Source: Methylococcales bacterium
Lineage (GTDB): Bacteria; Pseudomonadota; Gammaproteobacteria; Methylococcales; Methylomonadaceae
Reading direction: 5' to 3'
Length of the DNA stretch: 64,000 nt
Assembly: GCA_030949405.1 (NCBI GenBank)
Contig: JAUZSN010000002.1
Coordinates: forward strand, 1,178,001 to 1,242,000
Shown here piece after piece: positions 1 to 64,000 of this stretch. The first letter of the stretch is position 1. Every line of letters begins with the position of its first letter. Below the pieces are notes generated by a model that was not told the origin of the DNA, did not search any database, and worked only from the letters and a program-made list of their open reading frames with translations. The translations under genes and the position numbers were made by a program.

Positions 1-1089
1 GTTTATTCGGGCATTATGCGTACAGGTGATAGTGTTTATAATGCGGTAAAAGAAAAAAAAGAGCGCGTTGGTCGAATTGTACAGATGCATGCAAATAGCC
101 GAGAAGAAATAAAAGAAGTTCGGGCGGGTGATATTGCGGCAGCCGTCGGGTTGAAAAGTGTCATTACAGGCGATACCTTATGTGATTTAGAGTCGCCTAT
201 TGTTTTGGAACGAATGGAGTTTCCAGAGCCAGTGATTTCAGTTGCAGTTGAACCTAGAACACAAAGTGATCAAGAAAAAATGGGCATTGCTTTAGGCAAG
301 CTGGCTCAAGAAGACCCTTCTTTTCACGTACGTAGTGATGAAGAATCAGGGCAAACAATAATTTCAGGGATGGGTGAGCTTCATTTAGATATTATCGTTG
401 ATAGAATGCAACGGGAATTTGATGTGAAATCGAATGTAGGTGCGCCCCAAGTATCCTATAGAGAAACGATTCGGCAACGAACAGAAATTGAAGGTAAATT
501 CATTAGGCAATCAGGTGGGCGTGGACAGTATGGTCATGTTTGGTTGCGAATTGAACCGTTGGGTGTCGGTGAAGGATATGAGTTTATAAATGAGATTGTA
601 GGGGGGGCTGTTCCCAAAGAGTACATTACCTCTGTAGACAAGGGTGTGCAGGAGCAAATGGAAAATGGCGTTATAGCGGGTTTCCCTGTTGTTGATGTAA
701 AAGTAAGTCTGTTTGATGGTTCCTATCATGATGTTGATTCAAATGAAATGGCCTTTAAAATTGCAGGGGCCATAGCCTTTAAAGACGGTGCAAAAGAAGC
801 ATTGCCCGCTTTATTGGAACCGATCATGAAAGTAGAAATAGTAACCCCCGAGGAATATATGGGGAGCGTCGTAGGCGATATTAATAGGCGTCGCGGTATA
901 ATTCAAGGAATGGAAGATTCTCCAGCGGGTAAAATGATAGACTGCGAAGTACCGTTGGCAGAAATGTTTGGTTATGCGACTGATTTGCGTTCTGCAACGC
1001 AGGGTCGTGCTACCTATAGTATGCAGTTCGAAAAATACAGTGAGGCTTCTGCAAATATAGCAGAAGCAATCATTAAAAGAGTTTCATAA
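1..1089 (+). CDS. fusA: Elongation factor G, C-terminal part (cut by window edge)
   Basis: Ribosomal translocase GTPase. The frame is open from base 1 and reads [14 protein letters not shown], so the gene begins upstream and the ATG at 16 is internal. The 362 residues visible cover the end of domain II and domains III to V, including the [10 protein letters not shown] block and the domain IV stretch GGRGQYGHV. The GTPase domain is off the window. It lies 29 bases before tuf, the usual str operon order, so rpsL and rpsG are expected just upstream. No damage is seen. Confidence 0.97.
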
Positions 1090-1118
1090 AATAGATTTAA
1101 GTTTAAGGGTACTGGATC

Positions 1119-2339
1119 ATGGCTAAAGAAAAATTTGAACGTAATAAGCCGCATGTAAATGTAGGCACAATTGGTCATGTTGACCATGGTAAAACAACTT
1201 TAACAGCTGCTTTAACAAAAGTAATGGCTGAAATTCAAGGTGGTGAAGTTAAAGCCTTTGACCAAATTGATAATGCACCTGAAGAGCGTGAGCGTGGTAT
1301 TACTATCGCAACGTCTCATGTAGAATATGAATCAGCTGTTCGTCATTATGCGCACGTTGATTGTCCAGGTCATGCTGATTATGTTAAAAACATGATCACA
1401 GGGGCGGCGCAAATGGATGGCGCTATCTTAGTCTGCGGTGCAACAGATGGGCCGATGCCGCAAACGCGTGAGCATATCTTATTATCACGCCAAGTAGGCG
1501 TACCTTATATCGTCGTTTTCTTAAATAAAGCAGATTTGCTTGCAGAAGATTGTGGTGGTTTAGGGACTGAAGAATATGAAGAAATGCTTGAGCTAGTAGA
1601 AATGGAATTGCGTGAGCTATTAGATGCTTATGAATTTCCAGGTGATGATACGCCTATTATTGTGGGTTCTGCATTAAAAGCACTGGAAGGTGATGATAGT
1701 GAAGTCGGTGTTCCTGCGATTGTGAAGCTCGTTGAAGCTTTGGATACTTATATTCCAGAACCTGAGCGTGCTATTGAAGGGGCGTTTTTACTTCCTATTG
1801 AAGATGTATTTTCTATTTCAGGTCGTGGTACGGTCGTAACGGGGCGTATTGAACGTGGCGTTATTAAAGTTGGCGAAGAAATTGAAATTGTAGGAATTAA
1901 AGAAACCGTTAAAACAACATGTACTGGCGTAGAAATGTTTCGCAAGTTGTTGGATCAAGGTGAAGCGGGCGATAACGTCGGTATTTTATTACGAGGCACT
2001 AAGCGTGAAGACGTTGAGCGTGGTCAAGTATTAGCTCATGTGGGATCTATTAATCCTCATACGGTATTTGATGCGGAAATTTATGTTCTGTCAAAAGATG
2101 AAGGCGGTCGTCATACACCGTTCTTTAATGGCTATCGTCCTCAATTTTATTTTAGAACAACAGATGTTACAGGGGCTGTTGAACTTCAAAAAGACGTTGA
2201 AATGGTAATGCCTGGTGATAATGTAACCGTTGTTGTGACTTTGATTGCACCGATTGCAATGGAAGATGGGTTGCGTTTTGCAGTTCGAGAAGGCGGTCGT
2301 ACTGTTGGTGCGGGCGTTGTTGCTAAAATAATCGAGTAA
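1119..2339 (+). CDS. tuf: Elongation factor Tu
   Basis: GTPase that carries aminoacyl-tRNA to the ribosomal A site. The P-loop GHVDHGKT is at residues 19-26, followed by the switch I region RGITI, the DCPGH motif and the NKAD base-recognition motif. At 406 residues it is about 12 longer than the E. coli protein, with extra residues around [12 protein letters not shown] and [10 protein letters not shown]. The stop is only 5 bases before the rpsJ start, so tuf and the S10 operon are probably one transcript. Only one tuf copy is in the window. Confidence 0.98.
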
Positions 2340-2344
2340 TCAAC

Positions 2345-2656
2345 ATGGCTAATCAAACTCTTCGGATTCGTTTAAAAGCATTTGATCATAAGTTAATTGA
2401 TCAATCAGCAAGTGAAATAGTAGAAACGGCAAAAAGAACAGGTGTTCAAGTAAAAGGGCCTATTCCATTACCGACTAAAAAAGAACGTTTTACTATTTTG
2501 ATTTCACCTCATGTGAATAAAGATGCGCGTGATCAATATGAATTAAGAACCTACAAACGGTTACTTGATATTGTTGATCCTAGTGAAAAAACTGTTGATG
2601 CCTTGATGAAGTTAGATCTGGCAGCAGGGGTTGATGTTCAAATTAAGCTCAATTGA
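2345..2656 (+). CDS. rpsJ: 30S ribosomal protein S10 (NusE)
   Basis: Small-subunit head protein that also acts as NusE in antitermination. It has 103 residues, the same as E. coli, with the conserved [12 protein letters not shown] and [11 protein letters not shown] blocks. Its ATG follows the tuf stop after 5 bases. There is therefore no room for the long leader through which L4 attenuates the E. coli S10 operon, and control must differ or act upstream of tuf. First gene of the S10 block. Confidence 0.97.
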
Positions 2657-2686
2657 GCGTTTAAAGTTAAATAGAGGAATTGGCAG

Positions 2687-3337
2687 ATGTCAATAGGTCT
2701 TATTGGTCGTAAGTGTGGTATGACCCGAGTTTTTAATGAAGATGGTTCATCTACGCCCGTCACTGTTCTTGAAATAAACTCAAATAGAGTAACTCAAGTA
2801 AAAAGTGTCGATAGTGATGGTTACCGTGCGATTCAGATTGCTGTTGGTGATAAAAAATCTTCAAAAGTTAATAAAGCAATGGCAGGGCATTATGCCGCTG
2901 CCAATGTAACTGCGGGTCGTTCTTTAATTGAATTTAGGTTAGAGGATGGTGAGGGTGAAGATTTAATAGCAGGTTCAGAGCTGGCGTTGAATATATTTAC
3001 TAATGGGCAATTTGTTGATGTTCGTGGAACGAGTATCGGTAAAGGATTTGCAGGGGGTGTTAAACGACATAACTTCCAAATGCAGGATGCAACGCATGGT
3101 AACTCTATTTCTCATAGAGCGCCTGGGTCTATTGGTCAATGTCAAACACCAGGGCGGGTTTTTAAAGGTAAAAAAATGGCAGGGCATTTAGGCGCTGTTA
3201 AAACAACCGTTCAAAATCTGACAATTCATTCTGTTGATGAAGAAAAAAACCTGATTTTAGTGAAAGGTTCTGTACCTGGCTCTAAAGGTGGAGATGTTAT
3301 CATTACAGCCGCAGTAAAAAAAGAAAGTAGGGGTTAG
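2687..3337 (+). CDS. rplC: 50S ribosomal protein L3
   Basis: Early-assembly 23S rRNA-binding protein near the peptidyl transferase centre. It has 216 residues against 209 in E. coli. The conserved loop [20 protein letters not shown] contains the glutamine that PrmB methylates in this family. The ATG is preceded by GAGGAATTGGCAG, which supplies a ribosome binding site. It sits 2 bases before rplD. Confidence 0.97.
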
Positions 3338-3339
3338 TT

Positions 3340-3960
3340 ATGACATTACAGATACCCGCATTAAATAGTCAAGACTCGGCAGGTTCAGTTGATGTTACTG
3401 AAACTATATTCGGTCAAAAATTTAATGAAACATTGGTTCATCAATTAGTTACAAAGTACCAAGCGGCGGCGCGTGCTGGAACAAAAGCACAAAAAAATCG
3501 TGCGGCAGTCAGTGGGGGTGGAAGCAAGCCTTGGCGACAAAAGGGGACAGGACGAGCGCGAGCTGGTACAATGTCAAGTCCTATCTGGCGTTCAGGTGGC
3601 GTTACTTTTGCAGCGCAACCTCGTTCTTTTGATCAAAAAATTAATAAAAAGATGTATAAGGTGGGTATTCGCTCTATATTTTCTGAGTTATTAAGACAAG
3701 AACGTTTGGTTGTTAGTAACGATATTTTACCAACAAGTGTGAAAACTAAAGAATTTGCAAAAAAATTAGCAGAGACGGGTGTTAAACGTATTTTGATTAT
3801 TGCTGAATCTTTGGATGAAAACTTGGTGTTGGCTTCGAGGAATATTCCTTACGTTAACATTGTAACGGCGGAGAGTGTTAACCCTGTTGCCTTGGTTGGT
3901 GCGGATAAAGTTATTGCAACCGTTGTCGCGTTGAAGAAAATTGAGGAACGTTTAGCATGA
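3340..3960 (+). CDS. rplD: 50S ribosomal protein L4
   Basis: Large-subunit protein lining the exit tunnel. It has 206 residues. The extended loop is recognisable by GGSKPWRQKGTGRARAG and the IWRSGGVTF stretch. In E. coli L4 also represses its own operon, but the leader needed for that is not visible here. It overlaps rplW by 4 bases (ATGA), implying translational coupling. Confidence 0.97.
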   Translation: MTLQIPALNSQDSAGSVDVTETIFGQKFNETLVHQLVTKYQAAARAGTKAQKNRAAVSGGGSKPWRQKGTGRARAGTMSSPIWRSGGVTFAAQPRSFDQKINKKMYKVGIRSIFSELLRQERLVVSNDILPTSVKTKEFAKKLAETGVKRILIIAESLDENLVLASRNIPYVNIVTAESVNPVALVGADKVIATVVALKKIEERLA

Positions 3961-4256
3961 GTATTGCAGAAAGCAAAATAGCGAGTGTATTGCTAGGCCC
4001 TGTTATTTCTGAGAAAAGTTCAGTGGCAGCAGAAGAACAGTCACGTATTGTTTTTAAAGTTCAAAAATCAGCAACTAAACATCAAATTAAAAAATCAGTT
4101 GAATTGATGTTTGATGTGAAGGTTGACTCGGTTCAAGTGCTTAATGTTAAAGGAAAGGTTAAGCGTTTCGGGCGAGCATTAGGTAAGCGGTCAGATTGGA
4201 AAAAAGCATATGTTAAGCTTAAACCTGGTCACGATATAGAATTTGTAACCGCTTGA
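3957..4256 (+). CDS. rplW: 50S ribosomal protein L23
   Basis: Exit-site protein that docks trigger factor and SRP. It has 99 residues against 100 in E. coli, with VLLGPVISEKSS near the N-terminus and the family pattern VDSVQVLNVKGKVKRFGR. It starts inside the rplD stop (ATGA overlap) and is 36 bases upstream of rplB. Confidence 0.96.
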   Translation: MSIAESKIASVLLGPVISEKSSVAAEEQSRIVFKVQKSATKHQIKKSVELMFDVKVDSVQVLNVKGKVKRFGRALGKRSDWKKAYVKLKPGHDIEFVTA

Positions 4257-4292
4257 TAATTAAAAATAAGATCAATAGGAACGGTAGATAGC

Positions 4293-5120
4293 ATGGCTAT
4301 TCTAAAATCAAAACCAACATCTCCTGGGATGCGGTTTGTAGTACGTGTAAAAAATGATGAGTTGCATAAAGGCAAGCCATTTGCACCGCTACTAGAGAAA
4401 CAAAGTAGAAACGGTGGTAGGAATAATCAAGGACGTATTACAACACGTCATATAGGCGGTGGGCATAAGCAGCACTACCGTATTATTGATTTCAAACGCA
4501 ATAAAATTGATATTCCTGCTATTGTTGAGCATTTGGAATATGATCCTAATAGAACAGCAAATATCGCATTATTGTTGTTTAAAGACGGTGAGCGTAAATA
4601 TATTATTGCGCCTAAAGAATTAGCGGTAGGTCAAGAAATTATTTCTTCTGAAGTTGCCGCTGTAAAAGCTGGAAACTGTATGCCATTACGCAATATGCCT
4701 TTAGGGGTCACAGTTCATTGTGTTGAACTGAAGCCTGGTAAAGGTGCGCAAATGGCAAGAAGTGCAGGGACATCAGCGCAGTTAGTTGCAAAAGAAGGAA
4801 TGTATGTTACTTTACGTTTGCGTTCGGGTGAAATGCGTAAAGTTATGGGAGACTGTAAAGCTGTTATTGGCGAAGTTTCAAATTCTGAACACAACCTGAT
4901 TTCTTTAGGGACAGCGGGTGCAAAACGTCGCAAAGGTGTCCGCCCAACGGTTCGAGGTGTTGCCATGAACCCTGTTGATCACCCACATGGGGGTGGTGAA
5001 GGCCGAACATCAGGGGGGAGACATCCTGTTTCGCCATGGGGTGTACCTACTAAAGGGTATAAAACGCGTAAAAACAAACGGACTGATGGTATGATTGTCA
5101 GACGACGTAAGCAAAAATAA
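4293..5120 (+). CDS. rplB: 50S ribosomal protein L2
   Basis: Subunit-association and peptidyl-transferase-region protein. It has 275 residues against 273 in E. coli. It contains [17 protein letters not shown] and the C-terminal signature [13 protein letters not shown] with the conserved histidine implicated in peptidyl transfer. The start is a plain ATG after AGGAACGG. It is followed after 10 bases by rpsS. Confidence 0.98.
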
Positions 5121-5130
5121 GGGGTAAAGT

Positions 5131-5403
5131 GTGCCACGTTCAATTAAAAAAGGTCCATTTATTGACCATCATCTACAAAAAAAAGTAGAGACTGCGGTCA
5201 GTAGTAATAATAGGAAACCAATTAAAACTTGGTCGAGAAGATCCATGGTTAGTCCTGATATGTTGGGTTTAACTATTGCTGTACATAATGGTCGCCAACA
5301 TGTTCCTGTGCTTATTTCTGAAAATATGGTAGGACATAAGTTGGGTGAGTTTGCACCGACGCGTACCTATAGAGGTCATTTGGCCGATAAGAAATCTAGG
5401 TAG
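5131..5403 (+). CDS. rpsS: 30S ribosomal protein S19
   Basis: Head protein contacting the A-site finger. It has 90 residues and begins [14 protein letters not shown], typical of the family. The start codon is GTG, preceded by AAGGGG. The family blocks [14 protein letters not shown] and [12 protein letters not shown] are intact. The gene ends 4 bases before the rplV start. Confidence 0.97.
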
Positions 5404-5407
5404 GGTT

Positions 5408-5743
5408 ATGGAAATTTCAGCAAAATTATCTAATGCGCCACTGTCGGCTCAAAAAGCACGATTAGTCGGTGATCAAATCCGGGGTTTACCTGTCGAGAAA
5501 GCGTTGAATATTTTAAAATTCAGCTCTAAAAAGGCGGCGGGTATTATGAAAAAAGTTTTAGAGTCAGCCATTGCAAATGCAGAGCACAATGAAAGTGCTG
5601 ATATTGACGAGTTAGTCGTCTCTACTGTATTTGTTAATGAAGGTCGAACGCTGAAACGTGTTCGAGCCAGAGCAAAGGGACGTGCGAATCATATCCTAAA
5701 AAGAAGCTGTCATATTACCGTCAAAGTAGCAGAATACGAGTAG
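5408..5743 (+). CDS. rplV: 50S ribosomal protein L22
   Basis: Exit-tunnel protein of 111 residues (E. coli 110). I take the ATG at 5408, giving [20 protein letters not shown], rather than the longer frame open from 5345. The longer frame would run through the end of rpsS, and the 5408 start matches the family N-terminus. The C-terminal hook [20 protein letters not shown] is conserved. The TAGGG just upstream of the ATG gives a modest ribosome binding site. Confidence 0.96.
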
Positions 5744-5756
5744 AGGACTATATAAA

Positions 5757-6443
5757 ATGGGTCAAAAGGTACATCCAACGGGTATACGTCTTGGAATTGT
5801 TAAGGATTGGACATCAAGATGGTACGCAAATAGCCAGAATTATCCCGTATTTTTGTTACAGGATTTAAAGGTTCGTGATTATATCAAAACTAAGTTAGCA
5901 CATGCGTCGGTTAGTCGTATTCAAATTAATCGTCCTGCTAGCAATGCACATGTTACTATCCACACGGCACGCCCTGGGATTGTAATTGGCAAAAAAGGCG
6001 AAGATATTGATAAGTTGAGACGTGAAGTATCTAAAATGATGGGGGTTTCGGTTCAACTGAATGTTGAAGAAATTAGAAAGCCTGAGTTAGATGCTAAGTT
6101 AGTTGCAGAAAGTATTGCACAGCAACTTGAAAAAAGAATTATGTATCGTCGTGCGATGAAGCGTGCAGTAACTAACACCATGCGTCTAGGCGCAGAAGGC
6201 ATTAAAATTAATGTGGGTGGACGTTTAAACGGGGCTGAAATTGCACGAGGTGAATGGTATCGAGAAGGGCGTGTACCTTTGCATACGTTACGTGCTGATA
6301 TTGATTACGGAACGGCAGAAGCAAATACAACCTACGGAATTATCGGCATTAAGGTGTGGATATTTAAGGGTGAGGTTTTTGATACGGATGCGCATTTGGT
6401 TTCAGATAGCGCAGGTTCTAAAAAAACTGTTGAAAGGAAATAA
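5757..6443 (+). CDS. rpsC: 30S ribosomal protein S3
   Basis: mRNA entry-channel protein. It has 228 residues against 233 in E. coli, starting [14 protein letters not shown]. The KH domain motif [16 protein letters not shown] is present, and the C-terminal domain contains [21 protein letters not shown] with the helicase-function arginines. It is 2 bases before rplP. Confidence 0.97.
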
Positions 6444-6445
6444 TC

Positions 6446-6859
6446 ATGCTTCAGCCTAAAAGAACAAAATTTCGTAAGCAACATAAAGGTCGAAATAACG
6501 GTATGGCTCAGCGTGGGTCTTCGGTTAGTTTTGGTGAGTTTGGCTTAAAATCAACTTCTCGTGGTAGAATAACTGCCCGTCAAATTGAAGCGGCTAGAAG
6601 AACGATTACTCGCCATGTAAAACGGGGCGGTAAACTTTGGATTAGAATTTTCCCTGATAAGCCAATTACTAAAAAACCTTTAGAGGTTCGTATGGGTAAA
6701 GGGAAGGGAAGTGTCGAATACTGGGTTGCTCAAATTAAACCGGGTACGATGCTTTATGAAATTCAGGGCGTTCCTGAAGAATTGGCACGTGAGGCATTTG
6801 CACTTGCAGCTGCTAAGTTGCCGATTAAAACTACTTTTGCTGCGCGGACGATAATGTAA
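6446..6859 (+). CDS. rplP: 50S ribosomal protein L16
   Basis: A-site tRNA-positioning protein. It has 137 residues and begins [17 protein letters not shown]. The loop [15 protein letters not shown] contains the arginine region hydroxylated by YcfD in E. coli. Its TAA overlaps the rpmC ATG (TAATG), so the two are probably translationally coupled. Confidence 0.97.
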
Positions 6860-7056
6860 TGATTGCTAGTGAATTACGTCAAAAGACGAAAGAAGAATTA
6901 AATACTCTATTGCTTGAATTATCACGTGAGCAATTTAATTTAAGAATGCAAAAGGGTTCGGGTCAGTTAACAAAGTCTGATCAGGTTAAAAAGGTAAGGC
7001 GTGATATAGCACGTGTTCATACCATATTAAATGAAATGGCGAGTGCATCAGCATGA
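6859..7056 (+). CDS. rpmC: 50S ribosomal protein L29
   Basis: Two-helix exit-site protein of 65 residues (E. coli 63). The family pattern [20 protein letters not shown] is followed by the second helix [15 protein letters not shown]. It overlaps rplP by one base (TAATG) and rpsQ by four (ATGA), a tightly coupled trio. Confidence 0.95.
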
Positions 7057-7313
7057 GTGAAAATACAGAAAAATTACGCACAATGACAGGTCGTGTTGTT
7101 AGTAATAAAATGGATAAAACAATTTCCGTTTTAGTCGAACGTATCATTAAACATCCTGTCTATGGTAAATATATTAAACGTTCAACGAAATTATTGGCTC
7201 ATGACGAAAAAAATAAGTGCCAAGAGGGTGATACAGTAACGATTACTTCCTGTCGTCCTATATCTAAAAGAAAAACCTTTAGACTGGTTGACGTTCTCGA
7301 AAACGCGAAGTAA
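7053..7313 (+). CDS. rpsQ: 30S ribosomal protein S17
   Basis: Primary 16S rRNA-binding protein with an OB fold. It has 86 residues, with [18 protein letters not shown] and the later [13 protein letters not shown] block. It is the last gene of the S10 section. A 43-base gap follows before rplN, where the spc section begins; no terminator is seen in it. Confidence 0.96.
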
Positions 7314-7356
7314 GCGTTTTTATAAAACAATTAATTGAGATAGTTGGGATTTTATA

Positions 7357-7725
7357 ATGATTCAGATGCAAACTAACCTTGACGTTGCTGATAACAGTGG
7401 TGCAAAAAGGGTCATGTGTATCAAAGTATTAGGCGGTTCACACCGACGTTATGCAGGTATTGGCGATATCATCAAAGTGAGTGTCAAAGATGCGATTCCG
7501 CGGGGTCGTGTTAAAAAAGGTGAGGTTTATAATGCCTTAGTCGTAAGAACCCGTAAAGGGGTTCGCAGACCTGATGGTTCTGTCATTCGTTTTGACGGGA
7601 ATGCTGCGGTTATTTTAAATGCTCAACTACAACCACTGGGTACACGTATCTTTGGCCCTGTTACTCGTGAGTTAAGAGGGGAAAAATTTATGAAAATTAT
7701 TTCTCTAGCTCCAGAAGTTTTATAA
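7357..7725 (+). CDS. rplN: 50S ribosomal protein L14
   Basis: Intersubunit-bridge protein of 122 residues. It begins [19 protein letters not shown] and contains the family signature around [18 protein letters not shown]. First gene of the spc section. It follows a short AT-rich gap that could hold a weak promoter, but I cannot pick a convincing -35 and -10 pair. Confidence 0.97.
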
Positions 7726-7739
7726 GGGGGATACTAAAG

Positions 7740-8057
7740 ATGCAAAAAATAAAAAAAGGTGACGAAGTTATTGTTCGCGCTGGCAAAGATAAAGGTAAAC
7801 GCGGTAAAGTTGCCAAAGTTTTCAGTCATGGTAAAATTTTAGTAGACGGTATTAATCGTGTAAAAAAACACCAAAAAGGTAACCCAAACTCTGGTGTTCA
7901 GGGGGGTATCATTGAAAAAGATATGCCTATTGCGATTTCAAATATTGGATTATATAATCCTGAAACTCAAAAAGCCGACCGAGTAGGGATCAAGTTTTTA
8001 GATGATGGAAAAAAGGTCAGATATTTTAAATCAACTAACGAAACTGTTGATTCGTAG
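7740..8057 (+). CDS. rplX: 50S ribosomal protein L24
   Basis: Assembly-initiating KOW-domain protein of 105 residues. The KOW motif is [18 protein letters not shown] near the N-terminus, followed by [32 protein letters not shown] precedes the start, a strong ribosome binding site. Confidence 0.96.
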
Positions 8058-8068
8058 GGAGAACAACC

Positions 8069-8608
8069 ATGGCTAGACTAAAAACTGAATATAAACAAAG
8101 AATCCTACCTGCTTTAGTAGAGCAGTTTGGGTATAAATCTGTAATGGAAGCTCCAAAGCTAACTAAAATTACCCTGAATATGGGTGTTGGTGGGGCCGTT
8201 GCTGATAAAAAAGTGTTGCAGGCTGCAGTTTCCGATATGGAAAAAATTGCAGGTCAAAAGGCGATTGTAACAATAGCAAGAAAGTCGATTGCGGGCTTTA
8301 AGATTCGTGATGATATGCCTATCGGTTGTAAAGTAACTTTACGCAATGATAGGATGTATGAATTTTTAGACCGTTTAATCAGTATTTCTATACCTCGAAT
8401 CCGTGATTTCCGCGGTATGAGCCCTAAAAGCTTTGATGGTCGTGGTAACTATTCAATGGGTGTTAAAGAACAAATCATTTTTCCTGAAATTGATTATGAT
8501 AAAATTGATACCTTACGTGGTTTGGATATTACCATTACGACGACAGCTAAAACAAATAAAGAAGGCTTAGCGTTGCTGAAGCTTTTTAATTTTCCATTTA
8601 AGAACTAA
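8069..8608 (+). CDS. rplE: 50S ribosomal protein L5
   Basis: 5S rRNA-binding protein of the central protuberance. It has 179 residues, the same as E. coli. [17 protein letters not shown] and the C-terminal [12 protein letters not shown] blocks are conserved. In E. coli the S8 repressor binds mRNA around the rplX-rplE junction; here that gap is 11 bases and I did not confirm an S8-like site. Confidence 0.97.
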
Positions 8609-8618
8609 AGGGCGAAAA

Positions 8619-8924
8619 ATGGCAAAAAAATCAATGATTGCGCGTGAAAAAAAACGCGATCAACTCGTGCAAAAATATGCCGAGAAACGTGCGGCTTTAA
8701 AAGAAATTATTAGAGATCCTAATGTTTCTTATGAAGATAAAGAAGAGGCTCATATTAAGCTTCAAAAGCTTCCTAGAGATTCAAGTACGGCAAGGTTACG
8801 TAACCGTTGTAAACTAACGGGTCGTCCTCATGGGTATTATCGTAAATTTGGTCTTAGTCGTAACAAACTAAGAGAAGCGACTATGCGCGGTGATGTTCCT
8901 GGGTTAAGGAAAGCAAGCTGGTAA
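8619..8924 (+). CDS. rpsN: 30S ribosomal protein S14 (long, zinc-free type)
   Basis: Head protein of 101 residues, the long form. The CxxC zinc ribbon of the short paralogue is absent: only one cysteine remains, in [20 protein letters not shown]. The N-terminus [17 protein letters not shown] matches the family. It lies between rplE and rpsH as expected. Confidence 0.97.
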
Positions 8925-8955
8925 TCTTGGTTAAGGTTTTTGGAGACAATATAAA

Positions 8956-9351
8956 ATGAGTATGACAGACCCTATAGCAGATATGTTGACCCGTGTTAGA
9001 AACGGGCAGTTTGCGGGTAAAAAAAGTGTGTCTATGCCTTCTTCTAAATTAAAAGTTGCAATTGCAAACGTATTAAAAGAAGAAGGATATGTTCTCGGGT
9101 GTTCCACTGAAACAAAAGGTAGTCATACAGAACTGACTATTGATTTGAAATATTTCAATGGTACTCCTGTGATTGAAAAAGTAAAAAGAATTAGTAAGCC
9201 AGGTTTGCGTGTTTATAAATCTAAAGATGAACTACCTAACGTATTAGGTGGATTGGGCGTTGCGATTGTTTCTACTTCGAGTGGTGTCATGACAGATAGA
9301 GCAGCACGTGCTATCGGTCATGGTGGTGAAGTCATTTGTACTGTTTGTTAG
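8956..9351 (+). CDS. rpsH: 30S ribosomal protein S8
   Basis: 16S rRNA central-domain binder, and translational repressor of the spc operon in E. coli. It has 131 residues, starting [18 protein letters not shown] and ending with the conserved [13 protein letters not shown] and GGEVICTVC. It is preceded by GGAGACAATATAAA as ribosome binding site. Confidence 0.97.
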
Positions 9352-9360
9352 GAGATTGGT

Positions 9361-9894
9361 ATGTCAAGAATTGCGAAGGCTCCTATTACAATTCCTAACA
9401 ACGTTGATGTTAAGCTGGAAGGCGATAACATAATCGTTAAAGGTAGTAAGGGACAAATGTCTTTGGGTGTTAAAAGCTGTGTTAATGTTGAAATTAATGA
9501 CAATGTTATTAGTGTTGACTGGAACAAAGCGATTAAGAACGCAAATGCTCAAGCTGGAACAGTAAGAGCTAGAATCAACAATATGGTTGAAGGCGTTACC
9601 AAAGGTTTTGAAAAAAAACTAACACTAGTTGGTGTGGGTTATAGAGCACAGGTAAGCGGTAAATCGCTTAATCTTTCTTTAGGTTTCTCACACCCAGTGG
9701 CCTATCTAATGCCAGAAGGCATTACAATTGAAGCCCCGTCTCAAACAGAAGTTATTGTTAAAGGGATGGATAAGCAGCAAGTAGGTCAGGTTGCAGCAGA
9801 GATTAGGGCATACCGTCCACCAGAGCCTTATAAAGGTAAAGGTGTTCGTTATACGGATGAATATGTTGCAAGAAAAGCAGCTAAGAAGAAGTAG
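9361..9894 (+). CDS. rplF: 50S ribosomal protein L6
   Basis: Protein near the GTPase-associated region, with two similar domains and 177 residues. The signature is in the C-terminal half, [29 protein letters not shown] precedes the ATG and supplies a clear Shine-Dalgarno sequence. No irregularity is seen. Confidence 0.97.
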
Positions 9895-9902
9895 GTTATA
9901 GT

Positions 9903-10256
9903 ATGGACAAAAAAGCATCCCGATTAAAACGTGCCTTAAGGTTACGATCTAAAATCAAAAAATTAGATATAAACAGGCTCACTATTCATAAGACTTCTCA
10001 GCACATCTATGCGCAAGTTTTAAGTAAAGATGGCGAAACAACACTTGTTAGTGCTTCAACGACTCAAGCCGATGTTAAGGCATCAGTCAAAAGTACAAGT
10101 AACAAGGACGCAGCGATTGCAGTTGGAAAGTTTATTGCACAAAAAGCAGTTGCCGCAGGGGTAACTAAAGTTGCATTTGATCGTTCAGGTTTTAAATATC
10201 ATGGTCGTGTAAAAGCATTAGCAGATGCTGCACGTGAAGCTGGATTGAAGTTCTAG
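9903..10256 (+). CDS. rplR: 50S ribosomal protein L18
   Basis: 5S rRNA-binding protein of 117 residues, the same as E. coli. The C-terminal half holds [20 protein letters not shown], the family signature. The start is ATG ([15 protein letters not shown]), 8 bases after rplF. Confidence 0.96.
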
Positions 10257-10265
10257 GGGAATATA

Positions 10266-10769
10266 ATGGCAGCAGCATCTCAAGGCAGCTCTGACGGTTT
10301 ACAGGAAAAATTAGTTTCTGTACGCCGTGTTGCAAAAGTAGTAAAAGGTGGTCGAGTTTTTGGATTCACAGCACTAACCGTTGTTGGTGATGGTGAGGGA
10401 CGTATAGGATATGGTGTGAGCAAAGCTCGCGAAGTTCCCATCGCGATTCAAAAATCGTTAGAGCAAGCACGTAAGAATATGCGTAAAGTACACCTGAAAG
10501 GGGACACTTTACAATATCCTATTATGGCAAGCACAGGGGCAGCTAAAGTTTATATGCAGCCCGCATCTGAAGGTACGGGTATTATCGCTGGTGGTGCGAT
10601 GCGTGCTGTATTTGAAGTGGTTGGCGTGCATAACGTATTAGCAAAATGTATTGGTACGAATAATCCTATTAATGTTGTAAGAGCAACAATTGATGGCTTA
10701 ACTGATATGCGTGATGCTAAACAAATTGCTGCAAAACGTGGTTTAACCGTTGATCAAGTCACAGGATAG
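10266..10769 (+). CDS. rpsE: 30S ribosomal protein S5
   Basis: Decoding-fidelity protein of 167 residues. It contains [20 protein letters not shown] and the region [20 protein letters not shown]. It ends 4 bases before the rpmD start. The gene is intact. Confidence 0.97.
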
Positions 10770-10773
10770 GCAC

Positions 10774-10959
10774 ATGGCAGATAAAAAACTAAGTGTGACT
10801 ATGACAAAAAGTAAGATTGGTCGTTTAGCAAGCCATAAAGGTTGCTTAATAGGGTTGGGTTTACGTAAAATTAATCAAACAGTAGAGGTTATTGATACCC
10901 CTGAAAATAGAGGAATGATTAATAAAATAGCCTATATGGTTAAAGTTGAGGAAATTTAA
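10774..10959 (+). CDS. rpmD: 50S ribosomal protein L30
   Basis: Small two-helix three-strand protein of 61 residues (E. coli 59). I use the ATG at 10774 ([17 protein letters not shown]), preceded by GGATAGGCAC. A longer frame from a TTG at 10750 would overlap the end of rpsE and has no family support. The stop overlaps the rplO start as TAATG. Confidence 0.95.
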
Positions 10960-11393
10960 TGTTTTTAAACAGCATTCAGCCAGCAGCGGGTTCGCGAAAA
11001 AAATCTAAACGAGTCGGTCGTGGTATTGGCTCTACATTAGGTAAAACTTGCGGTAGGGGACATAAAGGTCAAAAATCACGTAGTGGTGGTTTTCATAAAG
11101 TTGGCTTTGAAGGCGGACAAATGCCTTTGCAGCGTCGACTTCCTAAAGTAGGTTTTAGTTCTCGTAGTAAAAAATACTCAGCGGAAGTTAGATTAAATGA
11201 ATTGAACTTAGTGGATGCCGATGTTATTGATTTAAAAACCTTGATTGATGCGAATTTAATTCCTGCAATTTCAAAAACGGCTAAAATCATCCTGTCGGGT
11301 GAGGTAAGTAGAGCGGTTACGATTAAAGGGATTAAAGCAACAACAGGTGCAAAGGCGGCTATTGAGGCCGCTGGCGGAAAAATAGAGGCTTAA
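10959..11393 (+). CDS. rplO: 50S ribosomal protein L15
   Basis: Late-assembly large-subunit protein of 144 residues, the same as E. coli. The basic, glycine-rich N-terminal arm ([20 protein letters not shown]) is followed by a globular domain rich in alanine and glycine at its end. It is coupled to rpmD by a one-base overlap and lies 4 bases before secY. Confidence 0.97.
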
Positions 11394-11397
11394 TTAA

Positions 11398-12723
11398 GTG
11401 AGTACATCAAGAGCAAAAATGGCGAAAAAAGCAGGGGGCGGTTTCTCGGAACTAAAGTCAAGATTACTTTTTGTTCTTGGTGCATTGTTTGTCTACAGGG
11501 TGGGCGCACATATCCCTGTTCCTGGAATTGATCCTAAAGCCTTGCATTTAATGTTTGAACAGCAAAGTGGATCTATTCTGGACATGTTTAACATGTTTTC
11601 AGGTGGAGCTTTAATGCGTTTAAGTTTATTTGCATTAGGGATTATGCCTTATATTTCAGCTTCTATTATCATGCAGCTAATGACGGTTATTATACCGACA
11701 TTAGAGCAAGTTAAAAAAGAAGGGGAATCAGGACGGCGTAAAATATCTCAATATACACGTTATGGAACGGTGGTGTTAGCTACGTTTCAAGCGATAGGGA
11801 TTTCGATCGCATTACAGAACCAAACAGCAGGGGGTTTATCTGTTGTTATTAATCCAGGAATGAGTTTTATTGTTATCACAGCAATTACACTGGTAACAGG
11901 AACTATCTTTTTAATGTGGCTTGGTGAACAAGTAACAGAAAGAGGGATTGGTAATGGTATCTCCTTGATTATTTTTGCTGGTATCGTTTCAGGATTGCCA
12001 TCAGCGATTGGTGGAACCTTAGAGCTTGCGAGAACAGGTGAAATGAATGGTGCTTTTATTGTACTGTTATTTTTAATTGCAATTTCAGTTACTGCATTAG
12101 TTGTTTTTGTTGAAAGAGGACAGCGTCGAATTATCATTAATTACCCCAAGCGTCAGCAAGGGCGAAAAATGTATGCAGGACAAAGTAGCTTTTTACCTTT
12201 AAAATTAAACATGGCGGGTGTTATTCCTCCTATTTTTGCATCAAGTATTATTCTGTTTCCAGCAACTATTGCAGGTTGGTTTGGTAATGCAGAAGGATTT
12301 TCTTGGTTGCAAGATGTATCGACTGTATTGTCGCCAGGGCAACCCGTTTACGTCATGTTTTATGCCGCCGCAATTATTTTCTTCTGCTTTTTTTACACCG
12401 CATTAGTTTTTAATTCAAAAGAAACCGCTGATAATTTAAAAAAATCAGGGGCTTTTTTACCGGGTGTTAGACCAGGCGTACAAACGACAGCCTATATAGA
12501 TAAAGTGATGACTCGTTTAACGTTGATAGGGGCGTTTTATATTACTTTAGTTTGTTTGTTACCTGAGTTTTTAATTGTTTATTGGAATGTTCCTTTCTAT
12601 TTTGGAGGGACTTCGTTATTAATTATCGTTGTTGTGGTTATGGATTTTATTTCACAATTGCAGACGCATTTGATGTCGCAACAATATGAAGGGCTAATGA
12701 AAAAAGCCAATCTTAAAAAGTAA
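11398..12723 (+). CDS. secY: Preprotein translocase subunit SecY
   Basis: Channel subunit of the Sec translocon in the inner membrane. It has 441 residues with ten predicted transmembrane segments. The plug region reads [12 protein letters not shown], and later blocks include the [17 protein letters not shown] stretch. The GTG at 11398 gives [15 protein letters not shown], and an internal ATG seven codons later is an alternative start. The gene is placed as usual between rplO and rpmJ. Confidence 0.97.
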
Positions 12724-12744
12724 TTCTTGTAGGAGTTGAGTGTT

Positions 12745-12858
12745 GTGAAAGTTAGAGCATCTGTAAAGAAAATTTGTCGTAGTTGCAAAGTCGTAAAAAG
12801 AAATGGGGTTGTTCGAGTCATCTGTAAAGATGGTCGTCATAAACAACGTCAAGGTTAA
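12745..12858 (+). CDS. rpmJ: 50S ribosomal protein L36
   Basis: A 37-residue zinc-ribbon protein starting from [23 protein letters not shown] and on to HKQRQG. Zinc ligands are C11, C14, C27 and H32, so this is the zinc-binding paralogue. AGGAGTTGAGTGTT precedes the start. It lies 21 bases after secY and closes the spc section. Confidence 0.95.
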
Positions 12859-12864
12859 TATTTA

Positions 12865-12893
12865 TTGCGCTAAATTTTGTAGGATGTTATAAT
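12865..12893 (+). promoter_or_regulatory. Sigma-70 type promoter upstream of rpsM
   Basis: TTGCGC at 12865-12870 and a perfect TATAAT at 12888-12893 are separated by 17 bases. They lie in the 74-base gap between rpmJ and rpsM. This would give the alpha operon (rpsM-rpsK-rpsD-rpoA-rplQ) its own promoter, with a leader of about 30 bases. The -35 matches the consensus at three of six positions. Confidence 0.7.
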
Positions 12894-12932
12894 TTCGCGC
12901 TTAACTTTAAAATACCATCATGGGAGTACTAG

Positions 12933-13289
12933 ATGGCACGTATTGCTGGAATAAATATAGCAGAGCATAAACACGCAGAGATTGCGTTGACCTCTGTCTA
13001 TGGAATTGGTCGCCAAACTGCTAAAAGCATTTGTAAAGAAATTGGTATTGAATCTTCGATAAAAATAAAAGAGTTAACAGAAGAGCAGTTGGACGCAATT
13101 CGTAATGTTATTTCAAAAATGACGGTTGAAGGTGATCTTCGTCGTGAAGTGTCGATGAATATTAAACGGCTAATGGATTTAGGCTGTTATCGTGGAATTA
13201 GACATCGTAGAGGCTTGCCGTTAAGAGGGCAGAGAACACGAACCAATGCGCGTACTCGTAAAGGTCCTCGTAAACCAATTAGAAAATAA
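12933..13289 (+). CDS. rpsM: 30S ribosomal protein S13
   Basis: Head protein forming intersubunit bridges. It has 118 residues, with the N-terminal helix-two-turn-helix ([15 protein letters not shown]) and the basic tail [20 protein letters not shown]. First gene of the alpha section, preceded by GGGAGTACTAG as ribosome binding site. Confidence 0.97.
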
Positions 13290-13317
13290 GATATTTTTGT
13301 AAAAGGCTTTAAAAATA

Positions 13318-13704
13318 ATGGCAACTCAAAATCGTTCTAAAAAACGCATTAAAAAAGAAGTGGCGGATGGCATTGCTCATGTTCATGCGTCATTTAATAA
13401 TACAATTGTAACCATTACCGATAGAAAAGGTAATGCGTTGTCTTGGGCTACTTCAGGTGGTTCAGGTTTTAGAGGTTCGCGTAAAAGCACGCCTTTTGCC
13501 GCACAAGTTGCCGCAGAAAAAGCAGGTAATATTGCGTTAGAATATGGAATGAAAAACCTTGATGTGATGATTAAAGGACCTGGTCCTGGGCGTGAATCTG
13601 CGGTAAGATCACTTAATAACTTAGGTTTTAAGATTACTAATATAGTTGATGTGACCCCCATTCCTCATAATGGTTGTCGTCCCCCCAAAAAACGTCGCGT
13701 TTAA
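13318..13704 (+). CDS. rpsK: 30S ribosomal protein S11
   Basis: Platform protein of 128 residues. [19 protein letters not shown] and the C-terminal [17 protein letters not shown] are the family signatures. No clear Shine-Dalgarno lies upstream (AGGCTTTAAAAATA); the start at 13318 is set by the conserved N-terminus. Confidence 0.97.
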
Positions 13705-13722
13705 GATTTCGGAGTAGTTATT

Positions 13723-14343
13723 ATGGCAAGGTATCTAGGACCTACTTGTAAGTTAAGTCGTAGAGAAGGCACGGATCTGTTTTTAAAAAGCAGAGGCAAG
13801 TCTTTAGAAAGTAAATGTAAGTTAGAACAGCGCCCTGGACAACATGGTACAGCGCGAGTAAGAAGTTCTGATTATGCACTACAGTTAAGAGCAAAACAGC
13901 GAATTCGTCGAATTTATGGCGTATTAGAAAAGCAGTTTAGAAACTATTACAAAGCCGCCGCTTTACAGAAAGGGGCAACAGGTGAGAATTTATTAAACCT
14001 ATTGGAATCACGCCTTGATAATGTGGTTTATCGAATGGGATTTGCTTGTACACGTGCAGAAGCTCGTCAATTAGTTTCTCATAAATCAATTGTTGTTAAT
14101 GGACAGTTAACAAACATTCCCTCTTATCAAGTAAAGGCAGGGGATGAAATTACGATTAGAGAAAAAGCTAAAAAACAACAACGAATTGTTGATGCTTTGA
14201 CGGTGACTGAACAATATGGTTTTCCTGTTTGGGTTGAAACTAACCCTAAAGAAATGTCAGGGACATTTAAATCACTTCCTGAACGTGTTGACTTGGGAAG
14301 CGATATGAATGAACAGTTGGTTGTAGAGCTTTATTCTAAATAA
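13723..14343 (+). CDS. rpsD: 30S ribosomal protein S4
   Basis: 16S rRNA 5'-domain binder and, in E. coli, repressor of the alpha operon. It has 206 residues, the same as E. coli, beginning [19 protein letters not shown]. The S4 RNA-binding domain includes [20 protein letters not shown] and the [12 protein letters not shown] block. The gene is intact. Confidence 0.97.
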
Positions 14344-14363
14344 TTAGGTCTGGATTATAATTT

Positions 14364-15374
14364 ATGCAAAAATCTATTGCTGGCTTATTAAAACCAAATT
14401 TGGTTGATGTAGTCAGTCATTCTGCAAACCACTCTCGAATTGTTATTGAACCACTAGAACGGGGTTTTGGACATTCGCTTGGTAATGCACTTAGACGAGT
14501 CATGTTATCCTCTATTTCTGGTTGTGCCGTTACCGAAGTTGAAATAGAAGGCGTATTACATGAATACTCCACTATTGATGGCGTTCAAGAAGATGTTATT
14601 GATATCTTATTGAATTTGAAGCAACTTGCTATTATTCTACATTCCAAAGATGAAATTACGTTGTCTTTGAATAAAAGTGGCACAGGTGTTGTCACTGCTG
14701 CTGATATAGATTTGCCTCATGATGTTGATATCGTTAATCCTGATCAAATCATTGCCCATTTAACGCAAGCGGGTGAATTAAATATTCGCATTAAAGTTGA
14801 GCGGGGTCGTGGTTATGTTCCTGCGAATGTTAGAAAAGAGCAATTAGACGGCTCTTCATCTGTAGGGGCTTTAGTGGTCGATGCACTTTTTAGTCCTGTG
14901 GTTAAAGTTGCCTATCATGTTGAAAATACACGTGTGGAGCAACGGACAAATTTAGATCGACTTATTGTTGAGCTGGAAACTAATGGAACGGTAGATCCAG
15001 AAGAGACTATTAAGCTTGCAGCAACGATTTTACATGATCAACTATCTGTATTTGTTGATTTTGAAAAAGTTCATGAGCAAGTTGTAGAAGAAACTATTGT
15101 CGAAGAAGAAACATTTGATCCTGTGTTATTACGGCCTGTTGATGATTTAGAGTTAACAGTACGATCAGCAAATTGTTTAAAAGCTGAAAATATATTTTAC
15201 ATAGGTGATTTAATTCAACGGACAGAAGTAGAATTATTAAAAACCCCGAATTTAGGCAAAAAATCATTGACTGAAATTAAAGATATCCTTGCAATGAAAG
15301 GGTTATCTTTAGGAATGCGTCTTGAAAACTGGCCGCCTGAAAATCTAGCTGATCAAAGCCAAGCTGGCATTTAA
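14364..15374 (+). CDS. rpoA: RNA polymerase alpha subunit
   Basis: Assembly scaffold of RNA polymerase, also contacting activators and UP elements. It has 336 residues (E. coli 329). The N-terminal dimerisation domain carries [20 protein letters not shown]. The C-terminal domain includes [20 protein letters not shown] and [15 protein letters not shown]. It is followed by rplQ after 21 bases. Confidence 0.98.
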
Positions 15375-15395
15375 CATATTGAAGGTTATCTCAAA

Positions 15396-15776
15396 ATGAG
15401 ACATCGCAAATCTGGAAGACAATTAAATAGAAATAGTAGCCATCGTAAAGCTATGTTTAGCAACATGGTGAGTTCTATTATTAAACATGAGTTGATAAAA
15501 ACAACGTTGCCTAAAGCAAAAGAGTTACGTGGTTTTGCTGAACCGTTAATTACGTTAGCAAAAAAAGACTCAGTTGCTAATAGACGATTGGCATTTGCAA
15601 AACTGCGTGATAAAGAAGCCGTTGCCAAATTATTTAATCACCTAGGTCCTCGTTATCAAGAGAGAGCGGGAGGTTACTTACGTGTTATGAAGTGTGGCTT
15701 TAGAACAGGTGATGATGCACCAATGGCTTATGTTGAGTTAGTAGGTAGACCTGAACTTGATGAAGCAGAAGATTGA
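15396..15776 (+). CDS. rplQ: 50S ribosomal protein L17
   Basis: Exit-side large-subunit protein of 126 residues. It begins [20 protein letters not shown], the family signature, and ends with [16 protein letters not shown]. Last gene of the ribosomal cluster; a strong terminator lies 24 bases downstream. Confidence 0.97.
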
Positions 15777-15800
15777 TAGCTAATCTTAAAAGATAAAATA

Positions 15801-15829
15801 AAAAAGCCAGTTTATAAACTGGCTTTTTT
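15801..15829 (+). terminator. Rho-independent terminator after rplQ
   Basis: Near-perfect palindrome: AAAAAGCCAGTTTA pairs with TAAACTGGCTTTTT, followed by more T residues. The A tract on the left makes it bidirectional, so it can also stop transcription from the convergent fdxA gene. Confidence 0.92.
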
Positions 15830-15846
15830 ATGCCTGATGGTTTTAT

Positions 15847-16170
15847 TTATTTTTCAAGAAATTGCATTTTATCCGATTTTCCCTTCCAGTCATCTGCATC
15901 AGGAAGTGGGTCTTTTTGTTCGGTAATAACAGGCCATTTTTCAGCTAATTCAGCATTCAACTCAAGAAAATGTTCTTGATCCTCGGGTAAGTCATCTTCG
16001 GAGAAAATGGCTTCTGCAGGGCATTCCGGCTCACATAAAGAACAATCAATGCATTCTTCAGGGTGAATAACTAAAAAGTTTGGGCCTTCATAGAAGCAAT
16101 CGACTGGGCAGACTTCTACGCAATCGGTATATTTACATTTAATACAGTTTTCTGTGACGACAAAGGTCAT
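15847..16170 (-). CDS. fdxA: Seven-iron ferredoxin (FdxA type)
   Basis: Soluble electron carrier of 107 residues with one [3Fe-4S] and one [4Fe-4S] cluster. Cysteines at 9, 12, 17, 21, 25, 40, 43, 46 and 50 reproduce the Azotobacter ferredoxin I spacing shifted by one. On that basis C9, C17 and C50 hold the 3Fe cluster and C21, C40, C43 and C46 the 4Fe cluster. The acidic C-terminal extension is also typical. It is convergent with rplQ across the shared terminator. The redox partner cannot be told from the neighbourhood. Confidence 0.93.
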
Positions 16171-16276
16171 ATTTATTTACCAAAAGTTGTTAGGAGGAAT
16201 AAAATTAATCCTTCATACTAGCAGAAATAATTAAAAAATTCATTTTAAATTTAACCCTTAACTATTTAAGAATAGT

Positions 16277-16633
16277 ATGAATGATGATTTAGTTTATATT
16301 GATGCAATGTTAGTACGAACAATGGGTAACCAAGCCTTAGCGGTTATTTTATTTAAGAAATTTTTTTCAGAGCTTCCTGAGCAATTGAAGGAAATAGAAA
16401 TAGCCATTGATACACAAGAAAAAGGGGTGGCTCAAGAAAAAATTCATAAACTACAAGGCGGGTTTAATTTTTGTGGGTTTTTAGAGCTCCAAGGACTGGC
16501 TGAAAATTTAGAGAAAAAATTATGGGAGAATGAATTAGATCCGGTTAAGGAGAGCTTAAAATTACTAAGCGAAAAAGTTAGGCAATTTTATAGCTTAGAA
16601 ACGATTATTTTGAAACGATTAGAGTCAAAATAA
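16277..16633 (+). CDS. Hpt-domain phosphotransfer protein
   Basis: A stand-alone histidine phosphotransfer domain of 118 residues. The core motif IHKLQGGFNFCGF matches the Hpt pattern HKLxGxxxxxG, with H57 as the likely phosphorylated residue inside a four-helix bundle. No histidine kinase or response regulator is adjacent, so its phosphorelay partners are unknown. The receiver-phosphatase protein at 37895 is a possible partner only by inference. Confidence 0.75.
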   Translation: MNDDLVYIDAMLVRTMGNQALAVILFKKFFSELPEQLKEIEIAIDTQEKGVAQEKIHKLQGGFNFCGFLELQGLAENLEKKLWENELDPVKESLKLLSEKVRQFYSLETIILKRLESK

Positions 16634-16635
16634 AA

Positions 16636-18561
16636 TTAAGTAATTTCATTACTCAGGGTGAAAAATTTTTCTACTTCTTTAATGTCACGGGTCCGTTGCA
16701 TATTCGGTACACTATCTAAAAAAGTTTGCCCATAAGCACGTTTTAATAATCGTGGGTCACAAACCATTAATACCCCGCGATCATCAATATCACGAATTAA
16801 ACGACCCACCCCTTGTCGTAATGCAATCGCTGCGGCGGGAACTTGATATTCAAAAAAACCATTACGTCCTTGTTTTTTCATAGCGGCTAGTCGAGCTTTT
16901 AACACGGGTTCAAAGGGGGATGCAAAAGGAAGTTTATCAATGATGACACAAGAAAGTGCCTCGCCACGGACATCAACGCCCTCCCAAAAACTCGATGTCC
17001 CTAGTAAAATTGCATTGCCATCACGTTTAAATTCATCAAGTAATACCGTTTTAGGACGACTCCCTTGAACGAGTAAAGAGTAATCTAATTTATCTTTTAA
17101 TAATTCTTCGGCGCGGTTTAAATTACGGTAACTGGTAAATAAGAAAAAAGCTCTTCCTTGACTCGCTTTTAACACAGGCAATGCAAATTCAATAATCCGT
17201 TCAATGGCATCGGCATCATTGGGTTGGGGTAACCCTTTGGGATGATAAAAAAGAGCTTGGTTTGGGTAATCAAAAGGGCTGTCCCAATGATAACTAGGGA
17301 TAGCTTCTAAGCCTAACGTTTTTTTAAAATGGTCAAAGCGTTTAGCAATACTTAATGTGGCTGAGGTAAAAATCCATGAGGCTTTATGCTGCTGCATAAA
17401 GCTTCTAAATTCTGTTGAAATTTCCAAGGGTGTACTTCCTAGTGTGAAGCTTAGACGATGAGTTTCATACCAACGAATGGCGCTATCATCCTTGTTATTA
17501 ACTAACGCTTGCAACTGTAAATTTAAATCCGTACAACGCTGATAACAACTTTCTAAACCTGTCGATTTTTCTGCCGCTATACTGAGTTGTGTTTCTAAGC
17601 GTTGTACTTGATCTTTAAAACAGTGTAAAGCTGCAAAAATTTTAGGATTATTTTCGATCTCTTGCCATTCGGCTTTCTTAATTTCTGTTCCAAAAGCGAG
17701 GCGTAAATCTTGAACCTCATGCTTTAAATCCTCACACGCGGTACGTAAATCAGGTATATCTTTAGCCCCTTGAAAATACTCCACTAAGCTATCATCACTT
17801 AAATCATTAAATTGCTTGGCGCTCAGTGCCACCCCTAAAAAATTTGAGGCTATTTCAGCCAGTTGATGGGCTTCATCAATAATAATAATTTCAGCATCGG
17901 GTAATAACTCACCAAAACCTGTTTCTCTAAGCGTACCGTCGGCACAGAGTAAATAATGATTAACAATAATAAGATCGGCTTCTTGGGCGTTGCGGCGGGC
18001 TTTTACTAAAAAGCACTCGTTATAATCGGGGCACTCGCTTCCTAAGCAGTTTTCACGCGTTGATGTGGCTTGATACCAAATAGGATTGGACTCATTAATC
18101 GAGGTCATTTGAGCTATATCGCCATCACGACTCCGCGTTGCCCAGCTTTTTATTTTTGTTAATAACGCGGTTTCTTGTTTATTAAAACCTTCTGTTAATG
18201 TAAGTGCGTTTCTTAAGCGATAATGACATAAATAATTAGCCCGTCCTTTGAGTAACGCGGCCTTGACGGGGGTGTCGGTTAATACGTTACGAATCAATGG
18301 TAAATCATGACTAAAAAGTTGTTCTTGTAAATTTTTAGTTGCGGTTGAAACAATCACTTTTTTTGTAGACAAGATAGCAGGAATTAAATAGGCAAATGTT
18401 TTTCCTGTTCCTGTTCCTGCTTCGGCAATTAAATGTTGTTTATTTTTAAGGGCTTCTGCAAGGGTCGTTGCCATTTCAATTTGAGCGGTACGGGGTTGAT
18501 AGCCTTCTATCGTTTCGGCTAATGCTCCGTCATTGCTAAAGATATGTTCTATTTTAGTCAC
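16636..18561 (-). CDS. yoaA: YoaA/DinG-family iron-sulfur DNA helicase
   Basis: Superfamily 2 XPD-like 5'-3' helicase of 641 residues, of the kind involved in DNA repair. Walker A AEAGTGTGKT is at residues 46-55 and DEAH at 229-232. Cysteines C112, C172, C177 and C183 have the spacing of the 4Fe-4S domain in this family. The C-terminal helicase domain includes GTSSFWEGVDVRGE and the AAAIALRQGVGRLIR block. The length fits YoaA better than DinG, though the two are hard to separate by eye. Transcribed after soxX with a 21-base gap. Confidence 0.88.
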   Translation of the reverse strand: MTKIEHIFSNDGALAETIEGYQPRTAQIEMATTLAEALKNKQHLIAEAGTGTGKTFAYLIPAILSTKKVIVSTATKNLQEQLFSHDLPLIRNVLTDTPVKAALLKGRANYLCHYRLRNALTLTEGFNKQETALLTKIKSWATRSRDGDIAQMTSINESNPIWYQATSTRENCLGSECPDYNECFLVKARRNAQEADLIIVNHYLLCADGTLRETGFGELLPDAEIIIIDEAHQLAEIASNFLGVALSAKQFNDLSDDSLVEYFQGAKDIPDLRTACEDLKHEVQDLRLAFGTEIKKAEWQEIENNPKIFAALHCFKDQVQRLETQLSIAAEKSTGLESCYQRCTDLNLQLQALVNNKDDSAIRWYETHRLSFTLGSTPLEISTEFRSFMQQHKASWIFTSATLSIAKRFDHFKKTLGLEAIPSYHWDSPFDYPNQALFYHPKGLPQPNDADAIERIIEFALPVLKASQGRAFFLFTSYRNLNRAEELLKDKLDYSLLVQGSRPKTVLLDEFKRDGNAILLGTSSFWEGVDVRGEALSCVIIDKLPFASPFEPVLKARLAAMKKQGRNGFFEYQVPAAAIALRQGVGRLIRDIDDRGVLMVCDPRLLKRAYGQTFLDSVPNMQRTRDIKEVEKFFTLSNEIT

Positions 18562-18582
18562 AAGTGTCTTAATTTTAAGAGG

Positions 18583-18945
18583 TTATAAAGTCCAAAGATA
18601 GTTGATAAGGCGATCAATTTCATCTTCTGTGAGTATTTTATGTTTACCGAAAGGCGGCATAATTGTTTCTGAATTAAAAGCCGTTGCATCCCAAATAAAT
18701 TGACGTAATTGAATTTGGCTTTTAAATCGTTGTTTGATATTTTTTAATTCAGGTCCAATATTACCTGGAAATTCCCCCTCTTCAATGCGGTGGCACGCGA
18801 GGCAATTTCCTTTATTACGGGCAAAGGCAAGTTTTTTTCCTGAATTTATAGAAATCGAGGTTTCTTTTTCAGCCGTTATCCCTTGTGTGGTTACGAGTAA
18901 ACACGTTGATAACATTACAGCTTTAATTACTGAGATAATTCGCAT
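18583..18945 (-). CDS. soxX: SoxX-like monohaem cytochrome c
   Basis: Periplasmic c-type cytochrome of 120 residues. A signal peptide spans roughly residues 1-25, the haem site is C48-L-A-C51-H52 and the likely axial methionine is M96 in IMPPFG. GNCLACHRIEEGEFPGNIGP and KHKILTEDEIDRLINYLW match SoxX, the small partner of SoxA in thiosulfate oxidation. No soxA, soxYZ or soxB is in the window, so SoxX is either an orphan or works with genes elsewhere. The upstream gene is thiE. Confidence 0.82.
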   Translation of the reverse strand: MRIISVIKAVMLSTCLLVTTQGITAEKETSISINSGKKLAFARNKGNCLACHRIEEGEFPGNIGPELKNIKQRFKSQIQLRQFIWDATAFNSETIMPPFGKHKILTEDEIDRLINYLWTL

Positions 18946-18950
18946 TTGGA

Positions 18951-19583
18951 TTACGTTTTAAATGAATTTTTTATAAATAAAGGTTGGTAAGCGTTGGATG
19001 AGGCTTCAATATTTTTGTTAAAGAGACCTCCAATGACGGCTAAGACATCGGCCCCTGCGGTTAATAATTCCCCTCCATTTTCAGGTAAAATGCCTCCAAT
19101 GGCCACAATAGGCAGGGTTAACTGTGCTTTTGCTTGCGTTAAGGTTTCAATAGCGGCAGGAGCGGCTAGGGGTTTTGATGATGAGGTGAAAAACCGTCCA
19201 AAGGCGACATAACTCGCCCCTTTTTTTTCACATGTTAACGCGTATTGAATATCGTTATAACATGAAATCCCAATAATGGCCTGATCACCTAATTGATGCC
19301 GCGCGTGCTCTATATCACCATCATCGTTACCTAAGTGAACCCCATCTGCACCGATGGTCGCTGCTAATTGAATATCATCATTAATTAATAAAGGGATATG
19401 ATGTCTACGGCATAATTTTAATAACTCGGTACTTAAATAAACCGCGTCAATAGGGCTTTTATCACGATATTGAATCACCACGGCCCCGCCTTTAATGGCG
19501 GTGGCTACATCCGCAATAACTTGCTCCGCATCGTTATCATCCGTTTGGGTAATGGCATATAAACCTGTTTTCGGAAATAACAT
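18951..19583 (-). CDS. thiE: Thiamine-phosphate synthase
   Basis: Joins hydroxymethylpyrimidine diphosphate and thiazole phosphate to make thiamine phosphate. It is a TIM barrel of 210 residues, MLFPKTGLYAITQ onward. Conserved blocks are GAVVIQYRDKS, INDDIQLAATIGADGVHLG, and GGILPENGGELLTAGAD near the end. I choose the ATG at 19583, which overlaps the thiD stop as TAATG with GGAGG 6 bases upstream. The ATG at 19601 would start inside thiD and has no such site. Confidence 0.93.
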   Translation of the reverse strand: MLFPKTGLYAITQTDDNDAEQVIADVATAIKGGAVVIQYRDKSPIDAVYLSTELLKLCRRHHIPLLINDDIQLAATIGADGVHLGNDDGDIEHARHQLGDQAIIGISCYNDIQYALTCEKKGASYVAFGRFFTSSSKPLAAPAAIETLTQAKAQLTLPIVAIGGILPENGGELLTAGADVLAVIGGLFNKNIEASSNAYQPLFIKNSFKT

Positions 19584-20377
19584 TAGCCCGCCTCCATCCA
19601 AAATAAACGTTTAGGGTTATATTGTCCACGTCCTGCTTTATAGGCCGCATCTAAGGTATTCCACGTATAGTTTTGAGCTTCATTGATTGCCGCGAGCGGG
19701 TCTAAACCTTGGGCGATTAAGCCTGCAATACTACTGGCTAAGGTACACCCTGAGCCATGATAGTTATGGGGTAATCGTTCCCAGCTAAAGTCTTCTATAC
19801 AACGTTGTTGATGAAAGAGGTGGTTTTTAACCTGATTAGAGTCGAGATTTTCATCCGCCCCTGTTATGAGAACATACTCACAGCCTTGATTTTCCAGTGC
19901 GTTGGCACACTCGGTTATGGACTCTAAGCCTGTTAACAATCGAGCTTCATTATAATTAGGGGTTAAAACTTGGGTGTGGGGTAATAAATGCTGGTTGATT
20001 ATCTTAATTAATGCGGGATTACTGAGTGACTGTCCACCTCCTGCAACTAAAACAGGATCTAAAACAACAGGGATGCTCGGATTAGATTCTAAAATATGAG
20101 CAATGGCATAAGCCACTTTATCATCGGCAATCATGCCAATTTTAATGACATCAATACACATATCGTCTAATAAGGTTTGTGCTTGAGTCATGATATTTTC
20201 AGAGGATTGCGGGTATATATTTTTTACATTCGACGAATCCTGTTCGGTTAATGCGGTAATCACGCTGACAGAATGACAATGATGGCTGGCAAGGGTTTCT
20301 ATATCGGCCTGAATGCCTGCACCCCCACTGGGGTCATGACCTGAAAAAGATAAAACGATAGGATAATTTTTTGACAT
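19583..20377 (-). CDS. thiD: Hydroxymethylpyrimidine/phosphomethylpyrimidine kinase
   Basis: Phosphorylates HMP and HMP-phosphate in thiamine synthesis. It has 264 residues in the ribokinase-like fold. Motifs are SFSGHDPSGGAGIQADIET at the N-terminus and WERLPHNYHGSGCTLASSI with the catalytic GSGC near residue 215. It forms a two-gene unit with thiE through a TAATG overlap. No thiamine riboswitch was found upstream, where a 148-bp repeat lies instead. Confidence 0.93.
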   Translation of the reverse strand: MSKNYPIVLSFSGHDPSGGAGIQADIETLASHHCHSVSVITALTEQDSSNVKNIYPQSSENIMTQAQTLLDDMCIDVIKIGMIADDKVAYAIAHILESNPSIPVVLDPVLVAGGGQSLSNPALIKIINQHLLPHTQVLTPNYNEARLLTGLESITECANALENQGCEYVLITGADENLDSNQVKNHLFHQQRCIEDFSWERLPHNYHGSGCTLASSIAGLIAQGLDPLAAINEAQNYTWNTLDAAYKAGRGQYNPKRLFWMEAG

Positions 20378-20427
20378 TGAATTAGAGCGTAAGGTGTATT
20401 AAAGGTTTGATTTTAAGCGTAAAATTT

Positions 20428-20575
20428 GGCATTCTTCATTTTTCGGTTTACAGTTTAAATCGGAGTCCAATGGCGTTAGCGGTTGGCGAGTCACGAAAAT
20501 AGCTAACGCTATTTTACTCCCCACTATTTTTTAAGAGTAAAGTGTAAACTACTTTTGAGCTAAATGAAGGATGGC
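20428..20575 (+). repeat. 148-bp foldback repeat, copy 1
   Basis: Begins GGCATTCTTCATTT and ends AAATGAAGGATGGC, so the ends are inverted repeats. A second inner stem has GCGTTAGC near 20473 pairing with GCTAACGC near 20502, enclosed by GGAGT and ACTCC. The same element occurs in opposite orientation at 24978-25125, and the pair brackets the SNF2 helicase gene. No open frame. Most likely a MITE-like or foldback element. Confidence 0.85.
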
Positions 20576-20674
20576 AAAATTTATATAAAAAATAAAGCGT
20601 TCGATGGATGAATAACGATATGTATTCAACTATCATGGCAAAGCCGTCGGGAAGGACGGCTCTTTTCCGTCTTT

Positions 20675-23600
20675 TTAATCGTTATCCAAGTCGGTAATTA
20701 AACTTAAGATTTCATCAACCGACATTTTACCACTGACATCGCCGCCTTCCAGTAAATTATTAGCTAAATCTCGTTTATGTTTATGTAAGTCAACAATTTT
20801 GTCCTCAATGGTATCTTTAGCGACTAAACGGTAAATAGTTACGGGACGTTTTTGCCCGATGCGATGAACTCGATCAGAAGCTTGATCTTCAACCGCAGGA
20901 TTCCACCAAGGATCCATGTGAATCACGTAATCAGCCGCCGTCAAGTTTAATCCAGAGCCGCCTGCTTTTAAACTAATTAAAAATAAATCACTTTCACCCG
21001 CTTGAAAATCATTTACCGCTTTTTTTCGTTTTGCAATCGGAGTCGAGCCGTCTAAGTATTGATAACTAATCCCTTTTTCATCCAATTTCTCTCGAATAAT
21101 GCTTAAGTGACCAATAAACTGGCTAAAGACTAAGGCTTTATGATGATTTTCTATTAATTCATCCACTAACTCTTCAAAGGCGGCTAATTTTGTACTAGTA
21201 ATCGGGCTATCTTCAATCACTAGTGATGGATTACAGCAAGCACGACGCAGTTTCATTATTTCAGCTAGAACTTGTAAATGTTGTTGACCTTGCGCGGTTT
21301 CTTGAGCTTTAAGCTGTTCCATTGTTCTAACCGCATTACGACGCAGGGCTTCATACATTGCTTTTTCTTCAGTACTTTGCTCAATATGTAAGGTGATCTC
21401 TGTTTTTGGCGGCAACTCTGTGAGAACATCGGTTTTTAAGCGGCGTAATATAAAAGGACGTAGTAATTTCTTTAAGCGTTGCTGAGTGGCATAATCTTGG
21501 TTATTTTCAATTGCGGTTGCATATTTTTCATTAAATTTTTGCAATGAACCAAATAAACCTGGGTTAATAAAGTTAAATAAATTCCATAACTCCCCTAAAT
21601 GATTTTCAATTGGGGTACCTGTGGTAATTAACTTAAAATCAGCTTTCAAGGCCATCGCTGATTTTGAGCGTTTAGTCTGCATATTTTTAATAGCCTGCGC
21701 TTCATCCGCGACGACGGTATGCCATTGTTTGGTTGATAATCGATCCCCTTCGGTTTGTAAGAGTCCATAACTGCAAACAATAAGGTCAAAGCTATCGGCT
21801 TCATCTAACATTTTTTGCCGATCCCCTACGCCAAATTGCTGAACTTTTAAGGTAGGTGCAAAACGTTGAGCCTCTTCTAGCCAATTAATACACACGGAAG
21901 TGGGCGCAAGAATTAAGGTGGCTCCATTTTTAGCACGCGATAAAATTAAGGCTAATGCTTGGATCGTTTTTCCTAATCCCATATCATCTGCTAAACAGGC
22001 TCCAGCTCCCCAATGAGCTAAACGACTCATCCACTGATAGCCTTCTAATTGATAGTCACGCAATTCACCTTGTAAGGTTGAGGGGACTTTCACAACCAGT
22101 TCACTCATTTCGGATAGGCGCTTTAACTGATCTTTCCATGCTTTAGTTGCTTGGAGATCCATGCCCTCTGTAATTTCATCTAATGCGGAGGCGGCTAATG
22201 GATGAAAGCGGACGCTATTGCCATGCAGGTCGCCCAGCCCTGAAAAGTCATCTAATCGTTGACGCAGTTCTTTTGTTAACGCGACAAATTGTCCCTCTTT
22301 AATTTCTAAAAAGCGTCCACGCGAACCATTGACCAATTGGATGAGTTTTTGCATTTGGACGACATCATCCTCACCAACAGCAAGTTCGCCTTCAACAGCA
22401 AACCAATCTTTTTCTTTACGCACTGAGAAATGAACTTCTGAAAGGCTTATTTCTTTATTAAGCCTTATTTTTTTACCTTTTGGCCATTCTATTTGGGCAA
22501 AATTACCCAATTGCTGTAATTGCAATAAGGCTTCTAAAGCCATTTCAGGGTCATCCATTTGCCAGTTAGCCGTTTTAGAGGGGTAAAGCTCAGGACAGCC
22601 TTGTTGGAATTGCTTTAAATAACTTTTTTCTAATTTAAAATCACGGGTTGTTTGTAATTGTTTCCCTTCAATTTCCGCTAATACGGTGATCCCCCCTTGT
22701 TCAGGTTTATAAACAGGGCCGCCCTCTCTAAAAGGTTGAATGAAAATTTCAATTTGTAAGCCGTCATTAATCGGTTGTAAATGAATGTGTAATCGGCTAT
22801 CGACCTCTACGATTTCAGCATGAGCGGATTGCCCACCTATATCCGATTGTACCGTTAAAGTTGAGGCGATAGAGGCGATAGAATCAATAACTTGTTGACG
22901 GGCTTTACTAGGAACCACTAAGCCTTGTGGGGTTAAAATATGGGCGACTTCTAAATGTTGTTCGCTGATTTCATAGACTAATACCCCTGTGGTAGAGCGT
23001 TCAATAAGCACGCCTTCTTCGCTGTCAATTTCGGGTAGAAGGGAGATATGTAAATTTTCCCCCTTCTCTTTGACCAATAATTGAGGCTCTGCTTTAATGA
23101 CTTCGATGGGAGCAGACATTTTTTCATCGGTCTGCCAATAAACATGAGGATGCCCTATGGCGGCCAATAAACCTTGTCCTCCTAGGTAATAAATTTCTTT
23201 TGGGCGATAGCTATAATAATAGCTTTCTTGATAACTGGAAATTTGTTTACAAATTTTTATGTCTTGTCGGGTTAAATAGCTAAAATCTTCAAGATCCTCA
23301 TCCAAACGGGTCAAGGAAATAGGGCGACCTTTTGTCCAGCGGCCTGTTTTACTGAGTTTTTGTTCACGTGGCGTAAGGGTTATTTCATTATCTTCTAAGG
23401 ATAACTGCCAAATCATTCGCATTGAAGGCGTAGGATTAAGAGAGGTGTTACTTTTAGGATCACTTAATAAGGTTAAGGCGGTTAATGCCCGCTCCCATTT
23501 TTCAATTCGGGGTAATAAATTTAAAATATCGGCAAACGATGATTTTTTATACTTTTTAGCTAATTGCAAACAATCCTTATCTTTGGTTTTTAATGCCTGT

Positions 23601-24844
23601 AATAACACAGAGCTCACCGTGGCAAACCATAAATAGCCATTTTCATCCGCTTGTTTACAAAAGTAGCTTAAATTTTCAAGTAGCTTGTTGTCTTTTAATT
23701 TTAAAACCCGTTCAACTTCATCTAACCAAAATAATAATAGCCCTTGGAATAAACAATCATAAGGTGAGCCTTCGGCTTTAGATTTAAGATAAGGCGCATT
23801 AAATAAATAACGACACTCATCCACACTTTTTGTGGACTGATAAACCCCAATTCCTTCGAGTAAGCGTTGGTTTTGATAACTGAAATCATTCTTTTCTACT
23901 TTTAATGAAATCTCTAATTGTTTTTTTAGTGTGATTAAGCTTTCAGGTGTTCGTTTTTTTAATAAGGCTAAATAATAAAACTGCCCATCTAAGTCAGAAA
24001 TAACGAGATTACGTTTACCTGATTGCTTTTTATGTAAGGTTAACGCGTGTTCATAATAACGAATAGCCTCATCGGGTTTATTTTGTAGAAAATAATAAGA
24101 ACCTAATAATTTTAAACTATCAATGGAATTATTTTTTGTTAAAAAGGTGACCATTTTGTCATTAAATTGTCCCCGATGAAGTGAAAATTCAATATAACTT
24201 AACGCAATATAAAGAGGTTGTTTTGAATAATCTGAAAAATATCGCTCAAATAGTGTTTGTTGTAATGGGCTAGGTTTAAATTTAGAGGCACTTAAGTAAA
24301 GTTGATATTTTAAAACTACAAACCGAATACCTTCATGTAAGGTCGTAAACCATTCGGCATCAAAATTATTAAAAAATAAACGCCCAAATGTATAGTCAAT
24401 ATAGTCAGGGAATTCTATTTGAATTTCACTTAAACTAACAATAAATCGGTCTAGATCATTGTTATAAAGATGAATTCGTAAAAGTTTAATCATATTTGCC
24501 AGGGCCATTCTTGGAAGATGGGGCGCGGGGTGGCTAAGCAAATGTTGGCTGAGTTGATTAAACAGCTTTTCGTTCTTAACGGCTTTTTTTATTAAGAGTT
24601 CTGAAATTAAGGGGTCACATGCCCAACCATCAATCGTTATTTTAACCAGCCCTGTTCTTTTTATTTTTTCTTTAAATTTGGGCGCAATTTTATTAATGGT
24701 TGTGGCATCAATACAGTCCGATTCCCATAATATATTTTTTAAAATACTTTGTTCTACGGGAGCAAAAATAATAGCCAGTGCTAATAGTAATGATTGCTCA
24801 TCTTCAGGGAGTTCTTCAAACTTAGTGAGTAATTTTTGTGTCAT
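20675..24844 (-). CDS. SNF2-family helicase, large
   Basis: Swi2/Snf2 ATPase of 1389 residues. The last 470 or so form the core: DDMGLGKTIQALALIL (Walker A), LAPTSVCINWL, VVADEAQAIKN (Walker B DEAQ) and LITTGTPIENHLGELWNLFN. Lower motifs are LKAGGSGLNLTAADYVIHMD and QASDRVHRIGQKRPVTIYRL. The first 900 residues are mostly alpha-helical and poorly conserved, with a likely SNF2-associated region around 480-850. Bacterial homologues are presumed nucleic-acid translocases with roles mostly unknown. It stands alone between two inverted 148-bp repeats, which may mean it moved as a unit. Confidence 0.88.
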   Translation of the reverse strand: MTQKLLTKFEELPEDEQSLLLALAIIFAPVEQSILKNILWESDCIDATTINKIAPKFKEKIKRTGLVKITIDGWACDPLISELLIKKAVKNEKLFNQLSQHLLSHPAPHLPRMALANMIKLLRIHLYNNDLDRFIVSLSEIQIEFPDYIDYTFGRLFFNNFDAEWFTTLHEGIRFVVLKYQLYLSASKFKPSPLQQTLFERYFSDYSKQPLYIALSYIEFSLHRGQFNDKMVTFLTKNNSIDSLKLLGSYYFLQNKPDEAIRYYEHALTLHKKQSGKRNLVISDLDGQFYYLALLKKRTPESLITLKKQLEISLKVEKNDFSYQNQRLLEGIGVYQSTKSVDECRYLFNAPYLKSKAEGSPYDCLFQGLLLFWLDEVERVLKLKDNKLLENLSYFCKQADENGYLWFATVSSVLLQALKTKDKDCLQLAKKYKKSSFADILNLLPRIEKWERALTALTLLSDPKSNTSLNPTPSMRMIWQLSLEDNEITLTPREQKLSKTGRWTKGRPISLTRLDEDLEDFSYLTRQDIKICKQISSYQESYYYSYRPKEIYYLGGQGLLAAIGHPHVYWQTDEKMSAPIEVIKAEPQLLVKEKGENLHISLLPEIDSEEGVLIERSTTGVLVYEISEQHLEVAHILTPQGLVVPSKARQQVIDSIASIASTLTVQSDIGGQSAHAEIVEVDSRLHIHLQPINDGLQIEIFIQPFREGGPVYKPEQGGITVLAEIEGKQLQTTRDFKLEKSYLKQFQQGCPELYPSKTANWQMDDPEMALEALLQLQQLGNFAQIEWPKGKKIRLNKEISLSEVHFSVRKEKDWFAVEGELAVGEDDVVQMQKLIQLVNGSRGRFLEIKEGQFVALTKELRQRLDDFSGLGDLHGNSVRFHPLAASALDEITEGMDLQATKAWKDQLKRLSEMSELVVKVPSTLQGELRDYQLEGYQWMSRLAHWGAGACLADDMGLGKTIQALALILSRAKNGATLILAPTSVCINWLEEAQRFAPTLKVQQFGVGDRQKMLDEADSFDLIVCSYGLLQTEGDRLSTKQWHTVVADEAQAIKNMQTKRSKSAMALKADFKLITTGTPIENHLGELWNLFNFINPGLFGSLQKFNEKYATAIENNQDYATQQRLKKLLRPFILRRLKTDVLTELPPKTEITLHIEQSTEEKAMYEALRRNAVRTMEQLKAQETAQGQQHLQVLAEIMKLRRACCNPSLVIEDSPITSTKLAAFEELVDELIENHHKALVFSQFIGHLSIIREKLDEKGISYQYLDGSTPIAKRKKAVNDFQAGESDLFLISLKAGGSGLNLTAADYVIHMDPWWNPAVEDQASDRVHRIGQKRPVTIYRLVAKDTIEDKIVDLHKHKRDLANNLLEGGDVSGKMSVDEILSLITDLDND

Positions 24845-24977
24845 AAAATAGGTCTACTATTGAAAGTATTTTTTTAGAGCTATCAACGGTTCTAGCGTTC
24901 TTATCTATAACTCGATGTAATGGGTCAAAAGCATACTAAATAAAGGGGTTGAAAACTAGATTTTCATATAAATAGTC

Positions 24978-25125
24978 GGCATCCTTCATTTAGCTCAAAA
25001 GTAGTTTACACTTTACTCTTAAAAAATAGTGGGGAGTAAAATAGCTTTAGCTATTTTCGTAATTCGCCAACAGCTAAAGCTATTAGACTCCAGTTTAAAC
25101 TGTAAACCGAAAAATAAAGGGTGCC
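24978..25125 (-). repeat. 148-bp foldback repeat, copy 2
   Basis: Inverse complement of the copy at 20428-20575 and of identical length. Read on the minus strand it starts GGCACCCTTTATTTTTCGG. Its inner stem is GCTTTAGC with GCTAAAGC instead of GCGTTAGC with GCTAACGC, so both sides of the pairing changed together. Ends GGCATCCTTCATT and AATAAAGGGTGCC are inverted repeats. Confidence 0.85.
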
Positions 25126-25436
25126 AAATACGTCTTGTACTTTTTGCTTTTAAATCGTCGATTCTGCGGGGTTGGCTTATTGTTTTTCAAGCTCTGGCTT
25201 TTAGTTTACTCAGTGAAACTAGAAGCGGGATAAGAATTAAATACTCAACTTAGGTGAGTAAGTCTAGGTAAGTTTTAAAGAACAGATAAACCTTTAAGAT
25301 AAGAGCTTATCGCATCCAAAGCAAAAAGACAGTGTCATTTGAGTTAGCGTTATCATGGCTTATACTTAAAAAATGAAAAATTATTCGCTTTAGCTCTATC
25401 CTTTTAGATTCTAAAAAATAACGGGTATAACGTTCG
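25126..25436. other. Intergenic stretch without a recognised gene
   Basis: AT-rich sequence between the second foldback repeat and the end of zipA. No frame looks like a protein and I see no remnant of ligA, which often follows zipA in gammaproteobacteria. Confidence 0.5.
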
Positions 25437-26078
25437 TTATAAACATTGACGAATTTGTTGTAGGGTTTCATCGGTTAAAACTTGGTGTTGACTATCAATC
25501 ATTTCACCGCCTAGTTTTAAGGCTACAAAATTAAAGGTTCTAACAAAATCTTCAAAGACTTCGATGGGGTGATCAACTTTTTTAGGTTGCATAAAAAAAG
25601 ATAAACCAGGGCAGCTAAAATTAGTTAAATCATCTTGTGGAAAGATACCAGGATTAACTACATTAGCGACGGCGAAATCGACTAAACGATTTGAGTCTAA
25701 ACGTTCAAAAATTTGTAACGTGCCATAGGCTAACCCGACCCCATTTAAGACCTCAAAAATATCTTCACCCTTAAAGCCTTCTTCATTAGGCGAAATAATA
25801 GACAATTGAATTAAATTAGGGGTAGCCGATGGTTCATTGTTCTCACTACTTACGGGTTCAACTTTCTCTTTTAAGGGTTCCGTAAATTTTTCGGTGGTTT
25901 TTTTCAACGCCGATGAAATAGCACTAAAACTATAGCTGTCCTTGGGGGGTGATGTCTGATCATATTCTTCAAATTCACGTTGGTCTTTTTGATGTTGAAA
26001 AAAACTCCATGCAATCATGCCTGCGACTACAAGTAATCCGATTAAAAATATAACAATTCTTAAAGTATCTTTATCCAT
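25437..26078 (-). CDS. zipA: Cell division protein ZipA
   Basis: Inner-membrane anchor that ties FtsZ to the membrane at the division septum. It has 213 residues: an N-terminal transmembrane helix (about residues 7-24), a charged and proline-containing linker to about 85, then the C-terminal FtsZ-binding domain. That domain includes GEDIFEVLNGVGLAYGTLQI and the FFMQPKKVDHPIEVFEDFV block. The ATG overlaps the stop of the decayed smc upstream (TAATG), preserving the ancestral smc-zipA order. Confidence 0.88.
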   Translation of the reverse strand: MDKDTLRIVIFLIGLLVVAGMIAWSFFQHQKDQREFEEYDQTSPPKDSYSFSAISSALKKTTEKFTEPLKEKVEPVSSENNEPSATPNLIQLSIISPNEEGFKGEDIFEVLNGVGLAYGTLQIFERLDSNRLVDFAVANVVNPGIFPQDDLTNFSCPGLSFFMQPKKVDHPIEVFEDFVRTFNFVALKLGGEMIDSQHQVLTDETLQQIRQCL

Positions 26079-26560
26079 TAGCTTTCTACTAACTCCACTG
26101 CATCACCTATATTTACAGCAACCATGCGTGAAACACCCGTTTCTTTGATGGTTACTCCCGTTAATTGTTTTTTGCCATTTCCATTGTCACTTTGTTAGGT
26201 GAAATAAATAGAAATTGCACTGATTTTGATATTGCTTTAATCCGTTTAGAAAAATGCCCAACCTTTACATTACTTAATGGTGTGTCGATCCCATTGAATA
26301 AGCAAAAAAGGCGAGGCGTTTAATTTTAAAATAGAAAATACTAATATACGCATGGTTAATGCCTTCTCGCCTCTTGATAATGAATAAATTGGGTGTTTTT
26401 AATCGGGGACTTCGCATCCACTCCCAAAGAGTTTAAGCACTTTTTCTTGCCAGTCTGTCTTTATTTTATCAAATGTGACTTTAAAACGCAGACGAGTTTC
26501 CTTATCAATTTTTTCAACGACCCTTAATAAGGTTGGTAGCCGCACATTGCTCTACTCTAA
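26078..26560 (-). pseudogene. smc: Decayed smc, 3' remnant
   Basis: Pieces of the SMC C-terminal ATPase head read on the minus strand in shifting frames. 26404-26541 reads VEKIDKETRLRFKVTFDKI with KLFGSG. About 26290-26390 gives SLSRGEKALT, a spoiled LSGGEKALT signature. About 26170-26290 gives IDTPLSNVKVGHFSKRIKAI and FLFISPNKVTMEMA, where DEVDAPL has become NGIDTPL. 26078-26175 gives TGVTIKETGVSRMVAVNIGD and ends in TAA overlapping zipA. Frameshifts, loss of the Walker B glutamate and absence of the rest of the protein (about 1000 residues) show it is dead. Confidence 0.85.
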
Positions 26561-26777
26561 TTTTTGCATTTCGATTATTGAAAATGTATTTTATCAAGCT
26601 TCATAAGAATGAAACTATTTATTAGGCGGGTATTATTGACGATATTCATTAGGTTTTCGACTTTTTATTTAAAAAACGGTTACGACGGAGGTTTTTCATG
26701 CGTTAAAACCGTAAATTTTTATTGTTAAAATAGTCATGAGAAAATTCGTTACAATGACCTGTTTAAATCAGGAATAA

Positions 26778-27455
26778 ATGATGATAGAGCTGTATTTAGA
26801 TAACGCGGATATTCAACAAATAGAACGTTTTCAAACCTGCTTGCCCATTAAAGGGATTACCACCAACCCCAGTATTTTAGCGAAAGCAGAAATGGGGGTT
26901 AATCAATTATTAGCGGAATTGGATCGACGATTAGAAAAAAAGTATCGTTTTCATGTGCAGGTGGTTAGTCAGTCATTAGATGAAATTATTACGGAGGCCC
27001 GTCAAATTTCAGCGTTACCTTACGATGTAGTGGTTAAAATTCCTGCAACAGAAATGAGCTTGGCTGCGATTAAGCAATTACATAGTGAAGGAATACCCTT
27101 GTTAGCCACAGCTATTTATAGTGTACAGCAAGGATTTTTAGCGGCGTTGGCGGGGGCCGATTATTTAGCACCTTATGTCAATCGAATTGATAATTTTGGC
27201 GGTAATGGGATTGCCGTTATTGAGGGTATTCAGAAATTATTAACCCAACAACAGTTAAGTAGTTGCTTATTACCCGCAAGTTTTAAAAATACGCGTCAAG
27301 TTTTAGACGTTTTACAACTAGGTGTCGGTGCAATTACCTTACCTGTAGACATCATGGCGCAAATGTTGATGCATCCTGCTGTACCTTTGGCGATTGAGCA
27401 GTTTCATACGGATTGGCAGCAGGTTTTTGATAAGAAACTAGCTTTTGAAAGTTGA
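26778..27455 (+). CDS. fsa: Fructose-6-phosphate aldolase
   Basis: Transaldolase-family class I aldolase of 225 residues; the short form that cleaves or forms fructose 6-phosphate from dihydroxyacetone and glyceraldehyde 3-phosphate. The Schiff-base lysine is K87 in VVVKIPAT. GITTNPSILAKA, ALAGADYLAPYVNRIDNFGG and PASFKNTRQVLDVLQLG follow the E. coli FSA pattern. A similar short protein could act as a transaldolase, so substrate preference is inferred. No pathway neighbours. Confidence 0.87.
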   Translation: MMIELYLDNADIQQIERFQTCLPIKGITTNPSILAKAEMGVNQLLAELDRRLEKKYRFHVQVVSQSLDEIITEARQISALPYDVVVKIPATEMSLAAIKQLHSEGIPLLATAIYSVQQGFLAALAGADYLAPYVNRIDNFGGNGIAVIEGIQKLLTQQQLSSCLLPASFKNTRQVLDVLQLGVGAITLPVDIMAQMLMHPAVPLAIEQFHTDWQQVFDKKLAFES

Positions 27456-27619
27456 GTTTTATTAATTTCATAAGATAGAAATCAGGAGGGCTACACTTTA
27501 TTTATCCTTATAAATAAATACGTTGCATGGTTCTTTAATTTCAGAGACAATGACAAAGGCTTTATAAATGAAACAATAAGATAAAATTTATGTCATTAGA
27601 CTTGTTCTTTAAGAAGAAG

Positions 27620-28128
27620 TTAATATATCATGTTAAAATTCCATAGGATAGCCGCTAAAAAAGAAAATAAATCTTTTACACCTTCTTTTTTATTTCTAAA
27701 CTTGTCAACTAGGCATCTATATCTTTTCATTCCACCGATTACATGCTCAACAATGACTCTTTCACGACTCATCTCTTTGTTTTCTTTTTTTTGATTTTCT
27801 GTTAATGTTGGGTTTGGATTATGCTTAGATTTATTTGGTTTTTTATGAGGAATATTTACCGAATTAGTTTTATATTCATTATTAAACCCCAAATAACCTA
27901 AATCAATAAATATATTAAAATTACTAAACCAATTTAATTCTGGATTAAATTCTTTTTAAACATTCCATAATCATGATTTTTACCCGGAAAACTAACCCCA
28001 ATATATAAAATTAAATGACCTAAAGAAGCTATAGTGGTATTTTTAATTGTATGCTGTTTTTTTACCACTGTAAAATTCATTTTGTTCTTCATAGTCACTA
28101 GGGCGTTGTACAGCACGCTCTGTAGCAT
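27620..28128 (-). pseudogene. IS transposase, second frame, broken (copy A)
   Basis: C-terminal half of the transposase. A missing T near 27956 shifts the frame and ends it after MFKKNLIQN; the remainder reopens at 27892. Copies B, D and E have the intact 169-residue frame. Confidence 0.85.
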
Positions 28129-28546
28129 CTATTATCAATGTTTGAACTCCGCCAAAAGCCTGCTGCATTTCTTCAGGGGTTGAAAAACTTGTTGCAGGTA
28201 AAACATTAAATATATCTAACGTCTTTATTAAAATTGGAAATAATTTGTATACATGAGTATGGGCGCATGATTTATTCATATTAAAAGAAAACCCTAAGTG
28301 ATCGAAAGTAGAATAGCACTTCATATAATTTAATATAAATAATAATTTGTCTGCGGGTGTTTTTAATGTGCTATCTAAACCACTACCGTATTTTCTTTCT
28401 TTATTTTCATGTTTTTCTTTTTGATCTTCAATAAGGGTCTTTTCAAATAGAGATAATAGTAAAATAAAATGTTCTGTTTTTAATCCTGTTAAAGCTCTTA
28501 ACTGTCTATCATCATAAATTCTTGGTAAAATTTCTTTTATTTTCAT
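28043..28546 (-). CDS. IS transposase, first frame (copy A)
   Basis: N-terminal half of the IS5-like DDE transposase, 167 residues. The N-terminal region is the DNA-binding part, and the first catalytic aspartate is probably in VQTLIIDATER. The frame ends just after a run of seven A residues where the second frame takes over. Identical in copies D and E. Confidence 0.9.
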   Translation of the reverse strand: MKIKEILPRIYDDRQLRALTGLKTEHFILLLSLFEKTLIEDQKEKHENKERKYGSGLDSTLKTPADKLLFILNYMKCYSTFDHLGFSFNMNKSCAHTHVYKLFPILIKTLDIFNVLPATSFSTPEEMQQAFGGVQTLIIDATERAVQRPSDYEEQNEFYSGKKTAYN

Positions 28547-28847
28547 GTTATACTTTGATTTTTATTTTTTATAGAAATTTATTATAAAGCTTATTTATTA
28601 TTTTTAATAATTTAATTTAAAGTTTATTTATTAGGCTGTATCAACTGATTGTGAATGTTATCAAGTATATATAAGCAATTGATTTTAATATATTTTATTT
28701 AGAAGAACAAGTCTATTATAATCATGAGTGAAATTTTTTATTTATATAACCTTCGCTTATATTTGTTGAAAGGTTAATTAAAACTTAACAATCAATTAAT
28801 ATCTATAAATTAGTTCTACGTTTTATGATGGTTTATGGGAAAGAATA

Positions 28848-29108
28848 ATGAGTAGTCATATGAAAAAAACAAAGGGGTTTAAAACAAGTCTTTTAACGGT
28901 TATGTTTGTAACACTTTTAGGGATATCTTCGGTCTCACATGCCGAACGTTATCTATGTGGTAATGCAAAACGAAATGGTACTATTGGGCCTAATGCGAGA
29001 AAAGTGATAGTTAAGGCACCCACAAAATTTAAAGCGGTGGCAAAAGCAAAAAGACGGTTTTCTAAAAAAGGTTTTAAAGTAAGAAGACTTCTTTGTGTTC
29101 CTATTTAG
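28848..29108 (+). CDS. Small secreted cationic protein, unknown function
   Basis: 86 residues with a clear signal peptide (FKTSLLTVMFVTLLGISS to SHA, cleavage likely before ERYLCG). The mature part is about 54 residues, about 30 percent Lys and Arg, with only two cysteines (in YLCGN and LLCVP) that could form one disulfide. I do not recognise a family. It lies between an IS and a MITE with no immunity-like neighbour. It could be a cell-envelope or nucleic-acid-binding protein or an antimicrobial-like peptide; this is speculation. Confidence 0.6.
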   Translation: MSSHMKKTKGFKTSLLTVMFVTLLGISSVSHAERYLCGNAKRNGTIGPNARKVIVKAPTKFKAVAKAKRRFSKKGFKVRRLLCVPI

Positions 29109-29130
29109 AAAAATTATTAACTGATGTTAG

Positions 29131-29254
29131 GCTTTCAACTTAAGACGGGACAAGTTGAGGCTAAGCCGTTTGTGTTGAGCTTGTCGAGGTATGAACGGCT
29201 TAAAGGACGAACGGTTAAGCCTCGCTTCATAGTATCCCGTTTTAAGTTGGTAGC
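29131..29254. repeat. MITE with CTTAAGACGGGACA ends, copy 1
   Basis: About 124 bp, left end CAACTTAAGACGGGACAAG and right end ATCCCGTTTTAAGTTGG, inverted relative to each other. The ends match those of the full transposon at 49542-51244. The interior has a hairpin built from AACGGCTTAA and similar repeats. No coding capacity. Confidence 0.8.
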
Positions 29255-29610
29255 GCTGAGGTTACGCAAGAATTTCTATTTTTAATGTCACCGTTATTTA
29301 TTGGTTTTGTCTGATAACTTAAATTTAGGTATTTCTCCTATCTTATAAAAAGTAATTGATATTTTTCGGTGTCAATTTAACCCTCAAAAAATTTTCCAAG
29401 CCCCTTAAGAACAAACATTCACTCTAAATACATATAAAAATTCTAATTGAGTCGATGAAGGATGTTTAAATTTATTTGTATTTTTGTTGTTAGAGGGTGA
29501 ACTTATTTCATATAATCATCCCCTATTATAAGTAGAATAATGGGTATTCTAAATCTATAAGATAGAATACTTTTATTGGCTTACCTATTAAAAAATGCTA
29601 AAAATTGATT
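29255..29610. other. Gene-free AT-rich region upstream of the VWA protein
   Basis: No open frame recognised. A short inverted repeat GTATTCTA with TAGAATAC lies near 29541-29570, about 40 bases before the VWA gene; it could be an operator but this is weak. The batA and moxR genes normally found upstream of batB are absent. Confidence 0.4.
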
Positions 29611-31428
29611 ATGACAGACTTTCATTTTATTCGGCCTTTTTGGCTGCTCGCTTTAATTCCTTGTTTTATTTTTATTTTCCTTGCCATCCGACATAAATTA
29701 CAACGAGGAAGTTGGGTTAACGTTTGTGATGAAGCCTTACTGCCTTATATATTAGAGCAAATGCCTATGGCTCAAAAAAAAGGTAATTTAATCAGTACTT
29801 CGGTTGCCTCTATACTCGCTATTTTAGCGATAGCAGGCCCGACTTGGGAACGTTTGCCTGTGCCTGTTTTTAGAAATGATTCAGGGTTAGTGATTGCATT
29901 AGATTTATCGCGTTCAATGCTGGCTAATGATGTTAAACCCAGTCGATTAGTTCGCGCTAAATATAAAATTTCCGATATATTGGCGCAACGTAAGGACGGA
30001 CAAACCGCGTTAGTTGTTTATGCGGGGGATGCTTTTACGGTAACCCCACTAACAACGGATAATGCAACGATTACCGCGCAATTAAACGCACTGACCCCTG
30101 AGATTATTCCAAGTTCAGGGTCAAATACGGTTTTAGCCTTAGAGCAATCGGTTGATTTATTCAAACAAGCAGGATTACAAAAAGGTCATATATTATTAGT
30201 CACCGATGAGGTGAATTTAGAGGAAAGTCTTCGTTTTGTAAAAGAGTCGGTCAATCATACGTTATCGGTCTTAGCCGTAGGTACCGAAACGGGCGCCCCT
30301 GTTAAATTATCACAAGGGGGATTTTTAAAGGATAGTTTAGGTCATATTGTGGTTCCGAAGTTATCCGTGAGTGATTTAAAGCAATTGGCCTCGGTGGGTG
30401 GGGGAATGTTCCAAAAAATCACCGATAATGAAGATGATATTAAAAATTTATTAAAGACTTTTGATTCATTAGTGACTAAAACAGAAGGGAAAGAGGCGCA
30501 AGATGATTTGTTATTAGAGCAATGGAATGACAAAGGGGCTTGGTTGCTATTAGGCGTATTGCTTTTGGTTGCTGCAAATTTTAGACGAGGGCTATTAATG
30601 TTGGCCTTGGTCATAATGTTACCGATTCCAAAAAATAGTTATGCCGTGGAATGGCAAGATTTATGGGAAACAAATAATCAGCAAGCAAGCGAACTTTATA
30701 AGCAACAAGACTATTCAGGCGCGGCTGAAACCTTTGATGATCCAAATTGGAAGGCCAGTGCTTATTATAAAGCAGGGCAGTATGATAAGGTTTTAGAGGC
30801 ATTGAAAGATGAAAAAACAGTGGATAGTTTTTATAACCAAGGTAATGCACTGGCTAAGATGGGGCAATTAGAAGCGGCGGTTAAACGTTATGAAGAAGCC
30901 TTAAAATTGAGTGCGGATACGGATGTTTCTTATAATAAAAAATTAGTTGAGGAACAGTTAGAGCAGCAGAAAAAAGAACAAGAGCAGAAAGATAAATCAA
31001 ATAAATCAGATAAACCTAAAGAGGGGGATAAGGATAAGCAGGGGGATTCTAAAGAATCTGAAAATTCAAAGGATGATCCGTCTTCCGATTCTAAAAACTC
31101 TGAAAATTCCGCCTCGTCTAAAGATAATAAAGAACCTGAGCAGCCATCTAAGGCAGAGAATAAAGAAAACTCTGAAAAAACGGATGAAGAAAAAGCGGCG
31201 GATAAGGCATCTCAGCAGGCTGAAAAAGAATCGCCAGAAGAAAAAGATGAAAATAAACAAGCCGAGGCGGCATCTAAACAACACGAGCCAATTGATGAAA
31301 GTAAGCAGGCGGATGCTCAATGGTTAAAGCGTATTCCTGATGATCCCGCTGGTTTATTACGACGTAAGTTTCAATATCAATATAAACTTCGTCAACGTAA
31401 GGAAGATAAAAATAAACAGGCATGGTGA
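29611..31428 (+). CDS. BatB/BatC-like VWA and TPR membrane protein
   Basis: 605 residues from ATG 29611; a TTG two codons earlier is less likely. Two N-terminal transmembrane segments (about 9-27 and 60-76) precede a von Willebrand A domain with the metal site D98-L-S100-R-S102. A third membrane segment lies around 305-340. Two or three TPR-like repeats (NQGNALAKMGQLEAAVKRYE) and a long acidic-basic low-complexity tail follow. This is the Bat (aerotolerance) architecture, with BatB and BatC fused. The usual moxR, DUF58, batA and batD neighbours are missing; bluB follows after 4 bases. Confidence 0.82.
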   Translation: MTDFHFIRPFWLLALIPCFIFIFLAIRHKLQRGSWVNVCDEALLPYILEQMPMAQKKGNLISTSVASILAILAIAGPTWERLPVPVFRNDSGLVIALDLSRSMLANDVKPSRLVRAKYKISDILAQRKDGQTALVVYAGDAFTVTPLTTDNATITAQLNALTPEIIPSSGSNTVLALEQSVDLFKQAGLQKGHILLVTDEVNLEESLRFVKESVNHTLSVLAVGTETGAPVKLSQGGFLKDSLGHIVVPKLSVSDLKQLASVGGGMFQKITDNEDDIKNLLKTFDSLVTKTEGKEAQDDLLLEQWNDKGAWLLLGVLLLVAANFRRGLLMLALVIMLPIPKNSYAVEWQDLWETNNQQASELYKQQDYSGAAETFDDPNWKASAYYKAGQYDKVLEALKDEKTVDSFYNQGNALAKMGQLEAAVKRYEEALKLSADTDVSYNKKLVEEQLEQQKKEQEQKDKSNKSDKPKEGDKDKQGDSKESENSKDDPSSDSKNSENSASSKDNKEPEQPSKAENKENSEKTDEEKAADKASQQAEKESPEEKDENKQAEAASKQHEPIDESKQADAQWLKRIPDDPAGLLRRKFQYQYKLRQRKEDKNKQAW

Positions 31429-31432
31429 TGAA

Positions 31433-32077
31433 ATGAATAAACATTGTTTTGAAGAGAGCGAACGCCGAGGCGTTTATCGGGCGATTGCGGAACGTCGTGA
31501 TATGCGACATTTTTTACCTGATCCTGTTGATGAAGCGGTCTTGGCGCGTTTGCTGGAAGCAGCACATCACGCTGGAAGTGTGGGCTTAATGCAGCCGTGG
31601 CGGTTTATTCGGATTACGTCCCTTAAACGCCGACAGGAAATTCATCAGCTTGTTGAGGCGGAGCGTTTACAAACGGCAAAAGCATTAGGTGAGCGTGAAG
31701 ATGAGTTCATGGCATTAAAGGTCGAGGGTATTCTCGAATGTGGCGAGTTATTAGTGGTCGCGCTACCTGACCAGCGTGAATCACATATTTTTGGTCGTCG
31801 CACCTTACCTGAAATGGATGTGGCTTCCTGTGCCTGTGCGATTCAAAATTTATGGTTAGCGGCTCGTGCTGAAGGGTTAGGTTTAGGGTGGGTTTCTCTA
31901 TTTGATCCTGATGCGTTGGCAACCTTATTAAAAATGCCTATAGGGAGTCGTGCCATCGCTATTTTATGTTTAGGTCATGTCGAAAAATTTTATCCGAAAC
32001 CCATGCTCGAACTTGAAAACTGGGCAAGTGCGCGATCGTTAAATGAATTTATTTTTGAAAATAGTTGGGGAAAATAA
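31433..32077 (+). CDS. bluB: 5,6-dimethylbenzimidazole synthase
   Basis: Flavin-destroying enzyme of the nitroreductase fold that makes the lower ligand of vitamin B12. It has 214 residues. The ATG at 31433 gives MNKHCFEESERRGVYRAIAE, and upstream in-frame codons lie inside the VWA gene. RRDMRHFLPDPV, AAHHAGSVGLMQPWRFI and EGLGLGWVSLFDPDAL are BluB motifs. No other cobalamin gene is nearby. Confidence 0.9.
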   Translation: MNKHCFEESERRGVYRAIAERRDMRHFLPDPVDEAVLARLLEAAHHAGSVGLMQPWRFIRITSLKRRQEIHQLVEAERLQTAKALGEREDEFMALKVEGILECGELLVVALPDQRESHIFGRRTLPEMDVASCACAIQNLWLAARAEGLGLGWVSLFDPDALATLLKMPIGSRAIAILCLGHVEKFYPKPMLELENWASARSLNEFIFENSWGK

Positions 32078-32093
32078 CTAAAGTCCCCCTATT

Positions 32094-32369
32094 TCAATCA
32101 CTTTTTTTGGACATCAGGTATTTAAATCCCGTTGCACAAAGAAGTGCAAACACAATATAGGCATAGCGGCTAATAAAAATTAATAACGGGCTTTGATTAT
32201 GAAGGGCACTATCTTTTATTGAGGGGTTAATAAAGTAACTCCAAAATAAGGCACTAATAAAATAAACAACAATACCCGCTGTTGCCCAGGCAATAGGTTT
32301 TTGTCCTGAGCTTTTAGCTGTTTTGTAAAACCAAACGGTAATTAATAGTGCGGCGATAGGTGCAAACAT
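32094..32369 (-). CDS. Small three-helix membrane protein, unknown
   Basis: 91 residues with three hydrophobic segments (about 2-15, 24-45 and 62-83). No family recognised. It is transcribed after rhlB with an 11-base gap, probably in the same unit. Confidence 0.6.
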   Translation of the reverse strand: MFAPIAALLITVWFYKTAKSSGQKPIAWATAGIVVYFISALFWSYFINPSIKDSALHNQSPLLIFISRYAYIVFALLCATGFKYLMSKKSD

Positions 32370-32380
32370 GAGGCGATCCT

Positions 32381-33643
32381 TTAGGTTCTAGGTGGGGATG
32401 TTTTAGTTTTTGCGGCTTGAATGGCTGATTTTTTTTGAGGTTTAAATTTAGGCTTTGTGCGTTTAGCCGGTTTAATTAATTCGACTAATAGGTCTTCGTC
32501 AATGCTTAAAACAGGAATTTTTTGAGCAATAAAATCTTCAATATCAGGCATGTAATAAGCATATTCCTCACAAACAAAACTGATGGCCTCACCTTTAGCA
32601 CCAAAACGAGCGGTTCGTCCTATTCGGTGGACATAATCTTCGGCATCTTGGGGAAGATCATAATTAATAACATGAGATACATCTGCGATATGCAAACCCC
32701 GTGCGGCTACATCGGTTGCAATCATTAAGTTGAGTTTGTTTTCTTGGAAACTTGCCAGTAATTTTTGACGTTTATCCTGAGGAACATCGCCACTTAAGAC
32801 CGCGACATTATAGCCATTAATACTTAAGTAGCTATCCAGTTCTTCGGCGCATTTTTTAGTATTAACAAAAACAATACTTCGTTGTGGCTTACGTTGTTTA
32901 AGTATGCCGACTAGCAAGGCTATTTTTTGCTGGTTAGACGGGCAATAAGCACTTTGCTTAATCGATTTTGAGGTCACTTGTTCGGTTTCTATTTTAACCG
33001 TAATCGGATTGTTCATGTGTTCGTAAGCTAATTCCGTGACTTTATAAGAGAGTGTCGCAGAGAACAGCATACTAAGACGCTTTTCGGGTGCGGGCATTTG
33101 CCGCAATAAAAAACGAATATCTTTAATAAAGCCCAAATCAAACATTCGATCCGCCTCATCAAGCACCATTACTTGAATGTTGGCCAGAGTAAACACTTTT
33201 TGTCGGTAGAAATCAATGATGCGTCCAGGGGTTCCAATGATAATATCAACATTGGTTTTAATTTTATCTAACTGTTTTTGATAATCCGTTCCCCCGTAAA
33301 TAAGGGCTGTTTTAAAGCCGAGATGTTTACCGAGTTGAAGCGCATCTTTATGGATTTGAATGGCAAGCTCTCGGGTGGGCGCGATAATGATAGCCCGAGG
33401 ATTTTTTAATTTTTTATTGTCATCATTAATGAGCTTTTGAAAGGTGGCTAACAAAAAGGTGGCGGTTTTACCTGTTCCTGTTTGTGCCTGCCCCATGACA
33501 TCTTTTTCGCGTAACGATAGGGGCAAGGTTCTATCTTGAATAGGTGTGCAAAGATCAAAATTAGCCTCTTTTAACCCCCTGAGGATAGAAGAAGATAATT
33601 CTAAATTACTAAAACGTGTTTGAGTTAAGTGTGTATTATTCAT
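32381..33643 (-). CDS. rhlB: DEAD-box RNA helicase RhlB
   Basis: ATP-dependent RNA helicase, in E. coli a degradosome part. 420 residues. The Q motif is before residue 45 (CTPIQ), then AQTGTGKT, PTRELA, GTPGR, DEAD in VMVLDEADRMFDLG, SAT and HRIGRTARFG. The block RLSMLFSATLSYKVTELAYE is close to E. coli RhlB, and the divergent placement against trxA-rho is the same as in E. coli. The basic tail (PKFKPQKKSAIQ) is typical. Confidence 0.92.
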   Translation of the reverse strand: MNNTHLTQTRFSNLELSSSILRGLKEANFDLCTPIQDRTLPLSLREKDVMGQAQTGTGKTATFLLATFQKLINDDNKKLKNPRAIIIAPTRELAIQIHKDALQLGKHLGFKTALIYGGTDYQKQLDKIKTNVDIIIGTPGRIIDFYRQKVFTLANIQVMVLDEADRMFDLGFIKDIRFLLRQMPAPEKRLSMLFSATLSYKVTELAYEHMNNPITVKIETEQVTSKSIKQSAYCPSNQQKIALLVGILKQRKPQRSIVFVNTKKCAEELDSYLSINGYNVAVLSGDVPQDKRQKLLASFQENKLNLMIATDVAARGLHIADVSHVINYDLPQDAEDYVHRIGRTARFGAKGEAISFVCEEYAYYMPDIEDFIAQKIPVLSIDEDLLVELIKPAKRTKPKFKPQKKSAIQAAKTKTSPPRT

Positions 33644-33683
33644 TGCTATAGGATAACTTAAAAATGAAATTGATTGAAATTGA

Positions 33684-33713
33684 TTGACAAGATAATGCCA
33701 ATTCTCCTATAGT
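33684..33713 (+). promoter_or_regulatory. Sigma-70 promoter of trxA
   Basis: TTGACA at 33684-33689, an 18-base spacer and TATAGT at 33708-33713, 29 bases before the trxA GTG. A perfect -35 with a five-of-six -10. Confidence 0.75.
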
Positions 33714-33742
33714 CGTAGTTTTTAGTATTTTGGAGAAATAGC

Positions 33743-34078
33743 GTGAGCGACTCAGTCATTTCTGTAACGGATAGTGATTTTAAACAAGTGGTTCTTAGTT
33801 CTGATGTGCCTGTTTTAGTGGATTATTGGGCAGAATGGTGTGGCCCTTGTAAAATGATTGCCCCTATTTTAGAGCAAGTTTCGGTTGAATATGCGGATAA
33901 AATAGTAGTAGTTAAATTAAATATAGATGAAAATCAAGAAACCCCTATGACTTACGGCGTACGGGGTATTCCTACGTTAATGATTTTTAAAGACGGTGAA
34001 GTCGAAGCAACTAAAGTAGGCTCGTTAACAAAATCAGCGCTTGTTGATTTTATTAAGACGGTTGATAAGAGTATTTAA
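33743..34078 (+). CDS. trxA: Thioredoxin 1
   Basis: Cytoplasmic disulfide reductase of 111 residues with active site W32-C33-G34-P35-C36. The cis-proline loop is RGIPTLMIF. The start codon is GTG, preceded by GGAGAAATAGC. It is followed by its own terminator and then rho, the standard gammaproteobacterial arrangement. Confidence 0.95.
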   Translation: MSDSVISVTDSDFKQVVLSSDVPVLVDYWAEWCGPCKMIAPILEQVSVEYADKIVVVKLNIDENQETPMTYGVRGIPTLMIFKDGEVEATKVGSLTKSALVDFIKTVDKSI

Positions 34079-34090
34079 TCACGCTGTTTA

Positions 34091-34133
34091 AAAACTAAGT
34101 ACGCTATAAAAACTTAGACGTGCTTAGTTTTTT
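34091..34133 (+). terminator. Rho-independent terminator after trxA
   Basis: AAAACTAAGTACG pairs with CGTGCTTAGTTTT (one G-T wobble) around a 15-base loop, ending in a T run. Confidence 0.8.
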
Positions 34134-34278
34134 ACGCTATAATTCCCCCTCATTGCATTAATGCTATCCTAGCACTTCTGAGCAATAAACCGTCAAATCA
34201 TCTTAAAACTCTACAGCCTTCACGGTTGTCACGGATTTTTCCGTCGTTTTGCATCCTAAATTCCCCCTTTATATATAT

Positions 34279-35540
34279 ATGAATCTTACTGAGTTAAAAT
34301 TAAAATCCATTAGTCAAGTTATAGAAATAGCAGAATCTTTAGGATTAGATAATGTCGCCAGAACCCGAAAACAGGAACTTATTTTTGCTATTTTAAAAGC
34401 CCAAGCAAAAAGTGGTGAGGATATTTATGGGGATGGTGTTTTAGAAATTTTGCAAGATGGTTTTGGTTTTTTACGAACACCCGGGTGTTCTTATTTAGCA
34501 GGCCCTGATGATATTTATATTTCACCCAGTCAAATTAGGCGCTTTAACCTTAGAACAGGGGATACCGTTAGTGGTAAAATTAGGCCACCTAAAGACAGTG
34601 AGCGTTATTTTGCGATGCTCAAGGTTGAAAAAATTAACTATGAATCTCCTGAAAATGCAAAACATAAAATCCTCTTTTCTAATTTAACTCCTCTTTTTGC
34701 CAATAAACGTTTTGTTTTAGAACAAGGCAATGGAACCAGTGAGGATTTAACAGGGCGGATTATTGATCTTATTGCGCCGATTGGGAAAGGCCAGCGGGGA
34801 TTGATTGTATCTCCCCCTAAGGCAGGTAAAACTATGATTTTACAGCATATAGCCCATGCGATTGCTGAAAAAAGTCCCGACTGTTACCTTATTGTTTTAT
34901 TGATTGATGAACGCCCAGAAGAAGTCACCGAGATGCAGCGTTGTGTCCGTGGTGAAGTAGTTTCCAGTACGTTTGATGAACCTGCAACCCGTCATGTGCA
35001 AGTGGCCGATATGGTCATTGAAAAAGCCCGGCGTTTGGTCGAGCATAAACACGATGTAGTTATTTTGTTAGATTCAATTACACGTTTAGCACGAGCTTAT
35101 AATATGGTTGCGCCCTCCTCTGGAAAAATTTTATCAGGCGGGGTAGATGCCAATGCGTTGGAAAAACCGAAACGTTTTTTTTGGTGCGGCAAGAAATATT
35201 GAAGAAGGTGGAAGTTTAACGATTATTGCGACAGCCTTAGTGGATACGGGCTTCTCGTATGGATGAGGTTATTTTCGAGGAATTTAAAGGCACCGGTAAT
35301 ATGGAGCTGCATTTGGATCGAAAAATTGCTGAAAAACGCGTTTATCCTGCAATTAATATTAATCGTTCGGGAACACGACGTGAGGAATATTTGGTTGATC
35401 CTATTGAGTTACAGCAAACGTGGATTTTACGAAAAATTTTACAGCCAATGGATGAGATGGCAGGTTCTCAATTTTTGCTAGGAAAATTAAAAGATTTTAA
35501 AACGAACGCTGATTTTTTCTCATCAATGAGACGTAATTAA
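34279..35540 (+). pseudogene. rho: Transcription terminator Rho, two frameshifts
   Basis: RNA-dependent ATPase that ends transcripts. [20 protein letters not shown] at 34279 is the family start. The RNA-binding cold-shock-like domain (GFGFLRTPG), Walker A (SPPKAGKTM) and Walker B ([15 protein letters not shown]) read normally. After [12 protein letters not shown] an eight-T run (expected seven) shifts the frame near 35175. After VDTG an extra T near 35251 shifts it again, and reading resumes at [20 protein letters not shown]. As written, translation stops after about 308 residues and lacks the R-loop and arginine finger. Without the two Ts the gene is exactly 419 codons, the E. coli length, so this is either a very recent double mutation or a sequence error. 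Confidence 0.9.
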
Positions 35541-35587
35541 ATTTACAGTCCATTCGCTTAACTTATGGCTTCTAACGTATTCTTCTT

Positions 35588-35839
35588 ATGCGGATAATCT
35601 TACTTGGAACCTCAGCGTGTCATTTGTGCGAGCAAGCTAACGAGATATTAGCGACTTTACTGCTGCAATATCCAAAATTAAAACTAGAATTAGTTGATAT
35701 TGCAGAAGAGAGTCAATGGCAAGCGCGTTATGCGGTTAAAATTCCTGTTTTATATCACCCTGATAGCCAACATGAATTAGGCTGGCCTTTTAATGAACAG
35801 GATGTGACTCATTTTATTAATCAATTAAATCATGACTGA
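35588..35839 (+). CDS. Glutaredoxin-like protein (DUF836 type)
   Basis: 83 residues, starting MRIILLGTSACHLCEQANEI. C11-H-L-C14 is the redox motif and the proline in VKIPVLYHPD is the cis-proline of a thioredoxin fold. Small glutaredoxin-family proteins of this length are probable cytoplasmic thiol oxidoreductases, substrate unknown. It overlaps fumC by 8 bases. Confidence 0.75.
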   Translation: MRIILLGTSACHLCEQANEILATLLLQYPKLKLELVDIAEESQWQARYAVKIPVLYHPDSQHELGWPFNEQDVTHFINQLNHD

Positions 35840-37214
35840 AAATAATAGAGTAGAAAAAGATAGTATGGGAGCATTAGAGGTTCCCATGAATGCGCTGTAT
35901 GGGGCGCAAACACAGCGTGCGGTGAATAATTTTCCGATTAGTGGTTTAACGCTGCCTAACACCTTTATTAAGACGGTTGCGCTGATTAAAAAAACGGCGG
36001 CAACGGTTAATGTTAGTTTAGGCGAGTTGGAAGCCTCACGGGGTGATGCGATTATTAAAGCCGCTGATCTATTGATTAAAGGTGAACATGCCGAGCAGTT
36101 TCCTGTTGATGTTTTTCAAACAGGTTCCGGCACCAGTAGCAACATGAATGTTAATGAAGTGTTGGCTCGATTAGCCTCAGAACTATCAGGGGCGAACATT
36201 AGCCCTAATGATGATGTTAATAAAGGTCAAAGTAGTAATGATGTTATTCCGACGGCCATTCATGTAAGTGCCGTGATTGAATGTCAGCAACAGTTATTAC
36301 CTAACCTAGACTATTTAGCGACGGTGATTGAAACAAAGGCTGCCGCGTTAACGCACGTCACTAAAACGGGGCGGACGCATTTAATGGACGCGATGCCGAT
36401 TCGTTTAGATCAAGAACTTGGGGCGTGGGCGTTACAAATTCGTAATGGAATCGCTCGAATTGAAGCCTCTTTACCGAGACTTTATAAATTAGCGCAAGGA
36501 GGGACGGCGGTTGGTACAGGTATTAACGCTCACCCTGATTTTGCAGAAAAATTTAGTGACTGTTTGGCCGCAGAAACGGGCTTTCCGTTTGTGCCGAATG
36601 ATTCTTTTTTTGAAAGCTTAAGTTGTCAGGATGCAGTTGTCGAACTTTCGGGGCAGTGTAAAACCCTGAGTGTTAGTTTAATGAAAATTGCGAATGACTT
36701 GCGTTGGATGAACAGTGGGCCTTTAACCGGACTTTCAGAAATAGAATTAACCGCGTTACAACCTGGAAGTAGCATTATGCCAGGCAAAGTAAACCCCGTT
36801 ATTCCAGAATCTGTGGCAATGGTTGCCGCTCAAGTCATCGGTAATGATGCAACAATTACCGTCGCAGGACAGTCAGGAACCTTTCAATTAAATGTGATGT
36901 TGCCTGTCATTGCTTATAATATTTTACAAAGTATCGAGTTATTAGCCAATGTAAGTCGGGTCTTAGCAGATAAGGCGATCATGGATTTTGAAGTGCGTGA
37001 AGCGCATTTACAGGAAGGGTTAGCAAAAAATCCGATTCTAGTTACGGCGTTGAATCCTATTATTGGCTATTTAAAAGCCGCTGAAATAGCAAAAGCGGCT
37101 TATAAACAAGGACGACCTGTTGTCGATGTTGCTGTCGAAATGACGGATTTAACTCGAGGTGAGTTAGAAAAACTTTTAGAACCTAGCCATTTAACACGAG
37201 GGGGCGTGGGTTAA
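35832..37214 (+). CDS. fumC: Class II fumarate hydratase
   Basis: Iron-independent fumarase of the TCA cycle, 460 residues. VEKDSMGALEVPMNALYGAQ at the start, QTGSGTSSNMNVNEVLA, KTGRTHLMDAMP and the signature GSSIMPGKVNPV are present. The PGK form in the signature favours fumarase over aspartase, where PAK is usual. It starts inside the glutaredoxin gene and its stop overlaps that of the convergent lipoprotein gene. Confidence 0.93.
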   Translation: MTENNRVEKDSMGALEVPMNALYGAQTQRAVNNFPISGLTLPNTFIKTVALIKKTAATVNVSLGELEASRGDAIIKAADLLIKGEHAEQFPVDVFQTGSGTSSNMNVNEVLARLASELSGANISPNDDVNKGQSSNDVIPTAIHVSAVIECQQQLLPNLDYLATVIETKAAALTHVTKTGRTHLMDAMPIRLDQELGAWALQIRNGIARIEASLPRLYKLAQGGTAVGTGINAHPDFAEKFSDCLAAETGFPFVPNDSFFESLSCQDAVVELSGQCKTLSVSLMKIANDLRWMNSGPLTGLSEIELTALQPGSSIMPGKVNPVIPESVAMVAAQVIGNDATITVAGQSGTFQLNVMLPVIAYNILQSIELLANVSRVLADKAIMDFEVREAHLQEGLAKNPILVTALNPIIGYLKAAEIAKAAYKQGRPVVDVAVEMTDLTRGELEKLLEPSHLTRGGVG

Positions 37215-37654
37215 CTGTTATCCGCTGCAGGGGCTTCTTGTAAATCCTCTTCGTCTTCTTGTTGTTGTTCCTCAGAGGTTGCAATAACAGAGGCGAGGCA
37301 ATGGCCGATACTTTCAGAATAGATAACACGCGCTTTAAATAGCTCTTTTCCCGAACCAAAATCTTTGGTTAATTGGGCTAAGACTTCTTTAGGGTTTTCT
37401 GATTGAGTTAAGGTTAGCATCGTATTGTAATTACGATAGGCTGTCATCCGTGCGGGGTCAAATGCAAAAAATCCTGACATTTTTTGTGACGTTAAATCAA
37501 TGACACAGTCTGTCATGATTTGTGGGTCTAGTTTATAATCTTTAATGTCTTGTTCTTTTTGCATTTCTGCTAATACGGTTGCTTCATACTGATTTTTATC
37601 AGCACAGGCAGACAAGAATAATGCAACGAAGAGGATTAGCAGTCTTTTTTTCAT
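37211..37654 (-). CDS. Lipoprotein, unknown function
   Basis: 147 residues with a lipoprotein signal: MKKRLLILFVALFLSAC, lipobox LSAC with C17 as the lipidated residue. The mature part has two further cysteines (in TDCVIDL and GHCLASV) and an acidic glutamate-rich tail. No family recognised. The stop overlaps the fumC stop in convergent orientation. Confidence 0.7.
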   Translation of the reverse strand: MKKRLLILFVALFLSACADKNQYEATVLAEMQKEQDIKDYKLDPQIMTDCVIDLTSQKMSGFFAFDPARMTAYRNYNTMLTLTQSENPKEVLAQLTKDFGSGKELFKARVIYSESIGHCLASVIATSEEQQQEDEEDLQEAPAADNS

Positions 37655-37894
37655 AATAATATCGTGTATTGGGTTTAAAAATCTATTTAATCATAGGGCT
37701 TACCATTATACGCAGATAGCGGATTTCGTGTTTACTTAACATTGGCCCTTAACAAATTAACCCAATCCCTTTAGAATGGTCACGGTTGAATTGTAGGTAT
37801 CGACTTTAGAGGGATTTTTAAACCTTTAGTGGGTTACGCTTATCCTAGGTTCGTTAAAATTTACGTTTTCAATATTTAAGGGGAATGTTTCGCT

Positions 37895-39607
37895 ATGAAA
37901 AAGGCGTTAGTGGTTGATGATAATAAAATAAACCGTCATTTATTAAACGTTTTACTCAAACGAAATGACTATGAAGTAATTGAAGCTGAAAATGGATTGC
38001 AAGCGGTTGAACAATATACGCTTCATGAGCCTTTTATTGTTTTTATGGATTTAATGATGCCTGTGATGGATGGCATTGAATCGTGTAAACGTATTAAAGC
38101 GCTCTGTGGCGAAACATCGTTTGTTCCGATTATCTTTGTAACGGCGGTTTCAGATGATACTAAACTTTCTGAATGTATTGAGGCAGGCGGCGATGATTTT
38201 ATCGCTAAACCTGTTGATTTACGTATTTTAACGGCACGAATAAAGTCGGTAGAACGTTTATCCTTGCTTTACAGTCGTTATTATTCAATGGTAGCTTCGA
38301 CGCAACGGGATCAAGAAATTGCAAAAACAGTATTTAATCGCGTTATCCTTGCAGATAGTTATGATTGTGGGGAAATTAAAACGTTATTAGAACCCGCTGA
38401 TATGTTTAGTGGAGACATCTTTTTGAGTGCTATGTCGCCTTCGGGTGAATTGCATATCATGTTGGCTGATTTTACAGGGCATGGTTTAAAAGCGGCGATC
38501 GGTGCGTTACCCGCATCCAATGTTTTTAAGGCGATGATCGCTAAGGGCTTTACGGGCGATAAAATTTTAGGCGAAATGAATAATAAGCTGAAAAAAATAT
38601 TGCCTGTTGGTATGTTCATGGCGGTGCAATATGTCGTTGTCCGTAAGGAACTTGATTATGCACAGGTCTGTGTTTGTGGTATGCCTGATGTTTTTATTAT
38701 AAAAGATGGGGCCATAGAGCAAAAAATTGCGTCAGTCCTGTATTCATTAAGTGTCACCTCAAATATTGATTACAAACCCTTATTTACCAAAGCCCCGATT
38801 AGCCGAGGCTCGAGTATTATTTTATTTAGTGATGGGGTTATTGAAGCAACGAATCCAGAGCAAGAACTCTTTGGACAAGAGCGACTTGAAGGTTTATTGG
38901 AATCCCCAGATCATGAATGTATTACCGATGACGTTAAAATCGCCTTAGCTGAGTTTTGTGATGGAGGTGAGCAAGAAGATGATATTAGCCTTGCTGAAAT
39001 TATTTGTGGTGAAAAACTTTTTGAACAACAAGAAAGAGATTTAATTCTTGATATTAGTTCACTGACGGATATTACGGTTTCTGAAATTCAAGAGGATGAC
39101 CATTGGGCATGGCATTATCAATTGACACTGGCGGGTGCTGAATTAGTTGTACAAGACCCTATTCCGCTGTTGATTGGTCAATTAAAAAATATGGAAAAAA
39201 AGTTAGAGGATCATTTACAGCCTCTTTATACCATTTTGACTGAACTTTATGTGAATGCACTTGATCATGGAATTTTGAAATTAGATTCTGGCTTAAAAGA
39301 AACGCCAGAGGGTTTTGGTATTTATTTTAATGAGCGTGAAGAACGGTTAGAGGCGTTAACCACGGGTTTTATTAGTTTTTCATTAAAAGGCTTTCGTCAA
39401 GAGGATCAACTAAAAATAAAAATAACCATTATTGATAGTGGCGTTGGTTTTGATATTTCTAAAGTATTGAATAAACCTAAAGTATCGGAAACTGTGATGC
39501 TCTATGGGCGCGGCATTGTATTAGTTGATGAACTGTGTCAATCGCTGGTTTATAGTGAGCCAGGTAATAAAGTAGAAGTAGTCTATACTTGGGGGGATTC
39601 AATTTAA
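37895..39607 (+). CDS. Response regulator with PP2C phosphatase and ATPase domains
   Basis: 570 residues. Receiver domain 1-125 with the acidic pair D8-D9, phosphorylation site D52 (VFMDLMMP) and the lysine in IAKPVD. A SpoIIE-like PP2C phosphatase domain spans about 165-365 (LEPADMFSGDIFLSAM, MLADFTGHGLKAAIGALP, ILFSDGVIEATN). A C-terminal HATPase domain spans about 425-565 (LTELYVNALDHGIL, IDSGVGFDI). This resembles regulators that control anti-sigma-antagonist systems by partner switching, but no sigma factor or STAS partner is adjacent. It could accept phosphate from an Hpt protein. Confidence 0.87.
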   Translation: MKKALVVDDNKINRHLLNVLLKRNDYEVIEAENGLQAVEQYTLHEPFIVFMDLMMPVMDGIESCKRIKALCGETSFVPIIFVTAVSDDTKLSECIEAGGDDFIAKPVDLRILTARIKSVERLSLLYSRYYSMVASTQRDQEIAKTVFNRVILADSYDCGEIKTLLEPADMFSGDIFLSAMSPSGELHIMLADFTGHGLKAAIGALPASNVFKAMIAKGFTGDKILGEMNNKLKKILPVGMFMAVQYVVVRKELDYAQVCVCGMPDVFIIKDGAIEQKIASVLYSLSVTSNIDYKPLFTKAPISRGSSIILFSDGVIEATNPEQELFGQERLEGLLESPDHECITDDVKIALAEFCDGGEQEDDISLAEIICGEKLFEQQERDLILDISSLTDITVSEIQEDDHWAWHYQLTLAGAELVVQDPIPLLIGQLKNMEKKLEDHLQPLYTILTELYVNALDHGILKLDSGLKETPEGFGIYFNEREERLEALTTGFISFSLKGFRQEDQLKIKITIIDSGVGFDISKVLNKPKVSETVMLYGRGIVLVDELCQSLVYSEPGNKVEVVYTWGDSI

Positions 39608-39663
39608 AGCTGGGTCGTTTAACTTAAAAACAAGCCATTACCCGTCAATAAAGAGGTTTTACT

Positions 39664-39924
39664 ATGTACGATGATATAGATGAAGAAGATGATTTTGAAG
39701 TAATTTATGAACCCAAAGGTTATATGGAAGAAGCCCCTGGTCGTAAATCATCCATGCGAGCAATGAGTTTTGTCTCACTGTTAGCGAGTATCATGTTTGG
39801 TGTGATTAGTATGTTGTTTTCAACGGTTGAATCACAACAAACGGGTATTTTTCTTACCTTTGGTTTTTTATTGGCCGCCTTCGCGCCTAAAGCATTACAA
39901 AAATTTGCTGAAACACGGGTTTAA
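39664..39924 (+). CDS. Small membrane protein, unknown
   Basis: 86 residues. The acidic N-terminus (DDIDEEDDFEVIYE) is followed by two hydrophobic segments (about 33-50 and 56-73). It is in line with the response regulator gene after 56 bases and may be cotranscribed. No family recognised. Confidence 0.6.
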   Translation: MYDDIDEEDDFEVIYEPKGYMEEAPGRKSSMRAMSFVSLLASIMFGVISMLFSTVESQQTGIFLTFGFLLAAFAPKALQKFAETRV

Positions 39925-40016
39925 AATGCCCCGAATCTCCTGTGCTGTATCATGATAGTTGAATCTATAGCATTCTCGCTTTGCTTGGTCACACCCACAA
40001 AACAGGGGGCATTTTT
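39923..40016. terminator. Possible long-stem bidirectional terminator
   Basis: AAAATGCCCC at the left pairs with GGGGCATTTT at the right; a further TCCTGT with ACAGG pairing extends the base. The loop is long (about 60 bases). It lies between two convergent genes and ends in T residues, so a shared terminator is plausible. Confidence 0.5.
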
Positions 40017-40021
40017 GGAAC

Positions 40022-40546
40022 TTATTCCATCGCTATTTCAGAAAATAATAAAGCATTAAGCTGATAAGAAAGCATTAAATAAAGTAGAGCAACGCCTAAA
40101 CCAATGATAAAGGGTTTTGATAAAGCATGGTGAAAAATATGCCCTGCAGCCACCCAATGCCATAAAATTAACACGATAAAGCTAAAAATACCTAATAAGA
40201 AAAAAGATGATTTTTCAGGCATTGGGGTATTTAAGGTCGCAATCGCGGGAAAGGCACAAAAACTTATGAGCGCGTCAACCCCTAAAAGAGCAATAAACAT
40301 TTGTTGAAAACGCTTAGGTTTTCCGACCCAAAATAAAATAAAACGACAAAATAAGAACATAAACAGAAGATCAACACCAACTTCTAGCACAACTTTGAAT
40401 CCGTTTTCTGAAATTATGCGTAATAAAATGCTAATAAACAAATAAATAGCAATAATCATCCGCTGTAAAAGTAGCGAAGCGGGAACGTCTTGAGGTGATT
40501 TTTTAAGTAGGGCGATGTCAAAAAAAAGTTTTAATAGGTTAAACAT
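40022..40546 (-). CDS. Multi-spanning membrane protein, unknown
   Basis: 174 residues with about five hydrophobic helices (near 27-46, 52-72, 85-103, 114-133 and 145-165). No signature motif recognised. It starts 6 bases after the yheS stop, so they are likely one transcript, though a functional link is not established. Confidence 0.6.
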   Translation of the reverse strand: MFNLLKLFFDIALLKKSPQDVPASLLLQRMIIAIYLFISILLRIISENGFKVVLEVGVDLLFMFLFCRFILFWVGKPKRFQQMFIALLGVDALISFCAFPAIATLNTPMPEKSSFFLLGIFSFIVLILWHWVAAGHIFHHALSKPFIIGLGVALLYLMLSYQLNALLFSEIAME

Positions 40547-40552
40547 AGCAAT

Positions 40553-42448
40553 TTACTCCTCGGAGGCTAATTTTTCTTCGGCATTCATCCAGTCCTCTTC
40601 GGCTTGAGCGAGTGCTTTATCGACTTCATTTTTTTCGGATAAATATTTTTTTAAACGCGGCTTTTCATTCTCATGATAAAGTTCAGGGTTTGCCAGTTGT
40701 TGTTCTAGTTGTTGCTGTCGTTGGTGATAGTGTTCCAAATCATTTTCAGACTTTTTAACCGCATCGGTTAATGGCTTTAAACGTTTTCGACGATCAGCCT
40801 CTTGTTTTCGCTGATCTTTACGTGAAATGATCGTCGTATCAATCCCCGTCTTGGTTGGCGACTGTTCTTGTGTTAATTTTTTTTGAGTTGTTAACCACAG
40901 GCGATAATCCTCTAAATCCCCATCAAAAAACTGCAATGTTCCCTCGGCGACTAATAAAAAACGATCCGTGACGGAGCGCAGTAAATGTCGATCATGAGAA
41001 ACGACCAGCATTGCACCTTGATAGTCTTGTAATGCAATCGTGAGCGCGTGTCGCATTTCTAAATCTAAATGATTCGTCGGCTCATCTAACAATAATAAAT
41101 TGGGGTTTTGATAGACTAATAAGGCTAACACTAAACGGGCTTTTTCCCCCCCTGAAAAAGGTTCAACGTGTTCGAGGACTTTATCCCCTTGAAAATCAAA
41201 CCCACCCAAATAATTACGTAATTCCTTTTCAGTGGCTTTGTTATCAAGTTGCTGAAAATGCCATAATGGACTTTCATCAATGTGCAATTGTTCTAACTGA
41301 TGCTGGGCAAAATACCCAATTTTTAAATGCTCTGAACGGGTTAAATCACCTTGAAGTAACGGCGCATCGCCTGCTAAAACCTTAATTAACGTTGATTTCC
41401 CCGCGCCATTAGAGCCTAGCAAACCAATTCTATCCCCAGGAGCAATGGACAACATAACCTGCTTTAAGATCACATTATCATCATAACCTAAACTGGCCTG
41501 TTCCAATTTTAAGAGTGGATTGGGCATTTTTTGAGGGGCTGGAAATGAAAAATTAAACGGAGAATCAACATGGGCTTGTGCAATTAAGGCCATTTTTTCC
41601 AACGATTTAATTCGACTTTGTGCCTGTTTTGCTTTTGTTGCTTGAGCTTTAAAGCGAGTAATAAAGCTTTGGATATGAGTTATTTCACGCTGTTGTTTTT
41701 CGTAAGCAGATTGTTGCTGCGCTAACTTTTCAGCTCGCATTTTTTCAAAGGCAGAGTAATTACCGCTGTAAATAGTCGCCTGTTTTTGTTCGATATGAAT
41801 AATATGGCTGGCAATCATGTCTAAAAAATCACGATCATGAGAGATAAGTAACAAGGTTCCTGGGTATTTAAATAGCCAGTCTTGCAGCCAAATGACCGCA
41901 TCTAAATCAAGATGATTCGTGGGTTCATCCAATAATAAAACATCGGAACGGCACATTAACGCTTGGGCAAGATTAAGTCGCATTCGCCACCCGCCTGAAA
42001 AAGAGCTTACCGAATTTTGTTGCTGTTGTTTGCTAAAGCCGAGTCCACTCATTAACTGAGAGGCACGAACCTCGGTGGTATAGCCTTCAATGTGTTCTAA
42101 TGCCCCATGAATTTCGGCTTGCTTTAAGCCATTGTTTTCATGTTCAGCCTGTGCTAATTGTTGCTGTAATCGTCTGAGTTCATTATCACCATCCGTCACG
42201 TAATCTAAGGCGGAAGAACTTAAGGCGGGCGTTTCTTGTGCGACGTGGGCAATTTCTAGGGTTGAAGGGTATTCAAAATCTCCTTCATCGGCATGTAATT
42301 CATCGCGAATCATTGCAAATAAGCTGGATTTACCCGAACCATTCGCCCCTGTTAACCCTACTTTTTGTCCTTTATGAATGGTAAAAGTCGTTTTGGAAAA
42401 TAACACCTGCGTTCCACGACGCAAACAAACATTTTTAAAATTTAACAT
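40553..42448 (-). CDS. yheS: ABC-F ATPase YheS
   Basis: Ribosome-associated ABC-F protein of 631 residues without membrane segments. Two ATP-binding cassettes: GANGSGKSS with signature SSFSGGWRMRLNLAQAL and LLDEPTNHLD in the first, GSNGAGKST with PFSGGEKARLVLALL and LLDEPTNHLD in the second. The linker between them is the arm that enters the ribosomal E site. A C-terminal coiled coil (ADRRKRLKPLTDAVKKSEND) is present. Length and tail fit YheS better than Uup. Confidence 0.87.
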   Translation of the reverse strand: MLNFKNVCLRRGTQVLFSKTTFTIHKGQKVGLTGANGSGKSSLFAMIRDELHADEGDFEYPSTLEIAHVAQETPALSSSALDYVTDGDNELRRLQQQLAQAEHENNGLKQAEIHGALEHIEGYTTEVRASQLMSGLGFSKQQQQNSVSSFSGGWRMRLNLAQALMCRSDVLLLDEPTNHLDLDAVIWLQDWLFKYPGTLLLISHDRDFLDMIASHIIHIEQKQATIYSGNYSAFEKMRAEKLAQQQSAYEKQQREITHIQSFITRFKAQATKAKQAQSRIKSLEKMALIAQAHVDSPFNFSFPAPQKMPNPLLKLEQASLGYDDNVILKQVMLSIAPGDRIGLLGSNGAGKSTLIKVLAGDAPLLQGDLTRSEHLKIGYFAQHQLEQLHIDESPLWHFQQLDNKATEKELRNYLGGFDFQGDKVLEHVEPFSGGEKARLVLALLVYQNPNLLLLDEPTNHLDLEMRHALTIALQDYQGAMLVVSHDRHLLRSVTDRFLLVAEGTLQFFDGDLEDYRLWLTTQKKLTQEQSPTKTGIDTTIISRKDQRKQEADRRKRLKPLTDAVKKSENDLEHYHQRQQQLEQQLANPELYHENEKPRLKKYLSEKNEVDKALAQAEEDWMNAEEKLASEE

Positions 42449-42513
42449 AGATGATTTGGAATAAAAGCCCTTAAGCGTTTTATATGTTGATGAAATAGGC
42501 TTAAAATAAGCGG

Positions 42514-42696
42514 ATGAAAAGTAAATTGAATAAACCGTTAAAGCCTGTTTTTAAACCTCAAGATCGTTATTATATTAATGAACAGGGATGGTGGTTTTAT
42601 ACCGTTGATAGGATTAGCGGGCCTTATGAAACGAAAGGAATATGTGTTGATGCCTGTCGTTATTATATCCAAAAGCGTGACGGTTATTTAATCTAA
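42514..42696 (+). CDS. Small DUF6316-like protein
   Basis: 60 residues with an aromatic core: QDRYYINEQGWWFYTVDRIS followed by GPYETKGICVDACRYYI. The pattern (W-F-T, then G-P-[FY]) resembles small conserved proteins annotated DUF6316; assignment by eye only. Function unknown. Divergent from yheS. Confidence 0.55.
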   Translation: MKSKLNKPLKPVFKPQDRYYINEQGWWFYTVDRISGPYETKGICVDACRYYIQKRDGYLI

Positions 42697-42801
42697 CCCC
42701 GTTTGTCCCCTATTTTTATAACAGTTAACGTCAAAAAGTAACGGCTGCATCGGAATTTAAGTACGTCTATCATTTCAATATAACATACAAAAATAACCTA
42801 A

Positions 42802-43395
42802 ATGAATCTTTCCAAAGAAAAGTCTAAAGGATTTTTTAAAACAGCGTGTTATTTTGAAAGCTCACTTGTTTTAATCGCTATAATCATCGGTTGGTTAACG
42901 GGCATTAATCCCTTTGCCGATTTATATTTTTCTGAATTAGCTGTTTTTTATGGCATTATGGGGACTTTACCCTTAATTTTACTCTTTTTAGTCACCGAAA
43001 AACTACCGTTTGAATCGTTAAAAACTATCAGAGAATTATTATCAAAAACCTTAGGCGAGAGTTTAAACAGGTATGATTGGGCCGATTTATGGGTACTTGC
43101 TGCCCTTGCAGGCATTGGGGAAGAAATATTATTTCGAGGGGCCTTATTACCGTGGTTAGAGCAAAGTTTAGGCTTAGATTTGGCGCTTATCCTGTCCAGT
43201 CTTCTTTTTGGATTGCTTCATGCGGTGACCCCGTTATATGCTTTACTGGCGACCTTGATTAGCTTTTATCTAGGACTCTCTTTAGATTACGGTGAAAGTC
43301 GTAATTTATTAATTCCGATTATTATTCACGGACTCTATGATTTTTTTGCGTTTATTGTTGTAATACGCGCTTATCGTAAAAATAATCCAACTTAA
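42802..43395 (+). CDS. CPBP-family intramembrane metalloprotease
   Basis: 197 residues, mostly transmembrane. Motifs: E107-E108 with R112 (EEILFRG), H140 in FGLLH and H176 in IIIHGLYD, the zinc-site set of CAAX protease and bacteriocin-processing (CPBP) proteins. The substrate is unknown. It is followed 10 bases later by another membrane protein and then tadA, probably one operon. Confidence 0.82.
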   Translation: MNLSKEKSKGFFKTACYFESSLVLIAIIIGWLTGINPFADLYFSELAVFYGIMGTLPLILLFLVTEKLPFESLKTIRELLSKTLGESLNRYDWADLWVLAALAGIGEEILFRGALLPWLEQSLGLDLALILSSLLFGLLHAVTPLYALLATLISFYLGLSLDYGESRNLLIPIIIHGLYDFFAFIVVIRAYRKNNPT

Positions 43396-43405
43396 AAATA
43401 GGTTT

Positions 43406-43870
43406 ATGAGGAAAAATAACGTTAAGACGACTTTAACTAAATTTACCGCTGCTTGGAGTGTGGTCGGTGCGATGTGCATGATGCAGATTGGCTATATTGG
43501 GTTATCGTATTTTTTGCAAGCGGATAGGCCGCAAAACATCATCCCTGTCGAATCAAGGGAATTAATGCGCAGTATTTTTTATCTGATCGCCATTATAAAC
43601 TTTCCTATCACCAACGTAATTCGTCACATTCAATTGCGTTTAAATCAAACAATCCCGAGTCATAAACCGTTAAATCAACGTTATTTAATGACGGTTGTTG
43701 TCGCCCAAGTCATGATGGGGACTATGGGGAGCTTAGGTTTTATCCTGTTTATGTTGGGGGATGATTTTAATACACTTTATATTTTTAGTTTTTTAGCGGT
43801 GTTAGGTTTTTTTTTACATCGTCCGAAGTCCGAAGAATACCAATCGTTAAAGGATAATAATCATGGATGA
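43406..43870 (+). CDS. Four-helix membrane protein, unknown
   Basis: 154 residues with about four hydrophobic segments (near 14-36, 54-70, 93-115 and 122-137). No family recognised. It overlaps tadA by 8 bases and lies 10 bases after the CPBP gene. Confidence 0.6.
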   Translation: MRKNNVKTTLTKFTAAWSVVGAMCMMQIGYIGLSYFLQADRPQNIIPVESRELMRSIFYLIAIINFPITNVIRHIQLRLNQTIPSHKPLNQRYLMTVVVAQVMMGTMGSLGFILFMLGDDFNTLYIFSFLAVLGFFLHRPKSEEYQSLKDNNHG

Positions 43871-44330
43871 TGAGGAAGGGATGCGCTATGCCATTCGATT
43901 GGCACAACGAGCAGAAGAAGCAGGCGAAGTCCCTGTGGGGGCGTTATTAGTTAAAGATAATGAAGTCATTGCCGAAGGTTGGAACCGTCCTATTTCAGAG
44001 TTTGATCCGACAGCTCATGCGGAAATAATCGCTATAAGACGGGCAGGGCAGGTATTGAAAAATTATCGCCTCCTTAACACCACGTTATATGTCACATTAG
44101 AACCCTGCCTTATGTGTATCGGGGCTATTTGTCAGAGCCGTATTCAACGATTAGTGTTTGGAGCTTATGATGTAAAGCGGGGTGCGGTTTGCCATGCGTT
44201 TACGTTGGCGGAGGCCAATTTTTTAAATCATAAAATTGAGTGGGAAGGCGGTGTTTTAGAGACCGATACCGCTTATCTATTGCGTGATTTTTTTCGGCGC
44301 AAACGCTTATTAAATGCGAATAAAAAGTGA
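43863..44330 (+). CDS. tadA: tRNA adenosine-34 deaminase
   Basis: Converts wobble adenosine of tRNA-Arg(ACG) to inosine; essential in most bacteria. 155 residues. The zinc and catalytic residues are H52-A-E54 and P81-C82-L-M-C85 (HAEIIAIRRAG and LEPCLMCIGA). The tail is short. The start overlaps the upstream membrane protein. Confidence 0.93.
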   Translation: MDDEEGMRYAIRLAQRAEEAGEVPVGALLVKDNEVIAEGWNRPISEFDPTAHAEIIAIRRAGQVLKNYRLLNTTLYVTLEPCLMCIGAICQSRIQRLVFGAYDVKRGAVCHAFTLAEANFLNHKIEWEGGVLETDTAYLLRDFFRRKRLLNANKK

Positions 44331-44402
44331 ATTTAGATTTAAATTTTTTCATTTCACACAGTTTGTTAGAATAATACACGCTTATTAACTTCTTGACCTA
44401 TT

Positions 44403-45044
44403 ATGCAAGTACATGAAAACCCATTATCAGACCGCTTTAGAGGCTATTTGCCTGTTGTTGTTGATATTGAAACCGCAGGATTTAGTCCACAAAAAAATCC
44501 ACTCTTAGAGATAGCTGCTGTTATTGTTGAGCGTAATCAAGAGAATAATCTTGAGATTACTGAAAGCCATTCAGCCCATATTATTCCCTTTAAAAATTGT
44601 GAGTTTGATCAAGCCGCCCTTAAATTTACAGGGATTGACCCTTATCATCCTTTTCGAATGGCGTTAGATGAAAAAGAGGTTTTAATTAAATTATTTACCC
44701 CAATTAGAGCCGCTGTTAAGCGTAATCAGTGTACTCGTGCAATTTTAGTCGGGCATAATCCCGCTTTTGATATTGGTTTTTTGAATGCAGCGATTGCACG
44801 AACAAAAACAAAACGGAGTCCTTTTCATGCTTTTAGTTGTTTTGATACCGCAACGTTAGGGGGATTGATTTACCAGCAAACGGTTCTTGCAAAAATTGCC
44901 AAAGCCGCAGGATTAGCATGGGATGCAGAAAAAGCGCATTCAGCACTTTATGATGCAGAACAAACGGCAAAACTATTTTGCATGATGGTAAATCGCTGGG
45001 AAAAATTACAGAGATTAGACGAAAACACCTCGTCATCGGCTTAA
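44403..45044 (+). CDS. rnt: Ribonuclease T
   Basis: DEDDh 3'-5' exoribonuclease that trims tRNA and other stable RNA ends. 213 residues. D21 and E23 in VVVDIETAGF, the later D in GHNPAFDIGFL, and H and D in AHSALYDAEQTAKLF complete the active site. E. coli RNase T has 215 residues. ATG follows TTGACCTATT with no strong Shine-Dalgarno. Confidence 0.93.
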   Translation: MQVHENPLSDRFRGYLPVVVDIETAGFSPQKNPLLEIAAVIVERNQENNLEITESHSAHIIPFKNCEFDQAALKFTGIDPYHPFRMALDEKEVLIKLFTPIRAAVKRNQCTRAILVGHNPAFDIGFLNAAIARTKTKRSPFHAFSCFDTATLGGLIYQQTVLAKIAKAAGLAWDAEKAHSALYDAEQTAKLFCMMVNRWEKLQRLDENTSSSA

Positions 45045-45210
45045 ATAGGTAATCATTTGAAGCATTTATGATGAATAGACAGCAAACGTATTTAATCCAC
45101 AATAAACCCAAAAAACAAGGTAAAATGATGGGTTTTCTACTGCATTGATGCAGTTCAAGGTAAAGATTTCTTTATTCCTTACTTCTTATAACTTATTTAT
45201 TTAACTTACG

Positions 45211-46143
45211 ATGACCGAGCAAACCTTATACCGTTTAGAACCCGACCAAGATTACCGTGATGATAGTTTGGCAAAAGATGTCAGTCTTTCTGAGAGAGAG
45301 CTTGTTGAAGATACGGCACAACATTTTGAAGATTGTCACAATGACTATTTATTTGCTTGGAGTAACAGCGAGAACCTAGCATTTCATTATGGTTATTGGG
45401 ATTCAGATCAGCCTTATAACCAACATGAAGCGTTGATGAATAAAAATCAACTGCTTTATGATAAAGCAGAGATTAAACCGAGCGATCGTGTTTGGGATGC
45501 GGGCTGTGGTATTGGGGGGAGTTCTATTTGGATGGCTAAAAAATATGGTAACCGTGCAACAGGGGTTACTATTAGTGGAATGCAAGTTGATTATGCAACA
45601 AAACAAGCGAATAAAAGAGGCGTTGGGGATTTAGCTGATTTTGTTAAGACAAATTTTTGTGATACGCCTTTTGAAGATGAAACCTTTGATGTAGTTTGGG
45701 CGGCCGAAAGTGTATGTCATACCCAATATAAAGGTAAATTTTTAAAAGAAGCTCTTCGGGTTTTAAAGCCTGGGGGTCGCTTAGTGTATTGTGATGCGTT
45801 CATGATGCAACGTGAATTTAATAAAGAAGAATGGCAAACGATGATGGATTTTTTCAATGGCTGGGCAGTGCCTAATTTATGCTATTGTGATGAATTTGAG
45901 GGTTTGTTGAAAGAGAATGGCTTTAAATATATTGAGCTTGATTATATTCATGAGCAAACGATTCAGTCGGCTGAATATATGTATAAAGTAGGTAAGCGAT
46001 TGTTACCTGTGCAGAAAATTAGTCAATGGTTGGGTTTGCGTACGAAGGCTCAAACGGCTAATTATTATGCGGGATTGGCGCAATACGATATGTTTAAAAA
46101 TCGTTATGCGGAATATTGTGTCTTTACGGCGACAAAAAAATAA
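45211..46143 (+). CDS. SAM-dependent methyltransferase, tocopherol/sterol-type fold
   Basis: 310 residues. SAM-binding motif I is VWDAGCGIGGSSIWMAKKYG (94-113), followed by FDVVWAAESVCH and LKEALRVLKPGGRLVYCDAF. The GCGIGGSS form occurs in gamma-tocopherol, sterol C-24, sarcosine and related small-molecule methyltransferases. The substrate cannot be decided from sequence or context. It stands alone, with a terminator just downstream. Confidence 0.75.
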   Translation: MTEQTLYRLEPDQDYRDDSLAKDVSLSERELVEDTAQHFEDCHNDYLFAWSNSENLAFHYGYWDSDQPYNQHEALMNKNQLLYDKAEIKPSDRVWDAGCGIGGSSIWMAKKYGNRATGVTISGMQVDYATKQANKRGVGDLADFVKTNFCDTPFEDETFDVVWAAESVCHTQYKGKFLKEALRVLKPGGRLVYCDAFMMQREFNKEEWQTMMDFFNGWAVPNLCYCDEFEGLLKENGFKYIELDYIHEQTIQSAEYMYKVGKRLLPVQKISQWLGLRTKAQTANYYAGLAQYDMFKNRYAEYCVFTATKK

Positions 46144-46149
46144 AGGATT

Positions 46150-46171
46150 AACTAAAAAGTTTTAGTTTTTT
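46150..46171 (+). terminator. Rho-independent terminator after the methyltransferase
   Basis: AACTAAAA and TTTTAGTT form an 8-bp stem with a two-base loop, followed by TTTT. The AT-only stem is weak. A second stem (GGAGTA with TACTCC) lies just downstream. Confidence 0.55.
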
Positions 46172-46239
46172 GGAGTATAAAAAATATTTTGTACTCCATA
46201 AATTATCATGATGATTAAAGTGTCTTTTAATTTTATCTT

Positions 46240-46402
46240 CTATTTTAAATACCTTACTAAACACGTTAAATCCTTATCCGTTGAAAATAAATTATCAAAA
46301 CTGCTACTTAGCATAATTTCTATTTTTTCATCAATTAATAAATAACGATCATGAAAATTTGTAAATATTTTTTTACGATCTGGTTTTATTGCCCACTTGT
46401 TA
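46240..46402 (-). pseudogene. C-terminal fragment of a PLD-like nuclease-fold protein
   Basis: Minus-strand frame open to the MITE at 46403, ending in TAG at 46240. It reads FTNFHDRYLLIDEKIEIMLS followed by SSFDNL. HDRxLxID is the histidine motif of a group of phospholipase D-superfamily proteins. No start is present because the MITE cuts it off. Family assignment by motif only. Confidence 0.5.
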
Positions 46403-46469
46403 GGCTACTAACTTAAGATGGGACAAGTTGAGGTTAAGTCTCGCTCTATAGTGTCCCGTCTTAAGTAAC
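46403..46469. repeat. MITE with CTTAAGACGGGACA ends, copy 2
   Basis: About 67 bp. Left GGCTACTAACTTAAGATGGG, right GTGTCCCGTCTTAAG. The shortest of three miniature copies; it sits between a broken PLD-like gene and the Rpn nuclease gene. Confidence 0.75.
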
Positions 46470-46531
46470 CATACCTTACCGTTCTTTATGTTTCATATCG
46501 TCAATTTAATTTTGAATAGAGAGTAGGGAAA

Positions 46532-47410
46532 TTATTGTTTATGTTTAATTTTTAAATCGACTATTATTTTTTCAGGTAGCTCGGTAATTTTCATAATTAA
46601 ATCAATATCCATTTTATTATTTAACATCTTAATAGCAATCTTAATGTTATTGTTATATTTACCTTGTTCAATGCCTTGTTCAATTCCTTTTTTTAGTGCT
46701 TTTTTCTCAGCCGTTTGAATCGCATTAATCTCATCATATTCTTTTAATCCAATATAATCATAGACCTCTAACTCTTGTTGGTTCCAGCCATATTGAGTGG
46801 CTATTTGAAATGCTTCTTCAATTTCAGGTATGTTTTCAAGTTCCTTGGGAATAATGCTTAAATCTGAGGCATGTTTTAAAAAATAAATCCATTTGTCTAA
46901 AAGACTATTTAATTCATTTAGCGGTTTATTAAATTTTGTTAATTCCAAAAAAGTAAATTCAAAATCATCGAGGTCTTGTAAGCAGGTTTCTGTATTTAAA
47001 ATAAGATGACGGCTGATATAATTTTTACTAGAAAACATATCAAATTTAAGGAGTCCAATAAAATAAACTTTCTTTAGTTTTGAATAGTTATCCCCTTTAT
47101 TAAGCTGTTGAACATAGGCTTTAGAGGTATAGTAAAGTGTTCTTTTAGCAAAATTTCCCAAGTCCTTTTTTTGCATTTCAATAATAAAATTTTCACCCGC
47201 TTGGTTGGTTGCTTTTATATCTAAAATAGTTTCTTTAAGAGCTTCTATTTTAGGTACTTGATAAGGGTTAACAATTAGGATGTTTGTTATAACATGTTGT
47301 CCTTCAAATCCTAAAATAGCATTTAAAAATGAAATAAGGATTTCTTTTTTATTTTGATCGCCAAATATTTTTTTAAAGGCTATGTCGTTAGTTGGGTCGG
47401 CAAATTTCAT
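46532..47410 (-). CDS. Rpn-family PD-(D/E)XK nuclease/transposase-like protein
   Basis: 292 residues. It begins MKFADPTNDIAFKKIFGDQN, typical of the Rpn/PDDEXK_2 family. The probable active site is D64 in ILDIKA with E78-M-Q80 in FIIEMQK. The later DUF4351-like tail contains the repeated KKGIEQGIEQGKY. E. coli Rpn proteins are calcium-stimulated nucleases that promote recombination and some act in phage defence; the role here is inferred. It lies between two MITEs with the same ends. Confidence 0.8.
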   Translation of the reverse strand: MKFADPTNDIAFKKIFGDQNKKEILISFLNAILGFEGQHVITNILIVNPYQVPKIEALKETILDIKATNQAGENFIIEMQKKDLGNFAKRTLYYTSKAYVQQLNKGDNYSKLKKVYFIGLLKFDMFSSKNYISRHLILNTETCLQDLDDFEFTFLELTKFNKPLNELNSLLDKWIYFLKHASDLSIIPKELENIPEIEEAFQIATQYGWNQQELEVYDYIGLKEYDEINAIQTAEKKALKKGIEQGIEQGKYNNNIKIAIKMLNNKMDIDLIMKITELPEKIIVDLKIKHKQ

Positions 47411-47464
47411 TTTATTTATTTATAAATGGTTTGTTTAGTACAGTATTTTTATACGCAAATCTCG

Positions 47465-47612
47465 ACTACCAACTTAAGACTGGACACTATGGCGCGAGGC
47501 TTAATCGTTCGTCCTGAGCCTAGTCGAAGGGCGGACGGTTAAGCCGTTCATACTTAGACAAGCTCAGTACGAACGGCTTAACCTCAACTTGTCCCGTCTT
47601 AAGTTGGTAGCC
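47465..47612. repeat. MITE with CTTAAGACGGGACA ends, copy 3
   Basis: About 148 bp, left CTACCAACTTAAGACTGGAC, right TGTCCCGTCTTAAGTTGGTA. The interior carries GTTCGTCCTGAGCCTAGTCG and nested AACGGCTTAA hairpins. Its right end is fused directly to a truncated copy of the IS5-like element. Confidence 0.8.
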
Positions 47613-47981
47613 CATGAAAATAAAGAAAGAAAATACGGTAGTGGTTTAGATAGCACATTAAAAACACCCGCAGACAAATTATTATTTATATTAAATTATA
47701 TGAAGTGTTATTCTACTTTCGATCACTTAGGGTTTTCTTTTAATATGAATAAATCATGCGCCCATACTCATGTATACAAATTATTTCCAATTTTAATAAA
47801 GACGTTAGATATATTTAATGTTTTACCTGCAACAAGTTTTTCAACCCCTGAAGAAATGCAGCAGGCTTTTGGCGGAGTTCAAACATTGATAATAGATGCT
47901 ACAGAGCGTGCTGTACAACGCCCTAGTGACTATGAAGAACAAAATGAATTTTACAGTGGTAAAAAAACAGCATACAATTAA
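47613..47981 (+). pseudogene. IS transposase first frame, N-terminally truncated (copy B)
   Basis: Begins inside the element at HENKERKYGSG and runs to the normal end GKKTAYN. The first 44 residues are missing. The run of seven A residues is retained. Confidence 0.85.
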
Positions 47982-48405
47982 AAATACCACTATAGCTTCT
48001 TTAGGTCATTTAATTTTATATATTGGGGTTAGTTTTCCAGGTAAAAATCATGATTATGGAATGTTTAAAAAAGAATTTAATCCAGAATTAAATTGGTTTA
48101 GTAATTTTAATATATTTATTGATTTAGGTTATTTGGGGTTTAATAATGAATATAAAACTAATTCGGTAAATATTCCTCATAAAAAACCAAATAAATCTAA
48201 GCATAATCCAAACCCAACATTAACTGAAAATCAAAAAAAAGAAAACAAAGAGATGAGTCGTGAAAGAGTCATTGTTGAGCATGTAATCGGTGGAATGAAA
48301 AGATATAGATGCCTAGTTGACAAGTTTAGAAATAAAAAAGAAGGTGTAAAAGATTTATTTTCTTTTTTAGCGGCTATCCTATGGAATTTTAACATGATAT
48401 ATTAA
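47896..48405 (+). CDS. IS transposase, second frame (copy B)
   Basis: Intact 169-residue C-terminal half of the IS5-like transposase (ILYIGVSFPGKNHDYGMFKK to the ILWNFNMIY end). The RERVIVEHVIGGMKRYR block holds the catalytic glutamate. Not functional alone because the first frame is truncated. Confidence 0.85.
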   Translation: MLQSVLYNALVTMKNKMNFTVVKKQHTIKNTTIASLGHLILYIGVSFPGKNHDYGMFKKEFNPELNWFSNFNIFIDLGYLGFNNEYKTNSVNIPHKKPNKSKHNPNPTLTENQKKENKEMSRERVIVEHVIGGMKRYRCLVDKFRNKKEGVKDLFSFLAAILWNFNMIY

Positions 48406-48425
48406 CTTCTTCTTAAAGAACAAGT

Positions 48426-48683
48426 CTATTGTTTAATCTCTTTTTTATCTGCTTTTCTAGCCGATATAATACGGATATTATTTTCTCCGCGCTCAACATG
48501 AACTACAAATAAGATATTTAGTAAAGCTCCCATGCCTAAGGTTTTAAACCTTTGTTCATTATGGTAATTATCTTCAATGGTAAGTGCATACTCATCTTCT
48601 AATGCAATAACTGCATCAGTAAATTCAACACCGTGTTTTCGGATATTTCCAGCAGCTTTTAGTGAACCCCATTCATATTTCAT
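48426..48683 (-). CDS. brnT: BrnT-family ribonuclease toxin, C-terminus clipped
   Basis: Type II toxin, RelE-like fold. From the ATG at 48683: MKYEWGSLKAAGNIRKHGVE, then FTDAVIALEDEYALTIED, RFKTLGMG and RIISARKADKKEIKQ. About 85 residues, ending at a TAG created where IS copy B inserted, so a few residues normally ending the protein (often YE and more) are lost. The brnA antitoxin gene that should follow is absent. An upstream in-frame ATG at 48719 is less likely as the start. Confidence 0.8.
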   Translation of the reverse strand: MKYEWGSLKAAGNIRKHGVEFTDAVIALEDEYALTIEDNYHNEQRFKTLGMGALLNILFVVHVERGENNIRIISARKADKKEIKQ

Positions 48684-48770
48684 GGATTCTAGTGTATGTA
48701 CATTTGGTGCATAAATCAAGATAAAATATGTGTAATTACCCTTAAAAACATAACGTCGTAAATCACCAGC

Positions 48771-48810
48771 GGTAAAAAGTGGGGTGAGGAACGAAACTCC
48801 ACTTTTTACC
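48771..48810. terminator. Hairpin upstream of the group II intron
   Basis: GGTAAAAAGTGG pairs with CCACTTTTTACC. It has the form of a transcription terminator stem and lies 19 bases before the 5' end of the group II intron; class C introns prefer such targets. Confidence 0.55.
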
Positions 48811-48990
48811 GTCTGAGTGAATTTGCTTTGTGTACGCCCAGCATGGGCATGAACTAATGAGGTGCAAGTCCTCTGTAGGAAAACCCAACTTAGCGTACAT
48901 TTGTAGGCTAAGGAATGCGGATTTAATAAAACCCAAAAATTAATAAATTATATTAGTTGGTAACAAGCTTTGAATCAAGTATGCTCTATT

Positions 48991-49541
48991 AGACTTGTTC
49001 TTCTAAATAAAATATATTAAAATCAATTGCTTATATATACTTGATAACACTCACAATCAGTTGATACAGCCTAATAAATAAACTTTAAATTAAATTATTA
49101 AAAATAATAAATAAGCTTTATAATAAATTTCTATAAAAAATAAAAATCAAAGTATAACATGAAAATAAAAGAAATTTTACCAAGAATTTATGATGATAGA
49201 CAGTTAAGAGCTTTAACAGGATTAAAAACAGAACATTTTATTTTACTATTATCTCTATTTGAAAAGACCCTTATTGAAGATCAAAAATAAAAACATGAAA
49301 ATAAAGAAAGAAAATACGGTAGTGGTTTAGATAGCACATTAAAAACACCCGCAGACAAATTATTATTTATATTAAATTATATGAAGTGCTATTCTACTTT
49401 CGATCACTTAGGGTTTTCTTTTAATATGAATAAATCATGCGCTCATACTCATGTATACAAATTATTTCCAATTTTAATAAAGACGTTAGATATATTTAAT
49501 GTTTTACCTGCAACAAGTTTTTCAACCCCTGAAGAAATGCA
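48991..49541 (+). mobile_element. IS5-like insertion sequence, copy C (3' truncated)
   Basis: Left half of the element, starting AGACTTGTTCTT after ATT at 48988-48990. It is cut after GAAGAAATGCA by the transposon at 49542. It also carries a G-to-T change making TAA at about codon 43 of the transposase (AAATAA at 49285-49290). Confidence 0.9.
49159..49541 (+). pseudogene. IS transposase first frame, nonsense and truncated (copy C)
   Basis: Starts MKIKEILPRIYDD as in the intact copies, then stops at TAA after TLIEDQK and is cut off at its 3' side. Confidence 0.85.
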
Positions 49542-51244
49542 GGCTACCAACTTAAGACGGGACAAAATAAAGAACTAACTGCGATATTCTTGTATCATAG
49601 GTTAATGACTAAAAAAACAGAACAACACAGAAAATACGCGCAGCTAGTCACGCAATTATCGCTGAAATTACAACAACAGGCAAGCAAACTGTTCGTAACT
49701 TAGCTTCAATTGTTGGTCGCTCAAAAAGCAGTGTGCATCGTCATCGTCAAGCGCAAACAAAGCGAAATCGACATCCTGAATCATCATTATGGGAAACCGA
49801 GGCAGGTAGTTCTTGGCAAAGATTAATGGTGTTTTCCGCCTTGTATGTCTTTGGATTAAAGGCAGGCGTAGGTGCAGAGACTTTATCGCTGTTTTTTAAA
49901 ATGATACGGATTGACACCCATGTGGGCGTATCACCTGACGCACTGCGGACTCAAATCAATAAAATGGAAGTCTTATTGCCTGCAGTTTCAGCAAGAATGC
50001 GAAAAAGTGTGAAAAAACAAACACGTAAAGTTGTTGCTGGGCTGGATGAGACTTTTTCGGCAACTTTATGATTTTAGTTTTAATGGACTTACGTTCTGGC
50101 TATCTTTTGTTGGAAGATATTAGCGATGATAGGTGCTACGATACTTGGTATAAAAAGGTTTCGCCACGATTAGAATCATTAGGCATTGAGGTTAATCATG
50201 CGATTAGTGATCGCGCTAAGGCGTTGATAAAAATGGCAGTGACGGGGTTTAAGTGCGAATCGGGGGCAGATATTTTTCATGCTCAACAAGATATGAGTCG
50301 CTGGTTAGGCGCGAAAATCGGCAGGCGTGCAGCAAGGGCTGAAAAACAGCGGCAAGCAGCGCAAACCGCAGAGTCTACTGTTTCTAAAACGGCAACGATG
50401 CAGAAAATTATTGGACTTAAAACAACACGGATAACGGCTGAAAAAGAGCTTGAAGAAGCCAAAAAAATACAAACAGATTATCACGAAAACTTACAAGGGA
50501 TTGCGGATGAAGTTCATCCTTTTTCACTCAATGATAGTCGTAGAAACGATGCGGAACAGGTTGAGAAGTTGCTAGAGTTAAGAGCGCGAGCCTTTGAAAA
50601 AATAGCGGAAAAACAAGGGATTAACGATCATAAAGGCGTGATGAAAAAGTTTCGTAATCAAATAAAACCGTTAGCGGTATCCATCAGTTTTTGGTGGCTT
50701 TGGGTACGCGAAACCTTGCAAAATTTGGGGCTTGATGCGGATACCGAATATTGGTTGACCACAACATTATTACCCGTTGTTTATTGGCATCAGAAAATGG
50801 AACAAACTAAAAGCCGCAGGTCAAAGGAAAACTATCGAAAAGCTTGGGAAACCGCGTCTGATAAGCTCAAATCAGACCCATTTAGTGCAAAGTTATCAAT
50901 CAGTGAAATGCAGCGATGGCTAACATTGGCGGAGCATATGGCAAGGCAGTTTCAACGCAGTTCATCTGCGGTGGAAGGGCGAAATGGCTGTTTATCGCAA
51001 ATGTATCGCAATGGGCGAGGTTTGAATAAAAAGCGATTAAACGCGTTGACGGTCATTCATAACTACGGAATCAAACGTGAGGATGGCACAACCGCCGCCA
51101 TGCGTTTATTTGATACCGAGTTTCCAGACTTGTTTTCATGGCTACTGAATGAAATGGGCGAGTTACCGCTTCCTAGAAATAGTCGAAAGCGTGTGTTTTC
51201 TAACCCTTTGAAATTGCTGGATGTCCCGTCTTAAATTGGTAGCC
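49542..51244 (+). mobile_element. Transposon with GGCTACCAACTTAAGACGGG ends
   Basis: 1703 bp. The left end and the complement of the right end match over 23 bases with one mismatch. It carries a DUF6399-type transposase gene whose stop lies in the right end. This is the only full-length copy and the probable source of the three MITEs at 29131, 46403 and 47465. No target duplication is visible, as the right flank is unrelated sequence. Confidence 0.8.
49605..51234 (+). pseudogene. DUF6399-type transposase, frameshifted
   Basis: Three frames. ATG at 49605 gives MTKKTEQHRKYAQ, shifting near 49645 into a helix-turn-helix segment (ITTTGKQTVRNLASIVGRSK). Near 50058 a CTTTTTC run shifts GLDETF into the last frame, where FFGNFMILVLMDLRSGYLLL is expected. 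That frame holds ISDRAKALIK and a C-terminal part with RSSSAVEGRNGCLSQMYRNG. The second shift at a T run could be programmed slippage; the first looks like damage. Confidence 0.7.
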
Positions 51245-51245
51245 T

Positions 51246-51652
51246 AAATGACCATGATTTTCCATCCTATGCCAAAGGTAAAGTTGTACCTCATGGGATT
51301 GTATGATATTAATCGTAACGTAGGTTATATCACTCTGGGAGTCAGTCATGATACCTCTGAGTTTGCCTGCAAATGTATTCGTCAATGGTGGTTAGAGCAT
51401 GGACAGGCATTGTATGAGGGATCGACAAATTTATTGCTACTATGTGACTGCGGTGGTAGTAATAATGCACGCTATTATATTTTCAAAGAAGATTTGGAAA
51501 AATTGTCAGAGGAATTAAAGATTAATATTCGTATCGCCCATTATCCACCGTATACATCGAAATATAACCCAATAGAACATCGCTTATTTCCGCAATGGAA
51601 TTATGTTGCCGTCCCTGTTGACCTTGTATCTTCGGGTTTTATTAAATCCTGA
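51246..51652 (+). pseudogene. ISAzo13-family transposase fragment
   Basis: Internal piece of a DDE transposase: GYITLGVSHDTSEFACKCIR, LLLCDCGGSNNARYYIFKED and IRIAHYPPYTSKYNPIEHRL. The N-terminal part before 51246 is missing. One extra base near 51301 shifts NDHDFPSYAKGKVVPHGI out of frame with YDINRN. After EHRLFPQ the sequence stops resembling the family, so the 3' end is lost near 51600. Confidence 0.8.
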
Positions 51653-52156
51653 GTCCTAAGTATAACTACTAGCCGAGGGTAATTGCAAGACCGCGAGGGT
51701 TTGTGAGAAGGAAGCCTACGAACAGAAATATCATATAAGGCGTAGTCTCTGAGGTGAGTTGGCACAAGACAACGAAACCCAAGGTTTGTGAGATAACGTA
51801 AATGATGAGGTTGTGGCGTGACAGTTCATGTTCTTATCTGGGGAGGTCTGCTTAACAGGCAGTCGATAAGAAACCTGTAAAAGGCGCAGGATTAGAAAAT
51901 GTCTTGGCTCTTTGGATTCCATCATCCAAAGTTGAGCGAATAGGATGGAAATCGACGGCGGTCAATTCAGTAATGGATTGATTGTTTAAGCAGAAGTCAG
52001 CAGAAGCCATAGTAATCAAACGCCCATCGTAATGGTTGGGACACGGTGAAGGGCTGAACATTAACTAAAAGGTAAGAGGAATGTTTAACTTGAATAACCC
52101 ACATTTTCCGACAGGAAAAGGTCATCATCAGCGTGCAAATAAAACCCCAGCCTTAA

Positions 52157-53420
52157 ATGAAAAATGAAAACTTGTTACATCAGGTATTAGCAACCGCCAA
52201 TGTTCGCACGGCTTGGAAACAAGTTAAGCGTAATAAAGGCGTTGCAGGAATAGACGGTATTTCTATTGATGATTTTACTGAAATAATGCGCCTGCAATGG
52301 CACAACATTAAAGCGCAAATCCTCAGTAACCACTATCGTCCCCAGCCTGTTAAGCGTGTCCGCATCCCTAAAGATGACGGTTCTGAACGTTTACTAGGCA
52401 TTCCCACTGTGTTAGACCGCGTTATACAGCAGTCTATCGTACAAATCGTATCGCCCTTATTTGACCGCACTTTTTCGCAGCATAGTTATGGTTTTCGACC
52501 TAACTTATCCGCGAAATATGCGGTGCAGGAAGTGCAAGGATTTTGTCAACAAAAACGCCAGATTGCAGTCGATATTGACCTGTCAAAATTCTTTGACCGT
52601 GTTAATCACGATTTATTGATGACGTTATTGGGACGCAGAATAACGGATAAAGCTTTGTTGCGATTGATTGGGCATTATTTACGCGCGGGTGTTTTGGAGG
52701 GGAAACAGCTACAACCCAGTCGAGAAGGTGTGCCGCAAGGCAGTCCCTTATCACCGTTATTATCTAATGTTATGCTTGACCTTTTGGACAAAGAACTTAG
52801 AGCAACGGGGTCACAAATTTGCTCGTTATGCGGATGATGTCATCATCATGGTAAAGAGTCGGCGAGCAGGTGAGCGCGTGTTAAAAAGTCTGACACGATT
52901 TATCGAAGAAGACTTAAAACTCAAAGTCAATGAACAGAAAAGTCGAGTGGTCAAAAGTAGTCAATCCAAATTTTTAGGGTTTAGCTTTAAAGGCAAGTAT
53001 ATTGTTTGGCATCCCAAAACGGTAGCGAGGTTTAAGCATCGTGTGCGAGAACTAACCAACCGAACTTGGGGCGTGTCAATGCAGTGGAAAATTCAGCAAC
53101 TGAGTATATATTTACGCGGCTGGATAAACTACTTTGGCATTGCCAATCAATATCAACAAACCGTTGATTTAGACGGCTGGATACGGCGCAGAATTAGAAT
53201 GTGTTATTGGAAGCAGTGGCGAAAACCCCGTACGAAAATACGCAATTTAATGAAATTAGGGATTGAAAAACACGCCGCAATATTGGCTGGATTAAGCAGT
53301 AAATCCTACTGGAGAAACGCGAAAACCCCTTGTATTAATAAGGGATTAGGGAAAGAATACCTGAAACAGCAAGGGCTATTCTCACTACGAGATGGCTGGA
53401 TTAAGTATCACTACGGTTAG
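52157..53420 (+). pseudogene. ltrA: Group II intron reverse transcriptase/maturase, frameshifted
   Basis: First frame (52157-52837): AWKQVKRNKGVAGIDG, the RT blocks YGFRPNLSAKYAVQEVQ and QIAVDIDLSKFFDRVNHDLL, and GVPQGSPLSPLLSNVMLDLL. Near 52800 one extra A moves the frame to GHKFARYADDVIIMV, which holds the catalytic YADD and the maturase domain (YLRGWINYFGIANQYQQ) to 53420. As written the enzyme lacks its active site. Only one change is needed to restore it. Confidence 0.88.
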
Positions 53421-53500
53421 TGAAACGCCCTGTGCGGATCCGCACGCAGGGTGTTGTGGGGGCTGAGGGTGAGATACCCTTGGCTACCCCGATTAGGTTT

Positions 53501-54451
53501 TTATATTTGCTTGCTAAATGATAATGATTTTATATATGCTTCCATAAATTCAAAATCTGGCTTTCCATTTTTATTAATAGGTAATTTTATTTTTGATACT
53601 TTCATTCTTGCAATCCCCCATTTTCTACCATAATTATATCTATATTTTTCACGTTTAATTAGCGTAGAAATAAATAAACCAATATATTTATTCATTTCAA
53701 ATTTAGGTTTAAAAATATGAACATCTTCCGTAGAGCAAAAAGGAATCGGTTGATAAAAAGCCTCGGCTACACTTCCATTCCGATTCACACCAATTGTGTT
53801 ACCGTCATGAATGGGTGATTCTTTAGTAACAGAAGTCCAGCCATTATTACTATCTGACGATGTTACAAAAGGTATTTCTCCTGAACCATCTAAATCTTTC
53901 TTTCTAGGGCCTTTTCCTCTCTCAATATCAAATAACTCTTGATATTCAAAACATCCCCAACTTTTAACCTCTAATTTTAAATTACTATTTTTATTAAACG
54001 GTTTATTTGCAGAATTAAATTTATTAATATTAACTTTATTTACCCATTCAGGAATTTCACTTAATTCTGGAATTAAAAGCTCTCTAAGTGTCCTATTTGC
54101 CTGTCTACCATAGTTATATCTATATTTATTTGCTTCTATACAAGAACAGTAAAAGAGTTTCTCCTCATCAGTCATATGTCCTTTTGGGGATAAACAATAA
54201 ATATGATAACCACTATAAAACTGTTCTGGCTGTAAAAAAGTTGATAATACAGAGCCACCTAATGCAACAGTTATTGTATTTTTTGGTGTTGGAGATACAG
54301 TTTTTAAGAACTTCACTTTAGCTGATACACCGTTATTTTTTGCGGTACGAGAAATAAAATTTACACCATTGTTATCCTCAACTAAATTATTAAGCTGGAG
54401 ACTGTTACCGTACTCAACATGAAAAATGTCTGTTAATTTCACTAACTTCAT
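53501..54451 (-). CDS. Restriction-modification specificity subunit (HsdS-like)
   Basis: 316 residues with two target recognition domains. Each half ends in a near-identical motif, NKYRYNYGRQANRTLRELLI and EKYRYNYGRKWGIARMKVSK, the usual internal duplication of S subunits. Its start overlaps the methylase-nuclease gene by 4 bases (ATGA). The length is close to the 341-residue B subunit of BcgI. A group II intron ends 7 bases beyond its stop. Confidence 0.87.
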   Translation of the reverse strand: MKLVKLTDIFHVEYGNSLQLNNLVEDNNGVNFISRTAKNNGVSAKVKFLKTVSPTPKNTITVALGGSVLSTFLQPEQFYSGYHIYCLSPKGHMTDEEKLFYCSCIEANKYRYNYGRQANRTLRELLIPELSEIPEWVNKVNINKFNSANKPFNKNSNLKLEVKSWGCFEYQELFDIERGKGPRKKDLDGSGEIPFVTSSDSNNGWTSVTKESPIHDGNTIGVNRNGSVAEAFYQPIPFCSTEDVHIFKPKFEMNKYIGLFISTLIKREKYRYNYGRKWGIARMKVSKIKLPINKNGKPDFEFMEAYIKSLSFSKQI

Positions 54452-56286
54452 GATATTTCATTTTTTAGTTTAAAGATCATGTAATCTTTAACGGTTTCTT
54501 CAAATAATTCTTGCGTAATAATTGAGTAATCTGTTTCCATATATGCTTCAGCACACCATTCATTCTCATGGGTAACTTTTTGTTTAACACTCATTCCTGC
54601 CACATCATCTCTATCTCTATAACTCTCCACCCAGTTATCTCTTATTTCTTCCCATGTTGAATTCAGGTCTATTCGTCCCTTCATCTTTGTTTTTACAAAG
54701 CCATCTTCTTTCCAATAGCCAAACCATGTTTTTTTATTAGTTTTTTCATGTGGTGTATGTGCTGTAAAAATCATAATGCAGGTTACAACCCCAACGGGAT
54801 AAAATAACTCCGTTGGCATTGACATAACAGCATTAAGTGTATGATGAGTTAATATTTCTTCACGTAAAGGATGAGGAGAAATAGCACAAGACATAGGAAC
54901 AATTGCAATTCCTACACCTCCTTCTACCAAGCAATCCAACATATGTTTAACAAAAACCAATTCATGCAAAGATTCCTCGCCTTGAGAATAAGGAGGGTTT
55001 AACATCCCAATATTACACTTATGTTTTTTCACTGCCTCAGTAATTCCCTCGCCAAAACAGCTCCCTTGATGTAAATTAGCTTTACCATCACCGCGTAAAA
55101 TCATATTACTTGCAACTAAGGCATACATATTAGGTTGTTGCTCCACACCTAATAATCCCTCTTTTTTTATTTTTTCTTTTTCCTCTTGCGTAAATGCTTG
55201 TTTAAACATTTTGTGCATAGCTGAAACTAGAAAACCACCAGTACCAGCACAAATATCCAAAACTCTACTATCTTTCTGAACATTAGCTAATAATGAAAAC
55301 AGCTCAGTAATATGTTTGGGCGTTAACACAATCCCTAGAGCTTTTTTATCTCCACCTGTATATTTTAGAAATTCACCATAAAATTGCCCAACAACATCAA
55401 AATCATGATAAACACTAATAAAAGGCCATACCTTTTGGTTTAACATGAAAATTAATTCATATAACACGCCTCTAGGATATTTTTTTTGTGCTTTACCTAA
55501 TTCTGGGTGTACAGCAATTGAAGAATAAGGCTGAGTCATACTAAATTCTTTTGAATGAGGAATATCCGCTTTTTTCATTTCCTCTTTAATGACTCGCATC
55601 CATTCTTTTTGTAGCTCTTCTGGTGAATGAGCATCAAAACTTTTTGCAAAAGCTTTATTTCTTAATGCAATCAACGTTCCACTAACAACAAGTGGCTTTT
55701 CACTTTCGGTCAATTTGGCGTGGTCTCTCATGAAATCGTGCAAATCACGAGACAGTGCCATTAAATCATTTTCTCTCTGTTTTGCTACATCAGGATCAAA
55801 TGTTCCATGCTCAATATAGTCCTCTAAAGGGATAATATTTTTTATGGGTGTACCTGCCTTATTGACAAGTACCTTATGATTTTCTGATTCTTTGGGAAAA
55901 ATGAAGTTTGATATTTTTAGACTAGATTTTGTTTGACCACTAACAGCAATAGCGATTACATTGAAAGATTTAGCAAGCCGTTTTGCATAATGCAAAACGC
56001 CATCAACTGCATATTCAACAGGTCTATTTTTATCCTTACTTTCGTGATGCTTTACATCTGCTTTACATTCAAAAACAATTAAAAAGTCGGGTGTTTCTAA
56101 TGTGGAAATTATGAATTCGGGTGCACCTATTCCGCCTTTCCCTGTTTTACTTGCACCTTTTAATAATTTTTTAATCTCTTCAATATGGCTTTTTTGCTCT
56201 TCTACTTGAGTATTCTCATTATCGTAGTATTTTAAATCCCTTAAAATATCACGCACAAGATTCTCAGTTATTCTTTCATTTGCCAT
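54448..56286 (-). CDS. Fused nuclease-methyltransferase subunit, BcgI-like (type IIB)
   Basis: 612 residues. The N-terminal PD-(D/E)XK nuclease domain has P66-D67 and E73-C74-K75 (TPDFLIVFECKAD). The gamma-class N6-adenine methylase has motif I D344-ICAGTGG-F352 and motif IV N430-P-P-Y433. No helicase motor and no separate hsdR follow. A nuclease-methylase chain plus a separate S subunit is the BcgI plan, in which the complex cuts on both sides of its site. The alternative is the M subunit of a type I system with a nuclease-like N-terminus and an absent R gene. Both catalytic sites look intact. Confidence 0.82.
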   Translation of the reverse strand: MANERITENLVRDILRDLKYYDNENTQVEEQKSHIEEIKKLLKGASKTGKGGIGAPEFIISTLETPDFLIVFECKADVKHHESKDKNRPVEYAVDGVLHYAKRLAKSFNVIAIAVSGQTKSSLKISNFIFPKESENHKVLVNKAGTPIKNIIPLEDYIEHGTFDPDVAKQRENDLMALSRDLHDFMRDHAKLTESEKPLVVSGTLIALRNKAFAKSFDAHSPEELQKEWMRVIKEEMKKADIPHSKEFSMTQPYSSIAVHPELGKAQKKYPRGVLYELIFMLNQKVWPFISVYHDFDVVGQFYGEFLKYTGGDKKALGIVLTPKHITELFSLLANVQKDSRVLDICAGTGGFLVSAMHKMFKQAFTQEEKEKIKKEGLLGVEQQPNMYALVASNMILRGDGKANLHQGSCFGEGITEAVKKHKCNIGMLNPPYSQGEESLHELVFVKHMLDCLVEGGVGIAIVPMSCAISPHPLREEILTHHTLNAVMSMPTELFYPVGVVTCIMIFTAHTPHEKTNKKTWFGYWKEDGFVKTKMKGRIDLNSTWEEIRDNWVESYRDRDDVAGMSVKQKVTHENEWCAEAYMETDYSIITQELFEETVKDYMIFKLKNEIS

Positions 56287-56571
56287 TTTGTTGTCTCATT
56301 ATTTACAATCTCAAATTTTGGTACTATTTTACATTGAGGCTATGGAAGTATAAAGGGTATCTACTTTAAATTTCAGGGTAAAACAAATATCAGACCTGCA
56401 AACTTTGCGCTTTTTGAGCGATAAGATTCGCCATAGACGGCATTTTGAATTCACCACTAACTCGGTCATAAACATAATCATAAAAACTCACGGCTAGTTT
56501 TTTAGCCGTTTCAGCAAGACTCATAAAACTGTCTTTGATTTTCGTGCCTTTCTCATTTCGAGTCTGGAAGC

Positions 56572-56915
56572 TTATGTCTCGCGCACGCGCTTGTCTTCTT
56601 GATTCATCACTGTATTAACAGGTATTTGAGCATCAACTTTTACCCGCGCTTTATCAGCTAACTTGAACTCGTCAAGCAAGGATTGAGCTTGTTGATTGTA
56701 GATATAATGGCGTGGCGCATAGTCGGTCAGCACGTCGAGAACCGATAAACGGTCTTTGTTTTTAGGGGTGAAATAAGCGGTAAACAAGTCATTGCAGACC
56801 ACCTGACAATAGTGGTTATCACCGTTGACTCGCGCACTGGTATCATCAATATGACCGTATCACTATTGAGAATACCGCTGCGATAAAGCTCGCTTTTTTC
56901 CTGAGACTTAAGCAT
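56572..56915 (-). pseudogene. IS66-like transposase catalytic piece, frameshifted (copy 1)
   Basis: Reads MLKSQEKSELYRSGILNSD, then shifts into HIDDTSARVNGDNHYCQVVC and NDLFTAYFTPKNKDRLSVLD, ending at NQEDKRVRET. The DDTSARVNG stretch is probably the first catalytic aspartate region. Matches copy 2 at 61747-62087. Confidence 0.65.
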
Positions 56916-56920
56916 GGGAA

Positions 56921-57364
56921 TTAAGCTACGAAAAAGCCTTTAGATACTAAGTCGCTAGGCAAGCCAGTTTTGTCGAGTAGGCATTTTAGCGTTTGGTCGA
57001 TTTTAACTCGTGGGATCTTGGGTTTACGGCGGCGTTTTTTCTTATCCGAGTCCGTATTTTCAGTGTCGTTATTAGTTTCTTTTTGCGCGTCAACTTGTGC
57101 TTTTTTACGTTCGTCTTCGGATGAAATATCATCACCCTTATTATTTTTATTGGGTTTGATATCAGGCTTTCCCTGCTCACCTTTCAAGCGATTAACCTCG
57201 TCACGAAGTTGCTGTAATTCAGTTTCTAAAGACAATTTATCACTGGCTAAGCGTTCAATAAGATTGAATATTTTTTTGACAATATCCTGCGCTTCGCTAC
57301 TTTCCATTTGAGCGATCGCTTGATAAATGGCGTTAGTTTCAGCCTGTCGGTCGTGGATATTCAA
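56921..57364 (-). pseudogene. IS66-like transposase N-terminal piece (copy 1)
   Basis: 147 residues: a coiled-coil leader (QDIVKKIFNLIERLASDKLS, LQQLRDEVNRLKGEQGKP), a charged linker and the start of the IS66-like domain (IPRVKIDQTLKCLLDKTGLP). It ends in a stop after KGFFVA, where about 100 residues are missing compared with what the family needs. Confidence 0.65.
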
Positions 57365-57439
57365 AGTATGTAACTGTTCGTTAATTGCTACAAATAATGC
57401 AAGAAATTACAGATAACCTTAAATATCAACTTGTAAGAA

Positions 57440-57625
57440 AAGATTTTATTTAATTCCCATAAGTGATATTATGAGATACCAAAACAAACGAAATGGGAAT
57501 CATTGAAATCATGCTAAATGTTAATCAATTAACTGCATTATCAGAAGCAAACGCCGTAAATTCGGTACTCATCAGCGGTACAAGCGGTGGTTTTATTATT
57601 ATTAATGATAAGGAAATAAAAGCTA
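57440..57625 (+). repeat. 186-bp direct repeat, left copy
   Basis: About 95 percent identical to 58254-58442. It spans an upstream region (GTGATATTATGAGATACC) and the first 38 codons of a small ParC-like gene. The right copy has one extra ATT codon. The two copies bracket the serine recombinase gene. Confidence 0.9.
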
Positions 57626-57660
57626 TTTGTAAAAACGATTTATTTATAGGTGACTTATGA
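57511..57660 (+). pseudogene. Truncated copy of the small ParC-like gene
   Basis: 49 codons: MLNVNQLTALSEANAVNSVL is shared with the full gene at 58325, then after IINDKEIKA it diverges to ICKNDLFIGDL and stops. Its TGA overlaps the recombinase ATG (ATGA), so it now acts as a leader frame for the recombinase. Confidence 0.75.
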
Positions 57661-58280
57661 AAAAACGTGTAGCTATATATATAAGAGTGTCCACCGATGG
57701 GCAAACCACCGAAAACCAAAAGCGTGAGCTTTTAAACGTTGCTGAACATGCAGGTTGGGAAATTACAGAAATCTATGAAGATGCTGGAATTTCAGGGGCT
57801 AAAGGACGTGATAAACGCCCTGCACTTGATAATTTACTTAAGGATGCAACACGCAGAAAATTTGACATTGTAGCCGCGTGGAGTGTTGACCGCTTGGGCA
57901 GAAGCTTGCAAAACCTTGTTAGCTTTTTATCTGACATTCACGGTTATGGAATAGATTTATATTTGCACCAGCAGGGCATAGATACAACAACGCCAGCAGG
58001 TAAAGCCATGTTTCAGATGCTTAGAGTTTTCGCAGAATTTGAACGCTCAATGATTCAAGATCGCGTGAAAGCTGGGCTTGATAGAGCTAAATCAAATGGT
58101 CAAATATTAGGTAGACCATCAACCAATTCTGAAAAAGAAGCACAGATTATTGAAACCTTAAACACTGGTACTGGAATTTTAAAAACTGCAAAAATTCACT
58201 CTGTCGGCACTTCTGTAGTGCAACGTATTAAAAAAGAAATGGTGGAGGCAGACAAGGTTTTATTTAATTTTCAGAAGTGA
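57657..58280 (+). CDS. Serine recombinase (resolvase/invertase family)
   Basis: 207 residues. The nucleophile is S12 in YIRVSTDGQ; the catalytic arginine region is WSVDRLGRSL and the core helix is FAEFERSMIQDRVKAGLDRA. A short C-terminal helix-turn-helix spans about residues 150-195. It is of Pin/Tn3-resolvase size and lacks the long C-terminus of large serine integrases. It lies between 186-bp direct repeats and starts inside the truncated ParC-like frame. Substrate sites are not known. Confidence 0.92.
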   Translation: MKKRVAIYIRVSTDGQTTENQKRELLNVAEHAGWEITEIYEDAGISGAKGRDKRPALDNLLKDATRRKFDIVAAWSVDRLGRSLQNLVSFLSDIHGYGIDLYLHQQGIDTTTPAGKAMFQMLRVFAEFERSMIQDRVKAGLDRAKSNGQILGRPSTNSEKEAQIIETLNTGTGILKTAKIHSVGTSVVQRIKKEMVEADKVLFNFQK

Positions 58281-58442
58281 TATTATGAGATACCAAAACA
58301 AACGAAATAGGAATCATTGAAATCATGCTAAATGTTAATCAATTAACTGCATTATCAGAAGCAAACGCCGTAAATTCGGTACTCATTAGCGGTACAAGCG
58401 GTGGTTTTATTATTATTATTAATGATAAGGAAATAAAAGCTA
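58254..58442 (+). repeat. 186-bp direct repeat, right copy
   Basis: 189 bp, the partner of 57440-57625 in the same orientation. It begins within the last codons of the recombinase gene (its VLFNFQK end lies in the repeat). Confidence 0.9.
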
Positions 58443-58564
58443 AACGCGGTCACAAACGTATTTTTAAAAAATTACAAACTGCTGCATTTTTCTTGAACAA
58501 TAAAGGAATAGGAAAATTTACAGTTGATTTATCCGACTGGAAACCAGAAGGGGCTACTCAATGA
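58325..58564 (+). CDS. Small ParC-like plasmid-type protein
   Basis: 79 residues. IINDKEIKAKRGHKRIFKKL and GIGKFTVDLSDWKPE resemble a group of short proteins from plasmids and integrative elements annotated as ParC partition-associated. I base this on memory of the pattern, so treat it as tentative. The stop overlaps the primase start (ATGA). Confidence 0.5.
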   Translation: MLNVNQLTALSEANAVNSVLISGTSGGFIIIINDKEIKAKRGHKRIFKKLQTAAFFLNNKGIGKFTVDLSDWKPEGATQ

Positions 58565-59103
58565 CATTAGCATCCTATGAAAACGTAGAATCAGCTTTAA
58601 GATTTATTTCACCCGACTTTGAAGAACGTGAGGAATGGGTGAAAATTGGAATGGCTGTAAAAGATGGTCTAAACGGTGAGGGCTTTGATTTATTTGATAG
58701 TTGGAGCAAAGGCTCAGATTCTTATCAATCTCATGATGCGAAAGATACATGGCGGTCAATAAAGGCCGGCGGCGGCGTAACTGTCGGCACTTTATTTTAT
58801 TTAGCTGGTGAAAATGGCTGGAAACCAGACACCACGGCAGAACCAGAAACCGAACAGCAACGATTAAAGCGTGAAGCCGAACGCAAGGCACGAACTCAAA
58901 AGGAAGCTAGAGCCAAGACTACTAAGTCTAAACAAGCAATTGCAAAGGTCGAAAAACTTTTAAATACTGCGGTTCAAGCCTCAGAAAATCATCCTTATTT
59001 AATGAATAAAGGGGTCGGTGTTAATTATACTTTCTCTTTCTCCATCCAACAGGTCTCCCTCTGTTTACACTCACCAAATTATATATCAGCTATTCAAACC
59101 TGA
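58561..59103 (+). pseudogene. PriCT-2 primase, truncated
   Basis: The N-terminal PriCT-2 domain is clear: LRFISPDFEEREEWVKIGMA, FDLFDSWSKGSDSYQSHDAK and the TWRSIKAGGGVTVGTLFYLA block, residues 5-85. A charged linker and HPYLMNKGVGV follow; after about residue 155 the sequence becomes unrelated and stops. Family members continue into a Toprim or helicase domain for several hundred residues. Indicates a former plasmid, phage or integrative element. Confidence 0.8.
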
Positions 59104-59847
59104 AAGAGTCCGTACTGAAAATACTAAATAGCTTTGGTAAAAAATATACGATAATTTTTACTTAGGTACTTATAATTTACTACCCCGCCTGTATTTTATA
59201 ATCTACAGACACCCTATTTATTATTAAAATAATTAGATTCAGCGGGGCAACAATTCATCCTATAAAATTAGTTTTTCTTTACCCTATTACGCGAGTTAAT
59301 TCGGGCTAATCGCTCAACTTTCTTCTGGTGCTTCTCAGTCGGTTTCTTTTTAACTTCTTTATACGGATTATCAGGTGATTTAAACTTAAGCCGAATAGGC
59401 GTTCCTTTTAAGTTTAATTTATCTCGGTAAAAATTAATTAAATAACGCTTATAGGCATCAGGTAACGCATCCGTTTGCGCTCCGTGAATAATAATTACAG
59501 GCGGATTTCGTCCTCCTTGATGTGCATATTTTAATTTAATACGCCGTCCTTGTACTAAAGGCGGTTGATGCGCCATCGTCGCTTCTTTTAAAATTTGCGT
59601 TAATGCTGGCGTGGACATATTAATCATCGTCGCATCATAAAGCGTATGTACGACATCAAATAATTTTCCCACCCCACTGCCATGTAAAGCAGAAATAGGA
59701 TGTTTCTCTGCAAAATCTAAAAAGGGTAATTTAACGTCTATTTGCCGATTAATCAGCTCTTTTTGGTCATGACTTAAACCATCCCATTTATTTAAACCTA
59801 GAATTAAAGCCCGTCCTGCTTCAATAGACTTGTTCTTTAAGAAGAAG

Positions 59848-60357
59848 TTAATATATCATGTTAAAATTCCATAGGATAGCCGCTAAAAAAGAAAATAAAT
59901 CTTTTACACCTTCTTTTTTATTTCTAAACTTGTCAACTAGGCATCTATATCTTTTCATTCCACCGATTACATGCTCAACAATGACTCTTTCACGACTCAT
60001 CTCTTTGTTTTCTTTTTTTTGATTTTCTGTTAATGTTGGGTTTGGATTATGCTTAGATTTATTTGGTTTTTTATGAGGAATATTTACCGAATTAGTTTTA
60101 TATTCATTATTAAACCCCAAATAACCTAAATCAATAAATATATTAAAATTACTAAACCAATTTAATTCTGGATTAAATTCTTTTTTAAACATTCCATAAT
60201 CATGATTTTTACCTGGAAAATTAACCCCAATATATAAAATTAAATGACCTAAAGAAGCTATAGTGGTATTTTTAATTGTATGCTGTTTTTTTACCACTGT
60301 AAAATTCATTTTGTTCTTCATAGTCACTAGGGCGTTGTACAGCACGCTCTGTAGCAT
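59848..60357 (-). CDS. IS transposase, second frame (copy D)
   Basis: 169 residues as an open frame; the functional part starts where the first frame hands over, at KKQHTIKNTTIASLG. One substitution (GVNFPG for GVSFPG) relative to copies B and E. Contains GGMKRYRCLVDKFRNKKEG. Confidence 0.92.
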   Translation of the reverse strand: MLQSVLYNALVTMKNKMNFTVVKKQHTIKNTTIASLGHLILYIGVNFPGKNHDYGMFKKEFNPELNWFSNFNIFIDLGYLGFNNEYKTNSVNIPHKKPNKSKHNPNPTLTENQKKENKEMSRERVIVEHVIGGMKRYRCLVDKFRNKKEGVKDLFSFLAAILWNFNMIY

Positions 60358-60775
60358 CTATTATCAATGTTTGAACTCCGCCAAAAGCCTGCTGCATTTC
60401 TTCAGGGGTTGAAAAACTTGTTGCAGGTAAAACATTAAATATATCTAACGTCTTTATTAAAATTGGAAATAATTTGTATACATGAGTATGGGCGCATGAT
60501 TTATTCATATTAAAAGAAAACCCTAAGTGATCGAAAGTAGAATAGCACTTCATATAATTTAATATAAATAATAATTTGTCTGCGGGTGTTTTTAATGTGC
60601 TATCTAAACCACTACCGTATTTTCTTTCTTTATTTTCATGTTTTTCTTTTTGATCTTCAATAAGGGTCTTTTCAAATAGAGATAATAGTAAAATAAAATG
60701 TTCTGTTTTTAATCCTGTTAAAGCTCTTAACTGTCTATCATCATAAATTCTTGGTAAAATTTCTTTTATTTTCAT
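60272..60775 (-). CDS. IS transposase, first frame (copy D)
   Basis: 167 residues, same sequence as copies A and E. It ends shortly after a run of seven A residues (GGTAAAAAAACAG), the likely slippage site joining it to the second frame. Confidence 0.92.
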   Translation of the reverse strand: MKIKEILPRIYDDRQLRALTGLKTEHFILLLSLFEKTLIEDQKEKHENKERKYGSGLDSTLKTPADKLLFILNYMKCYSTFDHLGFSFNMNKSCAHTHVYKLFPILIKTLDIFNVLPATSFSTPEEMQQAFGGVQTLIIDATERAVQRPSDYEEQNEFYSGKKTAYN

Positions 60776-61296
60776 GTTATACTTTGATTTTTATTTTTTA
60801 TAGAAATTTATTATAAAGCTTATTTATTATTTTTAATAATTTAATTTAAAGTTTATTTATTAGGCTGTATCAACTGATTGTGAATGTTATCAAGTATATA
60901 TAAGCAATTGATTTTAATATATTTTATTTAGAAGAACAAGTCTAATAACCAGTCCTAATAAATGACAGTCTTGATCGGTAATACCTTCACTCGCATCAAT
61001 CAAATAAATGACCACATTGGCTTTTTCAATCGCTTGTAACGATTTAATAATACTGAACTTTTCAATGGCTAATGATATTTTTGCACGGCGACGCATTCCC
61101 GCCGTATCAATTAAAAAAAGGTCGCCACAAATGTTATGACGGTAAGTGGATTGTGGGTGAGACGAGAAAATTAGAATTAGCAGGTAAACAGGGTGGTGTT
61201 AAGATTTATACGTATCTACTTTAAATCTCAGGGTAAAGATAAAATTTCTAAAATAGATTTGACAACATATCATAAAAGAACGAACAGTTACATACT

Positions 61297-61674
61297 TTGA
61301 ATATCCACGACCGACAGGCTGAAACTAACGTCATTTATCAAGCAATCGCTCAAATGGAAAGTAGCGAAGCGCAGGATATTGTCAAAAAAATATTCAATCT
61401 TATTGAACGCTTAGCCAGTGATAAATTGTCTTTAGAAACTGAATTACAGCAACTTCGTGACGAGGTTAATCGCTTGAAAGGTGAGCAGGGAAAGCCTGAT
61501 ATCAAACCCAATAAAAATAATAAGGGTGATGATATTTCATCCGAAGACGAACGTAAAAAAGCACAAGTTGACGCGCAAAAAGAAACTAATAACGACACTG
61601 AAAATACGGACTCGGATAAGAAAAACGCCGCCGTAAACCCAAGATCCCACGAGTTAAAATCGACCAAACGCTAA
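61297..61674 (+). pseudogene. IS66-like transposase N-terminal piece (copy 2)
   Basis: Same coiled-coil leader as copy 1. A run of five A residues (six in copy 1) near 61620 shifts the frame, giving NAAVNPRSHELKSTKR and an early stop. Confidence 0.65.
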
Positions 61675-61746
61675 AATGCCTACTCGACAAAACTGGCTTG
61701 CCTAGCGACTTAGTATCTAAAGGCTTTTTCGTAGCTTAATTCCCAT

Positions 61747-62087
61747 GCTTAAGTCTCAGGAAAAAGCGAGCTTTATCGCAGCGGTATTCTCAACAGTGAT
61801 ACGGTCATATTGATGATACCAGTGCGCGAGTCAACGGTGACAACCACTATTGTCAGGTGGTCTGCAATGACTTGTTTACCGCTTATTTCACCCCTAAAAA
61901 CAAAGACCGTTTATCGGTTCTGGACGTGCTGACCGATTATGCGCCACGCCATTATATCTACAATCAACAAGCTCAATCCTTGCTTGACGAGTTCAAGTTA
62001 GCTGATAAAGCGCGGGTAAAAGTTGATGCTCAAATACCTGTTAATACAGTGATGAATCAAGAAGACAAGCGCGTGCGCGAGACATAA
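61747..62087 (+). pseudogene. IS66-like transposase catalytic piece (copy 2)
   Basis: Same as the copy 1 piece: MLKSQEKSE, then a shift into the frame carrying NDLFTAYFTPKNKDRLSVLD to NQEDKRVRET. The following 200 bases hold the rest of the element without a usable frame. Confidence 0.6.
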
Positions 62088-62611
62088 GCTTCCAGACTCG
62101 AAATGAGAAAGGCACGAAAATCAAAGACAGTTTTATGAGTCTTGCTGAAACGGCTAAAAAACTAGCCGTGAGTTTTTATGATTATGTTTATGACCGAGTT
62201 AGTGGTGAATTCAAAATGCCGTCTATGGCGAATCTTATCGCTCAAAAAGCGCAAAGTTTGCAGGTCTGATATTTGTTTTACCCTGAAATTTAAAGTAGAT
62301 ACATTTATACAGCAATCGTTAATTCTGTCTCATTGAAATGTAATATTCGCATCGCTTATTTAGTTAAAACAACGTCACAAGGTACACGTTATGCCTTGTT
62401 GTTTTCAACAGATACAGAGATAGATGCAATGACACTTTATAATAGACTTGTTCTTCTAAATAAAATATATTAAAATCAATTGCTTATATATACTTGATAA
62501 CACTCACAATCAGTTGATACAGCCTAATAAATAAACTTTAAATTAAATTATTAAAAATAATAAATAAGCTTTATAATAAATTTCTATAAAAAATAAAAAT
62601 CAAAGTATAAC

Positions 62612-63115
62612 ATGAAAATAAAAGAAATTTTACCAAGAATTTATGATGATAGACAGTTAAGAGCTTTAACAGGATTAAAAACAGAACATTTTATTTTACT
62701 ATTATCTCTATTTGAAAAGACCCTTATTGAAGATCAAAAAGAAAAACATGAAAATAAAGAAAGAAAATACGGTAGTGGTTTAGATAGCACATTAAAAACA
62801 CCCGCAGACAAATTATTATTTATATTAAATTATATGAAGTGCTATTCTACTTTCGATCACTTAGGGTTTTCTTTTAATATGAATAAATCATGCGCTCATA
62901 CTCATGTATACAAATTATTTCCAATTTTAATAAAGACGTTAGATATATTTAATGTTTTACCTGCAACAAGTTTTTCAACCCCTGAAGAAATGCAGCAGGC
63001 TTTTGGCGGAGTTCAAACATTGATAATAGATGCTACAGAGCGTGCTGTACAACGCCCTAGTGACTATGAAGAACAAAATGAATTTTACAGTGGTAAAAAA
63101 ACAGCATACAATTAA
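62612..63115 (+). CDS. IS transposase, first frame (copy E)
   Basis: 167 residues, same as in copies A and D: MKIKEILPRIYDDRQLRALT onward, ending after the run of seven A residues. Confidence 0.92.
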   Translation: MKIKEILPRIYDDRQLRALTGLKTEHFILLLSLFEKTLIEDQKEKHENKERKYGSGLDSTLKTPADKLLFILNYMKCYSTFDHLGFSFNMNKSCAHTHVYKLFPILIKTLDIFNVLPATSFSTPEEMQQAFGGVQTLIIDATERAVQRPSDYEEQNEFYSGKKTAYN

Positions 63116-63539
63116 AAATACCACTATAGCTTCTTTAGGTCATTTAATTTTATATATTGGGGTTAGTTTTCCAGGTAAAAATCATGATTATGGAATGTTT
63201 AAAAAAGAATTTAATCCAGAATTAAATTGGTTTAGTAATTTTAATATATTTATTGATTTAGGTTATTTGGGGTTTAATAATGAATATAAAACTAATTCGG
63301 TAAATATTCCTCATAAAAAACCAAATAAATCTAAGCATAATCCAAACCCAACATTAACTGAAAAACAAAAAAAAGAAAACAAAGAGATGAGTCGTGAAAG
63401 AGTCATTGTTGAGCATGTAATCGGTGGAATGAAAAGATATAGATGTCTAGTTGACAAGTTTAGAAATAAAAAAGAAGGTGTAAAAGATTTATTTTCTTTT
63501 TTAGCGGCTATCCTATGGAATTTTAACATGATATATTAA
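63030..63539 (+). CDS. IS transposase, second frame (copy E)
   Basis: 169-residue open frame overlapping the first by 86 bases. One substitution (TLTEKQKKE for TLTENQKKE) relative to copies B and D. Retains the presumed catalytic glutamate region RERVIVEHVIGG. Confidence 0.92.
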   Translation: MLQSVLYNALVTMKNKMNFTVVKKQHTIKNTTIASLGHLILYIGVSFPGKNHDYGMFKKEFNPELNWFSNFNIFIDLGYLGFNNEYKTNSVNIPHKKPNKSKHNPNPTLTEKQKKENKEMSRERVIVEHVIGGMKRYRCLVDKFRNKKEGVKDLFSFLAAILWNFNMIY

Positions 63540-64000
63540 CTTCTTCTTAAAGAACAAGTCTAATTATTACAAGGCACGGTTTCAGATTGAATTTCTATTT
63601 CGTGATGCTAAACAATTTACAGGACTTTGTGATTGCCAAGCACGTTCTGAACCTGCTTTACACAGTCATTTTAAGGCAAGTTTTACTGCGCTAAATTTGA
63701 TTAAATGGCATGACCGACTTTTAAGTCCTAAACGAAAACCAATTTCAATCGGTAGCTGGAAGACTAGATTTTTCAATGAGTTATCGATTGAACGTATTTT
63801 ATTAAACTCTGGGGTAGACCTGAGTTTAATAAAATTCTCTTCTCAATACGAGGAGCTTTGTAGCTTCGGGGTTATCTCGCATTAAAACTGTCCGAAGTGT
63901 TGAACTTAGGAAAATGGAAAAATATAATCATCTAAAATAAAATTATAACCCATTGATATTTATTAATTATATTTTTACAATAGAATGATTATTAATTTCC

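Follow-up and report, generated by a model that had tools for sequence, protein, structure and literature searches.

A locus in a Methylococcales bacterium (contig JAUZSN010000002.1) raises the question of whether a serine recombinase gene lying between two copies of the 5' end of its neighbor is a unit that can leave by recombination between those copies, or whether the copies arose without any part played by the enzyme. We analyzed the locus within a stretch of 64,000 nucleotides, hereafter the window. A sequence-only reading had proposed that the recombinase borrows the expression signals of a plasmid-type ParC-like gene and that crossing over between the repeats would excise it cleanly and restore a single ParC-primase operon. 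Our analysis favors a different answer, to which we assign a probability of roughly three in four: the locus is rearranged debris of plasmid origin, in which a plasmid-type recombinase now sits in the chromosome, cut off from the site on which it would act in resolution.

The recombinase, its flanking repeats and the neighboring genes

Two direct repeats flank the recombinase gene, 814 nt apart from start to start. By sequence comparison, the left repeat (57441..57625, + strand, 185 nt) comprises the region upstream of a parC-like gene together with its first 38 codons, and the right repeat (58255..58442, + strand, 188 nt) comprises the 3' end of the recombinase gene, the parC-like upstream region and the first 39 codons; a length of 186 bp had been given earlier. 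The pair is well beyond chance (blastn 1.6e-85) and differs by six substitutions and one 3-nt indel equal to one codon, an extra Ile codon in the right repeat that accounts for the 38 versus 39 parC codons. The first 21 nt of the alignment take four of the six substitutions and the other 164 nt take two, a crowding for which the Fisher p value of 0.0016 is descriptive only, the 21-nt boundary having been picked post hoc from the alignment. Within the parC coding sequence the copies differ by one synonymous change and the in-frame codon indel, and both frames are open. On the left, the truncated parC-like frame (ATG at 57511 to TGA at 57660, + strand) encodes 49 aa from 38 parC codons and 11 foreign codons, and its stop overlaps the recombinase start in an ATGA joint (57657); the 31-nt leader with AGGTGA ahead of the recombinase ATG (57626..57656, + strand, taken from the sequence) lies outside the repeat. 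On the right, the recombinase stop lies 26 nt inside the repeat, and the full parC-like gene (58325..58564, + strand, 79 aa) has a stop that overlaps a primase start, again as ATGA (58561). The repeats and both ATGA joints around a full-length recombinase, as the sequence-only reading had described them, are confirmed by the alignment and the reading frames.

The recombinase itself (57657..58280, + strand, 207 aa) contains the Resolvase N-terminal catalytic domain (PF00239, 1.3e-45, residues 5-149) and matches phrog_125, DNA invertase (3.8e-51). The motif YIRVS occupies residues 8-12, and its serine is presumably the nucleophile. Among PDB sequences, phmmer matched a DNA-invertase, which we take to be Gin (4.8e-22, residues 8-188), and gamma-delta resolvase (2.2e-11, residues 8-192). 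The reach of the latter alignment, to residue 192, indicates a C-terminal DNA-binding domain; the C-terminal end is conserved with the related loci L010, L091 and L006, and the Pfam search gave no separate HTH match for it. The final 11 residues are absent from all five relatives compared (L010, L065, L006, L011 and L091), and the L010 protein stops at a valine matching the point before them; we infer that the ancestral recombinase gene ended where the right junction now lies. The AGGTGA before the recombinase start and the ATGA coupling were recognized by eye. A consensus scan of the region found one promoter-like site, on the - strand, fewer than in shuffles, and none on the + strand. Going by the coupling and the AGGTGA, expression of the recombinase through ATGA coupling or borrowed signals is possible.

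The ParC-like protein matches the family NF041544 (3.1e-08) at 33.2 bits, below the curated NCBIfam cut-off of 95; its PHROG match is no better than E 0.066. Homologs at E 1e-6 or better occur in 2 of 369 genomes of the class, its own included, and at E 0.01 in 30 of 301 genomes of the order, the best outside its own genome being 37% identical. Most of the homologs in the order exceed it in length; after several of them comes a frame that is RelE/ParE-like by eye, and the primase is absent from all loci inspected there. The primase in the window (58561..59103, + strand) carries PriCT_2 (PF08707, 2e-22) and resembles its relatives to about residue 154. Primase matches were found in 29 of 301 genomes of the order, its own included; each of the 35 matches outside its own genome belongs to an open frame of between 307 and 1075 aa, and for 21 of them the frame measures between 684 and 1075 aa, whereas that in the window has 191 aa. 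No close relative of the parC-primase pair was found in the class and order genomes searched. On viral contigs, 11 stretches fitted a pattern for relatives of the ParC-like protein and 12 for relatives of the primase, and none in either set was confirmed. The primase is an N-terminal stub, and excision could therefore not restore a working one. By arithmetic, crossing over between the repeats would delete the recombinase and leave one parC, as had been claimed, but restoration of a ParC-primase operon is not supported.

The recombinase sits on a contig of 2,969,825 bases, with the primase stub beside it and insertion sequence homology 58 nt away, a setting that is not that of an autonomous plasmid. 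This homology belongs to a multi-copy insertion sequence (56348..57382, - strand) and stops 58 nt short of the left repeat; a query with the insertion sequence gives 82 genomic matches, counting the query itself. Positions 56348-57382 and 61279-62310 of the window are inverted copies (99%) of one insertion sequence, and a different DDE transposase lies at 59848-60354.

Relatives of the recombinase and a candidate res-like site

Relatives of the window enzyme come from varied settings. In the tree it groups with L065, L010 and the enzyme of a Methylocaldum plasmid (L091), with support of 99/82 for the four, and L010 and L065 are the nearest. L010 adjoins KfrA_N, HTH and Rep3 genes, and L065 adjoins genes that do not look plasmid-like. 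L090 and L091 are complete Methylococcales plasmids carrying related recombinases, each with a second recombinase gene, and on L093 the recombinase is annotated in pieces. Further relatives lie on the main contig (C1) of their genome (L009) or on 6.3-Mb records (L052 and L066). A 5'-truncated relative (85-86%) in a genome of the same genus (L008, with L065 evidently the same place) sits between 29-bp repeats 736 bp apart. At L065:3970-4734, the 5'-truncated recombinase and an HTH gene lie between two 29-bp repeats that we take to be CRISPR-like in look. In L009 and L008, which belong to different genera, the recombinase has lost its N-terminus, and the loss ends at almost one and the same codon (73 to 76).

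A search for the same recombinase beside partial copies of its target gene, which the sequence-only reading had suggested as a check, came back empty. The DNA comparison covered the best 80 of 86 genome-contig loci plus L006 and L008 (82 loci in all; L007 and L009 were left out), each from 900 bp upstream to 3 kb downstream where the flanks allowed, with less than 50 bp of flank on one side in L041, L061, L062 and L083. None of the 82 has flanking copies of a gene's 5' end like those in the window; any DNA repeat at all occurs in four, namely L008 and L065 (the same place, 29 nt), L024 (26 nt) and L021 (42 nt, 79%). At the protein level, none of 79 relatives has a near-identical truncated copy of a gene's 5' end, and matches in six (L008, L020, L063, L065, L067 and L071) are short or distant. 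Those at L067, L020, L063 and L071 span 11 to 67 aa, and inspection of the first three revealed no near-identical copy. An element that inserts itself and duplicates its target is accordingly seen at none of these other loci (0/82 by DNA, 0/79 by protein).

The regions upstream of many related recombinases share a dyad, nTRTACGnAAAACA-NN-TGTTTTnCGTAYAn, with a half-site, CTRTACGGAAAACCCC, about 73 bp before the dyad start. In a hold-out test, where one half of the relatives served to train the matrix and the remaining half to test it, the dyad was found upstream of 50 of 70 bacterial relatives, in none of 67 downstream stretches and in none of 70 shuffled sequences; the separation is imperfectly clean, five hand-picked sites having seeded both halves and close relatives standing on both sides. 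Across whole loci (L006-L089), 61 of 84 carry a dyad above 13 bits, all upstream and none downstream, with two or three matches each in L011, L013, L076 and L077; the 23 without one include L010, L065, L008 and L009. Three positions exceed 13 bits against the dyad matrix in 379 kb of host sequence. In 55 of 61 checkable dyad loci, L091 included, the half-site falls between -74 and -71 relative to the start of the dyad, and in 36 its offset is exactly -73. The plasmids L090 (position 871) and L091 (position 4496) have one dyad each above 9 bits, upstream of the gene or of the preceding gene and accompanied by the half-site. One copy per complete plasmid is what is expected of a multimer-resolution site, and the composite site predicts, from its sequence, where these two plasmids would resolve; their gene tables list genes only, and there the site is neither named nor excluded. 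L092 has one strong dyad and, downstream of its gene, two that are weak (13.6 and 13.5 bits), and L093 has no dyad. Among 11 relatives on viral contigs, one passes the dyad threshold, and it lacks the half-site; the number of independent viral cases is smaller, since L117-L120 share one upstream sequence and L116 has only 58 bp upstream. With 10 of these 11 lacking the dyad, the viral contigs speak against its being a universal site of the relatives. By eye, L117-L120 seem to keep an accessory-like half-site alone and L121 a weakened dyad, all of them below threshold.

No composite site was found in the window. Against the family matrix the repeats score -3.3 bits at best, rank 84 in the window, and in a matrix-free dyad search their values were reached by 18 of 60 and 16 of 60 shuffles, against 0 of 60 for two site-bearing relatives. 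A crossover site in the repeats, for which the sequence-only reading had also advised a test, was therefore not recognizable as a dyad above shuffles. In the host genome (96% complete), pattern hits number 12 (6 + 6) against 10 (6 + 4) for the reversed control, all at three mismatches. The half-site-like string AGATACCAAAACAAA stands in both the left repeat (57474..57488, + strand) and the right (58288..58302, + strand), at rank 48 of 127,972 positions; the rank translates into a chance expectation of about 0.14 such strings in 185 positions on two strands. A DNA inversion system would have two inverted crossover dyads, and here the repeats are direct and hold no dyad above shuffles. A cognate res site was likewise not found beside the window gene, where a diverged one is possible since L010 and L065 also lack the dyad. 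These two and the 10 viral-contig relatives make the missing dyad no proof that the locus has no site, and the recombinase subgroup of the window may use another, unrecognized one. The proposal of an excision unit specific to the recombinase fares poorly all the same, with no dyad above shuffles, a best score of -3.3 bits, host hits at control level and no like copies elsewhere (0/82, 0/79).

Origin of the repeats

Duplications are not confined to this locus. We surveyed 464 kb, or about 16% of the genome, made up of the window and 20 further stretches; one of these, L147, was chosen for holding a second recombinase fragment, and two adjoin the window. Self-comparison gave 14 rows of nearby direct repeats (at least 60 nt, at least 80% identity). 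In five pairs the copies stand 200 nt or more apart, and four of these, including the pair flanking the recombinase, are longer than 150 nt; tandem duplications are also present. The three other separated pairs that we inspected involve a replication-initiator-like frame (by eye), a piece of an insertion sequence and a gene beside the second recombinase fragment. With several comparable separated duplications in 464 kb, an accidental origin of the repeats is unremarkable. The 6.5 kb of L155:9906-16441 contain three tandem duplications of 290, 839 and 1704 bp, all nearly identical (>99%). The second recombinase fragment (G000:C2:705288-705411, 124 bp, 98%) represents the first codons of the same gene; in L147:9538-10410 its first 42 codons follow a DUF5131 gene (PF07505), again with an ATGA joint, and break off at a stretch of about 250 bp in which the downstream gene is partially duplicated in tandem. 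L002 was considered as a second copy of the same arrangement and rejected, the duplication there being in the downstream gene, reading as a truncated tandem repeat and having a different layout. Together with the truncated relative in L008, the second fragment places pieces of this recombinase elsewhere in the genus.

The enzyme is most likely a multimer resolvase, judging from its plasmid-borne kin. The repeats are best read as by-products, neither made nor used as sites by the recombinase. They would date from the joining of a recombinase segment to parC, within the gene or next to it, through illegitimate or homologous recombination; candidate routes are a template switch at microhomology, deletion within a plasmid multimer, or integration of a related molecule by homology. 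The simplest joint would be a switch at microhomology in the AG.TTTTATTTAATT stretch. The lower similarity of the first 21 nt of the repeat may reflect an illegitimate junction where the recombinase gene ends, and an insertion sequence would have removed whatever lay leftward of the locus. An origin as debris is favored by the plasmid contexts of some close relatives, the missing family site, the primase stub, the insertion sequence boundary and the other duplications in the genome. Against it stand the open recombinase and parC frames and the tidy ATGA joints on both sides, as well as the lack of the dyad in L010 and L065, the relatives found off plasmids and the second recombinase on L090 and L091. 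RecA-type recombination between the repeats is a plausible way for the recombinase gene to be lost.

The direct repeats, the open recombinase frame, the ATGA coupling and the half-site-like string shared by both repeats would all suit a self-excising cassette that borrows expression signals, the enzyme acting on the repeats, leaving as a circle and inserting with duplication of the target's 5' end. We regard this as very improbable: about 0.14 copies of that string are expected by chance in a repeat, no dyad stands above shuffles, and the family dyad is missing from the repeats and not above control in the genome, while the 61 of 84 related loci that have it carry it always upstream and never downstream. 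Nor does any equivalent exist among the 82 related loci examined (the best 80 of 86 plus L006 and L008), and the right repeat starts within the coding end of the recombinase. The cleanly excisable, signal-borrowing unit of the sequence-only reading is hence not borne out, given also the primase stub and the duplications elsewhere in the genome. A variant in which the repeats hold a diverged, unrecognized site with AGATACCAAAACAAA as its trace, the gene being a minimal cassette that can delete itself and takes a partition gene's promoter and 5' end as its leader, strikes us as highly doubtful; if it were true, self-deletion of the cassette would restore the target gene. No more credence is due to a functioning two-state locus, in which selection would favor RecA-mediated loss of the recombinase as a switch: repeats of 185-188 nt and frames kept open are compatible with one, but the deletion is irreversible, the primase is a stub, and no sister genome in either state was present among the genomes searched.

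Integration of the Campbell type is unlikely but deserves some weight. A small circle or related plasmid carrying the recombinase and the parC 5' region would have recombined homologously with a resident parC, and the geometry fits a single crossover within the repeat, leaving one copy of the parC 5' end on each side; the two substitutions in the last 164 nt leave room for two related plasmid sources. No molecule with the recombinase and parC as a pair was found, however, parC homologs being as scarce as reported above (2/369 and 30/301 genomes), and similarity fades at the repeat's left edge in the manner of an illegitimate junction. Simple tandem duplication of the 814-bp unit with later loss of one recombinase copy would agree with the frequency of such duplications in the sampled genome and with insertion sequence homology ending 58 nt left of the repeat. 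It predicts the 3' end of the recombinase in those 58 nt, where there is no match; since the left flank is not a recombinase end, plain tandem duplication fits poorly, and we hold it improbable. The sequence-only reading had named two observations that would count against its own proposal, an arrangement found nowhere else and clear evidence of simple tandem duplication; the arrangement is indeed absent from the 82 related loci, and the duplication fits the left flank poorly. As a mobile-element story the locus matters little. As rearranged plasmid debris, it illustrates how plasmid genes can decay into mosaics in a genome rich in insertion sequences, and how tidy ATGA joints with flanking repeats can mimic a cassette. 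A useful by-product is a candidate res-like site for small serine recombinases of many, mostly proteobacterial, genomes.

Comparison with known systems

Titles and abstract openings revealed no recognizable published account of this arrangement or of the composite site, most subscription journals lying outside that scope. Partial direct duplications arise by illegitimate recombination in genomes rich in insertion sequences, and the repeats resemble them in size, divergence, undefined ends and the presence of others in the same genome; they differ in having a spacer of almost exactly one gene. The ParC-like protein is similar to the NF041544 family through a weak match over positions 8-78 of 80, and is set apart by its score (33.2 bits against 95). 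To Tn3/gamma-delta resolvase (2gm4, 1gdt) and DNA-invertase (4m6f, 3uj3) the window protein is similar over most of its length; unlike those resolvase and invertase systems, the locus has no inverted pair of sites and no three-part res that we could recognize. With multimer resolution by Sin and the beta recombinase, as described in the parts of PMC2428073 and PMC9943657 considered here, the family shares a plasmid-borne small serine recombinase and, in most of the bacterial relatives tested, a dyad with an accessory half-site upstream, whereas the copy in the window sits on a 2.97-Mb contig and lacks the site. In the part of PMC2428073 considered, Sin res measures 86 bp and has a head-to-tail site II and an HU/IHF site, against about 103 bp and one conserved accessory half-site for the composite of the relatives. 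As far as these portions of the two papers extend (PMC2428073, PMC9943657), a Sin-like res is the nearest described design to the composite site.
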